36,429 nt of DNA from Verrucomicrobiia bacterium (GTDB taxonomy: Bacteria; Verrucomicrobiota; Verrucomicrobiia; Limisphaerales; DSYF01). The position numbers and the translations under genes are program-made. Under the pieces are notes generated by a model that worked only from the letters and a program-made list of their open reading frames with translations, did not search any database and was not told where the DNA came from. Every line of letters begins with the position of its first letter. Within the stretch, counting starts at the first letter, position 1. Positions 1-36,429 of this stretch are shown in pieces. The stretch spans positions 1 through 36,429 of the forward strand of contig DASTWL010000066.1 of the NCBI GenBank assembly GCA_035765895.1, read 5' to 3'.

Positions 1-141
1 GACGAACTCATTGCGGCCATTGACGATTACATCGCGGCCAACAACCAGAAGCCAAAGCCCTTTGTTTGGACCGCCACCGCCGAACTCATTCTCGATCGCG
101 TCGCCACACTTTGTAAGCGAACTAATCGCTCACCACACTAG
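1..141 (+). CDS. IS630-family transposase, C-terminal end (partial, runs in from outside)
   Basis: The frame is open from the first base and ends with TAG at 139-141, giving 46 residues of a protein whose start lies outside the window. The segment KPKPFVWTATAELIL, preceded by an AAIDDYIAANN-like stretch, matches the well-known C-terminus of IS630/Tc1-mariner-type DDE transposases, where a K-P-F-x-W-T motif sits close to the stop. The catalytic DDE residues would lie upstream and cannot be seen, so it is unknown whether the element is intact. The downstream bases up to about 190 should hold the right terminal inverted repeat, but without the left end it cannot be defined. The identification rests on a short but characteristic motif. 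Confidence 0.7.
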   Translation, partial: DELIAAIDDYIAANNQKPKPFVWTATAELILDRVATLCKRTNRSPH

Positions 142-185
142 CTTACGCTGTCATTTGTGAATACGACGAGCAGCCCCCATATCGT

Positions 186-419
186 GTGTGCGCTTGGGAC
201 GGGGACTGCGCAAGTTGGACCGATCCCGTGGCAAAACAATGCGTTGCTGGTAGTGGCAGCCGAACTCCGGGTCAGGCCGTTACAAATAATGTAACAATCA
301 ACACCTACATCAATGGGACATGTGGCGACTTTTCTGGGTGTCACGGCGGCACCTTGAGTAGCTCGTCACCGAACCAGCAGATGATTGACCACCCTTGCAC
401 CGATTGCCCGGCAGGTTAG
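186..419 (+). CDS. Unrecognised 77-residue frame, possibly the 3' remnant of an interrupted gene
   Basis: The frame is open from just after the transposase stop and has a GTG at 186; it ends with TAG at 417-419. The translation is rich in Cys, Asn, Thr and Ser, with several Cys pairs near the end (TCGDFSGC, PCTDC). It has no recognisable domain. Its composition differs from the surrounding high-GC genes. It may be the C-terminal part of an exported Cys-rich protein cut by the IS630-type insertion, or a chance frame. No credible ribosome-binding site precedes the GTG, so confidence is low. Confidence 0.25.
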   Translation: MCAWDGDCASWTDPVAKQCVAGSGSRTPGQAVTNNVTINTYINGTCGDFSGCHGGTLSSSSPNQQMIDHPCTDCPAG

Positions 420-445
420 ACGAATTATTCAAAAGTCTTTGGCAT

Positions 446-478
446 AAAGGGGTCAGTTAAAGGGGGCAGTCCTCACTG
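446..478 (+). repeat. Duplicated G-rich motif with small hairpin, RAYT/REP-like
   Basis: The motif AAAGGGGTCAGT at 446-457 is repeated with one change at 459-470 (AAAGGGGGCAGT), a 13-base period. The second copy overlaps a short hairpin, CAGT-CCTC-ACTG, at 467-478. It lies 34 bases before the start of the RAYT remnant. REP-associated tyrosine transposases recognise short hairpins with an adjacent conserved tetranucleotide, so this may be the end signal of the same element. That link is inference from position and form. Confidence 0.45.
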
Positions 479-512
479 TTGACACAAAGGCGGCGGGATT
501 TAGGTATGCGGC

Positions 513-584
513 ATGCCCCGCAACCTGCGAGTCGGATATCCGGGCGCGATTAACCATGTCATGAATCGCGGGCTCCCTTTGTGA
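513..584 (+). pseudogene. RAYT (Y1 / IS200-like) transposase, N-terminal remnant
   Basis: ATG at 513 opens a frame reading MPRNLRVGYPGAINHVMNRG, which is the typical N-terminus of REP-associated tyrosine transposases (usual form MPRxxRxxYPGAxYHVxxRG, where the His-containing strand starts the HUH fold). After the Gly codon ending at 572 the similarity stops, and a TGA follows at 582-584. The catalytic HUH and Tyr parts are absent, so the protein is dead. A normal family member has roughly 150-300 residues; only about 20 recognisable codons remain. The break right after a highly conserved block suggests a deletion or rearrangement rather than slow decay. Confidence 0.75.
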
Positions 585-654
585 AGTTTGGCGCCATTGG
601 CAAAACCAATGGCCGGCCAAGTTTATCAATTAACGGTCCGAACTGCCCGCCCGC

Positions 655-660
655 TAAGCT
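655..660 (+). promoter_or_regulatory. -10-like hexamer TAAGCT six bases before the start codon
   Basis: TAAGCT fits the T-A-N-N-N-T core of a bacterial -10 box and lies exactly 6 bases before the ATG at 667. Transcription would then begin at or next to the start codon, giving a leaderless message. The same hexamer at the same distance precedes the start at 7995. No clear -35 box is visible. Confidence 0.35.
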
Positions 661-666
661 GCGCCC

Positions 667-858
667 ATGAATACAAAGACGCAGGTGCGGACCATCAAAT
701 CGCTGCAACAGGTTGCCGTTGTCCTAGCCATCGGTGCGCTGGCCATTTTGGGCGGGCGTTTGGGCCACCATTATTCTGGCGGCGGCAGTCTGGTCACCAA
801 TCCGAATGGCTTCGCGTCCGCTCAGATGGCCAGCGGGATCCGGTTGGTCGAACGTTGA
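667..858 (+). CDS. Small single-pass membrane protein, function unknown
   Basis: This 63-residue protein has a basic N-terminus (Lys4, Arg8, Lys11), one hydrophobic segment at about residues 15-33 (VAVVLAIGALAILGG), and a short polar Gly/Ser/Asn-rich tail. The layout suits a membrane-anchored small protein or an uncleaved signal anchor. No family is recognised. It ends 16 bases before the ATG of the DUF2339 gene, and a -10-like hexamer sits just upstream of its own start, so the two probably form one transcript. It could act with the DUF2339 protein, but nothing in the sequence shows this. A chance frame cannot be excluded. Confidence 0.5.
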   Translation: MNTKTQVRTIKSLQQVAVVLAIGALAILGGRLGHHYSGGGSLVTNPNGFASAQMASGIRLVER

Positions 859-874
859 ACGCGCCCCTCCGACC

Positions 875-3778
875 ATGAATCCCGCGCTCCACACGGAACT
901 GGATCGGCTCAAAGAGCGGCAGGCCCATCTGCTTCAAGCGGTGGATTTGCTCGGCACTCGCATCGACGCACTGGAGCAACGGCTCGCAGAGGAGGCGCGG
1001 ATGGAGGGGCCCAAACCCGTCGGGCCGGAAGCGGGTCCATCTGCCGCCGCAGGGCGGGTGCCGGGAGTGAACGCGCCCATGACTGTGCCGCCGGTTCTGA
1101 ACACGGTGGCCGCCACGCCGCCGGAAGGCCGCAACATCCAACCACTCATCGCGCAGAGCCAGCCGGCAACTTTCAAACCGCAATCTGCAATTCCGTCATC
1201 AGCAATGCGGCCGCCCGTGACGTTCACGCCGCTGGTGCCGCCACCGGTTGCGGCGCCAGCCTTGTCCAAGCCGTCCGAGTCCTTTGAGTTGCGTCTGGGC
1301 ACGTATTGGCTCGTGCGCATTGGCATTGTGGCGATGCTGACGGCGCTGGTGTTCTTTGGCACGTATGCCTACCAGAATTTCATCGGCCAGCTGGGCCCGG
1401 TTGGAAAAGTCTCGCTGTTATATCTCGCGAGCGGCGCCTTGCTTGGTTGCGGCGCGTGGTGGCAACGGCGCGCAGCCAAGGAGTCCCTGCGCAACTACGC
1501 GCAGGTGCTGTTCGCGGGCGGACTGGCGGCGGTCTATTTTACCACTTACGCGGCGCACCACTTTCCCAATCTGCAGATCATTGCCAGTGCGACGCTGGAT
1601 GGCGCGCTGCTGCTGGGCTGGACGGGATACATGGCCTGGACGGCGGACCGCAAAAAATCCGAGGTGCTGGCGGTGTTCGCGGTCGGGCTGGCCTATTACT
1701 CGTCGGTAATTACGCATGCCGGCCATTTTACGCTGTATTCCAACCTCGTGCTGACGACGGCCGTGTTGTTCTTCCTCGTGCGCAATCGCTGGGCGATGCT
1801 GTCGTTCGGGAGCCTCGTGGCGACCTATGCAAGCTACGGCTTCTGGCGGTTTCACGGCGACGGGGGCTGGCAGTGGGCCGGACCGGAGGCGGGCTTGTGG
1901 ACGGGGGTGTATTTTCTCGCGGCTTACTGGCTCATCTTCACGGCCGCAGTCTTTCTGTCGCGCCACGAACAGTTTGCCGGCGTCAATCGCGCCTCGTTTG
2001 CGACGTTGAACAACGGGGCATTCTTTGCGCTGTTCCTGCTTACCATGTGGCAGGTGCACAGCGGCGGCTTCTGGCGATTCTGCCTGGGCTACGGCGCGGT
2101 GCTGTCGGGCGCGAGCGTGCTGGCGCGGTTGCGGCTGCGGGAGGAACCGCTGGCGGCAAACACCTATCTTACGCAAGGGCTGTTGCTCGTGACCGTTGGG
2201 TTCATTGCCAAATTCAGCGGGCTGCACCTGGCGCTGGTGCTGGCGCTGGAAAGCGCGGCGTTGTGGATGGCGGGCACGTTCAATCGCAACCTCATTCTGC
2301 GCACGAGCGCCTGCGTTTCAGCGGCGCTCGCCACGCTCTGGGTGATTGACGGAATGGAACCGCAATCCGCGAGCGGCGCGTGGCTCGGCGCGGGCGTGGG
2401 CGGGTTGCTGGCCTGGAACGGTTTCTGGTCCCACGCGCGCGGGCAATCGGTCTCGCCCCGGCTCATGCGGACGGCGCCCACGTATTTCAGCCTGCTGGCG
2501 TTGATCGTGTGGAGCTTTGCCCTGTGGCAGAATGTGGTGGTCGAAGTGCGTCCGGTGGCGTTCGCGGTGCTGGCCGTGGTCCTGTCCTGCGGTCTGCAGC
2601 GGGCGAGGCTCCGGGAGTTCAGCCTGCTCGCCCAACTGCTCCTGCCCGTCGGCGCGCTGGACTTCGTCGTGCGTCAGCCGCTGGGCGGCGGTTCCGCGGC
2701 GTGGTGGTCGCTGGTTGGCGTTGCCGGTCCGGCCCTGGTGCTAGTGCACTGGTGGCAACGACAAACCCGCATCGAATGTCCGCGCCCATTGCGCATGACC
2801 GGCCAACTTGGCTTCTCGCTGATGCTGGTAATGCTCATCGGGAGCTGGCTGGAACCCAGGTTGAACGCGCGGGACTGGGTGTTGGTCGGCAGCGGCTTGG
2901 GCCTGGCGATGACCGGTTACGGCGCGGCGACGCGCAATGGCGCGCTGGCCGCGGTGGCGCAATCCTTTGCGGCCGTCGGCACCGGCGTCTGGCTCATTCA
3001 CGCCGGGCCGGAGCAGGTCACATGGCTGACGGGACTCGTGCCGCTCGCAACGCTGGCCGTGCTTGGTCGCGGCGGAAAAATCTGGGCCGCGGCCCAACCG
3101 GAAGGTCATCCAGTGGCGGACTGGGTGCGCCAGATGGCGGTGATGTATGGCCGGGGCGCCATGGGATTGGTCGTGTGGTGGCTTTTCGCTTACGTGCCGG
3201 AGCGGCAACTGGCGGCCAGTTTGGCCGCGGCCGGCGCGGTGGCCTTCGGTTGGGCGGGCGGCCGCAACCGTCGCGAATGGCTCGGGTTCAGCGCCGTGCT
3301 GAACGCATGTTCGCTGGCAGTGCTCGGCCATGCGCTGGTAGTTGGCCACGCGGTTTATTTGCCCGATGCGCTCGCGATTGGGGCATGGATGGTCGAGCAA
3401 CAGGTGGCCCGCCGGCAGGCGGAGCGTTATGCGCTACCGGCCGCAGTTCACACGTTTGTCATTCTGGCTGCGGGCACTTCGCTCTGGTGGCTGGCGACGC
3501 AATGGGTGATGCAGGGCTTCAGCGGGTTTTACCTGACGGCGAGCTGGTCGGTGTTCGCGTTCCTCCTGCTCGCGCTGGGCGTGGCGCGTCGCGAACGTCT
3601 CTATCGCTGGCTGGGGCTCGGCATTGTGGGCGCTGCGGTCGGACGCGTGGTGATCTTCGATGTCTGGCGGCTGGAAACGCTCTACCGCATCCTGAGCTTC
3701 TTCGCACTGGGGCTGGTCCTGCTCGTGCTTGGATTCATTTATAACAAATACCAGGAACGCATCCGCCAGTGGCTGTGA
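875..3778 (+). CDS. DUF2339 family multi-pass membrane protein
   Basis: The 967-residue protein begins with a predicted coiled coil (residues 4-43, heptad-like L-x-x-L pattern around DRLKERQAHLLQAVDLLG). A Pro/Ala/Val-rich linker follows to about 137, then the family hallmark ELRLGTYWLVRIGIVAMLTALVF-type first helix, and more than twenty hydrophobic segments to the end. This coiled-coil plus many-helix plan is typical of DUF2339, a widespread predicted membrane protein family of unknown function. The frame stays open upstream to 734, but the coding character (charged coiled coil typical of the family N-terminus) starts at the ATG at 875, which also avoids overlap with the small gene before it. 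The C-terminus ends in a basic tail. Its role is unknown; envelope or polysaccharide functions have been suggested for the family only loosely. Confidence 0.85.
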   Translation: MNPALHTELDRLKERQAHLLQAVDLLGTRIDALEQRLAEEARMEGPKPVGPEAGPSAAAGRVPGVNAPMTVPPVLNTVAATPPEGRNIQPLIAQSQPATFKPQSAIPSSAMRPPVTFTPLVPPPVAAPALSKPSESFELRLGTYWLVRIGIVAMLTALVFFGTYAYQNFIGQLGPVGKVSLLYLASGALLGCGAWWQRRAAKESLRNYAQVLFAGGLAAVYFTTYAAHHFPNLQIIASATLDGALLLGWTGYMAWTADRKKSEVLAVFAVGLAYYSSVITHAGHFTLYSNLVLTTAVLFFLVRNRWAMLSFGSLVATYASYGFWRFHGDGGWQWAGPEAGLWTGVYFLAAYWLIFTAAVFLSRHEQFAGVNRASFATLNNGAFFALFLLTMWQVHSGGFWRFCLGYGAVLSGASVLARLRLREEPLAANTYLTQGLLLVTVGFIAKFSGLHLALVLALESAALWMAGTFNRNLILRTSACVSAALATLWVIDGMEPQSASGAWLGAGVGGLLAWNGFWSHARGQSVSPRLMRTAPTYFSLLALIVWSFALWQNVVVEVRPVAFAVLAVVLSCGLQRARLREFSLLAQLLLPVGALDFVVRQPLGGGSAAWWSLVGVAGPALVLVHWWQRQTRIECPRPLRMTGQLGFSLMLVMLIGSWLEPRLNARDWVLVGSGLGLAMTGYGAATRNGALAAVAQSFAAVGTGVWLIHAGPEQVTWLTGLVPLATLAVLGRGGKIWAAAQPEGHPVADWVRQMAVMYGRGAMGLVVWWLFAYVPERQLAASLAAAGAVAFGWAGGRNRREWLGFSAVLNACSLAVLGHALVVGHAVYLPDALAIGAWMVEQQVARRQAERYALPAAVHTFVILAAGTSLWWLATQWVMQGFSGFYLTASWSVFAFLLLALGVARRERLYRWLGLGIVGAAVGRVVIFDVWRLETLYRILSFFALGLVLLVLGFIYNKYQERIRQWL

Positions 3779-3812
3779 AACCGGACAATGCTTCCTGTCG
3801 GCGCGCCAGGAA

Positions 3813-6686
3813 TCAACGCGGCGCCGTCAGGTATTCCAGCAAATCGGCAAGGTCCGCGGGCGACAATCCGGCGGCGGCGTCCTCCGGCATCAGTGACCAT
3901 TTCTGCGGATAAACGCCCTCGACCTGGGTGCGTGGCAGGAAGAGCGGGGCGGTGCTCGGCGTGCGCACCACGTAGCTGTCCTCGCCGGACTTGGTGATGA
4001 GGCCGAAGATCAACTGGTCGTCCGTGCGTTGCAGCACCTGCGTTTCGTAACCCCCGGTAATTTCGTGGTTCGGTTCGAGAATGTCCTGCAACAACTGCGG
4101 GCGCCCCCGGTCCGCGGCGGCCTCCAGGCCCGGACCAAACGCCCGTCCTTCGCCGTTAAACTCGTGACAGTTCGCGCACCGCGCCAGAAAGAGTGCGCGG
4201 CCGTGCACCGCGGTGCCCCTGGCCGGCAGCACCTTTGCGAATTGTTCGGCGAGGTGGGCGCCGTTGGCCGGGCCGAACAAACGCAGCGCCCGGGCGGCCG
4301 TGCTCGAATCGTTGTGAAACCGGAGGAAATTCACCTGCACGTCGGACAACGCGCCTCGCGGAATCTGGTTTTGTTCGAGCGCGGTCATCAGCGCCAGCGT
4401 CCGGTCGTAACGGCCCAGCAGACGATCCAGAATGGCGCGCTGGGCCGCGGCGCTCAACGACGGCCAGCGCTGGATGAAGGCCGTGGTGATGAGCGGATCG
4501 GGGAAGCGCGCCAGGGATTCGACGGCCGCCACCTGCACGGCCGGCGGTTCGCCGGGCACCATCAGTGCCAGCAACCAGTCGCCGATCTCGCGCGAACTGT
4601 AACCGCTCACGCCCAGGAACCGGATGGCTTCCGCGCGCAGATTGGTGTTGTTGCCGTCAACGCCCAGCGTCAAGGCCCGGTCGCCAAATGCCCGCCATGT
4701 TCCGCGGGGCGCCGCGCCGACGAACGTCCGGCCATTGTTGGCCAGCCCTTGGCCCACGGCCCGCGCCAGGGTAAAAGCATCGGTGGTCCCCAAATTGGAG
4801 CGCTCGATGGCGATCAGAACATCATCAAGGCCCTGACTGGATTCTTCGCCGGTCAGCGTCGCCAGGTTTTGCAGGAACTGCCAGCCGGCGTCGCTGCGGC
4901 GGAGCGGCTGGTCGTTCACGAGGCTCATGAAAATTTGGTCCGCGCGATAGGCCGCCGAGGTCAGAACGGCGAACTGAACCGCGCGATTGTCGGGTGCGGC
5001 GTTGCGCACGATGTTCGCGAGGCGGGGCGGAACCTGCGGACGGTTCAACCGCCCCAGCGTGAACGCCGCCTGAAACTGGACCCGCACCGAGGCATCGTTC
5101 GCGGCGGCGTCGAGCGCCCGCCAAAGCGCCGGGGAAACGTCGTCGTTGCGCACAAACCATTCCGCGAGTTGCACGGCCCGTTCCCGCACCACCACGGCCG
5201 GATCGTTCATAGCCGTGATGACGTCCGCTTCGGTCAGCGCGCCCAGGCCGGCCAGCGTGTTGAGCGTTTGCTGCCGGGCGAACGGCAGCTTGGCGCGGGG
5301 CAGTTGCTTCGCCAGGTCGCGGACGATGTTTGTGTCGTTTCGCTCGAACAACAGCCGCGCCGCGGTGTCGCGCACCCAGCCGTTCGGGCTGGCCAGCAGG
5401 GGGGCCAGTTCGGCGGAAGTGTAGTCGTTGAAATCGGGAATTTTCCGCGGTTTCAGGCTATCCGGCGAAATGCGCCAGATGCGGCCGGCGGTGCGGGTCT
5501 GGTCAAGCCGTTCCTGCGCGACGTCCGCCACGTAAAGCGAACCGTCCGGCCCGGCGATGACCTGCACCGGGCGGAAGGTTGCATCGCGCGAGCTGAGCAA
5601 AACGCAACCCGCCTTGCCGGGCGGACGTTCCAATCCGGGAACCAGCCCGTCGGTCCGGAGATGCAGCCGGAGCACAACGCGTTGTTCCGGATCGGCCAGG
5701 AACACGTCGTTGATGCTGTTCGTGGGCAAACTTCCGCCGCGATAAATCAACAGGCCGGCGGCGGACTGGAAGCGCAGGCCGGCATCCGGCGAAGGCAGTT
5801 CTTCGGTCAGGCGCGGCCAGATGAACAGCGGATTGCGACTCGCGCGCGCCGGATCGCAGACCGTGAATTGCATCGGCCGCGCGGCGGAGCAGGTAAAGCG
5901 CCGGCCGTCGTTGTCAAACGCCAGGCCGCGGCTTTCGCCGCCGGGTTCAATGCGTGCCGCGAGCGTGCGCGGGTTGAAGGCAAAATCATTGCCGCGCAGC
6001 GGCACGCCGGGCATCGACGGAACGGCCAGGCAGGAAAGCGAGCCGGTGACGTTGGCGGCGGCCACATGGACCCAATTATCCGGGCCCCAAGTGAGGCTGT
6101 TCAAGCCGGCGCCTATGCGCACAGGTCCGTTCGTCGGCTCAAATCCGCCATACACCTCCCGGCGCAGGGCGGTCGCGCCTGTCCCGTTTGCGCCGGAGAG
6201 AAAGAGAATTTGCCGCGGGCCCGCCACAAACACGCCGCCGCTGTAACAAAGCAGCCCCGTCGGCCGGGGCACGTCGGTGGCGAACACCGTGGCCTGGTCA
6301 AACACGCCGTCGCCATCGGTGTCCTCGAGCATCTTGATCTGGCCGTTTTCACTGCCCACCACGAGTTCGGCCACAAACAATCGACCGCCCGAATCGAAGG
6401 CCATCGCGACCGGGGCGGTGATCATTGGGTCCGCCGCGGCCAGTTGCAGACGAAACCCCGGCGTGAGCGTCATGGTGCGAAACACGTTGGTGACGTCGGC
6501 GCTGAACGATGGACGCGGGGAATTGGCGGCCGGCTTCGGCGCTGAAGTGGCGGTGGCCATCACGGGGGCGTTGGTCCCCAACGTTGCGGTGTTCGTGGAC
6601 GCGGCGTCCGCGCCCATCGTCCGCATCGTCAGGCACAGGCCAAGCGCAACCCATGCCACAACACACTGAATCACCCGGTAGGACAT
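3813..6686 (-). CDS. PVC-type heme-binding protein (membrane-bound dehydrogenase-like propeller, HEAT, cytochrome c)
   Basis: The 957-residue protein starts at the ATG at 6686, where a signal peptide follows directly (MSYRVIQCVVAWVALGLCL...). Domains in order: a beta-propeller-like 'membrane-bound dehydrogenase' domain (about 60-410, with the family motif LEDTDGDGVFDQATVF), HEAT-type helical repeats (about 420-790), and a C-terminal heme domain with CANCH at 837-841 and a likely axial Met in WSLMPED. This arrangement matches the large families found in planctomycetes and verrucomicrobia, thought to be periplasmic oxidases or dehydrogenases acting on sugars or sugar acids that pass electrons to the bound heme. 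The substrate is unknown. It is divergent from the polysaccharide block that starts at 6840, so a role in oxidising released sugars is plausible but unproven. It converges on the DUF2339 gene with 34 bases between the stops. Confidence 0.88.
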   Translation of the reverse strand: MSYRVIQCVVAWVALGLCLTMRTMGADAASTNTATLGTNAPVMATATSAPKPAANSPRPSFSADVTNVFRTMTLTPGFRLQLAAADPMITAPVAMAFDSGGRLFVAELVVGSENGQIKMLEDTDGDGVFDQATVFATDVPRPTGLLCYSGGVFVAGPRQILFLSGANGTGATALRREVYGGFEPTNGPVRIGAGLNSLTWGPDNWVHVAAANVTGSLSCLAVPSMPGVPLRGNDFAFNPRTLAARIEPGGESRGLAFDNDGRRFTCSAARPMQFTVCDPARASRNPLFIWPRLTEELPSPDAGLRFQSAAGLLIYRGGSLPTNSINDVFLADPEQRVVLRLHLRTDGLVPGLERPPGKAGCVLLSSRDATFRPVQVIAGPDGSLYVADVAQERLDQTRTAGRIWRISPDSLKPRKIPDFNDYTSAELAPLLASPNGWVRDTAARLLFERNDTNIVRDLAKQLPRAKLPFARQQTLNTLAGLGALTEADVITAMNDPAVVVRERAVQLAEWFVRNDDVSPALWRALDAAANDASVRVQFQAAFTLGRLNRPQVPPRLANIVRNAAPDNRAVQFAVLTSAAYRADQIFMSLVNDQPLRRSDAGWQFLQNLATLTGEESSQGLDDVLIAIERSNLGTTDAFTLARAVGQGLANNGRTFVGAAPRGTWRAFGDRALTLGVDGNNTNLRAEAIRFLGVSGYSSREIGDWLLALMVPGEPPAVQVAAVESLARFPDPLITTAFIQRWPSLSAAAQRAILDRLLGRYDRTLALMTALEQNQIPRGALSDVQVNFLRFHNDSSTAARALRLFGPANGAHLAEQFAKVLPARGTAVHGRALFLARCANCHEFNGEGRAFGPGLEAAADRGRPQLLQDILEPNHEITGGYETQVLQRTDDQLIFGLITKSGEDSYVVRTPSTAPLFLPRTQVEGVYPQKWSLMPEDAAAGLSPADLADLLEYLTAPR

Positions 6687-6839
6687 CACCAAATGCTGGC
6701 CCGGGCGGCCCGGCCGGCCAATCAAAAAATGCGAGGCCCGTTGCTGACCTCATTTTGGCGCGGCCCGGGCAGAACCGGTGCACGTTATCCTGCGAAGGCG
6801 ACTTGATGCGCGGCCGGGTCCAAGGCAAGTTCGGGGCAA

Positions 6840-7859
6840 ATGAAAAATGTTTTGTTATTCGCCTTGGTTACCTTTTTCGTGAGCACCGCTTTTGGAGCGA
6901 ACCCGGACCGGGTGGCGGACAAGCCGTTGTTTCGCGACCCGGTTCACGATGGGGCGGCCGATCCCACCGTGATCTGGAATCCCCACCTGAAACGCTGGTG
7001 GATGTTCTATACCAACCGGCGGGCTGACGCGACCAATGCGCCGGGCGTGTCCTGGGTGCACGGCACCCGGATCGGCATTGCCGAGTCGGTGGATGGCGGC
7101 GCGCACTGGCGTTACGTCAGCACGGCGCAAATCGATCTGCCGCCGGAATTCGGCGGCAACGCGGTGACGGAATGGGCGCCCGAAGTGTTCACGTCCGCCG
7201 ACGGCCTGCACCACATGCTGCTGACCGTGGTGCCGGGCATCTTCACGGACTGGGATCATCCGCGGACCATCGTGCACCTGACCAGTCGCAACCTGTTGCA
7301 ATGGTCGAACGCCCAGCCGCTCACGCTGGCCTCGGATCGCGTGATTGACCCATGCATCATTCAGTTGCCGAACCTCACGTGGCGCATGTGGTATAACAAC
7401 GAACGTGACCACAAATCCATTTACTGTGCGGACTCGCGCGATCTCGTCACGTGGGAGGACAAGGGCAAGGCGGTGGGAGATCAGCCCGGCGAAGGGCCGA
7501 AGGTGTTTCGCTGGCATGATTATTATTGGATGCTCACGGATGTCTGGAACGGCCTCGCCGTGTATCGCTCCGAGGACGCGGTCAACTGGCGGCGGCAAAA
7601 GGGCGGCAACCTGCTGGAAGCCCCGGGCGTCGGCACGGATGACCAGGTGAAGGGCGGCCATCCCGACGTGGTGGTCAGTGGCGGCCATGCCTACCTGTTC
7701 TACTTCACGCATCCGGGACGGCGCGGGCCCGACGCTGACAAGGATGGCTTCGAGCAGCGGCGCAGTTCGATTCAAGTGGCCGAACTTCGCTACAAGAAGG
7801 GCCGCCTGTCCTGCAACCGTGACGTGCCGACGTGGATCAAGTTGATCGGCGGCCGCTGA
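6840..7859 (+). CDS. GH43-like five-bladed beta-propeller glycosidase, exported
   Basis: The 339-residue protein has a cleavable signal peptide (residues 1-19, MKNVLLFALVTFFVSTAFG). The body shows the clan GH-F pattern: an Asp in blade one (GAADPTVIW, Asp41), WAPEVF near 113, an Asp in VIDPCII (Asp170) and a Glu in GEGPKVF (Glu218). In GH43 enzymes the matching Asp, Asp and Glu are the base, the pKa-tuning residue and the acid. Families GH43, GH117 and GH130 are hard to separate by eye, so the exact family and the substrate (arabinan, galactan or others) are open. The WAPEVF variant has Glu where many GH43 enzymes have Asp. It is the first gene of a same-strand run of polysaccharide-active enzymes, 135 bases before the lyase gene. 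Confidence 0.78.
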   Translation: MKNVLLFALVTFFVSTAFGANPDRVADKPLFRDPVHDGAADPTVIWNPHLKRWWMFYTNRRADATNAPGVSWVHGTRIGIAESVDGGAHWRYVSTAQIDLPPEFGGNAVTEWAPEVFTSADGLHHMLLTVVPGIFTDWDHPRTIVHLTSRNLLQWSNAQPLTLASDRVIDPCIIQLPNLTWRMWYNNERDHKSIYCADSRDLVTWEDKGKAVGDQPGEGPKVFRWHDYYWMLTDVWNGLAVYRSEDAVNWRRQKGGNLLEAPGVGTDDQVKGGHPDVVVSGGHAYLFYFTHPGRRGPDADKDGFEQRRSSIQVAELRYKKGRLSCNRDVPTWIKLIGGR

Positions 7860-7982
7860 GTTCCAGGACGCACACTGCGCCGCACCCGGGCCGGTTTGTC
7901 CGCTGCCCGCGCTTCTTCACAGCGCTGGCGAAACCGCGCGTGTCCCCAAAACTGGCGAGGCGCCCGGCGGACGGGTTTCCCG

Positions 7983-7988
7983 TAAGCT
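7983..7988 (+). promoter_or_regulatory. -10-like hexamer TAAGCT six bases before the lyase start
   Basis: TAAGCT at 7983-7988 is followed by six bases and the ATG at 7995, exactly as at 655-667. This predicts a transcript beginning at the start codon itself. No convincing -35 element is visible in the GC-rich stretch upstream. The identical spacing at two unrelated genes is the main support. Confidence 0.4.
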
Positions 7989-7994
7989 CGCGGC

Positions 7995-10900
7995 ATGATT
8001 TCCTTGCGGCGGCTCATGGCGGGGATCGCTTTTGCCCTGGCGGGCTCGCTGGCGCTGGCCAACGACCCCGGCGGCGGGGCGAACGGCGTCGGCGCCAACG
8101 TCACGCTCACCAGCAGCGGCGGGAATGTCATTCTGGCTAACGGCATCATCTCCGCGACCATTGCCACCAACAACGCCAAGGTCACCTCGTATTTGTTCAA
8201 CGGCCGGCAGATGCTGGATGCCAGCGGGCTGATTTATTACAGCATGGACGGCGGCACGAGCTACGAGCAGCCGGCCAATTGCGTTTACCGCGTCGCCACG
8301 AACACCACAGATATGGTGGACATTTCGTGCCGGGTGACCTGGGCGGACCACACCAACCGCGTTCACGCGTTCGACATCGACGTGCATTACGTCCTGCGCC
8401 GCGGCGACACGGGCCTTTACGGCTACGCCGTTTTAAGCCATCCGGAGACCTATCCGGCGACCGGTGTGGGCGAGTGGCGCCTGGTCTGGAAGCTGCCGCA
8501 CACTTCAACCGACTGGACCTTTGAACGGATTTACGTCGATGCGCTGCGAAACTGGTATTGGGGCACCTACCAGGATTTTACGGCGGAAGCCGCCACTGGC
8601 ATTGCTGAAGTGGGGCTGCTGACAACCGGTCTGCGTGCGGGGCAATACGACTGCAAATACGAGTATTCGGCCGACTACCAGAAAATCGGCTGCTGGGGCC
8701 ACGCGAGCGATACGAACGGAGTCGGCGTCTGGGTGGTTCTCGGCGGCTGTGATTATTTGAACGACGGTCCGACGAAGAACGACCTCACGCTCGCTGAGTC
8801 CTACAATCTGCTTCATTTCGGCCGTAATCATTACAACGGCTCCGGGACGAGCGTTGCGGCGGGGGAAAACTGGTCCAAAATCTATGGGCCGTATCTGCTT
8901 TATTGCAACCAGACCGCGGCTGGCGCCGGTGCGGGCGACGTCCTGTGGGCGGACGCCCGAGCGCAGGTGCAGGCGGAGGTTGCCGCGTGGCCTTACGCGT
9001 GGCTGAGCGACAACACGAATTATCCCGTGGGTGCTTCCCGCGGTGCAGTTTCGGGCCGGTTCAGCGTGAACGATCCGCTCAAGCCATCGCTCGCCGCCGG
9101 CACGAACACCTGGATCGGGCTGGCGCAGCCAGATCCGGCCAGCAACTGGCAGTTCGACTCGAAACATTACCAGTATTGGACGCATCCGGATGCCGCGGGG
9201 CATTTTGTGGTTCCAGCGGTGCGGCCCGGAATTTACACGCTTTACGCCTTCACCGACGGCGCCGTGGGCGAATTTTCGCAGCCGAACGTCGTTGTGAGTG
9301 CCGGCGCGACGAACGCGCTCGGTGACGTGACGTGGACCGTGCCGCATCCCGGCGGGCGAATCGCGTGGGAGATTGGCGTGCCGGATCGTTCCGCAACCGA
9401 GTTTCGTCACGGCCACACCGATTATTGGTATCCGTTCCTGTGGAACACGATTTCCAATGAATGGTCGAACCCGCTCGAATACTTCGTCGGCACGAGCAAC
9501 TGGACCAATGACTGGAACTACGTTCATCCCGGCTATCTGGCTGGCGGCACTTGGAGCGGTTGGAAGTGGCGGATTCATTTCACCCTGACCAATCTGCCGT
9601 CGAGCGGCAGCGCGACGCTGACGATTGCGTGGGCCAGCGCCGATTCCGCGGCGGAGCAGGTGTTCGTGAACAACGAGAGCAGCGCGCTTGCGGATTTTTA
9701 TCCGTCCTGCCTGGGCGGCCCGACCGGCGGAAACGCGCACATCCGCGAAGGCATCCATGCCAAATACGGCGTGGATTACGTGACCATTCCGCTGTCGGCG
9801 CTGCAACTGGGCACCAATATCATCACGCTGGTCGAGCGGCGCACCGGTGGCGCCACGCAGCATGTCATGTATGACTACGTGAGCCTCGAATTGCCCGGTG
9901 CTCCGCCGACGCCGCCCTCGGGCCGCAGCCTCACTTGGGTGGGCGGCAGCAATGCCAACACCTGGGATCTCACCAACACGTTGAACTGGCTCATCACCTC
10001 GAACGGCGCACCGGCCACTTTTACAAATGGCGACAACGTCGCATTCGACGACAGCGGCAACAACAGTGTTCCCGTCACGAAAACCGGTTCACTGTCGCCG
10101 GGCCTGTTGACCGTGACGGGTAACAAAACCTGGACCCTTGGCGGTCCGGGTTCGCTGGATGGCTCGATGACGTTGTTCAAAACTGGAACGAACCGGCTGG
10201 TGTTGAACGGCACCAACAACTTCACCGGTGGCACGACCTTGGATGACGGCGTCCTGCAACTTGGCACCGGCGAACTCAGCAACGCGGGCATCGGGGTGGG
10301 GCCAATCACGTTCACCGGCGGCACGCTGCAACTGAATGGTTACGGCATCCCGGACAACGGCACGACCGCCTACGGCGCGCTGCCCAATCATCTGGTTGTG
10401 GCCGCGGGCGAATCCGGCACGATTCTCTGCCCGCAACGCATCGGCGGCGCCGGGCTTGGCGGTTCGCTCACCGGTGCCGGCACCTTGAATTTGAAGGTGG
10501 ATTACGTCCGCGGCCAGATCAGTGGCGACTGGTCCGGGTTCAACGGCCTGCTCAACGTCAGCCCCCGCAACACCAGCGGTGATCTGCGCTTTGCCAATGG
10601 GAATCCGGGCCTGCGCGCGGCAGCCATCAATCTTTCCGGGGGCGTCAGCTTCTATCTCATCAATCATTTCTACGGCTCGACCACGTTTGCCATCGGGTCG
10701 CTGGCCGGTCCGGCGAACACGTCGCTGGCCTCCGGCTCCGATGTGGGCGGGCGCATCGCCACCTTCCGCGTGGGCGGACGCAACGACGACGCCACCTTTG
10801 CCGGCAGCATTCGCGACAGCACGGGCGCCACAGGGATCACCAAAGTCGGTGCTGGCAGGTGGACCTTGAGCGGAACCAACACCTATTCCGGTTTGACAGC

Positions 10901-11504
10901 CGTGGCGGCCGGCACGTTGCAGGTGGTGGGCGTGATTTCGAACAACAGTCTCGTCGTGGTTTCCAATGGCGCCACGCTGGATTTGCCGGGCGTGATCACG
11001 GCCAATACGGTCCAGATCAACGCGGGCGGCTTTTTGACGGGCTGCGGCACGCTCAATGGCAATTTGCTGAACGATGGGACGGTGGTTTCCGACTGCGGCG
11101 CACCGGGGCGATTGACCATCTTTGGCAACGTGACCAACAACGGCACGCTGCAATGTCTCGTGGGCAGCGGCCTGCAGGTGAGCGGTGTGTTCGTGAACAA
11201 CGGTCTGCTGGACCTGCTGACGGGCGCGCCTGGTTTGCCGGTGAACTTCATCAACAACGGCGTGGTGCTCGATCGGAGCAACCTGGTCGTGGCAGGACTA
11301 GCGCTGGTGGGGATGGATTTGGAAGTGCGCGTTCAATCCTACGCGGGGCACGGCTATCAATTGCAGCGCACCGCGTCGCTGGCGACGCCCGAATGGCAGA
11401 ACGTCGGCGCAGCCCAGGACGGCGATGGCACGGTGTTGACCTTCACCGACGCGGGCGGCGCGACCGTGCCGCAGGGTTTTTATCGCTTTGCAGTGACGCC
11501 CTGA
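7995..11504 (+). CDS. Rhamnogalacturonan lyase (PL4-like) fused to autotransporter-associated beta-strand repeats
   Basis: The 1169-residue protein has a signal peptide (1-22, cleaved after ALA). Residues of about 30-330 look like the beta-sandwich catalytic domain of PL4 rhamnogalacturonan endolyases, including GEWRLVWKLPH and RNWYWGTYQDF, the kind of segment that carries the basic and Tyr catalytic residues of that family. About 340-440 matches the FnIII-like second domain (HFVVPAVRPGIYTLYAF) and about 450-630 the CBM-like third domain. From about 645 to 1080 come repeats of the autotransporter-associated beta-strand type (GGTTLDDGVLQLG near 743 and TAVAAGTLQVVG near 960). A small C-terminal domain (YQLQRTASL...GFYRF) is common on verrucomicrobial secreted proteins. 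No autotransporter barrel is present. The enzyme would cleave the rhamnose-galacturonate backbone outside the cell or at the surface. Confidence 0.82.
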   Translation: MISLRRLMAGIAFALAGSLALANDPGGGANGVGANVTLTSSGGNVILANGIISATIATNNAKVTSYLFNGRQMLDASGLIYYSMDGGTSYEQPANCVYRVATNTTDMVDISCRVTWADHTNRVHAFDIDVHYVLRRGDTGLYGYAVLSHPETYPATGVGEWRLVWKLPHTSTDWTFERIYVDALRNWYWGTYQDFTAEAATGIAEVGLLTTGLRAGQYDCKYEYSADYQKIGCWGHASDTNGVGVWVVLGGCDYLNDGPTKNDLTLAESYNLLHFGRNHYNGSGTSVAAGENWSKIYGPYLLYCNQTAAGAGAGDVLWADARAQVQAEVAAWPYAWLSDNTNYPVGASRGAVSGRFSVNDPLKPSLAAGTNTWIGLAQPDPASNWQFDSKHYQYWTHPDAAGHFVVPAVRPGIYTLYAFTDGAVGEFSQPNVVVSAGATNALGDVTWTVPHPGGRIAWEIGVPDRSATEFRHGHTDYWYPFLWNTISNEWSNPLEYFVGTSNWTNDWNYVHPGYLAGGTWSGWKWRIHFTLTNLPSSGSATLTIAWASADSAAEQVFVNNESSALADFYPSCLGGPTGGNAHIREGIHAKYGVDYVTIPLSALQLGTNIITLVERRTGGATQHVMYDYVSLELPGAPPTPPSGRSLTWVGGSNANTWDLTNTLNWLITSNGAPATFTNGDNVAFDDSGNNSVPVTKTGSLSPGLLTVTGNKTWTLGGPGSLDGSMTLFKTGTNRLVLNGTNNFTGGTTLDDGVLQLGTGELSNAGIGVGPITFTGGTLQLNGYGIPDNGTTAYGALPNHLVVAAGESGTILCPQRIGGAGLGGSLTGAGTLNLKVDYVRGQISGDWSGFNGLLNVSPRNTSGDLRFANGNPGLRAAAINLSGGVSFYLINHFYGSTTFAIGSLAGPANTSLASGSDVGGRIATFRVGGRNDDATFAGSIRDSTGATGITKVGAGRWTLSGTNTYSGLTAVAAGTLQVVGVISNNSLVVVSNGATLDLPGVITANTVQINAGGFLTGCGTLNGNLLNDGTVVSDCGAPGRLTIFGNVTNNGTLQCLVGSGLQVSGVFVNNGLLDLLTGAPGLPVNFINNGVVLDRSNLVVAGLALVGMDLEVRVQSYAGHGYQLQRTASLATPEWQNVGAAQDGDGTVLTFTDAGGATVPQGFYRFAVTP

Positions 11505-11520
11505 AGGCGCGCGTGAATTC

Positions 11521-11548
11521 TTGAATGACGCGCGGCGTCTGGCAGGAT
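11521..11548 (+). promoter_or_regulatory. Possible promoter of the SGNH esterase gene
   Basis: TTGAAT (11521-11526) could act as -35 and CAGGAT (11543-11548) as a weak -10 with a 16-base spacer. The ATG at 11556 follows 7 bases after the -10, which again fits a leaderless start. If real, translation would begin at 11556 rather than 11547. The -10 match is poor (only the A2 and the final A-T agree). Confidence 0.25.
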
Positions 11549-12932
11549 GCAGCGCATGCACGCCAATCAAGCCCCCCTGAAATCCAAACTGCTTCGTCTT
11601 GTCTCTCGTGTCGCCGCCGTTCTGACGGTGACCGCGACCCTGGCGCTGGCCGGCCGCTCAGCCGCGGTGCCCCCGCCTGCGACCTATGAACCCAAGCCGG
11701 AGGATCCATATTTCCTGAAATTCAACCCGTGTCTCGCGCCGCAACCCGGCCCGCTGTTGCTCAAGGAGGGAGACCGCCTGGCCATCATCGGCGACTCGAT
11801 CACCGAGCAGAAGATGTATTCGCGGATCATGGAGGATTACCTGACCGTGTGCGTGCCGCAGTTGAAAATCACCACGCGCCAGTTCGGTTGGAGCGGGGAA
11901 ACCGCGGAGGGCTTTCTCCAGCGCATGACCAATGACTGTCTCCGCTTCCATCCGACGGTTGCCACGCTCGCCTATGGCATGAACGACTTCCGCTATCGTC
12001 CGTTCGACCTTCTGAACAGCGAATGGTATCGCGCGAATTACACGGCCGTGGTGCGCAGCCTCAAGGCCGAAGGCGCGCGGGTGGTGCTCGGTGCGCCCGG
12101 CTGCGTCGGCAAGGTGCCAAGCTGGACCAGGTCCGACGCCTATTCGCTGGACGAGCTGAACGTCAGCCTGTGCGCGTTTCGTGACATCGACATCGAGATC
12201 GCGGCGGATGAAGACACGCGTTTTGCCGATGTGTTTTGGACCATGTTCAAGGCCGGCCACGAGGCCCGGCAGCGCTTTGGCACGGCGGACGCGCCCTACA
12301 TGGTTTCCGGCCATGACGGCGTGCATCCAGGCTGGGCGGGACATTTGGTGATGGCCTACACGTTTCTGCGGTCGCTCGGTCTGGATGGCGACATCGGCAC
12401 CTTCACGGTCGATCTGGCCGCCAACCAGGCGGAAGCCAGCGCGGGCCACACCATCGAAAGCTTTCAAAATGGCGAACTGACCGTGACAAGCGCGCGGTAT
12501 CCATATTGCGCCACGGGTGAAACGAACAGCGACAATTCCATCCGCTCGGGCATGGAAATCGTGCCGTTCAATCAGGAGTTGAACCGCCTGATGCTGGTTG
12601 CGAAGAACGGAACGGCGCCAAAGTATCAGGTCACGTGGGGAACAGAATCGCGGGTTTACACCAGCGCGCAGCTCGCGGCGGGCGTCAACCTCGCGGCCGA
12701 TTTCGCGGTCAATCCGTTCTCTGACGCCTTCAATCGCGTGGACACCGCCGTCAAGGCCAAGCAGGAATACGAGACGAAGCAAATCAAGAGCATCTTCCAT
12801 GGAGCGGAAGGCAAACAGGACATGGAAGCGGCGGTGAAACGCACCGAGACCGAGCGCGCTCCACTGGCAGCGGCCGTTGCCAACGCGGTCGTGCCCGTGA
12901 CGCACACCATCAAAATCCGGGCCGCCGAGTAA
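11547..12932 (+). CDS. SGNH/GDSL hydrolase, probable exported carbohydrate esterase
   Basis: The protein has 461 residues with an N-terminal export signal (about 1-40, RVAAVLTVTATLALAG core). The four SGNH blocks are all visible: GDSIT with Ser84, a Gly in GWSGETAEGF (block II), Asn146 in YGMNDF (block III), and Asp257-x-x-His260 in DGVHPGWAGH (block V). The enzyme should therefore be an active serine esterase. The residues after 270 form an added beta-rich domain seen in related planctomycete and verrucomicrobial proteins, and the C-terminal part is rich in Lys, Glu and Ala. Placed between a rhamnogalacturonan lyase and a GH95 enzyme, deacetylation of pectic sugars is the most likely job; this is inferred from context. 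An alternative start is the ATG at 11556. Confidence 0.83.
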   Translation: MQRMHANQAPLKSKLLRLVSRVAAVLTVTATLALAGRSAAVPPPATYEPKPEDPYFLKFNPCLAPQPGPLLLKEGDRLAIIGDSITEQKMYSRIMEDYLTVCVPQLKITTRQFGWSGETAEGFLQRMTNDCLRFHPTVATLAYGMNDFRYRPFDLLNSEWYRANYTAVVRSLKAEGARVVLGAPGCVGKVPSWTRSDAYSLDELNVSLCAFRDIDIEIAADEDTRFADVFWTMFKAGHEARQRFGTADAPYMVSGHDGVHPGWAGHLVMAYTFLRSLGLDGDIGTFTVDLAANQAEASAGHTIESFQNGELTVTSARYPYCATGETNSDNSIRSGMEIVPFNQELNRLMLVAKNGTAPKYQVTWGTESRVYTSAQLAAGVNLAADFAVNPFSDAFNRVDTAVKAKQEYETKQIKSIFHGAEGKQDMEAAVKRTETERAPLAAAVANAVVPVTHTIKIRAAE

Positions 12933-12962
12933 AACGAATTCTGAAACAGCGTGACAGAACTC

Positions 12963-15344
12963 ATGAACACGAGGCGTTGGTTGCAATGGTTGTTGTTGGC
13001 CGGGGTGATGGCGGGCGGGCTCACGTTGAGCCCGTCGCTCCGGGCGGATGCGCCCGACACCACCCTCTGGTATCAACAGCCGGCCCGGAATTGGAACGAG
13101 GCCCTGCCGGTCGGCAATGGCCGGCTGGGGGCGATGCTCTTTGGCGGCGTGACGGACGAGCGGCTCCAGTTGAACGAGGACTCGCTCTGGTCCGGCGCAC
13201 CCCAGGATGCGGACAATCCCAGGATGCGCGCCGCGCTGCCGCAGATTCGTGAGCTGCTGTTCGCCGGAAAATACGCCGAAGCCCAACGGCTCGCCGACCG
13301 CACACTGGTCTGCGTGGGGCCCGGCTCGGGCAGCGGGCAAGGGCGCAAGGTGGCCTATGGTTGTTATCAGACGCTCGGCGATTTGCACCTGGTCTTCAGC
13401 GGGGCCACCAACGTCACGCCAAAAAACTATCGTCGTGACCTTGACCTGGGCATGGCCACATCTCGCGTGAGTTACGAATTGAACGGCGTGAAGTTCGAGC
13501 GCGAAGTGTTCGCCAGTCATCCGGATCAGGTTCTCGTGGTCCGCCTGACGGCGAATCGTCCGGGCGCACTGGACTTCACCGCCCGGCTGTCGCGACCCGA
13601 GGCGGCGGAAATCGAACCGGCTGGACCGGACCAGTTGCTGATGCATGGCCAGATGTGGAATGGCACAAACTGGACGGGCATGAAATTCGCCGCCCGCCTT
13701 CAGGCTCAAGTCGAAGGCGGCCGGGTTTCCAGTTCAACCAACGGTTTGGAAATCACGCACGCCAACGCGGTGACGCTGCTGCTGACGGCGGCCACCGATT
13801 ACACGATGCAACTGCCCGACTGGCGCCACGGTGACTCCGAGGCCAAGACGGCCGAACAATTGCAGGCCGCCGCCGCCAGATCGGTTGCAAGTCTCCGCGC
13901 CGCGCATGTGAAGGATTACCAGGCCCTGTTTCGGCGTGTGACCCTGGATTTGGGACGGACGGAGGCGGCGAAAAAGCCCACCGACGAGCGGTTGCAGGCG
14001 GTCAAGAACGGCGGCTTTGACCCGTCGCTCATCACGCTTTACTACAACTTCGGCCGGTATCTGCTGATCAGTTCCTCGCGCCCCGGCGGCATGCCGGCCA
14101 ACCTGCAGGGGCTTTGGGCTGATGGCCTCCAGACGCCGTGGAATTGCGATTACCACGCGAACATCAATCTGCAGATGATTTACTGGCCCGCGGAAACCGC
14201 CAACCTTCCAGAGTGCTTCGAGCCACTCGACCGCTACATCGCTTTTCTCACCGGACCCGGCGCGAAGTCGGCGCAGGTGAATTACGGCGCGCGCGGCTGG
14301 ACGGTGCACACGCTCGCCAACGTCTGGGGCTTTACGTCGCCCAGCGAATCGCCGTCGTGGGGCATGACGCCCTCCGCCGGCGCCTGGCTCGCCCAACATT
14401 TGTGGGAGCATTTCGCGTTCAGTCAGGACACAAATTACCTCCGGCGCGTGCTGCCGATTCTGCGCGGCTCGGCGGAATTCAGTCTCGACTGGCTCGTGCC
14501 CGATCCTGGGACCGGCAAGCTGGTGGCCGGCCCGGCGACGTCGCCGGAAAATCATTTCATTACCGCTGACGGACAGAACGGTTCGTTGTGCATGGGCCCG
14601 ACGGTGGAACAGGAAATTGTCTGGGACGCGTTTACCAACTACCTCGAAGCCGCGCAGATTCTCGGTGTGCATGAGCCTGTGGTGGCGGAAGTCGAAGGCG
14701 CGCTGGGCAAACTGCGCGGTCCGCAAATCGGCAGCGACGGGCGGCTCATGGAATGGTCGGAGGAGTTCAAGGAACCGGAGCCGGGTCATCGTCATGTTTC
14801 GCATCTTTTTGCGCTCCATCCCGGGCGCGAAATCACACTCCGGGGCACCCCGACGCTGGCGGCCGCCGCGCGCAAGTCGCTCGAATACCGCCTCGCCCAC
14901 GGCGGCGGACACACCGGCTGGAGTCGGGCCTGGGTGGTCAACTTTTGGGCGCGCCTCGGCGACGGGGAGCAGGCCGGCGACAACCTTCAGGCGTTGCTCG
15001 CAAAATCCACGATGCTGAACCTGTTCGACACCCATCCGCCGTTCCAGATCGATGGCAACTTCGGCGGCGTGGCGGGCGTCTGCGAAATGCTTCTGCAGAG
15101 TGAGAATGGCGAAATCGAATTGTTGCCGGCCTTGCCAAAATCCTGGGCGAACGGATCGGTCAAAGGGCTGCGGGCGCGCGGCGGCTTCGAGGTCGATCTG
15201 GCGTGGCGCGCTGGCCGGCTCGCTTCCGCAGAAATCCGCGGTGCCGCGGGCACGCCTTGCCAGGTGCGGCTCGGCGACAAGGTTGTGAACGTGAAATTGA
15301 ATTCGCGCGGGACGGCGAGGCTGGATGCGAATTTGAACCCTTGA
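12963..15344 (+). CDS. Glycoside hydrolase family 95 (alpha-L-fucosidase / alpha-L-galactosidase type)
   Basis: The 793-residue protein starts at the ATG at 12963, directly before a signal peptide ([19 protein letters not shown]). The N-terminal domain has the GH95 hallmarks [19 protein letters not shown] and LNEDSLWSG. The (alpha/alpha)6 catalytic domain shows HANINLQM (Asn400 and Asn402, matching the paired Asn that position water in the Bifidobacterium fucosidase AfcA), [12 protein letters not shown] (Glu549/Glu551, region of the catalytic acid) and [12 protein letters not shown] (Asp697, matching the AfcA activating Asp). It releases alpha-linked L-fucose or L-galactose by inversion. A usually conserved Asn in QMNYWPAE is Ile here. 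It ends 6 bases before the next gene, so the two are surely co-transcribed. Confidence 0.92.
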
Positions 15345-15350
15345 GCGCGT

Positions 15351-18300
15351 GTGCCGGATCGCTTTCTCCTGAATGCCCGGCCGCGGGGCGGGCGACCTTC
15401 TCGGCCATTGCGGTGGTCCTCGTTTGCCCCGCAAAGGCGCCACGGCCTGCTCTGGCTCCTGCTCGTTGGTCTGGTCGCCTCCGCGGCGGAAAATCCGGTT
15501 GAACTCGGTCCCAATGGCCGGCCGGTCAACCTCGTTGAAAACATTGACCGGCCATTGCGTTACACGCCGGTCGGCACGGACTTTGTCATCACGAACGGCG
15601 CCGAGTATTTCAACCGGCCGCTTTACGGGAACAATTCCGCGTTTCGCGTGGATGCGGGGGATCGCCCGGAGTTTTCGCTCTACTTGCCCGGGCGCGGCGG
15701 CAATTTGCGGCTGGGTCTGAAGACGCCGCTCGGCATCAAATGGCTCAACGACGCGGACCAGATCATCGCGCGCTATCGTCCGGGCGCGATGGAATACACC
15801 GTCCGTGATCCCGTGTTGATGAGCCTGCGCACGCTTCACCTGACCGCGCTGCCGCTGAGCGGACGTCAGGGCTTCATTGTTCGCGCCGAGGCCAATTCCG
15901 CGTGGATGGATGTTGAACTCATCTGGGCTTACGGCGGCGCCAACGGGATGAAAGGACGTCGCGGGGGCGACATCGGCTGCGAACGCGAACCCGTGGCTCA
16001 ATTTTTTCAACTTCAAACCGGGCAATGCGCCGGGAGCGAATTTGCCGTTGCCTCGAATACCTTTACGCTGCGCACCAAGACCGCAACCATCGCCGGTGCG
16101 GCATCCGCCGGCACGGTATTGTCCCTCGGCAATGCCGCCGAGTGGGCACACCCCGACCAACTGCTGGCTGATATCGGAAGCACTTCAGACAGGTCGATCA
16201 ACGACTTTCCCGTGCTGGTGGGACGCGTGCGACTGTCGCACGAATCGCCCGTGTTTCTCGTTTTGCAGCCCGTGACACCGGGGCTGGCGCCCCTTCAACC
16301 CGATCAACTTGCGGACGCCTTCGACGCGGCCGCCGCCCGTCGTCAAGGGGTGGCTGGGCGCGTCACGGTGAAAACGCCGGATCCTTTCATCAATGCCGCC
16401 GCCGCGGCGTTGAATGTCGCGGCCGACGGCATTTGGGATGAGGCACAACAATCCTTCATGCACGGTGCGGTGGCGTGGCGCATGCGGCTGCTCGGCTGGC
16501 GCGGCGCGCATGCCGGCGACGCGCTGGGCTGGCACGAGCGCACCGCTGCGCATCTGACCGGCTTTGCCCGGCAGCAAAACACCAATCCCATTCCGGCCAC
16601 ACTGCCGCCCGCGGATGCCGGCGCGAATCTCTCCCGCAACGAAGCGGCGTTGCACAGCAATGGCGATCTGACGCGCAGCCACTACGACATGAACCTGGTC
16701 GCGGTGGATGCGTTGTTCCGGCACCTGTTGTGGACCGGCGACCGCGCTTTTGCGGAAAGCATGTGGCCCGTGATCGAACGGCACCTTGCATGGGAACGGC
16801 GGCTCTTCCGGCGGGAGTTTGGTCCGGACAAGCTGCCGCTCTACGAAGGATACGCGTGCATTTGGGCCAGCGACGACCTGGCCTACAACGGGGGCGGGGC
16901 GGCGCACGCCTCAGCTTACAACTACTATCACAACCGGATGGCGGCGCGGGTGGCGCGCTGGCTGGGCAAGGATCCGTCGCCTTATGACCACGAAGCGGAG
17001 TTGATCGCACGCGCGATGCAGAAATATCTCTGGCTGCCGCGCGAGGGCAGTTTCGCGGAGTGGAAGGACTGGCTCGGCCGGCAACAGGTTCACCCGGCTG
17101 CCGCGCTCTGGACGTTTTATCACACGCTGGATTCCGAAGCGTCCACGCCGCAGGAAGCGTGGCGGATGAGCCGGTTCGTGGACACGCATTTTCCGCGCAT
17201 CCCGGTGCGCGGCCCGGGTGTGCCCGAAGGAAACTTCACGTTGCCGACCACCACGTGGATGCCCTACACATGGTCGCTCAACAATGTGGTGATGGCGGAG
17301 TCCATGCACACCTCGCTCGCGTATTGGCAGGCCGGGCGAAGCGACGCGGCGTTCCCCCTCTTCAAGGGCGCGCTGCTCGACAGCATGTATCTCGGGCTGT
17401 GTCCGGGGAACGTTGGCATGTGCACCGCCTACGACGCCTATCGCGGGGAGTCGCAACGCGATTTTGCCGACGGCGTGGGGGCCACGTCCCGTGCGCTGAT
17501 CGAAGGCTTGTTTGGCATCAAGCCAGATGCGCTGGCAGGCGTGCTGCGCATTGAACCGGGTTTTCCCGCGGCCTGGGACCATGCCACGCTGGAGCATCCC
17601 GATGTGTCGTTCCAATTCAGGCGCGACGGATCGAGCGAAACCTACATTGTGGATGCCCATTTCCCGCGACCGATGGCGTTGCGCTTAAACGTGGCGGCAT
17701 TGGGTGAAGCTGTGGCTGCCGTGACCGTAAATGGCGTTCCGGCGAAATGGGAAACGGCCACCGGCGACCCCGGGTGGCCGCGTGTGGCAATTGCCGCGCC
17801 GGCGGCACCCCATCAGGAGGTGAAAATTGCCTGGCAGGGTGGACCGGTGACGATGAGCAAACCGCTGGCGGCAGTTGAACCGCCTGTGACCGCCTCATCG
17901 CAATCCGCCCCGGTGAATTGGCACACGCCGATACTGCCGGCAGCAACCTTTGCCTGTGTGGATCTCTCGCCGCTCTTCAATGATTCGGTCACGCAGATTT
18001 TCCGGCATGAGTATCTGGCGCCGCGCTCGCCCTTCTGTTCACTGGCAGCCCCGAAGCAGGGCATCGGCAGCTGGTGTCATCCGAATGACTCGTTCGACGT
18101 GGATGATTCCGGTCTGCGCGCGGTGGCGGCCGCCCAGGGCAACCGCATCCTGCTGCCCAATGGCATCCCGCTGGCCACGCCCGGCGCGGCGGACAGCCGC
18201 AACATCGCGTTCGTGTCGCAGTGGAACAATTTCCCCGACGAAGTGACGCTGCCGTTGCGCGGCCGATCCTCGCACGCTTATTTGCTGATGGCGGGTTCGA

Positions 18301-18662
18301 CCAGCGCCATGCAATCGCGGTTTGACAACGGCGAGGTGATTTTCACTTACACGGACGGCCGCACCGCGCGGCTGGCCTTGCGCAATCCGGAAACCTGGTG
18401 GCCCATCGATCAGGATTATTTCATCGATGACTTCGCCTTCCGCTGGTCCGGTCCATTGCCACCGCGCGTGGACTTGCGCACTGGCAAGGTTCGCGTGCTC
18501 GACCTTGCAGCGTTCAAAGGCAAAGGCGGCCGCGTGCCGGGTGGCGCGGCCACGGTGCTTGACCTGCCGCTCGATGCCGGCAAGACGTTGAAGTCCCTGA
18601 CCGTTCGGGCTTTGGCGAATGAGGTGGTGATCGGCCTGATGAGCGTGACGCTGGCGCGCTGA
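15351..18662 (+). CDS. DUF4450 family protein, probable six-hairpin glycosidase
   Basis: The 1103-residue protein starts with GTG at 15351, six bases after the GH95 stop; no ATG lies nearby in frame. A long basic N-terminus precedes a hydrophobic signal (LLWLLLVGLVASAAA-like, about 33-46). The segment RPVNLVENIDRPLRYTPVG and the motif FNRPLYGNNSAFRVD are typical of the DUF4450 N-terminal beta domain. Residues of about 340-760 have the alternating helices of an (alpha/alpha)6 barrel, with acidic positions in EGYACIWASDD and RDFADGVGATSRALIEGLF that could be catalytic. The last 270 residues are beta-rich. DUF4450 proteins are found next to glycosidases acting on rhamnose-containing polymers, but I know of no firmly established reaction. 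Tight coupling to GH95 suggests both act on the same side chain. Confidence 0.8.
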   Translation: MPDRFLLNARPRGGRPSRPLRWSSFAPQRRHGLLWLLLVGLVASAAENPVELGPNGRPVNLVENIDRPLRYTPVGTDFVITNGAEYFNRPLYGNNSAFRVDAGDRPEFSLYLPGRGGNLRLGLKTPLGIKWLNDADQIIARYRPGAMEYTVRDPVLMSLRTLHLTALPLSGRQGFIVRAEANSAWMDVELIWAYGGANGMKGRRGGDIGCEREPVAQFFQLQTGQCAGSEFAVASNTFTLRTKTATIAGAASAGTVLSLGNAAEWAHPDQLLADIGSTSDRSINDFPVLVGRVRLSHESPVFLVLQPVTPGLAPLQPDQLADAFDAAAARRQGVAGRVTVKTPDPFINAAAAALNVAADGIWDEAQQSFMHGAVAWRMRLLGWRGAHAGDALGWHERTAAHLTGFARQQNTNPIPATLPPADAGANLSRNEAALHSNGDLTRSHYDMNLVAVDALFRHLLWTGDRAFAESMWPVIERHLAWERRLFRREFGPDKLPLYEGYACIWASDDLAYNGGGAAHASAYNYYHNRMAARVARWLGKDPSPYDHEAELIARAMQKYLWLPREGSFAEWKDWLGRQQVHPAAALWTFYHTLDSEASTPQEAWRMSRFVDTHFPRIPVRGPGVPEGNFTLPTTTWMPYTWSLNNVVMAESMHTSLAYWQAGRSDAAFPLFKGALLDSMYLGLCPGNVGMCTAYDAYRGESQRDFADGVGATSRALIEGLFGIKPDALAGVLRIEPGFPAAWDHATLEHPDVSFQFRRDGSSETYIVDAHFPRPMALRLNVAALGEAVAAVTVNGVPAKWETATGDPGWPRVAIAAPAAPHQEVKIAWQGGPVTMSKPLAAVEPPVTASSQSAPVNWHTPILPAATFACVDLSPLFNDSVTQIFRHEYLAPRSPFCSLAAPKQGIGSWCHPNDSFDVDDSGLRAVAAAQGNRILLPNGIPLATPGAADSRNIAFVSQWNNFPDEVTLPLRGRSSHAYLLMAGSTSAMQSRFDNGEVIFTYTDGRTARLALRNPETWWPIDQDYFIDDFAFRWSGPLPPRVDLRTGKVRVLDLAAFKGKGGRVPGGAATVLDLPLDAGKTLKSLTVRALANEVVIGLMSVTLAR

Positions 18663-18771
18663 CAGCGGCCGGTTTGCGCCGTGACGATTTCGTTGTCACC
18701 TTGTCCGTATCTGGGCGGCAGTTTCAACGTCAACCAGCGGCCGGGCCCGGGCCGCGCTTATCTGACCGTTT

Positions 18772-19863
18772 ATGAAGACGATCCATCGAGTCGTAAACGC
18801 GTTGTGCCACAGCCTCCGTTTTTCACCCATCACCATCCGCGCCGGAATTGGCACCGCCATGGCGCTTGCCGCAGTGGAGGCCCCAGGGGACACCTTCAAT
18901 GCTGAACGCTCGCTGGCAACCGCACCACCGGTCGTGGTAAGGACGGAACCGGTTGCCGGTGCCGACGGCGTCGATCCCGCGCTGACCGAAATCAAAGTCA
19001 CCTTCAGCAAGATGATGCAGGAAGGCAGCTGGTCGTGGTCCACGTGGGGGGATGAGAACTTTCCGGAAATGGTGGGCCGCCCCAAGTATCTGGCCGACGG
19101 CCGCACGTGTGTGCTGACGGTGAAACTGCAGCCCGGCAAGTTTTATGCGACCTGGCTCAACAGTGAAAAATTCCGCAACTTCAAAGACGTGGGCGGGCGG
19201 CCGGCGGTGCCGTATTTGTTGACGTTCCGCACTGCACCGGGCGGCGCGGCAGCCGTGAGCGACGGGCCGGATGACAACGCCTGGCGCACGAAATTGAATG
19301 ACAATCAACGTCTCCTTGTGGCTTGGACGGACCGGCAGTTCCGCGGCTTTTCCGACGAGCGGACGTTGGTGGGCAGGTCCGCAAAGGAACGGTCAGCGCT
19401 CGAAGCACGAATGATGGACGCGCTCAAGGGGCCACAAACCCGCGACTACTTTCAGGCCATAAATACATTGGGCGCGTTGCGTTCAACCAACGCTTTGGCC
19501 GCGTTGCGCCACATCGCGTTCGAGCGCGTGGACAAGAATAATCGCGATCGTTGGATGGCGGTCCGCGCGCTTGGGAACATCGGGGACAAAAGCGTGGTTC
19601 CCGAGATGATTTCGCTGGTCTATCACGGTAACGTCAACACGCGTTGGTGGGCGCAGATTTCCCTGGTGCGTTTGACCGGGCAAAACTTCGGCGGCGATTG
19701 GAATGCGTGGGGCAACTGGTGGAACAGACAAGGCGGGCAGCCGGCTTACAATCCAGAAATCATCCGTTGGTGGACCGGTCAGGTGGAGCCGGAGCGGCTG
19801 GCGGAAAGTCTGGCCGATGGCGACAGAAAGTTCATCGCGGAAGTGAAGGCTTCCGCGGAGTGA
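18772..19863 (+). CDS. Exported Ig-like (Big_5/SbsA) and HEAT-repeat protein
   Basis: The 363-residue protein begins with a basic stretch and a weak hydrophobic segment (about residues 22-36) that may serve for export. Residues of about 50-150 form an Ig-like domain of the SbsA/Big_5 type (RTEPVAGADGVDPALTEIKVTFS, then SWSTWGDENFPEMVG and LQPGKFYATWLNS). Residues of about 185-310 contain HEAT-like repeats (ALRSTNALAALRHIAFERV, ALGNIGDKSVVPEMISL). The combination recurs in Verrucomicrobiota, often on larger peptidase-like proteins; here no enzyme domain is seen. Its role is probably binding or scaffolding. It lies 109 bases after the DUF4450 gene and could be separately transcribed, with TTATCT 8 bases before its ATG. 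Confidence 0.72.
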   Translation: MKTIHRVVNALCHSLRFSPITIRAGIGTAMALAAVEAPGDTFNAERSLATAPPVVVRTEPVAGADGVDPALTEIKVTFSKMMQEGSWSWSTWGDENFPEMVGRPKYLADGRTCVLTVKLQPGKFYATWLNSEKFRNFKDVGGRPAVPYLLTFRTAPGGAAAVSDGPDDNAWRTKLNDNQRLLVAWTDRQFRGFSDERTLVGRSAKERSALEARMMDALKGPQTRDYFQAINTLGALRSTNALAALRHIAFERVDKNNRDRWMAVRALGNIGDKSVVPEMISLVYHGNVNTRWWAQISLVRLTGQNFGGDWNAWGNWWNRQGGQPAYNPEIIRWWTGQVEPERLAESLADGDRKFIAEVKASAE

Positions 19864-19933
19864 ACGCGGCTGTGGATCATGCCGCACGGTCCAGCGTTAC
19901 CGCCCTTGAGTCAAACAGCCTTCTCTCATGATG

Positions 19934-19969
19934 CAGTGAGGGCCGGGCTGTCTTTGATCTGGCCCACTG
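19934..19969. terminator. Bulged hairpin between convergent genes, possible bidirectional terminator
   Basis: CAGTG-AG-GGCC (19934-19944) pairs with GGCCCACTG (19961-19969): nine base pairs with a two-base bulge and a 16-base loop. It sits in the 113-base gap between the stops of the HEAT protein and the aldo/keto reductase, where both transcripts must end. There is no T-run on either side, so it is not a classical intrinsic terminator. Confidence 0.35.
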
Positions 19970-19976
19970 TGGCCGC

Positions 19977-21197
19977 CTATGCGAGCAACTCACCCGCCTG
20001 CTTCATCAATTGCCCGATCGGCAGCCGGTTCGGGCAGGCGCGCTCGGCATTTGAGAAGTCGAGCGTCGCGATGCGATCGCGGGTCCCGACAGGCAGGCCG
20101 GCAAAGGTTTCCTTCGCCAGACGCATATCGCCGTAGGTGTGATGATACATCAGCGAGCGCATCACATCCGCCACCGGCACCCGTCGCCGGAGTGCGCCCT
20201 CGCACAAGTGTGCGCAGCCGTCGCAATAGTGGGAGCAGGTCGCGGCGGCGTATTCGCGCAGCGCGGAATGGTCAGCCGCCGTGAGCCGGGTCTTGTCCAG
20301 CGCGGCGGCGACGTTGGCCGTGAGGACGGTGATGTTGGGCATCTGCGAACAGATGGCGGCGACTTGCGGGTTTTCCCAAACCGCCTTGAGCCTGGCCTGG
20401 TGTTCGGAAAACCCGCGCTTCACGAAATGGCCGCCCAGCTTCAGGTCGGCGTCGGTTTCGGTTTTGATGGGGCCGCCGCCCTGGGTTTTCATGGCGGTCA
20501 GTCCGATGCCCGCCTTCTCGCAGGCATCCATCGCCGAGCGCATCGCGTCGGTTTGCATCAGCCGGTAATCGTATTTCAGCATGATGCCATCGATCCAGCC
20601 GAGCTTTGCCGCGGCTTCCAGCGTGCGTTCCATGTTCCCATGCGTGCTGAAGCCGAAGAATCGGATTTTCTTTTCCGCCTTCATCTTCTCCGCCCACGCT
20701 TTGATTTCGGGCGTGAAGGCATCGCCCGATCCGACACCGTGCAGGAAGAAGAGGTCCACGTAATCTGTCTTCAGCCGCCGGAGGGATTCTTCCAGTTTTC
20801 CCTGAACGTTCTCCACCGCGTGACCGCCGCCCGCCTTGGTGACGAGGAAGATTTTTCTGCGAACTTCGGGGTGCTTTTCGAAATACATCCCGATGCCTTT
20901 TTCGCTGTTGCCATTCGTGTAGGAATTGGCCGTATCCCAGTAGGTGACGCCAAAATCGAGCGCGCGTTGCAACACCAGCTGGTTGGAGGCAATGTCAAAA
21001 ATGCCTCCCAGTGAAAGCATGGAGACTTTCACCCCTGTTTTGCCGAAGGTGCGGGTGCCGACGGTGACGCGGCTTTCCTCGGCACCAGTTGCATTGGTGG
21101 TTTGGGCGAAGGTCCGGACGGCGCCAAGGGCCGAGGCGGCTCCGGCCAAGCCGGCGAGTTTTACGAAATTTCTGCGGGTAACGTGACTGTTTTGCAT
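19977..21197 (-). CDS. Tat-exported aldo/keto reductase with C-terminal Cys cluster
   Basis: The start is the ATG at 21197, which places a twin-arginine signal at the N-terminus (HVTRRNFVKLAGLAGAASALG, Arg8-Arg9). The frame is open further upstream but that part overlaps the preceding gene. The 406-residue product has the aldo/keto reductase tetrad: Asp88 and Tyr93 (YWDTANSY), Lys121 (VTKAGG) and His153 (FFLHGVG). After the barrel there are Cys321, Cys325, Cys328 and Cys332 in CSHYCDGCAHLC, and Cys388 in RACPNRLPI, a layout resembling the [4Fe-4S] tail of AKRs with a ferredoxin-like domain. It is the last gene of the minus-strand redox operon, 20 bases after the polyferredoxin. Export of a nicotinamide-type reductase is unusual; it may carry a bound cofactor or be fed through its cluster. 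Confidence 0.88.
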   Translation of the reverse strand: MQNSHVTRRNFVKLAGLAGAASALGAVRTFAQTTNATGAEESRVTVGTRTFGKTGVKVSMLSLGGIFDIASNQLVLQRALDFGVTYWDTANSYTNGNSEKGIGMYFEKHPEVRRKIFLVTKAGGGHAVENVQGKLEESLRRLKTDYVDLFFLHGVGSGDAFTPEIKAWAEKMKAEKKIRFFGFSTHGNMERTLEAAAKLGWIDGIMLKYDYRLMQTDAMRSAMDACEKAGIGLTAMKTQGGGPIKTETDADLKLGGHFVKRGFSEHQARLKAVWENPQVAAICSQMPNITVLTANVAAALDKTRLTAADHSALREYAAATCSHYCDGCAHLCEGALRRRVPVADVMRSLMYHHTYGDMRLAKETFAGLPVGTRDRIATLDFSNAERACPNRLPIGQLMKQAGELLA

Positions 21198-21217
21198 GGT
21201 GTTCTTGCCTTTCGTGT

Positions 21218-23152
21218 TCAGGTTCTGGCGGTCAAAGAGTGTCTGGGATTGCGGGATTCGTTCTCGGCGGTGACGCGGATCGCACGGAGACCACTGACGG
21301 GACATTCGTGCTGGCAGACGCCGCAGCCGATGCAGCGGTCCGGATCGACCATTGGTTTTTGCAACCGCACTTCGATCAACGCGCGCCGGCCGGCCTCCGG
21401 CGCTTCCGGCCAGGCGGAGTTCCCGGCCACGGTGATCGCATTCGCCGAGTTCTCCGTGATCAACCTGCGCTCCGCGGGCGTCTCATTTTCCAGGCGGATG
21501 AAATAGTCTCCCGTGGCCAGTTTGCCGTTGCGCAACGCGGCACCGTCGAGTTGAAGGTTGGTCGTCGTGGCCGAGCGAATGATCCGGGCGCCATTTTCGA
21601 TGACTTGAAATTCCTCACGGACGTAAATCGCCTTCGGGCTCACGGGGCAATTCTCCTGACAAACAATGCAGGGCATGTCCATGGCCCAAGGCAGGCAGCG
21701 GCTGCGATCCACGAAGGCCGTGCCCATGCGAACCGGCCCCGCCGTCGCGAAATCGCCGGCGCCGTGCTTTTCATCCAGCGTCAGCGGACGAATGGCAGCG
21801 GTCGGGCAAACATTTCCGCACGCGATGCAGTTGAGCTGGCAACCACTCGTGCCAATCCGAAAATTTAGGACTGGCGTCCACAGTCCGCCGAGTCCCGCTT
21901 CCAGCAGTGCGGGTTGAATCACATTCGTCGGGCACACGCGCATGCACTGGCCGCACTTGATGCAGCGATTCAGGAAATCTTCCTCCGCGAGCGCACCGGG
22001 CGGGCGGACGACATTGGAGTTCCAGTTGTGATCCAGAAATCCGCCCAGCCGTGCCGCCGGAACCGCCACCACGCCGGAGACGCCGGCGGCCAGAAAGCCG
22101 CGTCGCGTCACGCCCGTCGCCTCGTCCTCACCGGATGCCGAACGGTTCAGGCTGTAACCCATCTTCGCTTTCCGGCATGCGTGCAGGCAGTTCATGCACA
22201 GCAGGCACTCGCTCGTATGAATCGTGCCGAACGGGTCGCACGCGCCCTCGCAATTGTTCTCGCACAGTTCGCAACCGCTGCACTCGCCCACGCGCTTGCC
22301 GATGCGCCAGGGCGTCCACCGCACCAGCACCCCGAACAACGCACCCAACGGACAGATAAACCGGCAATAGAATCGCGGTATCCACAGGTTCAACAGCACG
22401 GCGGCAAGAAACACCAAAGTGATCGTCCATGCGGCGACGTAGAAGCGGTTTGCCGCCCCGATGCCATCAAACACGGTGAGCACCACCAGATTGAACGAGC
22501 GGTAAACCAAGGGAATCGGGTCGAGCAATCCGGTTTGCAACGAAGCCGCGGCCAGCGCGTCGGGCTGGGCAATAAGTCCGATTCCGATCCACACCGCGAC
22601 GATGGTTGAAAACCAAAGCACCGCTGACTTGAAACGACCGGCGAGCTTGCGCGTCGTCAGCCAGGTGAGAATCAACAAACCCCCGATGGCCAGCAATGAA
22701 GCCACGGCCGGCTTCCGATGCGGCAATCGGAGGGCCTCGCTGATTAATCCGCCTGCCGCCGCGCTGAGCAAAGCAATGAGCACGTAATACTTGATGACCT
22801 GAGACTGACGAAACTGGTTCATCGCCACCCGCTCGGCATGTTTCTTCCAACGGCGACCCAGCCAGCCGATGAACTGATGCAACGCGCCGAAGGGACAAAG
22901 CCAGCCGCAGAAGAAGCGTCCGAACACGACCGTCAAGGCGACGGTTGCCACGCCCCAGAGCAATCCGGCGTAAACCGTTTTCGTGGTGAGCAACGTCCCG
23001 AGCGCGACCAGCGGGTCGAGTTGCAGGAACCAGTTCACCGGCCAGCCACGCCATTGCCACCAGCGCTCGCCGACGGTGGTGACCACGCAGAACCAGACGA
23101 AGAGCAGGAAGAAAAATACCTGCGCGATGCGGCGGGCTTTGATGATGTTCAT
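21218..23152 (-). CDS. Membrane polyferredoxin, NapH-NapG-like fusion
   Basis: The ATG at 23152 has a strong ribosome-binding site (GGAGG, 7-base spacing); a GTG one codon earlier is less likely. The 644-residue protein first has several membrane helices with two NapH/NosR/CcoG-type motifs, CGWLCPFGALH (82-92) and CRFICPLGALF (263-273). Two ferredoxin-like Cys groups follow (291-326, CSGCELCENNC and CLLCMNCLHAC). An internal twin-arginine segment, TRRGFLAAGVSGVVAV (349-364), leads into a NapG-like part with four Cys groups (397-407, 438-449, 486-502 and 607-617). It looks like the quinol-oxidising membrane subunit NapH joined to the periplasmic ferredoxin NapG. It should move electrons between the quinone pool and a periplasmic partner, likely the neighbouring exported proteins. 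No nap reductase gene is present in the window. Confidence 0.88.
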   Translation of the reverse strand: MNIIKARRIAQVFFFLLFVWFCVVTTVGERWWQWRGWPVNWFLQLDPLVALGTLLTTKTVYAGLLWGVATVALTVVFGRFFCGWLCPFGALHQFIGWLGRRWKKHAERVAMNQFRQSQVIKYYVLIALLSAAAGGLISEALRLPHRKPAVASLLAIGGLLILTWLTTRKLAGRFKSAVLWFSTIVAVWIGIGLIAQPDALAAASLQTGLLDPIPLVYRSFNLVVLTVFDGIGAANRFYVAAWTITLVFLAAVLLNLWIPRFYCRFICPLGALFGVLVRWTPWRIGKRVGECSGCELCENNCEGACDPFGTIHTSECLLCMNCLHACRKAKMGYSLNRSASGEDEATGVTRRGFLAAGVSGVVAVPAARLGGFLDHNWNSNVVRPPGALAEEDFLNRCIKCGQCMRVCPTNVIQPALLEAGLGGLWTPVLNFRIGTSGCQLNCIACGNVCPTAAIRPLTLDEKHGAGDFATAGPVRMGTAFVDRSRCLPWAMDMPCIVCQENCPVSPKAIYVREEFQVIENGARIIRSATTTNLQLDGAALRNGKLATGDYFIRLENETPAERRLITENSANAITVAGNSAWPEAPEAGRRALIEVRLQKPMVDPDRCIGCGVCQHECPVSGLRAIRVTAENESRNPRHSLTART

Positions 23153-23159
23153 CACGGCG

Positions 23160-23164
23160 CCTCC
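23160..23164 (-). promoter_or_regulatory. Strong Shine-Dalgarno site (GGAGG) of the polyferredoxin gene
   Basis: On the minus strand GGAGG is followed by 7 bases and the ATG at 23152. It is one of the few canonical ribosome-binding sites in this window and decides for ATG 23152 over the GTG at 23155. It sits inside the operon, consistent with translation of an internal cistron. Confidence 0.6.
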
Positions 23165-23203
23165 GTTTCAGTGGGCGAATTCGATTGCCCGCTCTTCAAA
23201 GCT

Positions 23204-24196
23204 TCAGCCCACATGGTCCCTCGCTGGTTTGAGTGATTCGTAATCGATCGTGCCGACGCCCGCGGCAGCGGCCTTCCCGATGAACGTCAGGTCGGCCGCA
23301 GTTTTACCAAGCAGGGTGGCGCCGAACGCGTCGGCGGCCACCTGGTCGGTGCTGACGATCATTGTGTTCGTAGGCTGCAAATCCTCCAGCGACCCGCCCG
23401 TGGGCCCGTTCGTGAGCATGCTCGTGGTGCCGTCAAGGATCACCATCGTGGGCCGCACCATGGTGGCGAGTTCGGAAATGATCGTGTGGATGTCCTGATG
23501 AAACACGTTGCGACGTCCGCCCAGCAGACCATACCAGTTCTTCATGGACATGGACGCGCCGCTGCGATGGTGATCTTTCACCGGCGAAATTCCGATCAGC
23601 TTGGTCGCGCGCTGGAACGGTTCGATGAACAATGGCCAGTCGCGAATGAGCCGGGCGTTGGGGAGCGTGGTGGGTTTGAACGACGCGGCCCCGGGCAAAA
23701 TCACTTTGGCCCCGGCAGCTTCAGCGGCCTTCGCGATGCCGCTCAAGGTGAAGCAGCTTTGCGGATCGTTGATCGGATTATCCGCGACGACCACGGATGA
23801 TGCTCCGGCGGCAAAGCACAATCGCGCCACTTCCGCGACGAGTTTGGGATTGGCCGTGGCGGAGAGGGCAGCGGGCGATGCGAAGGCGGCGTTCACCTTG
23901 AGCACCACGCGGTCGCCGGATTGGATGAACTGCTCGATGCCGCCCAACGCCTGCAAGGCCCGGTTGATGGTCTTCACGCGATCGGAGCCGGTGATGATGC
24001 TCATGCGCTGGCCGAGTTTCGGCAGCGAATAGTCCGGCAACGAAACGGTCTCAGCGGCGGGTTTGCCCGTCGGCCCCTGCGTGTCATGCAGCCAATATCC
24101 CACGCCGCCCGTGGCCGCGACAATGGCTCCGGCCTTCGCCGCGCGCGTCAGGAAATCGCGGCGTCGGACCGGTGGGTTGCTGTGGTTTGGGTTCAT
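23204..24196 (-). CDS. Tat-exported DUF362 family protein
   Basis: The 330-residue protein opens with a twin-arginine signal (VRRRDFLTRAAKAGAIVAATGG, Arg11-Arg13). The remainder matches DUF362: GDRVVLKVNAAFA, ADNPINDPQSCF, the SPVKDHHRSGASMSMKNWYG block, RPTMVILDGTTSM, and DQVAADAFGATLLG close to the C-terminus. DUF362 proteins are often found with ferredoxin domains or in iron-sulfur enzyme operons; their reaction is not established. This copy has no ferredoxin Cys motif of its own, which fits with clusters being supplied by the polyferredoxin encoded 48 bases downstream. The start codon overlaps the stop of the DUF6599 gene by 4 bases (ATGA), so translation is coupled. Confidence 0.88.
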   Translation of the reverse strand: MNPNHSNPPVRRRDFLTRAAKAGAIVAATGGVGYWLHDTQGPTGKPAAETVSLPDYSLPKLGQRMSIITGSDRVKTINRALQALGGIEQFIQSGDRVVLKVNAAFASPAALSATANPKLVAEVARLCFAAGASSVVVADNPINDPQSCFTLSGIAKAAEAAGAKVILPGAASFKPTTLPNARLIRDWPLFIEPFQRATKLIGISPVKDHHRSGASMSMKNWYGLLGGRRNVFHQDIHTIISELATMVRPTMVILDGTTSMLTNGPTGGSLEDLQPTNTMIVSTDQVAADAFGATLLGKTAADLTFIGKAAAAGVGTIDYESLKPARDHVG

Positions 24197-25188
24197 TTGT
24201 TTGCGGCCGTCAGTCGTTGAAGCAAGTCGTTGCCGATTTTCTCCGCGGCGGATGACGTCGGCGCAGCATGGATGCCTGCAACGTAGCGGCCCCGGGAAAA
24301 CACGAGTTCAAGGCTGCCCATGAGTTCAACCGGCCTGCCGAGTTCGCCGATGGCCGTCCCGGCCTCCTTGCCGCCGTTCTCGACCAGGAAGGCGCGGTAA
24401 GCGTCACGTAAAGCGGTCGCCGCTTCTGGTGTTGCACAGGCGGTGACGAACGCCATCAGCTCGGTGCCGTCCGGATTGTATTGCGCCGTGAACACATTCT
24501 TGAATCGATCGAATCCGAACGCGTCGGAGGCCTGGAGTTCGACACTGCCGGCGACGCGGCAATCGGTGGGCAGAATTATCATTTCGGGCATCTGTTCCAC
24601 GCTGCGGACGGAAGTCGCGGCCACGAAGCGCTTGGCCATGGAGAGCATGGCAGTGCGGAGCGGTTCGCTGGTGGAGGAACCGACGGCTTCGATGTAGTTG
24701 GTGCCTGCGACGAAGAAGATGGCGTTCTGGGTTCGATAGGCGTAGGGCGTGAGGTCCAGTGTCTCGCCTTCCGCGCGGCGTTGCGTGGAGAAAACTGAAA
24801 ACGCCTGGGGCACGCCGTTCATGCCGTAGGCAAACCATTCAAACCAATCGTTGGAGGCGTTCTTCAACGCAAACCGCCGGCAATCCATCCGGGCCACGCC
24901 GGTGGAGACATACAACTCGGCTTTGCCGTCGATTTTGTCGTAGAGATTCTCCGGCGTGAACTGCTCTGGCGCGCCAAACGCCTGCAATTCCGGGGGCAGC
25001 CAGGCGGAGTCGATGGCGGACCGGGATGGTGCGGCCGGAGCGGCGGCCAGTTGTCGGGCCATGAGCACCGCGGGGTTGAAGGAGAATTGTTTCAGGAAAA
25101 CGCCGCCGCCGATGGCCAGCAGACAAAACAGGATGAACCAACTCAACACCTGCTCGGTCTTGCGATCATTTGTGTCTGGAGACGGCAT
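24193..25188 (-). CDS. DUF6599 family membrane-anchored protein
   Basis: The 331-residue product starts with a short cytoplasmic stretch and one membrane helix (about residues 14-31, LSWFILFCLLAIGGGVFL), leaving the rest in the periplasm. The segments PENLYDKIDGKAELYVSTG and DWFEWFAYGMNGVPQAFSVFSTQRRAEG are recognised as DUF6599-type. No catalytic residues are known. It is the first gene of a four-gene minus-strand operon with DUF362, the polyferredoxin and the aldo/keto reductase. The 197 bases upstream hold no gene and should contain the operon promoter, but I see no convincing -35/-10 pair there. Confidence 0.75.
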   Translation of the reverse strand: MPSPDTNDRKTEQVLSWFILFCLLAIGGGVFLKQFSFNPAVLMARQLAAAPAAPSRSAIDSAWLPPELQAFGAPEQFTPENLYDKIDGKAELYVSTGVARMDCRRFALKNASNDWFEWFAYGMNGVPQAFSVFSTQRRAEGETLDLTPYAYRTQNAIFFVAGTNYIEAVGSSTSEPLRTAMLSMAKRFVAATSVRSVEQMPEMIILPTDCRVAGSVELQASDAFGFDRFKNVFTAQYNPDGTELMAFVTACATPEAATALRDAYRAFLVENGGKEAGTAIGELGRPVELMGSLELVFSRGRYVAGIHAAPTSSAAEKIGNDLLQRLTAANK

Positions 25189-25385
25189 ACCACATCGGCG
25201 GAGTGGCCAAGGCCGCCCCGGGGAGTTCTCTTGGGATAGCCTGACGGCGATGTGGCCAAATGCTTACCCGATTTTGGGATTTGCTGGCCGGATTTTGGGC
25301 TCCGTGCGAAGGCGGCCAGAATCATTCCGACAAGCTCAGGTTCAAGCCCGAGACCATTTCGCAGCGGAACGGTCGAGCTTCGTCC

Positions 25386-25766
25386 TCAGGTGGTGTGGAT
25401 GTTCCACCACTTCTGGCAGTAACTGCATTTAACGTCGCCGCTGGGAGAAACCTCCTGCGGTCCCAGACCGGCACCACAGTGCGGACATTGATAGCCTTTG
25501 ACGGGCGGTGCCGTCGGGGACGCCGACGATGCGGGAGTGCCCGGCCGATTGCGGGCGAGCAGCGCGGAAAGCGGCCCCCCAAAGCCCATCGCCATGAACG
25601 CGAGCGCAATGAAGGACGCGACCACCTTGAAGATCAAAGGCGGAAAATTCCGGTCGGTCTGCGTCCAGATGAAAACCAGCAGGCTCAGGCCGATGAAACC
25701 GAACATCGACATGAAGATCAGCATGAAGAGCGGCGGACGGGACAGTGGCGGCTTGGATGGGTTCAT
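25386..25766 (-). CDS. Small membrane protein with C-terminal zinc ribbon
   Basis: The 126-residue protein has two hydrophobic segments (about residues 13-34 and 44-68), a Pro/Ala/Ser linker, and a C-terminal zinc ribbon with CPHC and CSYC pairs (about 94-97 and 113-116). The ribbon would face the cytoplasm if both helices cross the membrane. No specific family is recognised. A TAAGCT hexamer lies on the minus strand at 25788-25793, 21 bases before the ATG, and is a possible -10 box. It follows the ABC transporter gene with a 89-base gap. Confidence 0.72.
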   Translation of the reverse strand: MNPSKPPLSRPPLFMLIFMSMFGFIGLSLLVFIWTQTDRNFPPLIFKVVASFIALAFMAMGFGGPLSALLARNRPGTPASSASPTAPPVKGYQCPHCGAGLGPQEVSPSGDVKCSYCQKWWNIHTT

Positions 25767-25855
25767 GATGGTGGGCGATTGGCCGGCAGCTTAACAAACA
25801 CGCCCGCGGCGAGAACTACAATTCGCACGGATAATTGGAGACCAGTTTCGCTCCA

Positions 25856-27745
25856 TCACGTCTGGTCCGCCAGCTTCTCAAAGCTTTCTTCGATGGAGCG
25901 CGTATCCTGAATGCGCGCCAGCCGGGCGTAAAGCCCGTTGGCTCCGAGCAATTCCGCGTGCGTGCCGCGTTCGATGATCTCGCCGTGGCGTAGAACGAGG
26001 ATTTGGTCTGCGTTTCGCACCGTGCTCAAACGATGAGCGATCACGAAACTGGTGCGGTTGGCCAGCAATCGTTCCAAAGCTTCCTGAATCAAGCGCTCGG
26101 TTGCGGTGTCCACGCTGGCGGTGGCCTCATCGAGAATCAGGATCGGGGCGTTCTTCAACAGTGCGCGGGCAATGCTGACACGCTGTTTTTCGCCCACGCT
26201 CAATTTCACGCCACGTTCGCCCACGCGGGAATCATAACCCCGCGGCAGTCGGCTGATGAACTCATGGCAGTTGGCCGCTTTGGCGGCTGCAATCAGATCT
26301 GCTTCGGTCGCGTCCAGTTTGCCATAGAGGATGTTCTCCCGCACGGTGCCGTTGAACAGAAACGCTTCCTGGCTGACAACGCTGATGTGCTCGCGCAAGG
26401 ATTCAAGGCGCACGTTGCGAACATCCTGCCCATCGATCTGGATGCGGCCGCTGGTGGCTTCGTAGAACGCCGGCAGCAGATTGACCAGGGTGGATTTGCC
26501 TGCCCCGGTGGGGCCGACCAACGCAATCATTTGCCCGGGTAAAACATGGAGGTTGATGTCGTGAAGCACCTGCCGCACCTCTGCCTTGTCGGGTGACGTA
26601 AGGCGGTCGGCCTGCCTTGCCGACGGCTTGCTGCGCAGAATGCTTTCATAGTTGAAGCCGACCTGTTCGTAAACCACCTCGCCTCGCACCGGCAACCGCA
26701 GCGATTGCGTCCGGTCTGCGCGTTCTGGTTCGGCATCCAAGATGTCGAAAACGCGCGCCGCCGCGGCGCGTGCCGATTGCAGCATTTGATTCAGCCCATG
26801 CAAACGGCCGATCGGTTCATAAAAAAACATGCCGGCGTAGAGCATGAAGGCCACGAGCTGGCCGACGTCCATTTTGTGGGACAACACCTGGGCGCCGCCG
26901 ACCCAGAGAATCAGGCCGATGCCGGCAGCTCCGATGAACTGCATGCCGGGCCCATACCAGGCCCAAGCGCGCATCACGACAAGGGTTCCCTGGCGCAAAT
27001 CGTCGGCGCGGGCCGCGAAGCGTGCATCCTCGTGTTCCTGCCGTCCAAAGGCCTTGATTTGCCGGACGCCTTGGAGATCGTCCATGAGCAGTGCGTTCAT
27101 TGCGCTCGAAGCTTCACGCTGGAGACGATAACGTTTGTGCGCGGTCAACGTATACCACAACGCGCCGCCAATCAGAAAGGGCAGGGGAATCAGCGCCACG
27201 GCGGTCAGCACCGGGCTGTAAAGAATCATAAAGACGATCGCGCCGGCAACGCTCAACAGGGCCACCGTGCCTTGCTCGGTGCCATCAATGAGCAATCGCT
27301 CGACGTTGTTCACGTCTTCTATGATGCGCGTCATCAAGTCGCCCGATGCGCGTTGATCAAACCAGGAAACCGGCAGGCGCTGCAGTCGCGCGAACACCTG
27401 GCGGCGCATGTCAAAAATGACGTTCTGTTCCAGCCGGTTGTTGATGCGAATGCGGATGCTGTTGAAGGTTTCGCGCAACAGAAATGCCAGTAACAGAGAA
27501 AGGGCCACTGGTGTGAGCAATTCATGGCGCCCGGCTTTGATGACGTCGTCGATGATGATCTTCGTCAGCTTTGGGTAGGCCATGCCGGCTGCCAGTGAAA
27601 ACACGGCGCACAGCACTGTGCCGACCGACATCGCCTTGTAGGGGCGCAGGTAAACCGCAACGCGGCGGATCACCTCTCCACTCGGGCGCGGCGCGGATTT
27701 GAACGAGGGGTCGGTGTGGCTGGCGTGACGGTGATGGCTGCTCAT
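25856..27745 (-). CDS. ABC exporter, fused permease and ATPase (MsbA-like)
   Basis: This 629-residue half-transporter has a six-helix type 1 exporter domain (about residues 30-330) and a nucleotide-binding domain. The Walker A motif GPTGAGKST is at 411-419, the Q-loop in SVVSQEAFLFNGTVREN, the signature LSVGEKQR at 515-522, Walker B LILDEATASVD with Asp539 and Glu540, and the H-loop His in IAHRLSTV. The signature has Val and Glu in place of Gly and Gln of the usual LSGGQ. It should work as a homodimer that exports a lipid or drug-like molecule; the substrate is not visible. A 20-residue insert between FNYES and EVRQVLHDI, containing a Pro/Lys/Arg-rich segment, is longer than usual. The N-terminus is His-rich (SSHHRHASH). 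Confidence 0.9.
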   Translation of the reverse strand: MSSHHRHASHTDPSFKSAPRPSGEVIRRVAVYLRPYKAMSVGTVLCAVFSLAAGMAYPKLTKIIIDDVIKAGRHELLTPVALSLLLAFLLRETFNSIRIRINNRLEQNVIFDMRRQVFARLQRLPVSWFDQRASGDLMTRIIEDVNNVERLLIDGTEQGTVALLSVAGAIVFMILYSPVLTAVALIPLPFLIGGALWYTLTAHKRYRLQREASSAMNALLMDDLQGVRQIKAFGRQEHEDARFAARADDLRQGTLVVMRAWAWYGPGMQFIGAAGIGLILWVGGAQVLSHKMDVGQLVAFMLYAGMFFYEPIGRLHGLNQMLQSARAAAARVFDILDAEPERADRTQSLRLPVRGEVVYEQVGFNYESILRSKPSARQADRLTSPDKAEVRQVLHDINLHVLPGQMIALVGPTGAGKSTLVNLLPAFYEATSGRIQIDGQDVRNVRLESLREHISVVSQEAFLFNGTVRENILYGKLDATEADLIAAAKAANCHEFISRLPRGYDSRVGERGVKLSVGEKQRVSIARALLKNAPILILDEATASVDTATERLIQEALERLLANRTSFVIAHRLSTVRNADQILVLRHGEIIERGTHAELLGANGLYARLARIQDTRSIEESFEKLADQT

Positions 27746-27793
27746 GAAACGGGCAACGTGCGGCTCGATTGGGGCAAGTTCATCAAAATCAAA

Positions 27794-28312
27794 CTATCGC
27801 ACATTGCGGTCGAGAAATTCCACCATGGCCTTGCCGAACGGCGCCAGATCGCGTGGCGTGCGGCTCGAGATGAGATTCCCATCTACGACCACCGGTTCAT
27901 TCACCCAGAGGGCGCCCGCATTCTCCAGGTCATCCTTGATGCCCAGCGAGCCCGTCGCGCGTTTGCCCTTGAGGATTTTGGCAGAAATCGGAATCCAGCC
28001 GCCATGGCATATAAAAGCCACCAGCTTTCCTTGCTCGAAGAACTCGTGGGTCAATGAAAGCACCTTGGCGTCCCGCCGCAATTTATCCGGCATAAAACCA
28101 CCTGGCACCAGCAATCCGCAAAAGTTTTCGCTGCGCGCATCCTTCAGCAGCAGATCGCTTGCAGCCGGATAACCATGTTTGCCTGCATAAGTCCGCAGTT
28201 CTGGTCCGGCCACGCGCATGGCGTAGCCGGCCTCCTCAACTCGCAGCTTGGGATACCACAGTTCCAAATCCTCGTAGAGGTCATCCACGAACGTGAGCAG
28301 TGTTTTTTGCAT
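27794..28312 (-). CDS. DJ-1/PfpI family protein
   Basis: The 172-residue protein starts at the ATG at 28312, which has a good promoter just upstream and gives the usual family length; the open frame extends much further 5' but antisense to nothing recognisable. Conserved features are Glu14 (LYEDLELWYP), PGGFMPDKLR (70-79) and the nucleophile elbow FICHGGW with Cys102-His103. These match the Glu-Cys-His set of PfpI/YhbO-type proteins, which act as stress-related glyoxalase-like enzymes, deglycases or peptidases; the true activity is disputed. It lies between the YggS gene and the ABC exporter on the same strand. Confidence 0.87.
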   Translation of the reverse strand: MQKTLLTFVDDLYEDLELWYPKLRVEEAGYAMRVAGPELRTYAGKHGYPAASDLLLKDARSENFCGLLVPGGFMPDKLRRDAKVLSLTHEFFEQGKLVAFICHGGWIPISAKILKGKRATGSLGIKDDLENAGALWVNEPVVVDGNLISSRTPRDLAPFGKAMVEFLDRNVR

Positions 28313-28318
28313 GGAGAG

Positions 28319-28347
28319 AGTTATTGCCCAAATGTGCCAAACCGCAA
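28319..28347 (-). promoter_or_regulatory. Promoter of the PfpI gene, leaderless layout
   Basis: On the minus strand TTGCGG (28342-28347) is followed by a 17-base spacer and ATAACT (28319-28324), then six bases and the ATG at 28312. The -35 matches TTGACA at four of six positions and the spacing is ideal. Transcription would start at or next to the start codon. Confidence 0.5.
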
Positions 28348-28380
28348 GCGGCGAGTCGGCGGACGGGACGAAGGCGCCGG

Positions 28381-29073
28381 CTACTTCGCCTGCCGGGGGC
28401 GCTCGCCAAAAAGCGCGGTGCCGATGCGGACGATGGTGGCGCCCTCTTCGATGGCCACCTCGAAGTCGCCGCTCATGCCCATGCTGAGCTGCGCCAACGG
28501 TGCGCCGAGGAGGGCTTCGCAACGCTGCTGGAGTTCGCGCGCCTGGCGGAAAAACGGGCGCACCTGTTCGGCCACGGGCTTCCACGGCGGCACGGTCATC
28601 AAGCCGTGGATTTCGAGGCGCGGCAACGCATTGAGATCATTCAATTCGTCCAGCAACCGCCCGGGTGCATAACCAAACTTGCTGGCTTCACCGGCGAGAT
28701 TGACTTCCAGCAGCACCGGCAGGCGCCTGCCCGCCTGTTCGCACCGCTTGTTCAACTCCTCGGCCAGCGCCAGGCTGTCCACGCTCTGAATCATTTCAAA
28801 CAACTCTACGGCGTCGCGCGTCTTGTTGGATTGCAGGTGGCCGATGAAATGCCAGCGCAACTTGCCGGAGCACTGCGGGATTTTGGCCTTGGCCTCCTGC
28901 ACCTTGTTTTCCCCGAAAAACACGAGGCCCAAATCTGCCGCGGCCTGCACGGTAGCGGGCGGATGTGTCTTGGTCACGGCCATGAGCGTGACGGAGGCGG
29001 GATCGCGGCGCGCGCGGTCACACGCGGCGGCGATGCGTTGTTGAATGCCGTTGAGGTTGCCAGCAAAGTCCAC
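28381..29073 (-). CDS. YggS/PLPBP family pyridoxal phosphate homeostasis protein
   Basis: Starting at GTG 29073 gives 230 residues, the usual family length, and an N-terminus of the standard form (DFAGNLNGIQQRI). The frame continues to an ATG at 29175, but that start would overlap the divergent EVE gene and add residues foreign to the family. The PLP lysine is Lys35 in MAVTKTHPP. Other signatures are FFGENKVQEAKAK, WHFIGHLQSNKTRDAV, LLEVNLAGEASKFG and LSMGMSGDFEVAIEEGATIVRIGTALFG near the C-terminus. These proteins bind PLP without known catalysis and buffer the cofactor and amino-acid pools. The stop is 68 bases from the start of the PfpI gene. Confidence 0.92.
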   Translation of the reverse strand: MDFAGNLNGIQQRIAAACDRARRDPASVTLMAVTKTHPPATVQAAADLGLVFFGENKVQEAKAKIPQCSGKLRWHFIGHLQSNKTRDAVELFEMIQSVDSLALAEELNKRCEQAGRRLPVLLEVNLAGEASKFGYAPGRLLDELNDLNALPRLEIHGLMTVPPWKPVAEQVRPFFRQARELQQRCEALLGAPLAQLSMGMSGDFEVAIEEGATIVRIGTALFGERPRQAK

Positions 29074-29173
29074 GGCCGAATCGTAAATCGTAAAGCCGGC
29101 GCCGTAAATTCCTACCTGCGCGCAAATGGTTGAAAGGACGTGACGGAACCGGCGCCGCGCGACAAACTCGCGC

Positions 29174-29587
29174 ATGAATTATTGGCTGGTTAAATCAGAG
29201 CCCGACGCCTACGCGTGGGCCACGTTCGTCAAGGATGGCCGGACGGCCTGGACCGGGGTGCGCAATTTTGCCGCGCGAATCCACCTCCGCGCCATGAAGA
29301 AGGGCGACACGGTTTTTTACTATCACAGCAACGAGGGCAAGGAAGTGGTCGGCGTGGCGCGGGTCATCAAGGAATTCTATCCGGATGCCACGGCGGAGGA
29401 GGGGGACTGGTCGTGCGTGGATTTGCAGCCGGTGAAGCCGCTCGTCCAGCCGGTGACGCTGTCGCAGATCAAGGGCGACGCCGTCCTGAAGGAAATGCTG
29501 CTGGTAAGGCAATCGCGCCTTTCGGTGATGCCCGTTACGAAAGCGCAGGCCGAGCGATTGCTCAAGCTGGGCGGGACAAAACTTTGA
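29174..29587 (+). CDS. EVE domain protein
   Basis: The 137-residue protein is a single EVE domain, related to the PUA-like fold of human THYN1: MNYWLVKSEPDAYAW at the start, WTGVRNFAARIHLRAMKKGDTVFYYHS, and VVGVARVIKEFYPD. EVE domains bind modified bases in DNA or RNA through an aromatic pocket. It is an isolated plus-strand gene between the minus-strand YggS and pyrD genes, with its stop 15 bases from the pyrD stop. Confidence 0.9.
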   Translation: MNYWLVKSEPDAYAWATFVKDGRTAWTGVRNFAARIHLRAMKKGDTVFYYHSNEGKEVVGVARVIKEFYPDATAEEGDWSCVDLQPVKPLVQPVTLSQIKGDAVLKEMLLVRQSRLSVMPVTKAQAERLLKLGGTKL

Positions 29588-29602
29588 AACGCGCGGGGGC
29601 GT

Positions 29603-30715
29603 TCAGCGCACATCGAGGCCAACGGCTTCGGACAGTTTTTTCAGCCCACAGCCGGTCAGCCGTTCCTGCAGGCCGGCGACGATCCGTTTCGGCAGCGTCG
29701 GCCCTTCGTAGATGAAGCCTGTGTAGAGCTGGATGAGGCTCGCGCCGGAAACAATTTTTTCCCACGCATCTTCCACCGTGAAAATGCCGCCCACGCCGAT
29801 GATGGGCACCTTGCCCTGTGATTGTTTGAACAGATGACGGATGACTTCGGTGCTGCGGGCCCGCACCGGGCGGCCGCTGAGCCCGCCGGTTTCCGCATAG
29901 ACTCGTTGCAATTCCGGGTCCGTTGCGGCGGGACGGCTGATGGTGGTGTTCGTCGCCACGAGTCCGGCCAGCTGACGCTCCGTCACGAGCGACAAAATGT
30001 CGTCCAACGCCTCGAAGGTGAGGTCCGGCGCCACTTTGACGAGAATGGGCTTGGGCGGCCGTTGCTTGGCGTTGTGCTGATTGACGTCCTGGAGCGCGAG
30101 CAGGATTTCGTTCAGCGCGGAGCGGTCCTGCAACTGCCGCAAGTTGGGCGTGTTGGGCGAACTGACATTGACCACAAAAAAGTCCGCGTAGGGCCAGAGC
30201 GTGCGAAACGAGCTGGCGTAATCTTGTGGCGCCTCGGTCAGCGGGGTGATTTTGGACTTGCCCAGATTGATGCCGATCGGGTGTGCGGGCCAGCGACCGA
30301 TTTTGCGCCAGTGCTCCAGCTCCCTAGCGACCGCTTCCGCGCCGGGATTGTTGAAGCCCATGCGATTGATGATGGCTTCAGCCGTCGGCGCCCGGAAAAT
30401 GCGGGGTTTGGGATTGCCCGGCTGGGCGTGCCACGTGACGGCGCCCAGTTCCGCGTGGCCAAACCCAAGCGCCTTCCACGCGGGGACGGCTTCCGCCGAC
30501 TTGTCCATGCCGGCGGCCAGACCGACCGGATTGGGGAAGCGCAAACCGAAACATTCCACCGGCAGCGCTGCGGCACCGCAGACGGCTTCCATGGCTTCGG
30601 CACAAAAGGGGCTGCGGCTGGCTCGGCCCAGCCAGGTCATTGTCGAGGTGTGAACAGCTTCCGGGTCTCGTTGGAAAAACGCGGGGCGCACCAGCCGCCG
30701 GTAAAACCAGCTCAT
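29603..30715 (-). CDS. pyrD: Dihydroorotate dehydrogenase (quinone), class 2
   Basis: The ATG at 30715 gives 370 residues (a TTG two codons upstream is possible). It catalyses the oxidation of dihydroorotate to orotate with quinone as acceptor, the fourth step of pyrimidine synthesis, at the inner membrane. The N-terminal helices (SWFYRRLVRPAFFQRDPE) are the membrane-associated part that marks class 2. The FMN and substrate site is seen in NPVGLAAGMDKSAEAV (62-77), NRMGFNNPGAE (117-127) and VVNVSSPNTPNLRQLQ, with Ser186 as the catalytic base where class 1 enzymes have Cys. PILVKVAPDLT, ATNTTISR and IGVGGIFT bind FMN and phosphate. The usual GTVTPxPQPGNP loop reads GAVTWHAQPGNP here. Confidence 0.95.
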   Translation of the reverse strand: MSWFYRRLVRPAFFQRDPEAVHTSTMTWLGRASRSPFCAEAMEAVCGAAALPVECFGLRFPNPVGLAAGMDKSAEAVPAWKALGFGHAELGAVTWHAQPGNPKPRIFRAPTAEAIINRMGFNNPGAEAVARELEHWRKIGRWPAHPIGINLGKSKITPLTEAPQDYASSFRTLWPYADFFVVNVSSPNTPNLRQLQDRSALNEILLALQDVNQHNAKQRPPKPILVKVAPDLTFEALDDILSLVTERQLAGLVATNTTISRPAATDPELQRVYAETGGLSGRPVRARSTEVIRHLFKQSQGKVPIIGVGGIFTVEDAWEKIVSGASLIQLYTGFIYEGPTLPKRIVAGLQERLTGCGLKKLSEAVGLDVR

Positions 30716-30842
30716 GCCCAAGTTTTGTGCGCGGCGTGCCGGCTGTCGAGGGGATTTCGCGCGACCAAGACACAGTGCCGCCGAAACTTTCCAAGTTCAG
30801 CAGCCGGAGCGTGCGCGTCAGCGGCAACGAGGAGGCGGCCGG

Positions 30843-32873
30843 TCAGGAAAACCGACCGACGGTGGAAGCTGTGGCGCTGGCCTGCACCACATGTTCGCCG
30901 TTGACGGGCTGCCGGCGCGCGGCGTCGAGCGCCTTTTTGTAGGTCGCCAGCGCGAGCAACGGCCACGCGTTGCGATACATGTCGTATTTCAAGTAGAACA
31001 CCTTCGGGAAGCCTGTGCCGGTGATTTCGTCCTCGCTCCACGAGCCGTCGGCATTCTGTGTGCGGATCAGATAATCGATGCCGCGCTGCACGCTCGGGCG
31101 GAACGGGTCGCCGCCCGCGAGCAATCCCATGACGGCCCACGCGGATTGTGACGCAGTGCTCGGGCCCTGACCTTTGAACACGGGATCGTCGTAGGTGTTG
31201 CAGCGCTCGCCCCAGCCGCCATCCTCGTGCTGCACGCTTTCGAGCCAGGTGCGCGCTTTGCGCAACCACGGTTGCTGCATGTCGAGGTTGAGCGCGCGAA
31301 GGCCGCGCAACACCTGCCACGTGCCGTAAATGTAGTTCACGCCCCAGCGGCCATACCACGAGCCATCGTCTTCCTGTTGTCCGCGGATGTAGCTGAGCGC
31401 GCGCTGAATTTGCGGGTGGCTGACCGGGAATCCCTCGTAGCCGAGCAATTCAAGGATGCGTGCCGTGATGTCGGCGCACTCGGGGTCGAGCATCGCGTTG
31501 TGATCGGCGAACGGCACTTTTTCCAGAATGTTCTTGGTGCAATCCTTGTCGAAGGCCGCCCAGCCGCCGTCCTTGCACTGAAAGGTCAGCATCCAGTTCA
31601 GGCCGCGCTTGAAGCATTCGTCACGATTGTCAGGGTTGTCAGTCGGCACCTGGCGCAGCGCCAGCAGGACCATGGCGGTGTCGTCCACGTCCGGATTCCA
31701 CTTGTTGTCGAACTCGAACACCCAGCCGCTGGGTTCCACCTTCACCGGGTTCTTGTGAATCCAGTCGCCCCGGAACCGGATTTCCTTGTTCATGATCCAT
31801 TCCGCGGCGCGTTTGAGCCGGGGATCGTCGGCGGGAACGCCTGATTCGCGCAGGCACAACAGCACGATGGCGCTGTCCCAGACCGGGCTGAAGCACGGTT
31901 CAATCCGCACGCTGTCGGCGGTTTCGTGCTGGAGATTTTTCAGGTGCCGCCACTCGCGTTGCAGGATGGGATTCGTGTCCGAGTAGCCGAGCGCCTTGAG
32001 GGCGATGACGGAGTTCAGCATGGCCGGGAAAATGGCGGCCAGGCCTTCCGAGCCTTCGAAGCGTTCCAGCATCCATTGTTCGGCCTTTTTTAGCGCCAGC
32101 CGGCGGAACGGGTGAATGCCGTGCCGGGCAAACTTCTCGGCAAACTTGTGCAGGCGGTCGAGCCACAGGAAAAAATTGCGCCACGTCACCGCTTCGGGAT
32201 CCGGCGGCAGGGCGAGATCACGTTCGTGGATGCCTTCCGGATACAACTCATCGAGGTCGATGCCCTGTTTCGGCTCGCGGGTGGGGCGGAAGTGATTAAT
32301 GATGGCCAGGGGCACGAGCATGGCCCGGCTCCAGTTGCTCATCTCCCAGAAGTTGACGTGAAACCATTTGCCGATCAGCAGGACTTCGCAGGGAATGGTC
32401 GGCACGTAATCCCACGGGAACAGGCCGAGCAATGCAAGGTAGAGTTTGGAGAACGTGTTCATCCGCGGCACGCCACCCAGGCTGAGGGCCATGGCGCGCG
32501 CCTTGAGCATGCGATGGTCGGTCACCGGCACACCCGCAAGTTTCAGCGCGAGGTAAGCCTTGATGGTCGCATTCACCTCGGCCGGACCACCGTGGTAAAT
32601 GTTCCAGCCGCCGTCGGAAAGTTGTTTGCTGAAGATGTGATTGACGGCTTTGCGCTGCCATTCCGGGTCCATGTCGCCCGCCCAGTGATGGTAGGCGACC
32701 ATGTCCGCCACCAAGGTCACATCGACCATCAATTCGCCCACCCAGTAGCCTTCGGGCCTCTGGACGCTCAGCAAATAGTTCTGCGACCGCGTGATTGCGG
32801 CCGCCAAGGCGTCCGGCGACACCGCTGGCACAGGAGGGGTGACGGTGGTGAATCCGGAACGAATCTCCGACAT
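30843..32873 (-). CDS. shc: Squalene-hopene cyclase
   Basis: From the ATG at 32873 the protein has 676 residues; a GTG 15 bases upstream is an alternative start. It cyclises squalene to hopene, the committed step of hopanoid synthesis, on the inner membrane. The catalytic DxDD motif (DVDD) is at 395-398. QW repeats typical of the family are visible (QRPEGYWVGEL, KDGGWAAFD, QEDDGSWYGRWGVNYIYGTWQVLRGL-type, EDGGWGERCNTYDD and NADGSWSED). The GPSTASQSAWAVMGLLAGG block near the C-terminus is standard. The gene stands alone, without hpn genes for squalene formation or hopanoid modification nearby, and is divergent from dapF. Confidence 0.95.
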   Translation of the reverse strand: MSEIRSGFTTVTPPVPAVSPDALAAAITRSQNYLLSVQRPEGYWVGELMVDVTLVADMVAYHHWAGDMDPEWQRKAVNHIFSKQLSDGGWNIYHGGPAEVNATIKAYLALKLAGVPVTDHRMLKARAMALSLGGVPRMNTFSKLYLALLGLFPWDYVPTIPCEVLLIGKWFHVNFWEMSNWSRAMLVPLAIINHFRPTREPKQGIDLDELYPEGIHERDLALPPDPEAVTWRNFFLWLDRLHKFAEKFARHGIHPFRRLALKKAEQWMLERFEGSEGLAAIFPAMLNSVIALKALGYSDTNPILQREWRHLKNLQHETADSVRIEPCFSPVWDSAIVLLCLRESGVPADDPRLKRAAEWIMNKEIRFRGDWIHKNPVKVEPSGWVFEFDNKWNPDVDDTAMVLLALRQVPTDNPDNRDECFKRGLNWMLTFQCKDGGWAAFDKDCTKNILEKVPFADHNAMLDPECADITARILELLGYEGFPVSHPQIQRALSYIRGQQEDDGSWYGRWGVNYIYGTWQVLRGLRALNLDMQQPWLRKARTWLESVQHEDGGWGERCNTYDDPVFKGQGPSTASQSAWAVMGLLAGGDPFRPSVQRGIDYLIRTQNADGSWSEDEITGTGFPKVFYLKYDMYRNAWPLLALATYKKALDAARRQPVNGEHVVQASATASTVGRFS

Positions 32874-32982
32874 TGAACTAACTGACACGGCGGTAATTTG
32901 TGAATGGGGCGAGAGGCTGTAAAGGCTTTAATCGCCGGCGCCCGCCGGGCAAACACTCCAGATGCACACGGCAAACTTCCCC

Positions 32983-33010
32983 TTGAACTTTTGGGTTCCC
33001 ACCTTAGCTT
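32983..33010 (+). promoter_or_regulatory. Possible dapF promoter, near-leaderless
   Basis: TTGAAC (32983-32988) and TAGCTT (33005-33010) are separated by 16 bases and lie just before the dapF ATG at 33019, leaving 8 bases after the -10. The -35 agrees with TTGACA at four positions (TTGA). Confidence 0.4.
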
Positions 33011-33018
33011 TGCCCGCC

Positions 33019-33831
33019 ATGATTCTGGATTTCGTCAAAATGAACGGCGCGGGGAATGACTTCGTGCTCTATGACAACCGTTTGCGCTCCGTCAACCTCA
33101 CGCCCGCGCAAGTCGTCCGGATTTGCGACCGTCATCGCGGCGTCGGCGCGGACGGTGTGATCGGGCTGGTCCCGTGCGATTCCGGCAAGGCGGGCTGGGC
33201 TTGGGAATTCTGGAACAGCGACGGCAGCCCGGCCGAAATGTGCGGCAATGGGGCGCGCTGTTTCGCGCGCTACGTGCAGCGTCTCGTCGGTGGCGCGGAG
33301 ATGATCACCTTCGAAACCACGGCCGGCATTATTTCCGCCCAGTTTCGGGGTGAACTCGTCAGCGTCAACCTGACCGTGCCCAAGGATGAGCGCCTCAACA
33401 TGAAAGTGCCCCTGACCAGTGCAGGCGAAACGGTCATTCATTCGATCAATACCGGCGTGCCGCACGCCGTCATCTTCGTTCCGGACGCAGACAAGGCCAT
33501 GCTGGCCAGTGTTGGCCCCGAAGTCCGGCGGCATGCCGTGTTCGGCCCGCGCGGCACCAACGTCAACTTCGTCCAGGTGCTCGGGCCGGGCAGCATTCGC
33601 GTCCGCACCTTTGAGCGCGGGGTCGAGGGCGAGACGCTTGCGTGCGGCACCGGCGTGGCCGCCTCCGCGTTGATTGCGTCCAAAGTCCACCAGTTCACCT
33701 CACCCGTGAAAGTGCGCGTGCAGGGTGGCGATGAACTGGAAGTGAGCTTCAGCACCAGCAACGGCGTCATCAACGACGTCCGGTTGCGCGGGCCGGCGGA
33801 TTTCTGTTTCTACGGCCGCATTGAAATCTGA
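33019..33831 (+). CDS. dapF: Diaminopimelate epimerase
   Basis: The 270-residue enzyme interconverts LL- and meso-diaminopimelate for lysine and peptidoglycan. The ATG at 33019 begins the family N-terminus (LDFVKMNGAGNDFVLYD). The two catalytic Cys are Cys75 in EMCGNGARC and Cys209 in LACGTGVAASA. FGPRGTNVNFVQVL and RTFERGVEGET are further family blocks. An ATG at 32962 is open in the same frame but would add residues not found in the family. It leads the plus-strand dapF-dapA-dapB-folK run, 90 bases before dapA. Confidence 0.95.
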   Translation: MILDFVKMNGAGNDFVLYDNRLRSVNLTPAQVVRICDRHRGVGADGVIGLVPCDSGKAGWAWEFWNSDGSPAEMCGNGARCFARYVQRLVGGAEMITFETTAGIISAQFRGELVSVNLTVPKDERLNMKVPLTSAGETVIHSINTGVPHAVIFVPDADKAMLASVGPEVRRHAVFGPRGTNVNFVQVLGPGSIRVRTFERGVEGETLACGTGVAASALIASKVHQFTSPVKVRVQGGDELEVSFSTSNGVINDVRLRGPADFCFYGRIEI

Positions 33832-33849
33832 TCCCTACCAGCGGGACAG

Positions 33850-33911
33850 TCCGTTGCATCATTTTTCAGTCTCGCCAAGGGGCGCGTGATGCCGGATTGT
33901 ATCCGTTGCAT
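33850..33911 (+). repeat. Ten-base direct repeat in the dapF-dapA gap
   Basis: TCCGTTGCAT occurs at 33850-33859 and again at 33902-33911, 52 bases apart, and each is followed shortly by a run of T (ATTTTT and TTTTTT). The copies flank a GC-rich middle and lie directly upstream of dapA. They could bind a regulator or mark a small duplication. The 90-base gap is too short for a lysine riboswitch. Confidence 0.35.
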
Positions 33912-33921
33912 TTTTTGAATC

Positions 33922-34803
33922 ATGTTTACCGGCACCTACACTGCGATTGTGACGCCGTTCAAGCACGGCAAGGTTGACGAATCCGCGCTGGAACAGCTTG
34001 TGAAGCGCCAGGTCAAGGCGGGCGTCGAGGGGCTCGTCCCGGTGGGCACCACCGGCGAGTCGCCCACGCTCGATTACGACGAGCACATCCGCGTGGTGGA
34101 AATCGTCGTCAACGTCGCGGCTGGCCGGGTCAAGGTCATGGCCGGCACGGGCGGCAATTCGACCACGGAGGCGATTCACCTGACCCAGCGGGCGGAAGCC
34201 GGCGGCGCGGATGGCTCGTTGCAGGTGGCCCCTTACTACAACAAGCCCAGCCAGGAAGGGCTGTTCCAGCACTTCCGCGCCGTGGCCCGCAGCACCAAAC
34301 TGCCCATCATGCTTTACAGCATCCCCGGGCGCTGCGGCATTGAGATTGGCGTGGACACGGTCAAGCGTCTGGCCGAAGCCTGCCCGAACATTGTCGGCAT
34401 CAAGGAGGCGGGCGGTTCGTGCGATCGCGTCAGCCAGTTGCGCGCCGCCTGCGGGCCCAGGTTTGAAATCCTCAGCGGTGACGATTCGCTCACGCTCCCC
34501 TTCATGAGTGTCGGCGCACAAGGCGTCATCAGCGTGGCCTCCAACGTGATCCCGCGTGAAGTGGCGACGATGGTGCGTGCCTTTGCCAAAGGCGACGTGG
34601 GGGCCGCCCAAAAACTGCACGCAAAGTATTACCCGATTTTCAAGGATCTGTTTATCGAAACCAACCCGGTGCCGGTCAAGGCGGCGCTCGCGTTGCAGGG
34701 ACTCATCGCCGAGGAATATCGTTTGCCGCTCGTGCCGATGACGGCGGCGAACCGCATCAAGCTGGTCAAAACCCTCAAGGCGTGCGGGGCTCTCAAGTCA
34801 TGA
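33922..34803 (+). CDS. dapA: 4-hydroxy-tetrahydrodipicolinate synthase
   Basis: This 293-residue (beta/alpha)8 enzyme condenses pyruvate with aspartate semialdehyde, the first step of the lysine branch. The Schiff-base lysine is Lys161 in GIKEAGG. Thr44 (VGTTGES), Tyr106 (APYYNKP), Tyr132 and Arg137 (LYSIPGR) fill the usual triad and carboxylate-binding places. The common LYNVPGRT loop reads LYSIPGRC, a mild variant. The stop overlaps the dapB start by 4 bases (ATGA). Confidence 0.96.
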   Translation: MFTGTYTAIVTPFKHGKVDESALEQLVKRQVKAGVEGLVPVGTTGESPTLDYDEHIRVVEIVVNVAAGRVKVMAGTGGNSTTEAIHLTQRAEAGGADGSLQVAPYYNKPSQEGLFQHFRAVARSTKLPIMLYSIPGRCGIEIGVDTVKRLAEACPNIVGIKEAGGSCDRVSQLRAACGPRFEILSGDDSLTLPFMSVGAQGVISVASNVIPREVATMVRAFAKGDVGAAQKLHAKYYPIFKDLFIETNPVPVKAALALQGLIAEEYRLPLVPMTAANRIKLVKTLKACGALKS

Positions 34804-35540
34804 GCGCCACCAAGGTCATCATCGTTGGCGCCAAAGGCCGCATGGGGCAGGCCTTGCTGAGCTGTGTCGCCCGCAATCCCGCCATTGAAGTGATTGGTGC
34901 GGTGGACCAGGGCGACGACCTGGCCGCGCTCGTGGGGCGGTGTGATGCGGTGATTGAGTTTAGCTTCCACACGGCCACGTTGCCGGTGGCCCAATTGTGC
35001 GCCGCCCATGGCAAGGCGCTCGTCGTCGGCACGACCGGTCATACCACTGCGGAGAAGGGGGCCATCACGGCGTTGCAGTCGCGCATTCCGATGGTGATGG
35101 CCTCGAACTATTCCACCGGCGTGAACACCCTGTTCTGGTTGACGCGCAAGGCGGCCGAGATTTTGGGCCCGAGTTTCGACCTGGAAGTGGTCGAAATGCA
35201 TCATCGCATGAAGAAGGATGCCCCGAGCGGCACGGCGACTTCGCTGCTCGAAATCCTCGCCGACGTCCGCAAGCTCCAGCTCGACCAGGCCCTGCGGCAT
35301 GGCCGCCAGGGCATCACGGGCGAACGCACCAGCAACGAAATCGGCATCCACGCGTTGCGCGGCGGGGACGTCGTGGGGGATCACACCGTCATCTTTGCCG
35401 CCAACGGTGAGCGGGTGGAGCTCACGCACAAGGCGTCCAGCCGCGACACCTTCGCCAACGGCGCACTGCGGGCCGCCACCTGGGTCGTCACCCAGCGCCC
35501 CGGCCTTTACAACATGCAGGACGTGCTGGGGCTCAAATAG
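34800..35540 (+). CDS. dapB: 4-hydroxy-tetrahydrodipicolinate reductase
   Basis: The 246-residue protein reduces the DapA product with NAD(P)H. The nucleotide-binding motif GAKGRMG is at 10-16, and the substrate and catalytic site EMHHRMKKDAPSGT at 132-145 contains the His pair and Lys typical of the family. The chosen ATG at 34800 overlaps the dapA stop by 4 bases, indicating translational coupling; an ATG 18 bases upstream inside dapA is less likely. Confidence 0.96.
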   Translation: MSATKVIIVGAKGRMGQALLSCVARNPAIEVIGAVDQGDDLAALVGRCDAVIEFSFHTATLPVAQLCAAHGKALVVGTTGHTTAEKGAITALQSRIPMVMASNYSTGVNTLFWLTRKAAEILGPSFDLEVVEMHHRMKKDAPSGTATSLLEILADVRKLQLDQALRHGRQGITGERTSNEIGIHALRGGDVVGDHTVIFAANGERVELTHKASSRDTFANGALRAATWVVTQRPGLYNMQDVLGLK

Positions 35541-35559
35541 GCCGCCGCCGGCCGTTCGC

Positions 35560-36084
35560 ATGGGCTCGACTGCGCCATCGGAAGTCTTCATTGCGCTGGG
35601 ATCCAACTTGGGCGATTCCGCGCGCCTCCTCACGGAGGCCATGACCCGGCTCCAGTCGTGGTCGGCAGAACCCCTGCGCCGGTCTTCGCTGTGGCAAAGT
35701 GATCCGGTTGATTGCCCGCCGGATTCGCCTCCGTTCCTCAATGCCGTCGTCGGTTTGTCGCCGTTGCCCGGCGAAACGCCCGAATCGCTGCTCGAAAAGC
35801 TCCGGCAAACGGAGATCGAGTTTGGGCGGCGTCCCAAACAGGTTCACAACGAGGCGCGCCCGCTTGATTTGGACATCATTTCATTCGGCGAGGAAACGCG
35901 CAGCAGTCTCGCACTGACGCTCCCTCATCCCCGGGCACATCTGCGTGGATTCGTTTTGGAACCCCTGGCGGAAATAGCCCCGGAACTGATCCTGCCCGGC
36001 CAGGCGCAATCAGTCGCCCAACTGGCGCAGCGGCTGCGCCCAACGCAACGTCTGCAACGCCTCCCGGTCGGCCAAACAAGCTGA
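35560..36084 (+). CDS. folK: 2-amino-4-hydroxy-6-hydroxymethyldihydropteridine pyrophosphokinase
   Basis: The 174-residue enzyme transfers pyrophosphate from ATP to the pterin in folate synthesis. The family start ALGSNLGDSARLL, the central TEIEFGRRPKQ stretch and the metal-binding ARPLDLDIISFG (paired Asp) are clear, followed by LTLPHPRAHLRGFVLEPLAEIAP. The ATG at 35560 gives the standard N-terminus; the longer open frame upstream runs antisense-free through dapB and is spurious. It lies 19 bases after dapB and likely shares its transcript. The C-terminal 20 residues are Gln/Arg-rich and not conserved. Confidence 0.93.
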   Translation: MGSTAPSEVFIALGSNLGDSARLLTEAMTRLQSWSAEPLRRSSLWQSDPVDCPPDSPPFLNAVVGLSPLPGETPESLLEKLRQTEIEFGRRPKQVHNEARPLDLDIISFGEETRSSLALTLPHPRAHLRGFVLEPLAEIAPELILPGQAQSVAQLAQRLRPTQRLQRLPVGQTS

Positions 36085-36283
36085 GCGCATTTCCAGCGGT
36101 GGACACCACCACGCCACCGGCGCCCCAAGCCCGGAGCAATTGCACGCCTTACTGCAACGACATGGCATGGAGCTGCCCGGGCTTTGACCGGACGGCGACC
36201 GCTCGCATACGCCTGACTGGCATTCGGCGAGAAATTTCCGACTCGCGAAGCCACTGTGTCGGTTGACGAAGCGATTTTGCTCA
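36085..36283. other. Non-genic stretch after folK
   Basis: No convincing gene. A short inverted repeat GGTGG-ACA-CCACC lies at 36098-36110 just after the folK stop; it lacks a T-run. On the minus strand a frame stays open across this region into the tandem repeats, and on the plus strand another opens at about 36217. Neither shows a recognised domain. The stretch may be part of a larger repeated element together with the hairpin and array that follow. Confidence 0.4.
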
Positions 36284-36325
36284 CTGACAAAATGACTTTG
36301 TTTTGTCGCAAAGTCATTTTGTCAG
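36284..36325. repeat. Perfect 17-bp inverted repeat with 8-base loop
   Basis: CTGACAAAATGACTTTG (36284-36300) is the exact reverse complement of CAAAGTCATTTTGTCAG (36309-36325), separated by TTTTGTCG. No T-run follows, so it is not a classical terminator. The last base of the right arm is the first base of the tandem array. The arms resemble the 21-bp unit of that array: 11 of 14 positions agree between ACAAAATGACTTTG and the unit segment ACGAAACGACGTTG. Confidence 0.85.
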
Positions 36326-36429
36326 GGCACGAAACGACGTTGCGAGGGCACGAAACGACGTTGCGAGGGCACGAAACGACGTTGCGAGGGCACGAAACGA
36401 CGTTGCGAGGGCACGAAACGACGTTGCGA
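36325..36429 (+). repeat. Five identical 21-bp tandem repeats, continuing beyond the window
   Basis: The unit (GGGCACGAAACGACGTTGCG plus A) is repeated without change at 36325, 36346, 36367, 36388 and 36409, and the fifth copy ends on the last base, so the array probably continues. Each unit holds an interrupted dyad, AACG-A-CGTT, extendable to CGAAACG/CGTTGCG with one mismatch. The period equals two turns of B-DNA. All six frames are open through the unit. There are no spacers, so it is not a CRISPR. Confidence 0.95.

Follow-up and report, generated by a model that had tools for sequence, protein, structure and literature searches.

Four adjacent genes, encoded on the minus strand between positions 19977 and 25188 of a 36,429-nucleotide stretch of Verrucomicrobiia DNA (contig DASTWL010000066.1, referred to as the window), appear to encode a machine, so far undescribed, in which iron-sulfur wires connect the membrane quinone pool with enzymes exported across the inner membrane. 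Listed in Table 1 are the genes for a DUF6599 protein, a DUF362 protein with a Tat signal, a fused NapH-NapG polyferredoxin (PFD), and an aldo/keto reductase (AKR) with a Tat signal. The reading favored here, with a probability of roughly 0.55, is that these constitute one quinone-linked envelope redox system in which two modules are joined, the AKR being exchangeable and the DUF362 protein having a LarA-type fold. The preliminary description of this DNA named no known complex of such composition, and indeed no paper on the four-family combination was found. The DUF362 literature, searched by title and abstract, yielded nothing on a four-gene cassette, and no such cassette was found in the accessible part of an acetone study of Desulfococcus biacutus.

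Table 1. Features of the four-gene cassette in the window.
Feature	Position	Strand	Length	Basis
DUF6599 protein	24193..25188	-	331 aa	PF20244, 153 bits (cut-off 27)
DUF362 protein, Tat signal	23204..24196	-	330 aa	PF04015, 130 bits (cut-off 24)
PFD, NapH-NapG fusion	21218..23152	-		NapG/NapH/MauM models, Cys columns, RR, hydropathy
AKR, Tat signal	19977..21197	-	406 aa	PF00248, 95 bits (cut-off 24)
ATGA overlap, DUF6599 stop / DUF362 start	24193..24196	-		Sequence read directly
Twin-arginine codons R12-R13 of the DUF362 Tat signal	24158..24163	-		Position from ORF; conserved in 81/81

In the order of transcription, the DUF6599 and DUF362 genes overlap by four bases, and the next two intergenic gaps measure 51 and 20 bases, as read directly from the sequence. 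The same-strand reading frames, their families, and these junctions are as originally described. The PFD start is an ATG, and a GTG lies at 23155. A longer AKR reading frame beginning at 21305 is unlikely, since both the Tat motif and the ATG that follows the 20-base gap fit a start at 21197. Neither a sigma-70-like promoter inside the four-gene unit nor a terminator-like site in its gaps was found. Tat motifs are present on three of the four proteins. Two of these, in DUF362 (Table 1) and in AKR (Arg 8 and Arg 9, 53/54), had been recognized previously; the third, internal to PFD (Arg 351 and Arg 352, 57/58 and 58/58, respectively), had gone unmentioned. On the basis of these signals, the cassette would be an envelope, Tat-dependent system.

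The four genes form a real conserved unit and not a local accident. The families are adjacent in Verrucomicrobiota, in Desulfobacterota and other deltaproteobacterial bins, in Planctomycetota, and in Sumerlaeota, with the carriers belonging mostly to anaerobic deltaproteobacterial lineages. Rarity outside close relatives, a concern raised at the outset, is ruled out by this spread over several phyla and by the gene orders given below. Among 198 Desulfobacterota genomes surveyed, the cassette-type DUF362, PFD, and AKR are found in 12, 13, and 14, respectively. Both PFD and DUF6599 lie within 4 kb of DUF362 in all 12 of its genomes, and AKR does likewise in 10. DUF362 and PFD share 12 genomes (hypergeometric p = 2e-18), and DUF362 and AKR share 11 (p = 1e-14), these p-values ignoring the relatedness of the genomes. 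The association of the cassette genes is far beyond chance. A second set comprised 80 DUF362 neighborhoods, the denominator for each gene being those loci with a sufficiently long flank. DUF6599 is positioned upstream of DUF362 in 70 of 74 and PFD downstream in 54 of 59; an AKR is near DUF362 in 32 of 43 well-flanked loci, with none nearby in the remaining 11. There are at least three gene orders, namely DUF6599-DUF362-PFD-AKR, AKR-DUF6599-DUF362-PFD (L015, L045, L055, and L130), and DUF6599-AKR-DUF362-PFD (L107 and L108). L045, with all four genes, comes from a MAG assigned to Desulfosudis oleivorans, and the cultured strain NaphS2 carries DUF6599-DUF362-PFD (L082) with no AKR close by. Across 46 cassettes, the distance matrices of the four proteins correlate with r values of 0.50-0.79.

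No fifth gene is shared by over 10 of the 80 neighborhoods, and extra neighbors (rhomboid-like, DnaK, PHP-domain, and others) are limited to a few loci each. A substitute enzyme was sought at the cassettes without AKR, and no recurrent candidate emerged. In five Phycisphaerae loci, tatC and tatA directly adjoin the cassette. The window copy groups with Limisphaerales copies in the DUF362 tree. Transfer between phyla is not proven, because the bins carry loose taxonomic labels. A mobile origin was considered and set aside: DUF6599 gave no plasmid match, DUF362 gave one distant plasmid match (30%), and no viral match was obtained.

The N-terminal part of PFD contains, by hydropathy, six strongly hydrophobic segments and, together with its conserved cysteine sets, fits the multi-helix Fe-S membrane protein of the preliminary description. 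The NapH part carries two CxxxCP motifs and two predicted cytoplasmic-side [4Fe-4S] sets, with the C83/C87, C264/C268, and C292-C327 sets retained in 57-58 of 58 sequences. The NapG part provides 16 cysteines, present in 58/58, in four predicted periplasmic [4Fe-4S] sets. The internal twin arginine, in TRRGFLAAGVSGVVAVPAARLGG at position 350, directly precedes the last helix, which is weakly hydrophobic and lies under the hydropathy cut-off that the six other segments pass. According to the available part of Tooke et al. (2017, PMC5449189), reporter fusions indicate that a NapH-NapG fusion from the deltaproteobacterium MLMS-1 (Q1NSB0) needs both Sec and Tat. By family, PFD would be a NapH-NapG-type quinone-linked electron conduit, as had been proposed. 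Since it scores much lower than the NCBIfam equivalog cut-offs require (79 versus 269 for NapG; 73 versus 213 and 61 versus 234 for NapH), quinone use is assigned by analogy only.

The AF2 model of the DUF362 protein (pLDDT 94) matches twelve LarA-family or related entries, with VIA Z-scores of 15.0-16.9 over 202-211 residues. The top match is a malate/lactate racemase (Z 16.9), and the next unrelated entry scores 5.6. Judged from the model, the protein is folded like the N-terminal domain of LarA, a lactate racemase. His 209, Lys 219, and His 233, all present in 81/81, fall in the register of LarA His 174, Lys 184, and His 200. The hhalign alignment agrees with that register, although it scores weakly (P 0.15), and the link from sequence profiles alone is not significant; the relationship to LarA was drawn from the comparison of structures and from clan membership in Pfam (PMC11770544). 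The H-x9-K spacing is retained even in divergent Tat-DUF362 proteins, and the window protein is 57-72% identical to its counterparts at the GTDB loci retained from other phyla and from relatives. Given the LarA N-domain fold and the invariant His/Lys/His motif, DUF362 is more likely the redox partner of PFD than an accessory protein.

The catalytic tetrad of the AKR is intact, with Asp 88, Lys 121, and His 153 found in 54/54 and Tyr 93 in 53/54. At the C-terminus, a C325-x2-C328-x3-C332 ... C388-P arrangement (the first three cysteines in 54/54, the last in 53/54) is predicted to bind one [4Fe-4S] cluster. As read from the alignment only, the NAD(P)H loop region displays a conserved I-C-S-Q-M-P-N with no Lys or Arg, and no basic NADP clamp is recognizable. 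Free nicotinamide is not expected outside the inner membrane. Taken together, the last two points leave the hydride source of the AKR unexplained. A literature search for a periplasmic aldo-keto reductase returned nothing. In several loci, two or three AKRs adjoin one core, and standalone cassette-type AKRs are located elsewhere in cassette genomes, both of which fit an exchangeable AKR.

A single N-terminal hydrophobic helix, residues 12-37 by hydropathy, makes DUF6599 the one membrane-anchored protein anticipated earlier. Its AF2 model (pLDDT 92) contains two tandem domains, delineated by residues from about 62 to 194 and from about 199 to 331, with VIA Z-scores of 8-11, moderately above background, to TM1622, the PknH ectodomain, TiME, and TP0453. 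The protein thus models as a membrane anchor followed by two PknH/PsbP-like periplasmic domains. No paper on DUF6599 was found in a literature search. Outside the cassette, an AKR or a DUF362 gene adjoins DUF6599 in 17 of 20 sampled loci, the other three being cut by a contig end. Its casting as an accessory or maturation part of the electron path is not upheld, for, even where PFD is missing, DUF6599 constantly adjoins an AKR or DUF362 protein exported by Tat. DUF362 and PFD likewise occur without AKR, in 24 of 43 loci of the second DUF362 type. Because these sub-pairs occur, the cassette is seen as joining two modules: DUF362 with PFD, and DUF6599 with a Tat-exported client (AKR or DUF362).

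With respect to quinone coupling, docking partners, the role of DUF6599, electron direction, and substrate, we infer the following mechanism. PFD would be placed into the membrane by Sec and Tat and would exchange electrons with the quinone pool, the route comprising two [4Fe-4S] clusters on the cytoplasmic side and four in the periplasm. Among the exported proteins, PFD would pair chiefly with the LarA-fold DUF362 protein, and the AKR, with its own predicted [4Fe-4S] cluster, would plug into the PFD chain as an exchangeable, substrate-specific exported enzyme. DUF6599, anchored in the membrane, may help Tat-exported clients to dock or assemble in the periplasm. The direction chosen, by analogy with NapGH, would be from quinol through PFD to DUF362 and AKR, which would hand the electrons on to a substrate with a carbonyl (or 2-oxo) group on the outer side of the inner membrane.

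As far as the sequence shows, electrons could flow either to or from the exported enzymes. In the opposite sense, which we regard as the less probable of the two, the exported AKR and/or DUF362 would oxidize an alcohol or 2-hydroxy acid and feed the [4Fe-4S] chain of PFD and hence quinone, as a periplasmic dehydrogenase. AKRs are reversible enzymes, and a quinone-reducing dehydrogenase would be useful to the mostly anaerobic carriers. LarA relatives of DUF362 transiently oxidize 2-hydroxy acids (PMC12611868). Weighing against this direction, the characterized NapGH relatives act as quinol dehydrogenases, according to the available part of PMC5449189, and no gene for substrate uptake or catabolism is found beside the cassette at over 10 of the 80 loci.

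It is doubtful that DUF362 is a LarA-like nickel-pincer-nucleotide (NPN) enzyme, receiving its cofactor in the cytoplasm ahead of export by Tat, which PFD keeps reduced or from which it takes hydride equivalents. An equally tentative corollary, fitting either electron direction, is that the AKR would act on the same hydroxy/oxo substrate. In addition to the fold and the His/Lys/His register described above, LarC is present in 31 of 37 cassette genomes and LarE in three of the six without it, such that one or the other occurs in 34/37. The two genomes in which DUF362 has no equivalent of His 233 (G099 and G143) contain neither LarC nor a match above the LarE cut-off. However, LarC is common anyway (152/241 Verrucomicrobiota and 169/198 Desulfobacterota), and the link is not significant; a co-occurrence of 5/5 cassette versus 0/3 non-cassette genomes vanished against these backgrounds of 63% and 85%. 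Three cassette genomes (G254, G264, and G266) lack both LarC and LarE, and the departures from LarA detailed below also count against NPN use. Nickel-pincer use by DUF362 is possible, and the gene distribution lends it no support. The fuller proposal, that DUF362 is a redox enzyme with a LarA fold, exported by Tat and employing a nickel-pincer or other lysine-bound nucleotide, wired by PFD to quinone and paired with exchangeable Fe-S AKRs, is improbable as a whole.

The preliminary description had envisioned a quinol-to-AKR reductase line with DUF362 and DUF6599 as accessory or maturation proteins only. The intact tetrad, the cluster ligands, and the presence of AKR in most cassettes agree with it, but the loci in which DUF362 and PFD dispense with AKR, including some cassettes, together with the strong conservation, enzyme fold, and invariant motif of DUF362, make the AKR an unlikely sole terminal enzyme. 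Least probable is a repair or detoxification role, in which the exported AKR would reduce damaged protein or lipid carbonyls of the envelope with quinol electrons; this has the logic of MsrPQ, a membrane partner and Tat-exported reductase for methionine sulfoxide (discussed in the available part of PMC5449189), but the cassette has no recurrent stress-gene neighbor across lineages, the carriers are largely anaerobic, and the multiple AKRs point to a choice among substrates and not to general repair.

The favored two-module system places two uncharacterized families, DUF6599 and the Tat-exported DUF362 proteins, in a well-defined common setting with a model that can be tested, and would extend wiring of the NapGH kind, from quinone to periplasm, to a new partner set over several phyla. 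A further question it poses is how an AKR could be fueled after export, without free nicotinamide. If DUF362 does use a LarA-type cofactor, the LarA superfamily gains a respiratory branch and, with DUF362 wired to quinone, there would be a respiratory system with such a cofactor outside the cytoplasmic membrane.

Among known systems, the NapGH quinol dehydrogenase (with MauMN) shares with PFD a NapH-type membrane part having CxxxCP motifs and two cluster sets, and a NapG-type part having a Tat motif and four [4Fe-4S] sets; PFD differs in being a single fused polypeptide and in its linkage to DUF6599, DUF362, and AKR, without a Nap or Mau enzyme. In the MLMS-1 fusion, too, a twin arginine followed by a weakly hydrophobic helix lies between the NapH and NapG parts. 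The topic of that study was membrane insertion, and its available part contains no mention of DUF362 and nothing on the function or gene context of Q1NSB0 (PMC5449189). The cassette AKR has the barrel family membership and D-Y-K-H tetrad of the AKR family and shares its Tat signal with the divergent Tat-AKRs. The latter have two C-terminal [4Fe-4S] motifs, whereas the cassette type has one predicted cluster, with four conserved cluster cysteines as compared to eight in most DUF6599-paired AKRs outside the cassette. Finally, DUF362 shares with the LarA superfamily (Pfam clan CL0471) the N-terminal domain fold and the register of the His/Lys/His motif. The structural match stops near residue 300, which corresponds to about residue 270 of LarA, and the C-terminal domain (Y294/Q295/K298/W358) is absent. 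The counterparts of LarA Asp 72, Arg 75, and probably His 108 are altered. Unlike LarA, DUF362 is Tat-exported, as judged by its signal, and has a polyferredoxin partner, with NPN use as a candidate property.

Listed in the table are the four genes of the cassette, including those for the NapH-NapG fusion polyferredoxin (PFD) and the Tat-signal aldo/keto reductase (AKR). The genome is 4.6 Mb in 96 contigs and 96% complete, and the window is one entire contig, C66.

Genes of the cassette in order of transcription
Order	Gene	Positions	Strand
1	DUF6599	24193-25188	-
2	DUF362	23204-24196	-
3	PFD (NapH-NapG fusion polyferredoxin)	21218-23152	-
4	AKR (aldo/keto reductase)	19977-21197	-

The junctions are, in turn, an ATGA overlap, a 51-base gap and a 20-base gap. 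No promoter-like sites were detected within the cassette, and no terminator-like sites in its gaps. Its neighbors, a HEAT/Big_5 protein gene (+) on one side and a small-protein gene (-) with an ABC transporter upstream of it on the other, lie outside the unit. Also next to the cassette, at 7995-18662 (+), is a carbohydrate-active gene run encoding a polysaccharide lyase family 4 protein (rhamnogalacturonate lyase) with PATR repeats, a GDSL esterase, a GH95 protein (fucosidase family) and a DUF4450 protein, which looks like a polysaccharide utilization region.

The four genes form a real unit, as the preliminary description had claimed, and it is shared by several phyla: Verrucomicrobiota, Desulfobacterota and other deltaproteobacterial bins, Planctomycetota (Phycisphaerae) and Sumerlaeota. 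Searching the GTDB genomes with DUF362 yielded 293 relatives, from which 80 loci were retained; those closest to the window copy belong to Limisphaerales (Verrucomicrobiota) bins. Among retained loci with sufficient contig, DUF6599 lies directly upstream of DUF362 in 70 of 74, PFD immediately follows DUF362 in 54 of 59, and an AKR is close by in 32 of 43. When 198 Desulfobacterota genomes were surveyed independently, with a separate search for each family, cassette-type DUF362 was found in 12, with PFD and DUF6599 within 4 kb in 12/12 and AKR in 10/12. Distance matrices computed for the four proteins are correlated with one another (r 0.50-0.79). DUF6599 is rare in Verrucomicrobiota (8/241 genomes); five of the eight, the present one included and each from a different family, carry the full set together, and in the other three it adjoins only DUF362 or AKR. 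Beyond these four, no gene is shared by more than 10 of the 80 loci. Enoyl-CoA hydratase family genes adjoin the cassette in four deltaproteobacterial bins, one with a GMC oxidoreductase gene as well, possibly a hint of the substrate.

Gene order is variable. Besides the window type, DUF6599-DUF362-PFD-AKR, the orders AKR-DUF6599-DUF362-PFD (four loci) and DUF6599-AKR-DUF362-PFD (two loci) occur. The DUF362-PFD pair stands without the other cassette genes for 24 of 43 second-type DUF362 proteins, six of seven divergent AKRs in the Desulfobacterota survey are paired with DUF6599, and DUF6599 with a divergent Tat-signal DUF362 constitutes a further sub-pair. An AKR or DUF362 adjoins DUF6599 in 17 of the 20 non-cassette DUF6599 loci fetched, the other three ending at a contig edge. 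There are none to three AKRs per core. This variable order, the sub-pairs and the AKR number suggest that DUF362 and PFD form a redox core, that DUF6599 partners the exported clients and that the AKR is an enzyme that can be exchanged. The preliminary description had instead read the AKR as the reductase that the path serves, with DUF362 and DUF6599 as accessory or maturation parts; the analysis favors DUF362 as a core redox partner and the AKR as the variable part.

The divergent DUF362 subfamily of the two-gene unit (ten loci) matches Pfam weakly, at 31-40 bits, and keeps the His-x9-Lys...His motif. At ten further loci a DUF362 (200-290 bits) accompanies a shorter NapH-NapG-type polyferredoxin, a widespread second pair with no adjoining DUF6599. 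Extra, solitary cassette-type Tat-AKRs occur in four genomes (on three contigs in G406), all but G342 also having the cassette.

Export of the cassette proteins is suggested by their signal motifs, in keeping with the envelope location first proposed. The twin arginines are kept in 81/81 DUF362 and 53/54 AKR proteins; that of PFD, internal and immediately ahead of a weakly hydrophobic helix, is kept in 57-58 of 58. The same arrangement is seen in a deltaproteobacterial NapH-NapG fusion, whose Tat dependence was demonstrated with reporter fusions (PMC5449189). In five Planctomycetota genomes, mostly Phycisphaerae, adjacent tatC and tatA genes lie directly upstream of the cassette on the opposite strand.

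PFD contains two CxxxCP motifs and two cytoplasmic-side and four periplasmic predicted cluster sets, with almost every cysteine of these conserved in 57-58 of 58. The AKR retains the tetrad D88-Y93-K121-H153 and has four conserved cysteines (C325, C328, C332, C388), enough for one predicted [4Fe-4S] cluster; most DUF6599-paired AKRs outside the cassette have two complete C-x2-C-x2-C-x3-C motifs. In the cassette AKR, the loop that serves as NADP-phosphate clamp in other AKRs reads I-C-S-Q-M-P-N in the alignment and has no basic residues. Free nicotinamide is not expected outside the inner membrane.

The AlphaFold2 model of DUF362 (pLDDT 94) resembles the N-terminal domain of the lactate/malate racemase LarA (Z 15.0-16.9 over 202-211 residues; next unrelated fold, 5.6), as Foldseek also indicated, and the two share Pfam clan CL0471 (PMC11770544). 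The motif residues H209, K219 and H233 of DUF362, invariant in 81/81, fall in register with LarA H174, K184 and H200 in an alignment that is weak by itself. In LarA, K184 holds the cofactor. The C-terminal domain of LarA is missing and the counterparts of D72, R75 and probably H108 are altered in DUF362, which is not classed as a LarA enzyme. It may possibly use the nickel-pincer nucleotide. Of 37 cassette genomes, 31 encode the biosynthesis protein LarC, and three of the six without it have LarE; given a LarC background of 63-85% of all genomes in these phyla and the three cassette genomes with neither protein, this distribution does not decide cofactor use.

The DUF6599 model (pLDDT 92) shows one membrane helix followed by two domains that resemble each other. 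Its top matches, TM1622, the PknH ectodomain, TiME, TP0453 and RseB (Z 7-11), include periplasmic sensor and accessory proteins. Together with the constant pairing with Tat-exported proteins, they make a docking or assembly role most likely.

Most likely, quinol electrons would enter the membrane part of PFD, pass to its periplasmic clusters and from there to DUF362 and the AKR, and reduce a carbonyl or 2-oxo substrate outside the inner membrane; DUF6599 would tether the exported proteins to the membrane. The strongest alternative runs in the opposite direction, with a periplasmic dehydrogenase delivering electrons to quinone. On the probable nature of the system, the analysis agrees with the preliminary description. 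A search of open-licence papers, with earlier description elsewhere possible, gave none joining these families, in line with the initial remark that such a composition matched no familiar complex. The kind of machine, NapGH-like wiring to an exported enzyme, is known, and it is the composition of the cassette that appears to be new.

Follow-up and report, generated by a model that had tools for sequence, protein, structure and literature searches.

The window, by which we mean the whole stretch of 36,429 nucleotides under analysis, encodes a polytopic polyferredoxin (Table 1) in which a NapH-like membrane half and a NapG-like ferredoxin half form a single chain. The best explanation of the evidence as a whole, and one in which we place considerable confidence, is that this protein is a PFD-type NapH-NapG fusion, assembled by Sec and then by Tat, that probably exchanges electrons with an extracytoplasmic partner. 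A dual Sec/Tat mechanism is already published for a protein with this architecture, so the idea is not new; less familiar than the dual-pathway assembly itself are the conserved genes for exported partners that surround the polyferredoxin.

Table 1. Features of the polyferredoxin and its gene cassette in the window
Feature	Position	Strand	Remarks
Polytopic polyferredoxin ORF	21218..23152	-	644 aa, ATG at 23152
NapH-like half, residues 1-335; NapG-like half, residues 350-620	within 21218..23152	-	
NapG-like half, predicted extracytoplasmic, containing the strand-rich insert and four Cys4 groups (C397-C617)	21293..21964	-	
R350-R351 codons, internal twin-arginine pair	22100..22105	-	coordinates from sequence
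Predicted Tat-dependent helix, residues 352-373	22034..22099	-	R368 near C-terminal end
Two extra predicted helices, insert of about 60 residues	residues about 146-200 (22553-22717); helices about 150-197 (22562..22705)	-	
Strand-rich insert (about 100 residues) separating Cys4 groups three and four in the NapG half	residues about 509-602		block pLDDT 66-90 (AlphaFold2)
DUF6599 protein, N-terminal hydrophobic stretch, first cassette gene	24193..25188	-	4-base overlap with DUF362
DUF362 protein, N-terminal Tat motif RRRDFL, upstream of polyferredoxin	23204..24196	-	
Aldo/keto reductase (AKR), N-terminal Tat motif, downstream of polyferredoxin	19977..21197	-	start taken at MQNSHVTRRNF

A GTG at 23155 lies one codon 5' of the polyferredoxin ATG. 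NCBIfam NapH models cover residues 6-133 and 220-333, and NapG covers residues 346-512, all with scores far below the curated cut-offs (TIGR02163, 72.8 against 213, and NF007013, 61.5 against 234, for NapH; the NapG equivalog NF007012, 79 bits against 269); both NapH and NapG models match all 51 aligned members. Pfam assigns Fer4_5 to the first half, with its best stretch at 60-104, and Fer4-type domains to the second. When compared as pairs of sequences, NapG of E. coli K-12 (MG1655) aligns to residues 349-514 with 34% identity (E 1e-17), with LRPPGAINENAF standing against VRPPGALAEEDF in the alignment of NapG and polyferredoxin, and E. coli NapH matches residues 46-139 and, less strongly, residues 246-357. 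Models and alignments thus bear out the sequence-only reading, which had proposed a NapH-like membrane half and a NapG-like ferredoxin half within one protein.

The alignment to NapH and NapG, run to locate the fusion, has NapG homology beginning at the signal region. Although the RR residues of NapG and of the polyferredoxin are unpaired in the BLAST alignment, a manual count on the sequences puts R351 at 32 residues from RPPG here, and the equivalent distance at about 33-34 in NapG. Since these distances are nearly equal, the fusion joint most likely lies in the linker at residues 335-348, directly ahead of the NapG signal. Together with the conservation of R351/RR, the retention of the RPPG landmark of NapG suggests that the internal signal is the Tat signal of NapG itself, fused behind NapH. 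Each half of the polyferredoxin is homologous to an E. coli counterpart, but these are two separate proteins in E. coli, E. coli NapG is without the strand-rich insert, and the cassette described below is without napA or napB.

Ahead of the twin arginine, the polyferredoxin has two CX3CP motifs (C82/C86 and C263/C267) and the groups C291-C294-C297-C301(-C305) and C316-C319-C322-C326; behind it are four Cys4 groups (C397-400-403-407, C438-442-445-449, C486-495-498-502 and C607-610-613-617). Leaving out C22 in helix 1, this amounts to 13 motif cysteines before the pair and 16 after it, each conserved with at most one exception among the 84-85 sequences that have a residue at that position in our 85-sequence alignment. 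The pattern fits seven [4Fe-4S] sites, three before the twin arginine and four after.

The twin arginine itself lies in TRRGFLAAGVSGVVAV (residues 349-364; motif T349-R350-R351-G-F-L), and inspection of the ORF confirms the earlier claim that it occupies the middle of the protein, after the NapH-side cysteine groups and before four more. Its conservation was tested on 85 sequences, comprising the window protein, 80 named loci (the best 80 of 136 relatives from a scan of genome contigs) and four full-length proteins from the same phylum (L003-L006). R351 is present in 85/85 and position 350 is R in 75/85 and K in 10/85 (L044, L062, L064-L066, L070, L073, L097, L102 and L106), though many of these sequences are close kin (Desulfobacterales), so that the counts are not independent. 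The closest named relatives among the best 80 of 136 are Limisphaerales MAGs, with 71-72% identity, so the window itself probably stems from this group. RPP at 383-385 is likewise kept in all 85 sequences and P365 in 82, position 368 holds an R in 80 sequences, H in three and K in two, and many linker columns near RR and RPP vary freely. An internal RR with a hydrophobic stretch, 43-52 residues ahead of a Cys4 group, was also found in 25 of 25 distant relatives (L007-L031, 25-41% identity); this pattern, which required RR plus hydrophobic stretch and Cys4 spacing together, was run on all 25 lower-scoring ORFs among the remaining phylum hits retained as loci. RR followed by a hydrophobic stretch and a long uncharged run arises in 138 of 20,000 shuffles of the polyferredoxin. 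The pattern is thus uncommon by composition, and its conservation is the stronger argument; we dropped a chance occurrence of RR on the grounds of this conservation. The spacing from C326 to R350 is at least 22 residues in all 85 sequences, exceeding the minimum loop of about eight residues given by Tooke et al. 2017 (PMC5449189). In three Desulfamplus relatives (L103, L107 and L109) the linker between the last NapH-side cysteine and RR is longer.

We estimated membrane insertion with approximate parameters of the Hessa/von Heijne predictor (a 4L/15A test segment gives -0.5). Minima of dG before RR fall at about residues 17, 75, 132, 160, 186 and 247; two further minima, at 226 (1.98) and at 271 (-0.63, in the second CX3CP region), were not counted as helices. 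Helix prediction thus gives seven transmembrane segments, six of Sec type and the helix after RR, with two of these missing from 28 short relatives. The two extra helices belong to an insert that is found in 57/85 sequences and missing from 28/85. As they are gained or lost as a pair, RR remains on the same side, and since the Sec-type helices are predicted in even number, with six here and four in short relatives, it would lie on the cytoplasmic side, an argument from parity that depends on the marginal third helix at about residue 132 (dG 0.08). Basic residues favour the loops assigned to the cytoplasm with one exception, loop 138-149; this loop, before the first extra helix, has three basic residues despite its outside placement. 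The helix after RR has a predicted dG of about +1.1 to +1.35 kcal/mol (about +1.35 for residues 351-373); with these approximate parameters its value is above zero in 85/85 sequences (median 1.41), whereas values below zero are obtained for helix 1 in 80/83, two cut sequences having been left out. In all 85 sequences the post-RR helix ends in R, K or H. The earlier reading named two outcomes that would refute it, an RR segment that varies among relatives and a C-terminal half predicted to remain in the cytoplasm. Neither was observed: the RR segment is conserved, parity predicts a cytoplasmic RR, and the next helix appears to be a poor Sec substrate with R/K/H near its C-terminal end.

Iron-sulfur proteins usually fold before their export to the periplasm. 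This, together with the conservation of both the low hydrophobicity and the basic residue, each of which lowers Sec insertion, makes it very improbable that in the native host Sec inserts the weak helix and RR is a remnant, even though Sec can insert marginal helices in some contexts. In PMC5449189, a short Sco3746 fusion underwent some Sec insertion.

Structure prediction adds little. An AlphaFold2 model built from 51 sequences is of low quality (mean pLDDT 65.7; values under 50 over a large part of the NapG half) and provides no independent topology; it has the RR helix at 350-369, with block means of 85 (351-360) and 65 (361-370). Foldseek found nothing in the PDB at a threshold of E 0.001, and phmmer found no match to the polyferredoxin among PDB sequences at 1e-5; both results are uninformative, and neither is evidence of a new fold.

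The architecture closely resembles that of polytopic polyferredoxins found in a TATFIND/TMHMM screen by Tooke et al. 2017 (PMC5449189), where the polyferredoxin PFD of the delta proteobacterium MLMS-1 (Q1NSB0) is described as NapH fused to NapG, with seven clusters in all, and relatives are named in Chloroflexi, Nitrospirae and Euryarchaeota. MBP or AmiA placed behind the membrane part of MLMS-1 PFD was exported in E. coli only with functional Tat and an intact RR; export was lost with RR-to-KK and in a tat mutant, and the chain was located in the membrane even without Tat. According to the same source, the last helix escapes Sec through its low hydrophobicity and the positive charges that follow it, and dG for this helix ranges from +0.30 to +1.72 in seven PFDs. 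In Q1NSB0, three [4Fe-4S] groups are cytoplasmic and four extracytoplasmic, and RR stands immediately ahead of a weakly hydrophobic last helix with positive charge behind it. Like that protein, the window protein combines NapH and NapG in one chain, has 3 + 4 cysteine sites and RR before the last transmembrane segment, and, with the approximate parameters used here, a positive predicted dG for that segment with basic residues behind it. It differs in its six predicted Sec helices, against four in MLMS-1 PFD, for which five transmembrane segments were called in all and prediction of the second to fourth was termed difficult. By its sequence features we class the window protein as a further PFD member with two extra predicted helices, a kinship judged from the described features of MLMS-1 PFD. 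The actinobacterial Rieske protein Sco2149 and the heme-Moco protein Sco3746 share the Sec-then-Tat logic and the RR before the last helix, but have unrelated cofactor domains and helix numbers (PMC5449189).

By analogy with MLMS-1 PFD, the window protein very probably needs both Sec and Tat for its assembly, and the use of Tat is well supported by this published case of the same architecture; the suggestion that the second half is exported by Tat while still tethered, as a dual-pathway membrane protein, is upheld to the same extent, by extension from the MLMS-1 protein. The genome of the window has the means to do so, TatC and TatA-type genes lying close together on contig C43. We picture a NapH-type, quinol-side membrane part with cytoplasmic [4Fe-4S] groups joined to a four-cluster NapG-type ferredoxin via the Tat signal of NapG. 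Sec would insert six helices (four in the shorter relatives), but would not retain the weakly hydrophobic seventh with the basic residue behind it, so that the NapG half could fold with its clusters in the cytoplasm and be handed to Tat by RR. Tat would then move the folded NapG half out, leaving it tethered.

Conceivably the chain is instead a polyprotein, its NapG half being exported by Tat and then released by signal peptidase as a free NapG-like ferredoxin. The window protein does carry VPAARLGG behind the helix, and Ala-X-Ala occurs within residues 360-376 in 22/85 sequences. It is missing from that stretch in the other 63/85, however, while P365 (82/85), R/K/H368 and RPP383-385 (both 85/85) are kept, and for the release of AmiA a cleavage site had to be introduced (Tooke et al. 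2017, PMC5449189). We consider such processing improbable, and prefer a NapG half that stays attached.

The polyferredoxin belongs to a conserved four-gene cassette, DUF6599-DUF362-polyferredoxin-AKR (window 19977-25188, all on the minus strand), that recurs across Desulfobacterota, Planctomycetota, Verrucomicrobiota and further groups. In the set of 80 named loci (the best 80 of 136), with flanks that were too short dropped from each count, DUF362 lies at most 1.2 kb upstream of the polyferredoxin in 61/72, DUF6599 at most 2.6 kb upstream in 56/64 and AKR at most 1.3 kb downstream in 54/71. Clustering of ORFs of at least 150 aa from the named loci yielded no fifth gene of like frequency, the next cluster occurring in 15 loci; frequent opposite-strand clusters overlapping the cassette genes were taken as shadow ORFs. 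At a threshold of 1e-50 or better, the polyferredoxin has matches in seven of 387 genomes of the phylum (G000, G056, G087, G151, G177, G306 and G374). DUF362 has matches at 1e-50 in the same seven, and AKR in five of them and nowhere else among the 387. Within the window's own phylum, polyferredoxin and DUF362 are thus strictly linked, in seven genomes. The two genomes with no AKR match at 1e-50, G087 and G306, carry short polyferredoxins (about 490 residues). At the loci L007 and L008, DUF362 lies upstream of a polyferredoxin ORF of about 490 residues, and their genomes have no AKR match at 1e-50. In nine planctomycetal loci (L075, L077, L084, L085, L087, L088, L090, L094 and L110) tatC is no more than about 5.5 kb away from the polyferredoxin; L075:2727-3539 (-) is TatC by Pfam, and the other eight were recognised by BLAST to that ORF.

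With identical handling of aligned sequences, window included, an N-terminal RRx[FLIVM] was found in 68/68 DUF362 proteins, 62/64 AKRs and 2/63 DUF6599 proteins. Tat motifs on both DUF362 and AKR also bear on whether the C-terminal half of the polyferredoxin leaves the cytoplasm at all. If the RR stretch were simply a buried or surface helix, the entire C-terminal half would be a cytoplasmic polyferredoxin; the helix is indeed only weakly hydrophobic (dG about +1.35), and translocation is here a prediction from sequence. Strict conservation of RR/KR, NapG homology that begins at the signal region, the Tat motifs on DUF362 and AKR and the dependence on Tat published for MLMS-1 PFD (PMC5449189) all argue against this, and we judge retention in the cytoplasm to be still less probable than processing of a polyprotein. 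On the evidence set against each, we dropped cytoplasmic retention, the polyprotein and insertion by Sec alone in favour of Tat export of a tethered NapG half.

What might the polyferredoxin do once assembled? Its likely task would be to link the quinone pool or the cytoplasmic face, by electron transfer, with a partner outside the cytoplasm, the AKR and/or the DUF362 protein being the likeliest candidates; partner and direction of flow are what we infer. In the aligned AKRs, C325, C328, C332 and C388 are kept at 90% or more, and this C-terminal set is a possible [4Fe-4S] site; D88, Y93, K121 and H153, which we take to be the D-Y-K-H tetrad, are also kept. DUF362 and the lactate-racemase family DUF2088 share a Pfam clan, CL0471. 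Among open-licence full texts we found no paper on DUF6599, none that treats DUF362, aldo-keto reductase and ferredoxin together, and no description of the cassette. For its function we infer, tentatively and with more doubt than confidence, an undescribed extracytoplasmic redox module, in which electrons would cross the membrane through the fused NapH-NapG to reach an AKR that is exported by Tat and has its own [4Fe-4S] site, and DUF362 would act on the same substrate or cofactor.

These observations enlarge a small class of membrane proteins, whose assembly is attributed to Sec and Tat jointly, by many bacterial members from Verrucomicrobiota, Planctomycetota, Desulfobacterota and other groups. 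The distribution of the two-helix insert suggests that helices may be added pairwise before the Tat step without moving RR to the other side, and the ten KR relatives constitute a natural test of KR signals within a polytopic protein. Since the cassette supplies candidate partners for the polyferredoxin, its function becomes testable. If the module is as we propose, an enzyme fold that is normally NAD(P)H-dependent would operate extracytoplasmically, using electrons supplied by the quinone pool.
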